Part shown: one piece after another, positions 1-23,779 of the stretch
Position numbering within the stretch: position 1 is the stretch's first letter
Layout: each line of letters starts with the position of its first letter
DNA from: Baffinella frigidus
Taxonomy: Eukaryota > Cryptophyceae > Cryptomonadales > Baffinellaceae
DNA length: 23,779 bases
Direction: 5' to 3'
NCBI GenBank assembly: GCA_026770585.1
Contig: MU646458.1
Span: 411,655-435,433, forward strand
Translations under genes and position numbers: made by a program
Notes under the pieces: model-generated
Seen by the model: only the letters and a program-made list of their open reading frames with translations
What the model was told of the DNA's origin: nothing
Databases searched by the model: none

Positions 1-104
1 GGGGGAGAGAGAGAGAGAAGAAGAGACAGAGAGAGAGAGATAGAGAGAGAGAGAGAAGAAAGAGAGAAAAAGAGATGGAGAGAGATAAGAGAGAGACAGA
101 AATG

Positions 105-153
<49 letters not shown>

Positions 154-161
154 CGAGAGAG
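1..161. repeat. GA-rich microsatellite
   Basis: Almost pure purine tract of (GA)n with a few interruptions. The following 162-412 is unique sequence in which I see no gene. Confidence 0.95.
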
Positions 162-412
162 GACCTTTCTCCTTGACTCGGCTTCCAGCAGCTCGCGTTT
201 CGACAAAGGACTCTTCTTGGGGTCAGGCGAACCCTGCGATCGGTACCCGGACAGCCCATGGTTCTCCACAATCCTGCCGCGAATGAGGTTTCAGTCAACG
301 GGAATTTCTTTTTAAGTCGACGGGAATTGACTTTAGCCCTAATCTGGGCGCCTGGTTAAATACAGTTAGATGCTCCTTGTCCTGGAGCGTCTGTACCGAG
401 TCCTGGTCTGAA

Positions 413-433
413 TGTATCTCTTTCTCTCTCTCG

Positions 434-485
<52 letters not shown>
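413..485. repeat. CT microsatellite
   Basis: About 35 units of (CT)n, polypyrimidine on the plus strand, complementary in type to the GA tract at the window start. An open frame across it is only the Leu-Ser product of the repeat and is not a gene. Confidence 0.95.
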
Positions 486-486
<1 letters not shown>

Positions 487-604
487 GGTTCCCACGCCAG
501 CCAGAGACAGCATCAACCATATCTTTCTCGAGAAACCCTAACGCCTACCCCCTACCCCCTTGAGCTTACCCCAGGACGGAGGACTGCCTCCGGGCCACAG
601 TAAC

Positions 605-1120
605 AAACCCTACGCCCTGGAACCCTGAATCCTTACCCCTAAACCCTAAACCCTCAACCCTACGCCATCAACCCTCGACCTTTACCTCTAAACCCTAAAC
701 CCTAAGCCCTACACCCTGAACCCTGAACCCTTACCCCTCACCCCGAACCTCTCGTGTCGCCACGCTGACTCAACGAGCCACGCAAGGCCATTCGAGGGTT
801 ATCCCAGGCCCGTTCTTGGAGCCATTGACCCATATTTGTCAACTTTCGGCCGATAAGTCGCCCCCCGGGTTTCCCCAAAAATCTTGGAAAATTGACTTTT
901 GAATGACCCCCGAAGGGCCTTCCGTGGTATTGGAGAAAAGACCTCCGCGGTTGCTGCTCCAATGCGATCCTCAACCCTAACCTTAAACCCTGATTCCTAA
1001 CCATAAACCCCTAAACCCTAAATCCTAACCCCTAAAACCAGCTGAGGTAAGTCCTTGGGGTTTTGTGTTTAGGGTGCTTGGCCAGTACTATCCGAAACCC
1101 TGAACCCCAAACCCTAAACC
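605..1120 (+). repeat. CCCTAAA-type heptamer arrays, C-rich on plus strand
   Basis: Degenerate telomere-like heptamers (CCCTAAA, CCCTGAA, CCCTCAA, CCCTACG variants) occupy 605-735, 970-1038 and 1084-1117. The interval 740-960 is non-repeat and carries the GTCAACTTT and TTGACTTTTG motifs seen elsewhere in this window; I see no convincing gene in it. At 1038-1052 an acceptor-like AAAACCAG is followed five bases later by a perfect GTAAGT donor, but the enclosed five bases are too short to call an exon. Confidence 0.85.
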
Positions 1121-1125
1121 CTGAA

Positions 1126-1725
1126 GGTTCTAAAGGTTTAGGGTTTAGGGTTTAGGGTGTAAGGTTTGGGATTTGGGGTTTAGGGTTTAGGGTTTAGGGT
1201 TTAGGGTTCAGGGTTTGGGATTCAGGATTTATGGTTTGGGGTTCAGGGTTTAGGGTTCAGGGTTAGGGTTTAGGGTTGAGGGTGCGGCTTCACCTCTGGT
1301 TCTCGCCTCTTTGGTACCTGATTTAGGGTTTTAAGGTTTAGGGTTTAGGGTTTAGGGTTTAGGGTTTAGGATTTAGGGTTGAGGATTTAGGGTTTAGGGT
1401 TTAGGGTTTAGGGTTTAGGGTTTAGGGTTGAGGGGTTAGGGTGTAGACCACTCCATCGCTGACTTCGAACCACCTGTCCCCTGCCGCGACTTCCCCCCAT
1501 TGTTGCTCTGCCGCGATTTGCCTGGTTTAGGGGTTTCGGGTTGAGGGTTGTGGGTTTAGGGTTTAGGGTTTAGGGTTTGGGGTTTAGGGTTTGGGGTTTG
1601 GGGTTTAGGGTTTGGGGTTAGGGTTTAGGGTTCAGGGTTGAGGGTTGAGGGTTCGGGGTTTAGGGTTCAGGGTTCAGGGTTCAGGGTTTAGGGTTTAGGG
1701 TTCAGGGTTTAGGGTTTAGGGGGTT
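1126..1725 (-). repeat. TTTAGGG-type heptamer arrays, C-rich on minus strand
   Basis: Long runs of TTTAGGG and variants (TTCAGGG, TTGAGGG, TTTGGGG), so the C-rich strand is now the minus strand. The array is broken by two short non-repeat blocks at 1286-1320 and 1446-1524, which have splice-site boundaries on the minus strand and are treated as candidate exons. Confidence 0.9.
1294..1521 (-). CDS. Candidate minus-strand micro-exons between heptamer introns
   Basis: Read on the minus strand, 1521-1474 (48 nt) follows an acceptor CTAAACCAG and ends at a donor GTGGTTCG. One open frame reads QIAAEQQWGEVAAGD. Block 1317-1294 (24 nt) follows TAAATCAG and ends at GTGAAG. The heptamers between them are C-rich on the minus strand, the same arrangement as in the two plus-strand spliced genes here. 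No family is recognised and the exons are very short, so this could be chance. It may belong to the same gene as the blocks at 3688-4067. Confidence 0.3.
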
Positions 1726-1730
1726 GCCGC

Positions 1731-1760
1731 TCTTGTTGCTCTGGCGCGACTTCCCCCCGA
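1731..1760 (-). pseudogene. Partial copy of the 1474-1521 block
   Basis: TTGTTGCTCTGGCGCGACTT here matches parts of the 1481-1515 block (TTGTTGCTCTGCCGCGA and GCCGCGACTTCCCCCC). It is a short echo of the candidate exon, similar in kind to the exon fragments in the introns of the gene at 5726-13528. Confidence 0.45.
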
Positions 1761-1779
1761 AATCTCGGCTGTGCTGTCG

Positions 1780-2270
1780 CGAAGGGGCTGGCAGGTTTGG
1801 CAGGTTCGCCTCGTGTAGATTCAGCGTCGCCTGTTTAACGATTATGCACGATTAACCCAGAGAGATTATGCCCCATCAAACCCAGGGAGATGATGCGGTA
1901 TAGAAGGGGCTGGCAGGTTTGCCTGGTGTAGAATCAGCGTGACCTGCGTAATTGTATGCACTATTAATAATAGGCACTATTAACCATCATCGTGTGCGCG
2001 ATTAACCCGGAGATATTGTGCACTATTAACCCAGAGAGATTAGGCGCTATTAACCCAGACAGCTCGCCTCGTGTAGACTGAGAGTCACCTGCGCCATCAG
2101 CGTATGCACGATTAACCATATTCGTATGCACTATTAATGGTGTGCACTATTAACCATCATCGTATGCACTATTAACCCAGCGAGATTATGCACTTTTGAC
2201 CCAGAGAGTATACACTATCAAACCCAGAGAGAGTATGCGCTATCAACACAGACAGCTCTCCTCGTGCAGG
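1780..2270. repeat. ATTAACCCAGAGAGATTATGC minisatellite with higher-order units
   Basis: Degenerate monomers of about 25-30 bases built on GCACTATTAACCCAGAGAG alternate with a spacer containing CCTCGTGTAGA and GTCACCTGCG. The spacer recurs near 1808, 1923, 2066 and 2258, giving a higher-order period of roughly 100-190 bases. No coding frame is supported. Confidence 0.85.
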
Positions 2271-3200
2271 CGTGGGCCACCATACGCTTGTTTTCACGGT
2301 CGCCCGGCGACCCCCCCCGGTACAAATCCGGGAAACTGAAAAGTCCGTGACGGTGGGGAGGCCACAGAGCGGGCTACCAAGGCAAAATGTCGCCAAATCT
2401 AACCGACTTTCGTTACCTTATCCGCAGGAACCCCCGTATGTCCCTACGGTGTTACCTACAGTAGGGCCTATGGAGTATTCAATAGGGGGTTATTCACGAA
2501 ATCCCTTCGAACTCCGCTGTGTGGGGGGGCGAAAATTCCGTCAGTCACGTGACCGAGACCGGATATGTGTGAAAATTACAATACACCGCCCCTCTTGTAC
2601 AGGAATCCCGGTTTCAAAAAACTCCATTTTCTGGCCTTGAGTGGGGGGGGCGGATGCCACTTGGAAAACTACAGGGAACATCATCAAGTCAATTATTGGA
2701 TTGTTTGTCAGGAAACACGCCACAAGTTGGCAATTGTGGTCACGGTGTGTCCAAACAAATCCGGGCACGACGTACTTCGTAGCCTCCCGAGTGGTACGCA
2801 CCCAAATTTTTGCCTGCCGGCAGGCCAATCGGTTCCTACGGATAAGGAAACGCAAACTCGGCCCAAAATGGGCCGAAAATCCCTTTGTAGCCCGCTGTGT
2901 GGAGTGGGGGGGGGGCCGGACGTACGCGGATTTTGGCCTGGCGGCGGGCGATCTCGCTCTCGAGATGCTGCTGCTGCTGCTGAGGACCCTACGGTAGGCA
3001 ACCCGTAGGGGCATAGGGGGGTTCCTACTGATAAGGTAACGGAAACTCGGGCACTGAGTGCCCGAAAATCCCGTTGTAGGCCTCTGTGTGGCGTACGCAC
3101 CCGGACTTTGGCCTGGCGGCGGGAGATCTCGCTCTCGAGATGCTGCTGCTGCTGCTGAGAGTGCTTCGCTCTCTCCTCTGCGTAGGACAATACCCGCGCC
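2271..3200. repeat. GC-rich duplicated unit with (CTG)n cores
   Basis: The block around 2926-2985 recurs at 3099-3160. Both contain TTTTGGCCTGGCGGCGGG or a close variant, then ATCTCGCTCTCGAGATG and CTGCTGCTGCTGCTGAG. The preceding stretch with GGTTCCTAC.GATAAGG and CCGAAAATCCC is also duplicated (2831 and 3030), and a looser version lies near 2405-2520 and at 19058-19175. Open frames on both strands follow the repeat and are not convincing genes. The block 2560-2830 is unique with nothing recognised. Confidence 0.8.
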
Positions 3201-3286
3201 TGCCATTTTTTTTGTTAAGGGCAGTTCCACGCCAAATTGCAGGTGGGGGCTGATTGTTTTAAACCGCGTCTGAAAGCGGTTGTTGA

Positions 3287-3352
3287 CTTTGGAAAACCAC
3301 TGCCCTCAGGAGGAATCGACTTTTGGCGACCCCTTCCAAGGCTCTGGCGTGG
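3287..3352 (+). repeat. Dispersed repeat copy 1
   Basis: GAAAACCACTGCC, a GACTTTTGGCGA core and CTCTGGCGTGG are shared in the same order and spacing with 9413-9480, which lies inside intron 7 of the NmrA-like gene. The remainder, 3353-3660, shows nothing recognisable. Confidence 0.8.
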
Positions 3353-3687
3353 TTTTGACGTGCGAGACGGCATTTAATCAGATTGTTGGATCCTTGCTTC
3401 TTACGATGGACTTGTGGATCACTTATTCTGAGGCATGAGAGCGATACACCCGCGCCAGGTCATACGTGGCAATTTCAGATACAAGTGGTGCTTTCAATTT
3501 TGTACCAGGTTTTCGATTCTGGGTAAAAGCAGGGACACGGAAAGGACGAGTAGATGCATTCTCACCAGGTTACGCACACTCATCTAGTACCACAAAACGA
3601 AACGTCACGTTCTCAAATTTCCACTAATAAGCGACCTGGCGTGGAAAATGAAAAAGAAGAAAAGGAATGGAATGGAAGAGGAAGTAC

Positions 3688-4067
3688 CGGGGGATAGATG
3701 TTGCGGAGAGGCGAGTGCGCACCCTCGCCCTGTTAGGGTTTCGGGTTCAGGGTTTAGGGTTTAGGGTTTAGGATTGAGGGCTTAGGGTTTAGGGTTTAGG
3801 TTGTAGGGTTTGGGGTTTGGGGTTGAGGGTTTCGGGTTTCAGGTTTCGGGTTTCGGGTTTCGGGTTTCCGGTTTAGGGTTTAGGGTTTAGGGTTTAGAGT
3901 TCAGGGTTCAGGGTTTAGTGTTTAGTGTTTAGGTTGTAGGGTTTAGGGTTTAGGGTTTAGGGTTTAGGGTTTAGGGTTTAGGGGTTAGGGTTTAGGATTC
4001 AGGGGTTAGGGCGTAGGGTGTAGGCTCGACCAAACTCGCCGGGGAGTGCTTTTCAGGCGGCGCGTAC
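3688..4067 (-). CDS. Candidate minus-strand exon pair flanking a heptamer intron
   Basis: On the minus strand, 4067-4031 (37 nt) follows acceptor CCTGTGCAG and ends at donor GTCGAG. Block 3729-3688 (42 nt) follows acceptor CCTAACAG and ends at donor GTACTT. Joined, they read YAPPEKHSPASL then GEGAHSPLRNIYPP with matching phase. The 301-nt intron between them is C-rich heptamer on the minus strand. The joined frame, the splice sites and the repeat orientation argue for a real gene. No domain is recognised, and neither start nor stop is seen. Confidence 0.4.
3735..4025 (-). repeat. TTTAGGG-type heptamer array
   Basis: TTTAGGG with TTTCGGG, TTTAGTG and TTCAGGG patches. It fills the putative minus-strand intron between 4031 and 3729. 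Confidence 0.9.
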
Positions 4068-4102
4068 CTGCACAGGGGGTTTAGGATTCACGGTTTAGGG
4101 TT

Positions 4103-4344
4103 AGATCTCAGCTCAGTTTACGGTTAGATCTCAGCTCATGGGGTTTCAGGGGCAGATTTCAGCTCAGTGAATTGAGGGGCAGATCTCAGCTCAGTGGTGT
4201 TGAGGTCAAATCTCAGCTCAGTGGGTTCAGGGGCAGATCTCAGCTCTGTGAATTGAGGGGCAGATCCCAGCTCAGTGAATTTGAGGTAGGATCTCAGCTC
4301 AGTGGGTTTACGGTTAGATCTCAGCTCAGTGGGTTCTGGGTTAG
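4103..4344. repeat. Minisatellite with AGATCTCAGCTCAGTG core
   Basis: About ten tandem units of 22-27 bases. Each holds AGATCTCAGCTCAGTG followed by a variable GGGTTTAGGGGC- or AATTGAGGGGC-like tail, so the tail itself resembles the TTTAGGG heptamer. Open frames on both strands simply read the repeat. The stretch 4345-4769 after it has no gene I can support. Confidence 0.95.
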
Positions 4345-4769
4345 ATCGCATACTTTCCTACAAATTTCTGCGAAAAATGTACTAGGATCGGGGTCCGTGG
4401 AAAAAAAATCCCGGTTTCGTTTTCGTAAGAAAAACTGCGAGAACGCGAATATTGGGAAGCATCCAATGCAGGCTAGCATCCAATGCAAGGCTGTCTAGAT
4501 CTGCCTCGGACGTCTTTGAAGTCAATTCCCTGGGGTTTTGGTGAACATCCGTCAACTTTTGGGAAGAGCTGGGCTGTACCGCGGGTTGGCTTCCTTGTAG
4601 CGCGCAATGCTCGGCAGCGCCCCCGAACGCGCCCATTGCTGCAAACCAGCCTCGCGATTCAGTCAACTCACGCTTCAGTCAACCATAGCTGCATACAAGG
4701 CCCGCGAGTCAGTCAACTCTCTGCCGAATCCTGAGGGGGTCTCTCCGTAGCACTCCATGCCACAGATGT

Positions 4770-4914
4770 CTAGCTCTGCCTCACTCCGGCTGACCGACTA
4801 TTCTCAAGTTGACATGCTGGGCGTGCGGTAAAAATCCGACAACTTTGGGGCGGAAAAGACCCCGGGCTCACCAAATTGGGCTCATCAAAGTGGTGAGCAC
4901 TGAGACAGAGCTAG
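4770..4914 (+). mobile_element. MITE-like element A, copy 1
   Basis: 145-base element with terminal inverted repeats CTAGCTCTGCCTCA (4770-4783) and TGAGACAGAGCTAG (4901-4914), one mismatch in 14. The internal sequence includes GTTGACATGCTGGGCGTGCG and CAACTTTGGGGCGGAAAAGA. A second copy lies at 11123-11258 and a degraded reverse copy at 19380-19557. It has no coding capacity, as expected of a non-autonomous DNA element; the superfamily is not determined. Confidence 0.8.
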
Positions 4915-4919
4915 TTAGG

Positions 4920-5601
4920 TGTCCTGACCTGAGGAGGCGCTTCTCTCCTTCCCCGCTTCTTCTCCAGCCCTGGATCTGGGCTCGCGCGCTTTGCCAGTGC
5001 AACTGCACGGATCGCCTCGAACAGGGCCCCTTGTCCGGGTCGTACAGCGCCTCGAACGGGGGGGCCTGATCGCCCCCCCCCCGGCATCGCCCCTCCGGCC
5101 CGGGGCAGTGCGCCCCCCCCCCCCTCCACGTGGACCGCGGGTGTTCAGACAAGCCGATGCGGCCACTCAGCGCTGAGTCTCCCAGGCCGATAGGGCCGGT
5201 GGCCCCTACCACAGGGACTCACACAAACCAACCGATTCAGGGGAAAGCTCCGGCCGTGGTCGTGTGCCACTGATCCCGCTGCTCCTCACGGGCAGGCAAC
5301 ACGCCTCGGGGCTAGACACAACTGATGAGGATGAGACAACGGACGGAAGACCCCTTGGAGCGTAAGATTTTTTTCTTCAACAGCTCGTCACGTCGTCTGA
5401 GAACGTCCATCTACAATCAAAGTCACTTTTTGTACTACAAGCTCGTAGTCATCTCTAAAAGTGGACGATTGTTGTACACATTTTAAAATTACTCTGGTTT
5501 GTTTTGTATATTTAACCTTCCGGAGGCGGGCCCAACCGCAAAAGTCAACTCTGTCAACTTTGGGCAAAATCCTAAAGATCTGTCAACTTATGAACTTACA
5601 G
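4920..5601. other. Spacer without a supported gene
   Basis: GC-rich stretch with C and G homopolymers (5070-5125) that create overlapping open frames on both strands, then an A/T-richer part. Several GTCAACTT motifs occur at 5548-5590. Nothing coding is recognised. Confidence 0.6.
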
Positions 5602-5632
5602 AATCCTGGGATCCCAGTCGGATCCCAGGATT
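5602..5632. other. Perfect inverted repeat upstream of the NmrA-like gene
   Basis: Arms AATCCTGGGATCC (5602-5614) and GGATCCCAGGATT (5620-5632) around a five-base loop. It lies about 95 bases before the start codon at 5726, flanked by GTCAACTT motifs. It could be a fold-back remnant or a regulatory palindrome; only the symmetry is certain. Confidence 0.75.
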
Positions 5633-5725
5633 TTGCAAGGGTGTCAACTTTTGATTGCTCCCGGTCACGTCTAAAGTAGATCCATATTGCCCCGCTAAAA
5701 AAATACGGAGGTCCAAAGCTCAAAG

Positions 5726-8700
5726 ATGGTGAATGCGGCGGCTGCAGATGAGGAGCGGCTGCTTGTGCTGGGCGCGACCGGGAACGTCGGGCGCCACGTT
5801 ATTGCGAGGTGGGTTTCAGGCCGGGACCGGGGGGGTCCTCTCTTTACCGTTTGAGGAATGTTGTTGTGAGGTAAAGGCAGGATCCCCCCTGCGTACAAAA
5901 GAAATCGTTGCCTCCACCCGGCATCTCGTTCTCGTGCAGGGCAACCTCGGCAGGCTCGTGCTTCTCGCGGGGGCTGGCCGCCTGTCGCAGCGCGTGCGGA
6001 CCAGGATCCCCTCTGAATACACATACAAAAAAACATGATTGCCTCGACCCGGCAGCGCGTGCTCATGCAGCTTGGGCAACCTCGGCAGGCTCGTGTTTCT
6101 CGCGGGGGCTGGCCGCACGTCGCAGCGCGTGCGGATCCTTGCGGCCACCCGCCAGCCAGGCGCCTACAGCTGCGACCCGCCTCCGGAGGGTTGTCCGGCA
6201 GTCGTCGAGCCGGTCCTCCCCTCTCCCTGATTCAGTCCGACGACCCTCCGCCTCAACGAAGCCATGCAAGCTTCCCCCAAAATCGTGGCCTCCCCCTCCT
6301 CACGCATCGATGTGCTCCTGGTGCAAGCTCATAGGGAAACTCCTGGAAAGTTGGGTAGTTTCCCTACGGAATTAGGTAGGACGTAGCTACCGTAGGCCGC
6401 AGGTCTCCTAGGACCTCCTTTCCTACGAGCCCTCGGCCTACAGTAGGAGGTCCTAGGCAATGCCGTAGGCGAAACTACCTTCATTTTCGGGAGTTTTACG
6501 ACTAAAGCCTCCCAAGAGAAGTGATGGATCCTTCCGTGCCGCAGCGGATTCTTCTTCCTCTTGGTTACTCTCGGTACAGGTCCTCGGTAGGGCCTGACGC
6601 CTCGCGCGCAGGTGGCATGCGGCGCATCGGCGGGAGAGGTGGCGGCGTGCGTGGCGGCAGCGCGGCCCACGCGCATCTTCCTCTGCATGCCCCAGGTCCG
6701 TGCACCTCCTCCACTCGCCCTCCGAGGTGCCTCAAACATTGCCCTGCAACCTTTTAGATTTGCCTGGACAGCGGGGTCGGATCCGACCCCGTAAGGTCGA
6801 AAGTTGAGACATTTTCATAGGGAAATCAACTTTTGGAAATATGTTGCAGAGCACTATTTGAGCCACCTCGGAGGGCAGGTTGCTGACGCTTCTGGGATCC
6901 CGACCAACTTAACTTGCCTCCCAATATGGGACAGATTCATGGGCGAGGATATGCAATTTAAACTGTGTTTTTGCTATCTTGGGGTGGGGTTTGTCCTGTG
7001 ACAAAGCTATGACGACTCTACAAGCAAAATCTGACAAAATCCCCCCTTGAGATACTACGCGGGATCACGTCCAGGGTTTAAGATTTCCCAAGGGAAGCAA
7101 AGGTTCCGTTGGTTTGGGGCCATTTTGGCAACTTTCTGCACATTCTGGCGGGTCAGATCTTCGCGCTGGAGCATTTTTAAAACCTCGGTTTTACAATTGA
7201 ACGGAGCCCGACCTGAATCCGGTCGGCGTTTCTCCTTTTAAAACACTTGTTGGGCGCCCTGCTTACACTTTATCCAAAACCAGAAATTCTCTCAACCCCG
7301 AACTGAGTCCCGCGTAGTAGCATAAAAGGCGGTTTAAATTGCATGGCCCCGGACACTAAGATGACAGTAAGCATGCCCCCGCACGTACCCAGGGATCCAG
7401 CGACGCTGAGTGTTGTTGTTTTTTGGGGGGGGGGGGCGGAAAGATATCTCGTGGGAGGTCGCGGTGCCATATCGTCGAAAGGAGATCTAGCGCTGTATCA
7501 GTCTCTTTGGGCTGGAATAATAAATTGGGCTGGAATAACAGATGTCTCTCGGTGTGCCCTTTGGAGGCGATGTCCGCTGACGGGATGCGAGCGTACGGCG
7601 AAGCGGTGGTCGAAACACCGCCAAAAGTCGACGTGTTTAGTACCACGAACCCAGGATGTTAATTTACGAATAGTCTCTCTGCGGGGTTGGCGTGGCTCGT
7701 GCGGCTCTCCTCGTGCGGCATCGACTGAGACTTGATTGCACGAACCATGAAATTAATGCGACCAGAGAGGGCTCGAAGTGTGAAAGTGAAGGTCTCACGG
7801 CTAATGCCTGAGAGCGTTATCACTGAACGTTAATGCGCCCCCGCACAGGCGCTGTCAGCGGACGAGATGCGAGCGTACAGCGAAGCCGTGGTCGACGCGG
7901 CTGTTGCGTGCGGAGTGGCGTGGCTCGTAACCCCCGAAACCCGAAACCCGGAACCCGGAACCCGGAACCCGGAACCCGAAACCCGGAACAATCCCGGAAC
8001 ACCGAACACCGAACACCGAACACCGAACCAGAAACCCGAAACCCGAAACCAGGTGCGGCTCTCGTCGTGCGGCATCGACCGCGCGCCGTCGCAGGTCCTA
8101 GACCCCGGAGAGATTGATAATATATTGCCAAACAACCAGCGTCAGCGCCGCACATGCTACGCATTGTGCCACTACTGTACCCCGTGTCTGCCGCTCATAC
8201 GAGCATTTTCCGGATGGATTCTAACTCCACCTCCTACTAGACCCCGGATGAACCACACGCCAGGCACGGGCGATGTACCACCACGAGGATGGCGTAATAG
8301 GCAGTGGACTGGGTGATCCATACTACCTAGCGGCACCACTCTCTGGGGTGGTTGCAGGTGTGGTGAAACCAACCAGGAAGAACTTGGCCAATTGCTGAGA
8401 TGCCGACTTCAATGTGTACCACTAAGCTCGATCCGGTGCGTTTTCAAGCTGCCTAACAAGGTTTACAACTTTTTGAAAATGAAGAGAATGGTTCGACGGC
8501 TTAAATACAATTAAATATCATCCGGGCGAGTATTTACAATGAATACGATTTCGGGGATCTACGATCCGGTTTGAAACAAATATTACTACGCGCACGTGAC
8601 CGGAAGCTCCAGGTGTGCAGTAAATTTCGTTGCCGAATCGTATTTATCATAAGTACTCGCCGCGATGAAATATTTTCTCCTCGAGAGAAGGCTTCCCCCC

Positions 8701-11700
8701 CCCCCCCGGCATTTTTTGTTCTGTCTCACACGAACTCGACTCGCCGTAAAACGCGTTTCAGTGATGCGGTGGATCTGTCGGTCGTGAACAAAGCTCTCTC
8801 TCTCTCTCTCTTACACACACACAGAGAAAGAGAGAGACACACACACTCTCTCTCTCTCGCCCCCCCTCTGGCGCTCACTCTCCCTCTCTCTGCGAGCAGG
8901 GTCCGCTAGGCGATGCACACCTTGCCGGGGAGGAGTACTGCCGCAAAGCTGGAATGGGTCTCACCTCCGTCCGCCCTACGTCCTTCCACACCAACTTTGT
9001 AAGCCGCCCCTACACCCGAACTCCTGAACCCTGAATCCTGAACCCTGAACTGGAACCCGAGACCCAAAACCCTAAACTCTAAACCCTGCACCCGAAAACC
9101 AAAACCCAAAACCCAAAACCATCAAACCTAAACCCGAAACCTGAAACCCTGAACCCTGAACCCGAACCCCAGGAGAAGTACGACGTGGGAAGCATTGCGG
9201 CAGAGTCGGTCTTCCGCTCGCCCCTCGGGCTCACCGCGAAAGTCAACTGGGTCCACTGCAGGTCAGAGAACATTCTACAACATTATAATTGCACCCCCGC
9301 CGAGGCAGTGTACGAAAAAAAAATCCTAATCTTAGGGGGGGGGTCTTCCGCTCGCCCCTCGGGCTCACCGCAAAAGTGAACTGGGTCAACTGCAGGTTGC
9401 GAGCCCCCCCATAACTTTTGAAAACCACTGCCTTGAAGGGGAATAGACTTTTGGCGATCCCTTTGGAGACTCTGGCGTGGTCCCCACTCCACTGCTAGGG
9501 CAAATTTTCTGTATTAGTCAACTCAAGGCGAAAATCGGAAATCAAAGTACACCGAACGTGTATCCGTTTCTGAAGTTGACAGATTTGTGGGGGTGTTGAC
9601 TTTTACAAAATCTCCGGAGTCGCAGTGCACTCTAATCCGGGAAAACGTATTTTTCTTCTAAAAATCTGCAAGGAAAATTACCACTCAAAGGTCACGTCCC
9701 GGAGCATTTGTGCAGTAATATTCATGCAGATTTTTGAAAGACAAGTACTTGTTCCCGGATAAACTCGAGGCTGGAAGAAGAACTATGTTAAAACCCTGGT
9801 CTAACCCTGGTCTACTGGTCTAGTGACGTTGCAGTAAAGCATGAACGCATGCAGGGACATCGGGTAAATGGTCTGCGTGGTGACCTTTCAAACACGCAGG
9901 GACATAGGGTACGTGGTGACCTTGCACACCATTCGGTGACTTTTGATGAAAGCGTCGGTGAGGTTTTATTAATTCTTCCAAAACACGCAGGGACATTGGG
10001 TACGTGGTGGCCTTTCACACCATTCGGTGACTTGTGATGAAAGCTTCGGCGACCTTTCACTGAAGCGTCAAAACACGCAGGGAAATTGGGTACGTGGTAG
10101 CATCGCCCGCCAGCAAACGCCTCTTTTCTGAAGCCCTCCCGCCTCACGTCGAGCGATCCAATCGTCTATGATCCTTATGACGGAGGTCTGTGTTGACGTC
10201 AATTCTTCAAAACACGCAGGGACATTTGGTACGTGGTAACGGCGCTGCTGGCACGTGGGGTGGTAGGAATGATCTACTGGTCTAGTGACGTTTCATTGGG
10301 CATCAAAGCGACGTTTCACAGGTCGTTGCATTGAACATCAAAGCGACGTTTTAGCGACGTTTCATTGAACATGAAAGCATGCTGGCGACCTTTCACTAAA
10401 TCTTCAAACCACACAGGGACATTGGGTACGTGGTAGCAGCGCTGCTGGCATCTCCCATCTCACCTGAAGCCCTCGCGGCCCGCTTCGAGGTTGTCGAGGT
10501 CCGCTCCCTACCAATCCCATGCGGAAACAGATTCGATGGTTGGGGTGTCGGTCAATAACATGTCTTTGCCCGCCAGCAAGCGCCCCTCTCCTGAAGCCTT
10601 CCAGGCGCAGTTGGAGGTTGTCGAGGTCCGATCCCTGCCAATCTACCACTCGAGGCGGACCGTGGCCTTTGCTTACAATCTACAAGTGGGTGCTCAAAAC
10701 CTGTTCGGGAGGGTGTGTACGGCAATTGGTCACGTCCGCCAGCAAATGCCTTTCTCTCCTGAAGCCCTCGAGGCACGCTTCCAAGTTGTCGAGGTCTGAT
10801 CCTAGCTCTGTCTGAGTAAAACTGGACTCGCCATAAATGTATTTTCGTTGCACTTTTGTACTGGATTTCCTGCTCTATATGTATTTGATGGCGAGCAAAG
10901 TTTTACGCGCCTCGAAGCATGGTACGAGGTTGTCCATGATTCGAGGTTGTCGTGGTCCGCTCCCTGCCCAACCACTCGTTGGGCTTCGAGGGTTTCGGAT
11001 TTGAATTTGGAGGTTGATTCTGGGGTGTTACGTGACTAAATTTACACCAGAAAATTATTAAAGTTAATTATCTCTGGGCAAGTTGACTTTTAGTGAAAGG
11101 TCCATGGTCCACCGTGTGGGTACTAGCTCTGCCTTGAGGTTTGCTGACTGTTCTTAAGTTGACATGCCGGGCGTGTAGTGCAAATCCGTCAACTTTGGGG
11201 CAGAAAAGAGCCCGGTCTCACCAAATTGGTGAAACCAAATAGACTGAGACAGGGCTAGATCTGCTCCTGCAGAGAAGCACTCGTGAATGTCCCCAAAGAC
11301 CCGTTACCGTGTCGGGTCTTTGGGGGCATTCACATTTATTCATAGCCAGGTGTCTCGCTATTCATAGCCTACACCCTAACCCTTCATCATTTTCATAGCC
11401 AGACACCTGGCTATGAATTAATGTGCCCGGAAAGGGCCTTCCGAGGGAGGAATCAGCAGACCAAGTTCACCTTGGAGGACAACCGAATCTGTTCCACTAA
11501 TTCGCTCTCCCAAATCATGAGGGGGCCTAACTTCATCGTGGCTGCCCCGACACGTATCTCTCCAATGAAATCACAGGAGCAGGATATTGATGCATCTTTC
11601 TTACGAGACTCGACTGATGGGTGGCCCACAGGCGACGAGACCAGCGAGCAGAGATTCCCGTGAGTTGAATCGCGGCCTGTTACCAGGATACGGGCTCAGA

Positions 11701-13528
11701 AAGCAGCACGGCGTCAACTCACGGGTGGCCCTGCTTTCTTCAGAGATTAAACTCAAGGGTGGCACATGTGCCACATGACACACAGGCTACCAAAGTCAAA
11801 GTCTGAGAGTTAAAGTCTTCGATGCACAGGTTACGGACCCGGCGAGCAGGACTTTCTCGGCGGGTAAGACTACCAACTTGGGGCTGGTGGGCGTCTGTCC
11901 TCGCGTCTCCCCCTGCACTGGTCTAGCGCAACAAAACATGATGCAGTTTTCTTCAGAGATTCAACGCAAGGGTTGTACACAGGTTACGGGCCCGGCGCGC
12001 CGCGATTCCGGTGAGCTGAATCTCGGCCTGTTGCCACCTGTAGAGATTTACTTGACCCTTAAATGAACCCTGGACCTCATCTTCACAGGTTACGGGCCCG
12101 GCGAGCAGCACCCTGTCGGCGGGCGAGATGGCCGCGATGCTCTCTGAGGAGCTTGGCCGCCCTGTGCGCTATGAAGAGGTGTCGCTCTAACCCCGAAATA
12201 CGAAACACGGAACATGATACCCGAAATCTGGAACACGAAACACGACACCCGAAACCCCGTGGGATGCTCTCTGATGAGCGTGGGCGGCCTGTGCGCTGTG
12301 CTAAGCCCGAAACATGATACCCGAAACACGAAACACGAAAACCTGAAACACGAAATACGAAAACCGAAACACGAAACACGAAACCCCGTGGGGAGCTCTC
12401 TGAGGAGTTGGGGAGGCCCGTGCACTATCAAGAGGTCACCCGAAACCCGAACCTCCCCGACCGCCACCACCATCTCTCGCCATTCTGAGCCCTGACCCCT
12501 GATACCGAATTCCTTAACACGAAACCCGAAGCACCAAACACGAAACACGTTCGCTATGAAGAGGTCGCTCGAATCCCGAAACCCGAAACCAGAAACCAGA
12601 AACCAGAAACCCGAAACCAGAAACTCGAAATCAGAAACCCGCGGAGGCGTCGCAGAACCGTGCATCCAGCTTAATTAAAAGAAAAAATGCCTCTACACTC
12701 TACTCCCTAATCCGACACCCTAAACCCTGAACTCTAATCCCACAACCATGAACCCTACACTCCACACCAGGTGCCCGCCCCCCCCTTCCCGGAGTACGAA
12801 GCACTCTGGACGTTCCTGAAAGCAGGGGGCTTCGATCACTCCTCCGACGCCGTCGCCCGCCTCACGGTCTTTCCCCCGAACCCGAAACCATAAAACCTAA
12901 ACCCTGCGCCCTGATCCCTACACCCAAAACCCTGAACCCTCTTGCCCCTCCCCCCCCCCCCNNNNNNNNNNNNNNNNNNNNNNNNNNNNNNNNNNNNNNN
13001 NNNNNNNNNNNNNNNNNNNNNNNNNNNNNNNNNNNNNNNNNNNNNNNNNNNNNNNNNNNNNNNNNNNNNNNNNNNNNNNNNNNNNNNNNNNNNNNNNNNN
13101 NNNNNNNNNNNNNNNNNNNNNNNNNNNNNNNNNNNNNNNNNNNNNNNNNNNNNNNNNNNNNNNNNNNNNNNNNNNNNNNNNNNNNNNNNNNNNNNNNNNN
13201 NNNNNNNNNNNNNNNNNNNNNNNNNCACCACCACCACCTCCTCCACCCCTTGGCAACCCACCTCTTGGTCCTTGCCTCCCTCCCCCCTTCCCCCACCTCC
13301 TGGTCTCCTCTTGGTTATTCCCGCCCCGCCCGCCTCACAGTCTCCCTCCAACCCCTAGACCCAAACCCCAAACCCCAAACCCCAAACCCCAAACCCCAAA
13401 CCCCAAACCCCAAACACCAAACACCAAACACCAAACACCAAACCCCAAACCCTAAACAGGGAGAGGAACCGCTCGGCATGCGGGAGGTAGTGCGCGCGCT
13501 GCGTGCCGAGCTGCAGCCGTCAACTTAA
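5726..13528 (+). CDS. NmrA-like NAD(P)-binding protein, 11 exons, 311 aa
   Basis: Atypical short-chain dehydrogenase (NmrA-like): a Rossmann-fold protein expected to bind NAD(P) as a redox sensor or reductase; substrate unknown. Exons: 5726-5808, 6089-6212, 6612-6695, 7849-7926, 8053-8094, 8900-8998, 9173-9261, 10417-10498, 12089-12178, 12771-12866, 13460-13528. Every intron is GT..AG and all phases agree; the total is 936 nt including TAA. Motifs in order: LVLGATGNVGR (dinucleotide-binding GxxGxxG, residues 13-23), RIFLCMPQ (90-97), VRLSSCGID (124-132), GPLGDAHLAGEEY (138-150), VRPTSFHTNF (161-170), VHCRDIG (197-203, like the family VDVRDIA), VTGPASSTLS (228-237), LGRPVRYEE (249-257), GGFDHSSDAVARLTG (276-290). 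Length is normal for the family. The ATG at 5726 is placed as usual before the first beta strand. Introns hold fold-backs, heptamers and partial exon copies; intron 10 contains the N gap. The protein motifs make it an NmrA-like member with high confidence; the exact function is inferred. Confidence 0.92.
5881..6004 (+). pseudogene. Tandem duplicate of intron 1 end plus exon 2 start
   Basis: A unit of about 124 bases beginning GATCCCC recurs at 6005-6139. Both copies contain CAACCTCGGCAG as acceptor, followed by GCTCGTG and the coding start (RLVLLAGAGR here, RLVFLAGAGR in the used copy at 6089). This upstream copy has an intact acceptor (exon from 5954) but no donor before the next copy begins, so the second copy is the one that joins correctly to exon 3. 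Confidence 0.85.
6333..6498. mobile_element. Fold-back element in intron 2
   Basis: Imperfect terminal inverted repeats: GGTAGTTTCCCTACGG near 6353 pairs with CCGTAGGCGAAACTACC near 6463. Flanking GGAAACTCCTGGAAAG pairs with CATTTTCGGGAGTTTTAC. A perfect inner pair is CCTAGGACCTCCT (6407-6419) with AGGAGGTCCTAGG (6445-6457). No open frame. It is a MITE-like hairpin element. Confidence 0.75.
6772..6791. other. 20-base perfect palindrome in intron 3
   Basis: CGGGGTCGGATCCGACCCCG reads the same on both strands. It lies 76 bases after the intron 3 donor. Function is unknown. Confidence 0.85.
6949..7345. mobile_element. Inverted-repeat element in intron 3
   Basis: ATGCAATTTAAAC with a following TTTTTGCTA near 6951-6977 pairs with TTTTATGCTA and GTTTAAATTGCAT on the opposite strand near 7320-7344. 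A second nested pair is ACTACGCGGGA (7054-7064) with TCCCGCGTAGT (7308-7318). Probably a decayed fold-back element of about 400 bases. Open frames inside are short and not convincing. Confidence 0.55.
7567..7728 (+). pseudogene. Broken copy of exons 4 and 5 lacking their intron
   Basis: 7567-7614 reads AMSADGMRAYGEAVVE in the frame of exon 4 (ALSADEMRAYSEAVVD), with several synonymous differences. Unrelated sequence follows to 7680. Then 7681-7725 reads AGLAWLVRLSSCGID and stops at TGA. In the used gene these residues are split by the 126-base heptamer intron at 7927-8052; here the two sides are directly joined at the exact splice point. It is either a processed copy or a copy that predates the intron. 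Confidence 0.85.
7927..8052 (+). repeat. Heptamer-built intron 4
   Basis: Almost the whole intron consists of CCCGAAA, CCCGGAA and CACCGAA units in separate homogeneous runs, between donor GTAACCC and acceptor GAAACCAG. The repeat phase is seven bases throughout. Confidence 0.9.
8109..8237 (+). repeat. Dispersed repeat B, copy 1 (intron 5)
   Basis: Matches 19747-19877 along its length: AGAGATTG, ATTGCCAAACNACCAGCGTC, CATGC, ATTGTGC, and CCGGATGGATTCTA then CTCCACCTCCTA. Two widely separated copies in one window indicate a dispersed element. No coding frame is shared. Confidence 0.85.
8509..8674. mobile_element. Fold-back element in intron 5
   Basis: Arms TTAAATATCATCCGGGCGAG and GTATTTACAATGAATACGA near 8510-8546 pair with TCGTATTTATCATAAGTAC and CTCGCCGCGATGAAATATTT near 8638-8674. 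Imperfect arms of about 45 bases around a loop of about 90. MITE-like, without open frame. Confidence 0.75.
8794..8892. repeat. CT / CACA / GAGA microsatellites
   Basis: Compound simple repeat (CT)n, (CA)n, (GA)n, (CT)n immediately upstream of exon 6. The polypyrimidine runs sit where the polypyrimidine tract of the acceptor at 8899 should be. Confidence 0.9.
9005..9172 (+). repeat. Heptamer-rich intron 6
   Basis: CCCTGAA, CCCAAAA, CCCGAAA and CCTAAAC units fill the intron from donor GTAAGC to acceptor ACCCCAG. Confidence 0.9.
9343..9395 (+). pseudogene. Copy of the 3' half of exon 7
   Basis: Reads VFRSPLGLTAKVNWVNC with only three base differences from exon 7 (two synonymous, one His to Asn). 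It keeps the donor CAG|GT at 9396, and a possible acceptor CTTAG precedes it at 9335 before a G run. It could act as an alternative exon half or be a decayed duplicate. Confidence 0.85.
9413..9480 (+). repeat. Dispersed repeat copy 2 (intron 7)
   Basis: Same element as 3287-3352: GAAAACCACTGCC, GACTTTTGGCGATCCC and CTCTGGCGTGG in the same order. Confidence 0.8.
9855..10260 (+). pseudogene. Five copies of the exon 8 acceptor and start
   Basis: Copies begin at 9855, 9900, 9991, 10081 and 10220. Each follows CATGCAG or ACACGCAG and starts GGACAT.GGGTA or a close variant, the first bases of exon 8 (coding RDIGYVV). The first has TAA in the fourth codon. Those at 9900 and 9991 diverge after GTGGT. 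The copy at 10220 keeps VTALLA. The intact exon is the sixth, at 10417, which also keeps the correct donor and phase. Confidence 0.9.
10569..10793 (+). pseudogene. Two further copies of the exon 8 end
   Basis: 10569-10624 and 10735-10793 contain CGCCAGCAA, CTCCTGAAGCC and TTGTCGAGGTC, matching the SPEALAARFEVVE end of exon 8 including its donor. Both share a CGCCAGCAAACGCC-like variant with the copy at 10081 but not with the used exon, so they form a sub-family. A last fragment with GAGGTTGTC lies near 10925-10965. Confidence 0.85.
11060..11120 (+). repeat. Dispersed repeat C, copy 1
   Basis: AAAGTTA followed by TGGGCAAGTTGACTTTT and ACCGTGTGG recurs at 13947-14012 (TGGGCAAGTTGACTTTTGAT, ACCGCGTGG). 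It adjoins MITE-like element A. Confidence 0.65.
11123..11258 (+). mobile_element. MITE-like element A, copy 2 (intron 8)
   Basis: Terminal repeats CTAGCTCTGCCTTGA at the left and TGAGACAGGGCTAG at the right, internal GTTGACATGCCGGGCGTG and CAACTTTGGGGCAGAAAAGA. Clearly homologous to 4770-4914. A lone end CTAGCTCTGTCTGA sits at 10803. Confidence 0.8.
11283..11333. other. Strong 21-bp hairpin in intron 8
   Basis: Left arm 11283-11303 (GTGAATG...GACCCG) and right arm 11313-11333 (CGGGTC...CATTCAC) are complementary over 21 positions, with a single G.T-type mismatch and a nine-base loop. The length resembles small-RNA hairpins, but it may equally be a fold-back remnant. Confidence 0.8.
11338..11418. 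other. Second inverted repeat in intron 8
   Basis: ATTCATAGCCAGGTGTCT (11338-11355) and AGACACCTGGCTATGAAT (11401-11418) are perfect reverse complements, 18 bases with a 45-base interval. It lies directly next to the 21-bp hairpin. Confidence 0.85.
11632..12010 (+). pseudogene. Three copies of the exon 9 start in intron 8
   Basis: Blocks start after CACAG at 11632, 11830 and 11983 and encode ATRPASRDS, VTDPASRTFSAG and VTGPARRDS, parallel to VTGPASSTLSAG of exon 9. Each is followed by a good donor (GTGAGT at 11660, GTAAGA at 11864, GTGAGC at 12011), much shorter than the used exon (12089-12178). Flanking sequence with TTTCTTCAGAGATT also repeats, so the unit is about 150-200 bases and includes intron. 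Confidence 0.85.
12186..12640 (+). repeat. Heptamer arrays of intron 9
   Basis: Runs of CACGAAA, CCCGAAA, CCAGAAA and CCCTGAA-like units, interleaved with copies of the exon 9 end. A further short array at 12710-12770 leads into acceptor CACACCAG. Confidence 0.9.
12263..12571 (+). pseudogene. Three copies of the exon 9 end in intron 9
   Basis: 12263-12300 matches the MLSEELGRPVR part with changes (MLSDERGRPVR). 12393-12434 reads ELSEELGRPVHYQE and keeps a donor GTCACC. 12549-12571 keeps VRYEEV only. The middle copy differs from the used exon mostly at synonymous positions (for example CGC to AGG, CTT to TTG), so it seems to have been coding after it diverged. Confidence 0.85.
12962..13225. 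other. Assembly gap (264 N)
   Basis: Unknown bases inside intron 10, starting after a C homopolymer. Sequence on both sides is heptamer-rich or C-rich, so the true length of the intron is unknown. Confidence 1.
13327..13353 (+). pseudogene. Short copy of the exon 10 end
   Basis: CGCCCGCCTCACAGTCTCCC after the gap matches CGCCCGCCTCACGGTCTTTC at the exon 10 / intron 10 boundary (12853-12872), including the following C-rich heptamers. The donor G is changed, so it is not usable. More of the copy may lie in the gap. Confidence 0.55.
13360..13459 (+). repeat. CCCCAAA / CACCAAA heptamers of intron 10
   Basis: Homogeneous run of CCCCAAA followed by a run of CACCAAA, ending in acceptor CTAAACAG before exon 11. 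Confidence 0.95.
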
Positions 13529-13652
13529 GAGAAACGGCAACTTAAGATCGAGAGATAAAGTGACTTGACTTGAGAGGGCGTGAGACCCGAGGCGGGCAAT
13601 CTCGAAAGCTCCAATGGCTCCAATGGCTCAGGAGGAAGGAGTAGAGGGGCTA

Positions 13653-13749
13653 CTCGCTCATAAGAAAGCACCCCCCCCGGGACCATCATAGGGCCCTTGG
13701 CATAGGCCTACTGCAGGGTCCTAGGGGGTGGCGCTTTCTTATGAGCGAG
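13653..13749. mobile_element. Fold-back element family F, copy 1
   Basis: Perfect terminal inverted repeats CTCGCTCATAAGAAA (13653-13667) and TTTCTTATGAGCGAG (13735-13749), with a C/G-rich interior containing GGACCATCATAGGG and GGGTCCTAGG. Same family as 14216-14316. Confidence 0.85.
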
Positions 13750-13946
13750 GTTCCCCTGTACAGGGGTTACTCGCTACGCTCCAGTGAGAGAGAAAAGTGC
13801 GTTTATTACTGATCGAAACCGACATGGCCACCATGTATCCCCTGCCGGTAAATGTGTGGCCTCGCTTCACACGGTGGACTACGAGGGATTTTGGGGGGCC
13901 AGATTTCGGGGGGTAACGTGAACCATTTGCATTAGGGCAGCCTCAA

Positions 13947-14012
13947 AGTTACTTGTTTATGGGCAAGTTGACTTTTGATGACAGATTTGTAGTCAACCGC
14001 GTGGCTGCGTGT
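13947..14012 (+). repeat. Dispersed repeat C, copy 2
   Basis: Shares TGGGCAAGTTGACTTTT and the ACCG.GTGG end with 11060-11120. The surrounding 13750-13945 is unique sequence with no gene seen. Confidence 0.65.
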
Positions 14013-14053
14013 CCTTGTTGGAGTACCACTGCATGTAACCTCTGCAGGATTTA

Positions 14054-14138
14054 CTCGAAATTAAGGACACGCACCGCCCCTAAGGTGGTACTAGCCCTAC
14101 CTTAGGGCCCTAGGGAGGTGCGAGTCCTTATTTGCGAG
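14054..14138. mobile_element. Fold-back element family F, divergent copy 2
   Basis: Ends CTCGAAATTAAGGACACGCA and TGCGAGTCCTTATTTGCGAG are imperfect inverted repeats, with CTAGCCCTACCTTAGGGCC inside. The left end is repeated alone at 14329-14355, and a right end alone (CTTCCTTTTGAGCGAG) sits at 14180-14195. Confidence 0.7.
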
Positions 14139-14215
14139 TAACCCCTGAACAGACTACTGTAGGTTCGTTGGGGGGTGCGCTTCCTTTTGAGCGAGGTACA
14201 GGGGTACAGGGATAC

Positions 14216-14316
14216 CTCGCTCATAAGAAACTGCCCCCCCCCCCTAGGACCACCATAGGACCCCAGGCATGATCCTACTGTAGGGTCCTAGGGAAAGGCG
14301 GTTTCTTATGAGCGAG
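14216..14316. mobile_element. Fold-back element family F, copy 3
   Basis: CTCGCTCATAAGAAA at 14216-14230 and TTTCTTATGAGCGAG at 14302-14316, perfect inverted repeats. The interior GGACCACCATAGGACCCC matches copy 1. Flanks TAC and GTACCCCTG suggest insertion next to or into related sequence. Confidence 0.85.
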
Positions 14317-14339
14317 GTACCCCTGTAGCTCGAAATTAA

Positions 14340-14580
14340 GGACACGCACCGCCTTAGGGTCTTCCATCTGCGCTCCATGGAACAAATGCAACAGAGGTTT
14401 CTCATGCGGTTTATACATGCCGGACTGCGAGAAGGCCTGGCCGCAGGTCTCGCTCCACGCCATGCATTTTTTGGAGCTCTATGCAGGGTTGCCGCACGCC
14501 AGCTCAATCGTGCTGTCTTTGCAAGAAGAGCACCATGATCCCATTCCCCCGAATGTAGGTCCTTCAGGTTTTTCGAGCTG
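14340..14580 (-). other. Cys-rich open stretch on minus strand, possibly a broken gene
   Basis: On the minus strand 14463-14341 starts with ATG and reads MAWSETCGQAFSQSGM followed by YKPHEKPLLHLFHGAQME, which loosely recalls a C2H2 zinc-finger linker. Just upstream in the same direction an open stretch reads GSWCSSCKDSTIELACGNPA before a TAG. It may be a decayed gene fragment or chance; spacing does not fit a complete finger. It lies directly upstream of the WD40 gene on the other strand. Confidence 0.2.
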
Positions 14581-14589
14581 CCAACATAG

Positions 14590-15494
14590 GCGGTCGCGAG
14601 CGGGGCGTTGCACAGGGTGGGGGCCGCGCACGACGGAACTGGTGCGTGCATCTACGGGGTGCCCGGTCTGGGTCACCCACTGGTGGTGCAGGAAGGATGC
14701 CCGGTAGTGGCGCACACGGAGGGGCTACGCGCGGTGGTTTTCTCGCCGTGCGGACCGAGGCTTGCCGCCGGGGGGTTGGACTACACAGTGATCCTGTGGG
14801 ACGCTCAGACAGGCGAGGCGGCACATCGCATGTCGGGACACTGTGATCGTGTCGTCTCTGTCTCCTTCTCGGCGGATGGGGCGCGGCTGGCGAGCGGAAG
14901 TTTCGATGCGTCCGTTCGCGTCTGGGGCGTGACAACTGGGGCGTTGCTCCGTACGATACCAGACGCTCACAAGATTTCCGTGTACTGCGTGTACTTTTCT
15001 CCTACAAACAATCGAATAATCGCTACCTCGGGATACACGCAGTGTTCTCTGTGGGACGTCGACACCGGCCACAGGATCAGGATTGTTGGGGGGAATTGTG
15101 TTCGGTGTTTTCACCGGACGGACGCACGATCGCGACCACCAACTCCGCACATCACATGCTCTTGGTCAATGCTGAGACGGGAGAATTGGTGTCCAGCATG
15201 GTCGGCCACCAGCGATTGGTTGTGTCGGCCTCGTTCTCGGTCGACGACGGGAGCAAGCTCGCCTCGGGCAGCGTCGACGGCACTTGCAAGGTGTGGGATC
15301 TGTCGACCGGGGCGCTCCTCCGGACCATTGAGGTTGGAACAGCGGTCTGGTCTGTGACGTGGGGGCGAGACTGGGTGCGGGACACGCAGAGGGGCGTGGC
15401 TTTCGCGATGGGGCACCACCCGCGGCTCGGGGCGGCGTCTCAGGTTTCAGAGCTGGAGCCGGGGCTGCTTCAGATGATCCTGGACCGGGTGTGA
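14590..15494 (+). CDS. WD40-repeat protein, frameshifted; 5' end uncertain
   Basis: A beta-propeller scaffold protein; partner unknown. Frame 1 runs from about 14590 (after a TAG that is also a possible acceptor AG) to the G6 run at 15088-15093; frame 3 then continues to TGA at 15492. Four repeats end in the usual Trp-Asp position: VILWDAQTGE, VRVWGVTTGA (Trp-Gly variant), CSLWDVDTGH and, after the shift, CKVWDLSTGA. Between the last two lies a Trp-less repeat (SVFSPDGRTIATT, LLVNAETGE). The typical SFSADGARLASGS strands precede them. A sixth half repeat and LEPGLLQMILDRV close the protein. One extra G in the run restores the frame, so a sequencing or assembly error is likely; a recent pseudogene is possible. 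No convincing ATG precedes repeat 1, so an upstream exon is probably missing. No introns are needed within the block, unlike the neighbouring genes. Confidence 0.85.
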
Positions 15495-15700
15495 CGGTCG
15501 GGGCAATCCAGTGTGCGAGCCCGAATCCTCTCTGTACGTCTTGAGGGTCGTGAGGGCATAATAACAAGACGCAGCTGCAACGAAACTAGGACGCTGGAGT
15601 CTTGAATACATCGTGGGCATAGCACAGAACTGGCGCAACAGCTGAAGCAGAGACGCAGCGAGCGCGCTCCTGAAACACACATCTTAAGTCGCAGCAACTT
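15495..15700. other. 3' flank of the WD40 gene
   Basis: No poly(A) signal is identified. Minus-strand open frames of about 75 codons cross this flank and the gene's 3' end; they have no recognisable features and are probably shadows. Confidence 0.5.
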
Positions 15701-15704
15701 TGGG

Positions 15705-15875
15705 GTTTAGGGTTTGGGGCTTAGGGTGTGGGGTGTAGGCTGTAGGCTGTAGGCTGTAGGCTGTAGGGTGCAGGGTGTAGGGTGTAGGGTGTGGGGTGTA
15801 GGGTGTAGGGTGTAGGGTTTAGGTTGTAGGGTGTAGGGTGTAGGGTGTAGGGTGTAGGGTGTAGGGGTTAGGTTG
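15705..15875 (-). repeat. GTGTAGG / CTGTAGG heptamer array
   Basis: Homogeneous runs of GGCTGTA then GGGTGTA heptamers after a short TTTAGGG segment. C-rich on the minus strand. Confidence 0.95.
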
Positions 15876-15881
15876 AACTTC

Positions 15882-15980
15882 CTAATCGCAAGGGACACAC
15901 ACCGTCTCAAGGGGGCTCCTACACTCCCAGGAATAGGCCTACCGAAGGACCTCAGGGCGGTGCGTGTTCTGATTTGCGAG
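15882..15980. mobile_element. Fold-back element family F, divergent copy 4
   Basis: CTAATCGCAAGGGACACACA at the left pairs imperfectly with TGCGTGTTCTGATTTGCGAG at the right. The interior has GGAATAGGCCTACCGAAGGA. It relates to the 14054-14138 copy through the ACACGCACCG and TTTGCGAG ends. Confidence 0.6.
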
Positions 15981-16039
15981 CAACTGCATGATCCTACGGG
16001 GGTTCGCCGCCTTATGATGCACTGAAGAACACACTTCTT

Positions 16040-16880
16040 TGAATATCGTCTCGAGAATACATCAGCTGGAAGGATCATGTTGCCCGAATCTTTGGGATTC
16101 TTCAGTCGCTCTCGGATTCTTAAGTCGTCGCAGCGCGCCGAGACGTGCGTGTGGCGACGTGAAAATCACGCGCGTGAGTGTGAGAAGGCTTGGGTAAAGG
16201 CGTGATCGAGGCGAGCGTGTTTCTGACACCAAGCGCGTTTCTGTGGCGCGCCGGTTTTTGCTGAGGGGGCATGACCTACCTCTAGGTATTGCTGAACCAT
16301 AGCTTTCGCGGGGGTGCATACATGGCGGCCGTGTTGGTATTGTTCATACAGATCTCTCTCTCGCTTCACCTCTGTGTTCTACGCATGATTGGTCCTCAAC
16401 GCCGACCTCCCAATTTGGTCCGTAGTGGTGTCGCCTGACTTAAGCTCGTTGAGCTAGGGTTTGACTATGACACCAACACGAAATGCGGTGTTGAGGACCG
16501 TGATATCAAACCCTAGACGGTTCTGCCGAGTCTTTACAAGTCGGGCAGTGTGTAATAATTTTCATGCACATATCGAGGTAGGTCACGTTACTGTGGGATC
16601 TCCGCAAATAACGTGTCCACCCCCGCCCGTGACTGATACAAACTCAGCAACCACAATTAAGAGATAGTCCCACTTCCAGCCTCAAGTGAGAAGGGCGAGG
16701 TGTCCGGCTATGTCGGAATCGGATCAATTCTAAAGGTTCTAAACGTCCTAAAGGCGAACCACACAGAGCGCTCGCTTCTAAGTTGACATTTGAACCAAAG
16801 TTAACACCTGAACCAAAGTTGACACCTGTACACCCCACGCTCAGGGGGTCCACTCTGCTTCATGAAAACCCCCTGAAGCC
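16040..16880. other. Unique spacer with a small inverted repeat
   Basis: No gene recognised. GGTCCTCAACGCCG (about 16391-16404) pairs with CGGTGTTGAGGACC (about 16486-16499), and CTAGGGTTTGA (16454) with TCAAACCCTAG (16506), a possible decayed fold-back. At 16775-16830 a short tandem TTGACA..TGAACCAAAG repeats three times. Confidence 0.5.
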
Positions 16881-16881
16881 G

Positions 16882-17590
16882 ATGTGGGGTTTGGGGTTTA
16901 GGGTTGAGGGTTGAGGTGTAGGGTTCAGGGTTTAGGGTTTAGGGTTGAGGGCTGAGGGTTTAGGGTTGAGGGTTGAAGGTTTAGGGTTGACAGTTTAGGG
17001 TTTAAGGTTTAGGGTTTAGGGTTAGCGTTCAGTGATTAGGGGTTAGATTGGAAGGTTTATGGTTTAGGGTTTGGGGTTTAGGGTTTGGGGTTTGGGGTTT
17101 GGCGTTTGGCGTTTGGCGTTTGGCGTTTGGCGTTTGGCGTTTGGCGTTTGGCGTTTGGCGTTTGGCGTTTGGCGTTTGGGCGTGAGGGTTGAGGGTTGAG
17201 GTTTTTAGGGTTAGGGTCTGATGTGTAGATTTTTGACGTTGAGAGTTTGGGGTTGAGGGTTTAGGGTTTAGTTTAGGGTTTAGAGTTTGGGGTTGAGGGT
17301 TGAGGGTTCAAGATTCAGAGGTCAGGGTTGAAGGAATTGGGGTTCAGGGTTTGGGTTTTTAAGGTTTAGAGTTTAGGTTTTGGGGCTCAGGGTTTAGGGT
17401 TTGGGGTTTAGGGTTTACGGTTAAGTGTTTAGGGTTTAAGGTGTATTGTTTATTGTTTATTGTTTAGGTTTGAGGGGGGGGGGGGTAGGGTTTAGGGTTT
17501 ACGGTTAAGGGTTTTAGGTGTAGGGTTTAGGGTTGAGGGTTTAGGGTTGAGGGTTTAGGTTTTAGGGTGGAGGGTTGAGGGTTGAGGGCC
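16882..17590 (-). repeat. Large TTTAGGG-type array with a (TTTGGCG)11 patch
   Basis: Degenerate TTTAGGG, TTGAGGG and TTTGGGG units. At 17099-17177 about eleven identical TTTGGCG heptamers stand out as a recently homogenised patch. C-rich strand is the minus strand. Confidence 0.95.
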
Positions 17591-17594
17591 CCGA

Positions 17595-18420
17595 CCGTGG
17601 CAGGGCTGCCGGACTTGGGCGCCGGCCGTGGGCCACCCGCCCCCTTGCATCAAGGGGCTGACTCTTGTGGGCGTACCTTCGGGTGCGTCCAGCAAGCCCC
17701 GGGCGAGGGAACTACGGCGGAGGAGGGGGCTGACTAGCCACCAGTACCGTTGGGTCGACACGTCGAGCGCATTGCGCTCGATGTCCGCCTCCGTGATTCG
17801 CAATCAGCTGTCGCAACATCTCCAAGGAGCGACGTACTTCCCGCACGGGGATCGACCCCGCTGCTGCCGACCCCTTTCTCGGCCTCGCGATCGAGATGGC
17901 GTCGTCGACCTAACCTGTACCCGCCGAGGAGGGTGGAGACGGGGCCTTCGCGACCGCGCGTGTCGGGAGGAGTTCGTGCACGCTGCCAAAGCCTAGAGCG
18001 GTAGTGGAGGAAGGACGCACGCACTTGAGTAGACGTAGAACGCGACCTAGTTCGCCAATTTGAAAAGCATTGAGTAGGATGTTGTTGACCGTGCCGAGCG
18101 CCACGGTCTAATATTGTCTTGTTTGGTACCGCAGATGTCCCCCCTGATGGGTAGCTCCGAAAGGGGTTGCCCACCAGCGCAGGCATCACGAGTGTCGTAG
18201 CTGGGCCCCCGCACGTTGCGGGGCCTGTAGTGATCAGAAATGCCGCGGGAGTTGGAGGTTCGTTCCCTTGCTCCGATTTTCCGTATGGAAAGGAGTCAAG
18301 CCCGCCCGCCACATCGCGGTATTAGAGTAGTATTAAGTTGATCACTTTTCCAAACGCTGGGGGGGCTCTCTCGAGGTCTCCTTGGTGCACACCATGTGAG
18401 GCTAATAAAGAAGAAGAAGA
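17595..18420. other. Non-repeat island ending in AATAAAGAAGAAGAAGAAG
   Basis: A GC-rich stretch embedded between two heptamer arrays. On the plus strand it ends in a poly(A)-like AATAAA and a (GAA)n tail at 18404-18422, as many non-LTR retroelements and SINEs do. GGTTCGTTCCC near 18254 resembles a tRNA B box with one mismatch. On the minus strand 17803-17602 is open (ITEADIERNALDVSTQRYWW and beyond) with GC-rich third positions and a possible donor GTCGGG at 17601. I recognise no domain in any frame, so both a retroelement end and an unknown minus-strand exon remain possible. Confidence 0.35.
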
Positions 18421-18850
18421 AGGTTGAGGGTTGAGGGTTGAATGTTTAGTGTTTAGTGTTCAGTGTTTAGTGTTGAGTGTTCAGTGTTTAGGGTTGAGGG
18501 TTGAGGGTTTGGGGTCAAGGGTTGAGGGTTCAAGTGTGTTTCGGTTGATGGTAAGTGTTTAGTGTCTACGGTTCGTGTGTGCAGGTTTAGGGTTTAGGGT
18601 TTAGGGTTTAGGGTTTAGGGTTTAGGGCACAGGGTTTAGGGTTCAGTGTTTAGTGTTTAAGGTGTATTGTTTATTGTTTATTGTTTATTGTTTAGGGTTT
18701 AGGGTTTAGGGTTTAGTGTTTAGTGTTTAGGTTTTAGTTAGGGTTTAGGGTTTAAGGTTTAGGGTTTAGGGGTTAGGGGTTAGGGGTTAGGGTTCAGGGT
18801 TTAGGATTCATCATTTAGGGTTCATGGTTTAGATTTGAGGGTTCAGGGGT
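18421..18850 (-). repeat. TTTAGGG / TTTAGTG / TTTATTG heptamer array
   Basis: Variant heptamers in local runs, including GTTTAGT, ATTGTTT and TTAGGGG. C-rich strand is the minus strand. Confidence 0.95.
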
Positions 18851-19379
18851 TCACCGTTATTTTCGTCATCTTCATTTTGTTAAAAACATTGACCAATTGC
18901 CAGAGGGCTGTATACCATGCGCATCTCCGCAAAATCCTGAATTAATTGCTCCTGGCGCATCGAAATTTACTCCACGGATGCTTCACTATTATTTGTGAAT
19001 GCTTTTGCGGAGATTAATACAGTGGGCTGCGAGTGGATTTTCGGTGGCCGAGCCACCAAGAACCGATAAGGAACCGATAAGGATGTCCATAGGAAGAACC
19101 CTTTGTCCCTATGGATAGCCCTCTGTAGGGTCCTATGGATTATCCATTTATGGGGGTGTGCACGAAATCCGTTTTTAGTTCGCTGAGTGTGTGAGGACTA
19201 TCCGGAGATAGGCCCGTCTCGGCAGACGTTGGAGCCATTGGCTGGATAGAGCCATAATTAGTCAACGGGGGCCAGGGGACTTTGGCCCTTCAGTAAAGGA
19301 AGCAACCCAGTGTGTGGGGTGCATGGGATGTGTGGGGCACCACAAAGCTCTTGGTAGGCTGGAGAGGCACCTCTCTCTG
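18851..19379. other. Spacer with repeat fragments
   Basis: No gene seen. 19058-19175 holds AACCGATAAGG twice, CCTATGGAT twice and a CACGAAATCC that also occurs at 2496, so it is a further degraded member of the 2.4-3.2 kb repeat family. Confidence 0.55.
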
Positions 19380-19557
19380 GGACAGATCTAAGCCGACACC
19401 AGAACCACGGCAACCATCTACGTCTATTTGCGCTCACCAACTCGGTGAGACCGTTCTTGTTCGCTCCAAAGTTGACGGATTTGTACCGCAAGCCCAGCAT
19501 GTCAACTTCCACCATAGGCGGACACAGGAACTTAACAGTCGGGGGAGGCAGAGCGAG
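19380..19557 (-). mobile_element. MITE-like element A, degraded reverse copy
   Basis: On the minus strand it carries CTCTGCCTCC near the start, GTTGACATGCTGGGCTTGCG (19484-19503) and ATCCGTCAACTTTG, matching the inside of 4770-4914 and 11123-11258. Ends are poorly preserved. Confidence 0.65.
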
Positions 19558-19746
19558 AGCCCCAGAAAACACCGCACTCGTCGCCACTCTTGAGAACCGG
19601 CCGCTGCTTTCTATTCGAGCTACGCCAGCTTCGATGATGAAGTGGGAGTCACGTTACTCGAGATGGGCATTTTGCAGCCAAATCGGTTCCTGGGGGAGAC
19701 CCAAGACCCCAGACCCTCACCCCTTTGAGCTACTCCAGCTTTAAAA

Positions 19747-19877
19747 GAGATTGGTGATTTATTGCCAAACCACCAGCGTCAGCGCTGCACATGCCTTCCG
19801 AATTGTGCTACATACTGTACTCTGTCTCGGCCGCTCTTACGAGATTTCCCCGGATGGATTCTATCTCCACCTCCTAC
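19747..19877 (+). repeat. Dispersed repeat B, copy 2
   Basis: Homologous to 8109-8237 in intron 5 of the NmrA-like gene, in the same orientation. Confidence 0.85.
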
Positions 19878-20156
19878 GCTCCAGCGTTAATGATCAAAGT
19901 TAACCTACCAACCCGACCACACGAGGCTCCCGCAGGAACGGGGGCAGGGCTTTCCTGCAGAACCAGTTCCAGTGTCCGCCTATGGTGGGAGTTAAAAGAA
20001 CCTAAAGGACCTGAAGGACGTTCAGCTGTTTATGGTAAGGAATGGGGCTGCCCTTTCCCCGGAGACCTGAGTGTTTTCGCCTTCATCTCGGTTCTACAAC
20101 AACGTGTACAGTGTGGGAGAGAACTCCAGATCCGTGTAGCTCAAAACCCGTTGCAG

Positions 20157-20279
20157 GAGAGGGAGCTCACAACGCCGCTCCTGCCGCCCAACTGCGTCGT
20201 CACCGCCAGCGCCTTCCTCCCCGAGCAAGACGCCCTTTCCCTCGGCGGGCCCGCTTCCAAGCCGGCGACCTCGAGTCAC
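20157..20279 (+). CDS. Orphan exon-like block, 41 codons
   Basis: Bounded by acceptor GTTGCAG and donor GTTGGT, with 41 whole codons in phase 0 and G or C at nearly all third positions (LTTPLLPPNCVVTASAFLPE and onwards to PATSSH). The same frame is open well beyond both ends, from before 20000 to 20465, but codon bias is strongest here. No domain is recognised. It could be an exon of a gene upstream of the PDZ gene or a leading exon of it, although its phase does not match the acceptor at 21539 directly. Confidence 0.4.
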
Positions 20280-20397
20280 GTTGGTTGCAGGGAGTCTCCG
20301 CAGGGGGTCTTAGTACGTGGTCATGCTGGTCTTGTAATCAATAAAATCATGAGAGGCTCCTGCACTTGCGCTCATGCTCCCCGCACACGCCCTCCGG

Positions 20398-20690
20398 TGC
20401 GCGCGAGAGAGATAGCGCGCGCGCGAGATAGCGCGCGCGCGACAGCGAGCGAGAGAGAGGGATAGCGAGAGAAAGAGAGCGCAAGAGCGCGAGAGGGAGA
20501 GCGAGAGCGAGAGAGACAGCGCGCGTGAGAGAGAGGGGGAGAGAGGGAGAGAGAGCGCGAGCGAGAGCGAGAGAGAGAGCCAGAGAGCCAGAGAGAGCGA
20601 GCGAGCGAGCGAGAGAGAGAGCGAGAGAAAGAGAGAGATAGAGCGAGATAGCGAGAGAGAACTAGCTAGCTAGAGAGAGAGAGCCCGGCG
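20398..20690. repeat. GA / GC low-complexity tract
   Basis: Mixture of GCGCGCGAGATA, GAGAGC and AGAGAGAG units, purine-rich with alternating GC segments. 20691-20900 afterwards shows nothing recognisable. Confidence 0.95.
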
Positions 20691-20918
20691 CCTGGATGCC
20701 GTCCCGCGAGCCCAGAGCAGGGGCTATGCGTCAACGGACATCTCTCGTCACCGCGGAACTAACTATTTCTAGAAGGTTGGACAAAGGCAACGATGGGGGG
20801 AAGCAGATTGGTTGTGCGCAAGGAAGACAGCGTCACGAGCCAGGAGTTGGATGGTCCCAAAGAGTGAGGAGGGCGTGCATCTCTTTACGCGATCTTGCCT
20901 GTCAAGACGTTTCCAGGC

Positions 20919-20956
20919 AAGGGGTATTTTTTCTATGGGCGCTAAAAATACCCCTT
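20919..20956. other. 13-bp perfect hairpin with AAGGGGTAT arm
   Basis: AAGGGGTATTTTT (20919-20931) and AAAAATACCCCTT (20944-20956) are exact reverse complements. A related hairpin with the same AAGGGGTAT arm is at 21483-21504. Confidence 0.9.
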
Positions 20957-21136
20957 GTTCCAGGAGACCGGTGTGCCTCCTAGTGTGCGTCCATCTTTAC
21001 TACACAGTCTATTATTGTTGTCACGTCACGAAAATCGAGTCCGAAAATCCGAAACGGAAACCGTTTTAAAATGATTTTGTAAACGAGGGGGCAATCCGCC
21101 CCCCCCATCCGCCCCCCTCCTTGAAGGGTGTGCCTA

Positions 21137-21152
21137 CTCGTACCGGTACGAG
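21137..21152. other. 16-base palindrome
   Basis: CTCGTACCGGTACGAG is a perfect palindrome. The neighbourhood (21125-21310) has further short inverted ACCGGTA and GTTCG units and (TTTTACAG)3 at 21315-21338. Confidence 0.85.
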
Positions 21153-21482
21153 CTCGTATCCTACGAACCGGTAGGAGAATAAAACATTCGTAGAACATTC
21201 GAGAACGATGGAACGTAAAAGGAAGTTCGAGAACGGAACGTTTGGGAGGTACGTGCTCGTGATCATACTGTGATCGGTGCGATTTTCGACCGATTTTCTC
21301 TCGTTTCATGAGGTTTTACAGTTTTACAGTTTTACAGAGTACGGTTGAACTCTATCTTGAAAATGGAGTTTTTTTCCAATAGATGGCGCGTAAAATCATT
21401 TTTAGATGGGCCCATCTCTGAGTGGTCCGTCCATCGACACGAACGATCCCATCCCTTCCCGATCCAAGGGGTCATGGGCCTT

Positions 21483-21504
21483 GAAGGGGTATCATAATAC
21501 CCCT
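21483..21504. other. Hairpin AAGGGGTAT / ATACCCCTT
   Basis: Nine-base arms around CATA. It lies about 35 bases before the exon 1 acceptor-like TTGCAG of the PDZ gene. Confidence 0.85.
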
Positions 21505-21550
21505 TACACGTGCACGGATCGGAGAGTTTGAAGTTGCAGTGCCGGGCGCC

Positions 21551-23589
21551 ATGAACTCCTCCACCGTTCATCTGGTGGAGGGCCTCACCTGGTGGGTCGC
21601 GGAGGCCGACGACACCGCCACCTCAAAAAAATCCCAGGACCTCGCAGGGGTGGGCATCGGCATCGAACAACAGGCCTGCGGATCTGACGGGGGCGAGCGG
21701 ACCGTCGTGCGGCGGGTGGTCGCCGGGAGGCCGGCGCACCGCAGCGGGAAGGTGGGGATCCTGGGCGCCGTGGAGGCATCTGGGTCCAGGGCCAGGGGCA
21801 TCGGGATGCTTTGGAGCGCGGGTGGAGGTCAAGGGGGTGCATGGTTGGCTGTGAGCGGGGTTGGTCGATGGTGACAGATGGGGAGGGTGTTCAGGTGGCC
21901 GTTGGCGGCGAGGTCGTCGCGGTTCATTTGAATACCCCCCCCGAGAGCCCTCCGTGGTAGGGACCATTTCCAGTTAAATTAAACATGTCCCCGAACGCAG
22001 GTGGCCGTTGGCGACGAGGTGGTCGCGGTGAACCCCAAACCCTGACCCTAAACCCTAAACCCTAAACCCTAAACCCCAAACCTCAAAACCCAAACCCTAA
22101 ACCCTAAACCAGGTTGATGGGAACTTCCTGCCGATTCTCGTCGCGGAAGGTGCAGCTTCAACACCAAACCCCAAACCCCACACCCCATACCCCATACCCC
22201 AAACCCCTGACCCCTCAACCGTAAACCCCGAACCCCGAAACCCTCCCCCCCAAACCCCACCCCCGACCCCCAAACCCCAACAGGACGAATCGATTCGGGG
22301 AGGAAACCGAGCGGGGCGCTAGTAGTCGCGACGCTGCTTGGGCAGTTGGAGGGGGAGGCAGGCAGTCCTGTGGCTCTCACGCTCCGGAGGGGGGGGGAGG
22401 TCAGCCCCTAGCCTCTCAACCCTACGCCCTACACCCTCAACCCTACACCCTACACCCTGCACCCTACACCCTACACCCTAAACCCTGCACCCTAAAACCC
22501 CACAACCCCTCTCACGCTCCGCACGGGGGAGAGGGGTGAAAACCGAAACCCGAAACCTTAAACCCTAGACTCCAGACCCTAAACCCTCAACTCTAAACCC
22601 TAAACCCTAAACCCTAAACCCTAAACCCTAAACCCCAAACTCCTCACCCCCAAACACGAAACCCTAAACTCTAAACCCTAAACCTTGAACCCTGAGCACC
22701 AAACCAGGTGTGCACAGTAGAGCTTCTGCGAAGGCCGCACGATTTCTCAGGAACCCTAACCCCTAAACCCTAAACGCTAACCCCTAAATCCTATACCCTA
22801 AACCCTAAGCTGTAAACCCCAACCCCTAAATCCTAAACCCTAAGCCCCAAGCTCAAGCCCCCAAACCCCAACCCCTAAACCCTAAACCCTAAACCCTAAA
22901 ACCAGGCTCAACCCCTGTCCCGTCGCCGAGGTGGGAGGAGGTCAAACCCTCAACCCTCAACCCGAAACCCGAAACCCTAAACCCTAAACCTTAAACCCTA
23001 AACCCTCGACCCTCAACCCTCAACCCGAAACCCTTAACCCTTAAACCTGAACCCTAAACCCTAAACCCTAAACCCTAGACCTGAAACCCGAAACTTCAAC
23101 CCCGAAACCAGAAACCAGAAACCAGAAACCAGAAACCCTGAACACTAAACCCTCACCCCCAAACCCTGAACTTTGAACCCTGAACCCTGAACCCTGAACC
23201 CAACCCCCTTCGCACGAGGAGGACAGGTGGGGGGGCGGTGAAGCCTTAAACCCTCAACCCCACATATTGAACCTTGAACCCAAACCCTCAAACCCGAAAC
23301 CCTGAACCCCAAACCCTAAACCCTAAACTCCAAACCCTAACCCCCAAACCACAACCCCCAAACCCTAAACCCCAAAACCAAAGCCCTAAACCCTCAACCT
23401 TAAACCTTACACCCAAGACCCAAGCCCCAAACCCTCAACCCCAAACCCTAAACCCCAAACCCTAAACCCCAACCTATAAACCCTCAACCCTCAACCCCCA
23501 ACCCCGAACCCTAAACACCAAATTCTAAACTGAGCAGGAGAGGGGAGCGGGGGTCGGTGACGAGATTTCGCATGCGTCCACGCAGGGTG
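21551..23589 (+). CDS. PDZ-domain protein, 5' part, continues past the window
   Basis: PDZ domains bind C-terminal peptides and act in scaffolds or proteases; the partner is unknown. Exons: 21551-21751, 22001-22027, 22113-22149, 22284-22399, 22708-22750, 22906-22940, 23538-23589. The first four and the start of the fifth join in phase into one domain: GVGIGIEQ (carboxylate-binding region), VVRRVVAGRPAHRSGKV, VAVGDEVVAVDGNFLP, VATLLGQLEGEAGSPVALTL, RRGGEVCTVELLRRP, the usual PDZ order of strands and helices. The last two exons are less certain; the final one has GVGDEI. The ATG at 21551 has a fair context (GCGCCATGA), but a TTGCAG acceptor just before it allows an upstream exon. The fifth intron would start with GA rather than GT, although the phase across it fits. 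Introns are C-rich heptamers on the coding strand. Domain call is firm; total structure is partial. Confidence 0.75.
21895..21921 (+). pseudogene. Duplicate of the 27-nt PDZ exon 2
   Basis: Follows acceptor TTCAG and encodes VAVGGEVVA, ends at donor GTTCAT. The used exon at 22001-22027 encodes VAVGDEVVA. The two differ by one amino-acid change (Gly/Asp in the GDE turn of the PDZ fold) and one synonymous base. Same length and phase, so they could be mutually exclusive exons. I used the downstream copy because GDE is the family consensus. Confidence 0.8.
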
Positions 23590-23779
23590 GTAGCCCCCGA
23601 ACCCAAAACCCCAAACCCCAAACCCCAGACCTCATGAACCCCAGATTCCAAGCCCCACAACCTGATCCTTAAAATCCCACCCCCAAACCTCAAACCCCAA
23701 ACCGCACACCCCAAACCCCAAACCTCAAACCCCAAACCCCAAACCCTAAACCCCAAACCCCAAACCCAAAAACCGAACA
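22028..23779 (+). repeat. CCCTAAA / CCCCAAA heptamer introns of the PDZ gene
   Basis: The introns consist almost wholly of CCCTAAA, CCCCAAA, CCCTACA, CCCTGAA and CCAGAAA units, interrupted only by exons. Acceptors are built from the repeat (CTAAACCAG at 22112, CCCCAACAG at 22283, CCAAACCAG at 22707, TAAAACCAG at 22905). A short non-heptamer block at 23208-23240 (CACGAGGAGGACAG) may be another exon or echo. Confidence 0.9.
22509..22537 (+). pseudogene. Copy of the PDZ exon 4 end
   Basis: CCTCTCACGCTCCGCACGGG followed by GAGAGG and a GTGAAAACC donor matches CTCTCACGCTCCGGAGG at the end of exon 4 (22375-22399). A partial duplicate within the following intron. Confidence 0.7.

Follow-up and report, generated by a model that had tools for sequence, protein, structure and literature searches.

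The closest known system to the one described here is that of the amphioxus 'mirages', and similar repeats are found in PGBD5. In mirages, as they are presented in the original accounts, the repeated units lie across the 5′ or 3′ borders of exons and measure 10 to 160 bp, and many of them carry duplicate splice signals while splicing stays intact (PMC3087553; PMC3902484). In potato, the report on an RdRp gene describes one tandem duplication across an intron-exon border (PMC4974935). The AGGT tandem genomic duplication model, as formulated in its source, holds that local duplication yields extra splice sites and intron gain (PMC3443670). Exon-like sequence within introns is treated both by Exonize and by Ivanov and Pervouchine, and the former reports intronic and inter-boundary matches as classes (PMC9013439, PMC12343006). 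A search of the literature for boundary duplications, exon remnants, mirages and telomere-like intron gain returned mirages from amphioxus only, together with the one related case from potato. Introner-type introns are characterised by many similar introns, often with terminal inverted repeats, that occur genome-wide. The sequence-only reading of the DNA analysed here had reported partial copies of exons in the introns of one gene and knew of no named process behind them. Such structures already have a name in amphioxus, and the potato duplication crosses a boundary too.

The NmrA-like gene and its exon copies

The window, that is, the whole stretch of 23,779 nucleotides of Baffinella frigidus DNA that was analysed, contains a complete NmrA-like gene (5726..13528, + strand) with 11 exons, ten GT-AG introns and a product of 311 aa, assigned to the NmrA family by Pfam (PF05368, E 7.3e-11). 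Splicing support for this gene consists of one record, judged from the protein. P0001, a JGI protein of 310 aa from a contig of 1,581 bases, is 100% identical to the spliced model over 310/310 residues, the missing first Met being the sole difference. It supports all ten junctions, uses the real splice sites only and includes none of the intronic exon copies, hereafter called echoes. Because its coding sequence is uninterrupted on a 1,581-base contig, whereas the gene in the window extends over 7.8 kb with ten introns, P0001 is most simply regarded as derived from mRNA. Normal splicing is undisturbed by the echoes to the extent that this one record, which leaves room for rare misuse, equals the echo-free model. 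Among the further homologues in the protein search are a transcript from MMETSP and two EukProt entries labelled COSAG, whereas viral_contigs and genome_contigs contained no relatives of P0001. One paper gives the COSAG label to Picozoa single-cell genomes, COSAG01 and COSAG02 (PMC10268365), and homologues of this kind suggest a microbial eukaryote as the source and not an animal.

Comparison of the spliced coding sequence (CDS) with the exon-masked window gave 14 matches at E<=0.01 and 19 at E<=1, against a mean of 0.02 and a maximum of 1 at E<=0.01 in 100 first-order Markov shuffles of the non-exon sequence of the window. When single exons were used as queries, 15 matches at E<=0.01 were obtained, of which 14 lie in introns of the gene, all on the + strand; the other one pairs exon 7 with 5527-5559 (E 0.001), outside the gene. 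The copies had been said to lie next to the matching exon, and 13 of the 14 intronic matches do occupy an intron that touches it. The fourteenth, of exon 5, is located in intron 3, where it adjoins the exon-4 piece upstream of both parent exons. The statement that most later exons are echoed holds clearly for 6 of the 11 (exons 2, 4, 5, 7, 8 and 9, as partial intronic copies); the exon-10 piece is weak, and exons 1, 3, 6 and 11 gave no such match in the single-exon or spliced-CDS searches of the window. Piece by piece, identity to the parent exons ranges from 74 to 96%.

Table 1. Features of the window, with the positions that the sequence-only reading had given for the same echoes
Feature	Position	Strand	Remarks	Earlier position
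NmrA-like gene, exons 1-6	5726-5808, 6089-6212, 6612-6695, 7849-7926, 8053-8094, 8900-8998	+		
NmrA-like gene, exons 7-11	9173-9261, 10417-10498, 12089-12178, 12771-12866, 13460-13528	+		
Exon-2 echo: end of intron 1 and head of exon 2	5878..6000	+		5881-6004
Exons 4+5 echo, two pieces	7565-7613 and 7680-7725	+	in intron 3	7567-7728
Exon-7 tail echo plus GT	9342..9397	+	53/56 bases	9343-9395
Exon-8 head echoes (five)	9850..10253	+	from 9850, 9887, 9946, 10037, 10201	9855-10260
Exon-8 tail echoes with start of intron 8	10586-10643, 10753-10802, 10940-10968	+		10569-10793
Exon-9 head echoes	11825-11864, 11978-12003	+	within 11588..12036	11632-12010
Exon-9 tail echoes with repeat start of intron 9	12263..12580	+	from 12263, 12395, 12549	12263-12571
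Possible exon-10 tail echo	13325..13342	+	15/18 bases, weak; beyond run of N	13327-13353
Intron 4, telomere-like repeat	7927..8052	+	TRF units CCCGAAA and CCCGAAACCCGGAA	
Intron-only families	9808/10270; 10283/10352; 11588/11939 with 11735/11948		10283/10352 is a 35-bp array (TRF)	
Second gene model, complete echo of 27-bp exon 2 (22001-22027) with AG and GT	21895..21921	+	upstream, intron 1	
Second gene model, tail echo of exon 4 (22284-22399)	22509..22529	+	downstream, intron 4	

Most of the positions proposed from the letters alone were recovered (Table 1). The exon-2 echo is 82% identical to its parent copy (6002-6135) over 134 columns, and the duplicated unit is mostly intron. The downstream piece of the exons 4+5 echo crosses the exon 4/5 junction without intron 4 (cds 352-396, 46 columns, 93.5%, E 2.6e-13). 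All five heads of exon 8 are present, the first only at E 0.06 and the last four including the end of intron 7; one copy of this exon is nearly full, with 73/82 bases (10081-10153, 74%). The tails of exon 8 were confirmed and joined by a third at 10940-10968, which gives E 0.22 by CDS and E 2e-6 when the intron flank is included. Before exon 9, the two heads stood, and the remainder of the stretch proposed there includes related intron sequence (11588-11685 to 11939-12036, 75.5%). The tails of exon 9 are three, of which the one at 12263 has lost the junction and the last reaches only E 0.22. The proposed tail of exon 10 proved weak: it gave no match at E<=1 in the spliced-CDS search of the exon-masked window, although 15/18 bases agree at the exon end and 0/2000 shuffles of that stretch did as well.

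A second, PDZ-like gene model (21551-22750; Pfam PF00595, E 3.5e-5) has splicing that is that of the model alone, and it is incomplete, with no GT after its exon 5. Matches at E<=0.01 were obtained for 2/5 of its exons, exon 2 (27 columns, 93%, E 1.6e-7) and the tail of exon 4 (21 columns, 90%, E 0.002), the others giving E 0.15 or worse. Exon 2 of this model is the one case of a whole exon copied with both splice sites; the NmrA-like gene has none. The protein search with this model returned only P0070, an ORF of the window itself. The WD40-like stretch at 14569-15494 gave no echo at E<=0.01 (best E 0.06).

Several other features of the window were recorded. The frame of the WD40-like stretch is split over two overlapping frames (14608-15357, 15042-15494) near a run of G, for which a pseudogene, an intron and a sequencing error are alternatives. 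Dispersed repeats that are 77 to 84% alike (8109-8237 / 19746-19877; 4770-4914 / 11123-11258 / 19422-19508) occur in introns and intergenic DNA. Palindromic, MITE-like elements of about 50 to 130 bp are located at 13641-13761, 14205-14327, 14045-14147, 9635-9760 and 11283-11425. By eye, an array of units of about 20 to 40 bp around 'agatctcagctcagtg' occupies 4100-4340, and 3284-3350 and 9413-9482 share a dispersed stretch whose start follows directly on the exon-7 echo and which may interrupt the array of that echo.

Polarity, arrays and decay of the echoes

The echoes are same-strand direct repeats beside the parent, across the exon-intron border, and they involve seven of the 20 splice-site ends of the gene: the heads of exons 2, 4(+5), 8 and 9 and the tails of exons 7, 8 and 9. 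Heads lie upstream and tails downstream of their parents in 17/17 in-gene matches at E<=1 (10 heads and 7 tails), a count that leaves out the two of the 19 matches outside the gene and scores the 4+5 piece, which also holds the exon-4 tail and lies upstream, as the head of a once-fused exon. By family the rule is followed in 7/7 (p 0.008), and both echoes of the second gene model obey it as well. Tandem duplication across a splice site necessarily produces this polarity, and we see no evident reason for it under retrocopies, transposed fragments or merged paralogues.

Intron columns, between 2 and 76 of them, are present in 15 of the 16 exon-echo pairs; the exon-5 pair was aligned on exon sequence alone. 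The copies had been described as often starting or ending exactly at the splice site. This is a good description of the echoes of exons 4 and 7 (2 intron bases) and of the exon-9 heads (5), and a poor one of the exon-2, exon-8 and exon-9-tail echoes, in which 9 to 76 intron columns are included. Exon-head pieces start 143 or more bases into their introns, none of them at an intron start. A tandem, minisatellite-like arrangement was found in the exon-2 pair, whose copies are one base apart, in a 91-bp array among the exon-8 heads (9890-10098, TRF) and in the exon-9 tails, which lie 127, 256 and 385 bp from the parent with a spacing of about 128 bp. No arrays were seen for the exons 4+5 and exon 7 echoes, each of which is single.

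Over 559 exonic columns, the 16 pairs show 67 differences, of which 29 are synonymous (0.43, 95% CI 0.32-0.55; pairs inside one exon family are non-independent). The share expected for a freely decaying echo facing an exon that accepts only synonymous changes is 0.42, and random changes in the NmrA CDS are synonymous in 0.27 of cases. In the intron columns of the same pairs 54/357 positions differ, so that the rate is 1.26 times that of the exon columns; about 1.6 would be expected under neutral decay, and alignment trimming may explain the shortfall. Indels number 4 in exon columns and 13 in intron columns. The acceptor AG is kept in 10/10 echoes scored and the donor GT in 6/7, the seventh donor row (exon-9, 12566) being mis-indexed; this persistence is favoured by the manner in which the matches were found. 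Overall, the echoes have the features of dead sequence.

Introns, relatives and origin of the echoes

By word list, the telomere-like share is 100% in intron 4, 95% in intron 6, 50% in intron 9 and 37% in intron 10. These introns (7927-8052, 8999-9172, 12179-12770 and 12867-13459) start with GT and end with AG, and TRF units in them are CCCGAAA, ACCCTGA and CCCAAAC. By eye, the introns of the second gene model resemble them. An intron-rich chlorarachniophyte with the telomere TAACCC and 27% GC (PMC12730881) does not match the window.

Comparison with relatives provided an indication of the order of events. P0012 (66% identical; 8 contigs, the longest of 59,936 bases) carries exons 4 to 10 in one ORF, which also holds the last codons of exon 3. 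Introns 4, 6 and 9 are absent from this ORF, and introns 3 to 9 as a whole look absent. Given the length of its longest contig, we infer that the P0012 sequence is genomic DNA. After exon 10 the ORF enters, by eye, unrelated sequence, which suggests that intron 10 is common to both. Further, P0069, the sole protein retrieved in the search with exons 7 to 9, encodes exons 7 and 8 together. The simplest reading of these ORFs is that the introns lacking in the relatives would have been gained in this lineage, loss in the relatives being the alternative. Because both the 4+5 echo and the P0012 ORF are without intron 4, this intron appears younger than the echo, the copying of which is most simply placed at a time when intron 4 was not yet there. 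For exon 2, P0028 (91% identical over 14% of the query; a 5,432-base ENA contig) begins at the end of exon 1, out of frame, and passes through one copy of the repeated unit, not two, into exon 2; in this translated ORF, a single copy of the unit is present and the exon-2 echo seems to be missing from the closer relative. At one codon the exon-2 echo, P0002 and P0028 have L and exon 2 itself has T.

The echoes are probably relics of repeated short tandem duplications spanning the exon-intron boundaries of a working gene. In such a process, duplications would be short, with copies roughly 90 to 280 bp apart. Doubling of an intron end with the head of the next exon would leave the copy joined to the remainder of the exon in use and a spare head upstream; doubling of an exon tail with the start of the intron would leave the first donor in use and a spare tail downstream. 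The spliceosome would skip the spare pieces, which would thus survive in introns and decay about neutrally, and duplications within exons would be purged by selection. Some boundaries, such as the exon 8 head and the exon 9 tail, would have expanded to minisatellite-like arrays. Many introns of the gene look lineage-specific, several of them telomere-like, and the intron-free 4+5 echo would predate the insertion of intron 4. The copies themselves, their polarity, the arrays where these occur, the neutral-like substitutions, the echo-free P0001 and the uninterrupted ORF of P0012 support this reading. The copies outside the visible arrays would likewise be of tandem origin, the duplications and intron gains would have followed one another in the order given, and the process may operate genome-wide. 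Template-switch repair, which the sequence-only reading had put forward as a cause, is a possible molecular route by which the duplications arose.

Several observations count against the tandem reading: the low rate of differences in the intron columns, the mere 2 to 5 intron bases in the echoes of exons 4, 7 and the exon-9 head, the lack of arrays for the exons 4+5 and exon 7 echoes, and the scarcity of duplications away from the exons. Simulated random tandem duplications, subject to selection and decay on random sequence, gave a ratio of anchored to intron-only duplications of 0.29 to 1.45, depending on the assumed age and intron total (5300, 3500 or 2000 bases, the first being an estimate of today's non-repeat intron total), and under a uniform tandem model intron-only duplications should equal or outnumber the anchored ones. 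With the telomere-like sequence masked by word list, the window yielded 14 exon-anchored and 14 non-exon direct pairs; 10/14 of the latter pair echo with echo and were dropped, and the 4 left were grouped by hand into 3 families, all of them in or beside echo arrays, versus 7 anchored families. The probability that at least 7 of 10 are anchored lies between 0.002 and 0.006 if the introns total 5300 bases, and between 0.27 and 0.36 if they total 2000. Divergence builds up faster between two intron copies that both decay than between an echo and its exon, but this ascertainment effect was rejected as the full cause of the exon bias, of which it explains only a part in the simulation. A preference for exon borders, and with it a flank-copying repair at intron birth, is therefore possible. 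In its broadest form, which we hold to be rather unlikely, repair of breaks at or near splice junctions would copy the flanking exons and add telomere-like repeats, so that intron birth and echoes would be one process and the echoes would date the intron gains.

Copying of templated filler from the flanks of a break is a feature of polymerase-theta-like end joining. Applied to this gene, introns 3 and 7 to 9 would have been born from breaks in once-continuous exons, with filler copied from both flanks and mixed with telomere-like repeats, and the echoes would mark the break sites. These introns do look gained, since exons 4 to 10 are uninterrupted in P0012 and exons 7 and 8 are together in P0069; introns 7 and 8 contain copies of both neighbouring exons, the echoes of exons 4, 7 and the exon-9 head end within 2 to 5 bases of the junction, and border copies are possibly in excess. 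However, the exon 2, exon 8 and exon-9-tail echoes carry intron sequence, which places their copying at a time when the intron was already there; copies that nearly abut and arrays of regular spacing are what plain tandem duplication gives; and the 4+5 echo records copying at a place where intron 4 was still missing. This origin is quite improbable.

An assembly artefact, in which haplotypes or paralogues were merged into the contig, had also been suggested. Repeat-rich DNA assembles poorly, and a run of N (12962-13225) lies beside the weakest echo; no further run of N was seen in the gene. Merged copies would tend toward whole exons of similar divergence, whereas the pieces are unequally diverged, mostly partial, of one polarity and partly arrayed, a poor fit that makes this explanation very unlikely. 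The third proposal of the sequence-only reading, a reserve of alternative exons kept by selection, would agree with the retained AG and GT dinucleotides, with the exon-8 copy over most of its length and with the exon-2 echo of the second gene model, which is whole, in frame and flanked by AG and GT. Contrary to this, the remaining NmrA echoes lack one exon end and none of them is used by P0001; because the substitution pattern is close to neutral decay, reserve exons are not supported and we consider them highly improbable. Insertion of reverse-transcribed mRNA pieces near the parent gene is hardly credible: it would account for the 4+5 echo without intron 4, but an intron-free ancestor suffices for that, as the P0012 ORF is also without it, only 1 of the 19 CDS matches spans a junction (by at least 5 bases on either side), intron sequence is present in most echoes, and insertions would not preserve the polarity.

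Comparison with known systems

The AGGT form of intron gain was rejected, as no head copy is present at any intron start; in the simplest form of that model, as its source presents it, a new intron opens with a copy of the head of the next exon, which is not so in the NmrA-like gene. The potato RdRp duplication, according to its report, created a new intron, whereas the NmrA copies sit inside introns. The studies on tandem exons centre on duplicated exons, whereas most NmrA pieces stop inside the exon, the exceptions among the echoes being exon 2 of the second gene model and the one near-full copy of exon 8.

The gene offers a natural test case for the way in which the spliceosome passes over duplicate splice sites close to the real ones. 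Echoes that predate an intron can act as an internal outgroup, showing intron gain and its rough timing without a second species, and should echoes and telomere-like introns prove to go together genome-wide, a mechanism of intron gain becomes testable there.

Like mirages, the NmrA echoes cross both 5′ and 3′ borders, are direct and partly arrayed, and, judged by P0001, leave splicing undisturbed. Differences in copy number between haplotypes are a further criterion of a mirage; the nearest observation for the NmrA-like gene is the one relative that seems to lack the exon-2 echo. Unlike mirages, they involve seven splice-site ends of one gene, are decayed (74 to 96%) and occur together with telomere-like introns. 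Seven echoed ends in a gene of an unrelated-looking genome suggest a broader process than amphioxus alone would indicate. The NmrA echoes are accordingly filed as the same kind of structure as mirages, with more boundaries per gene and, in addition, an echo that dates an intron.
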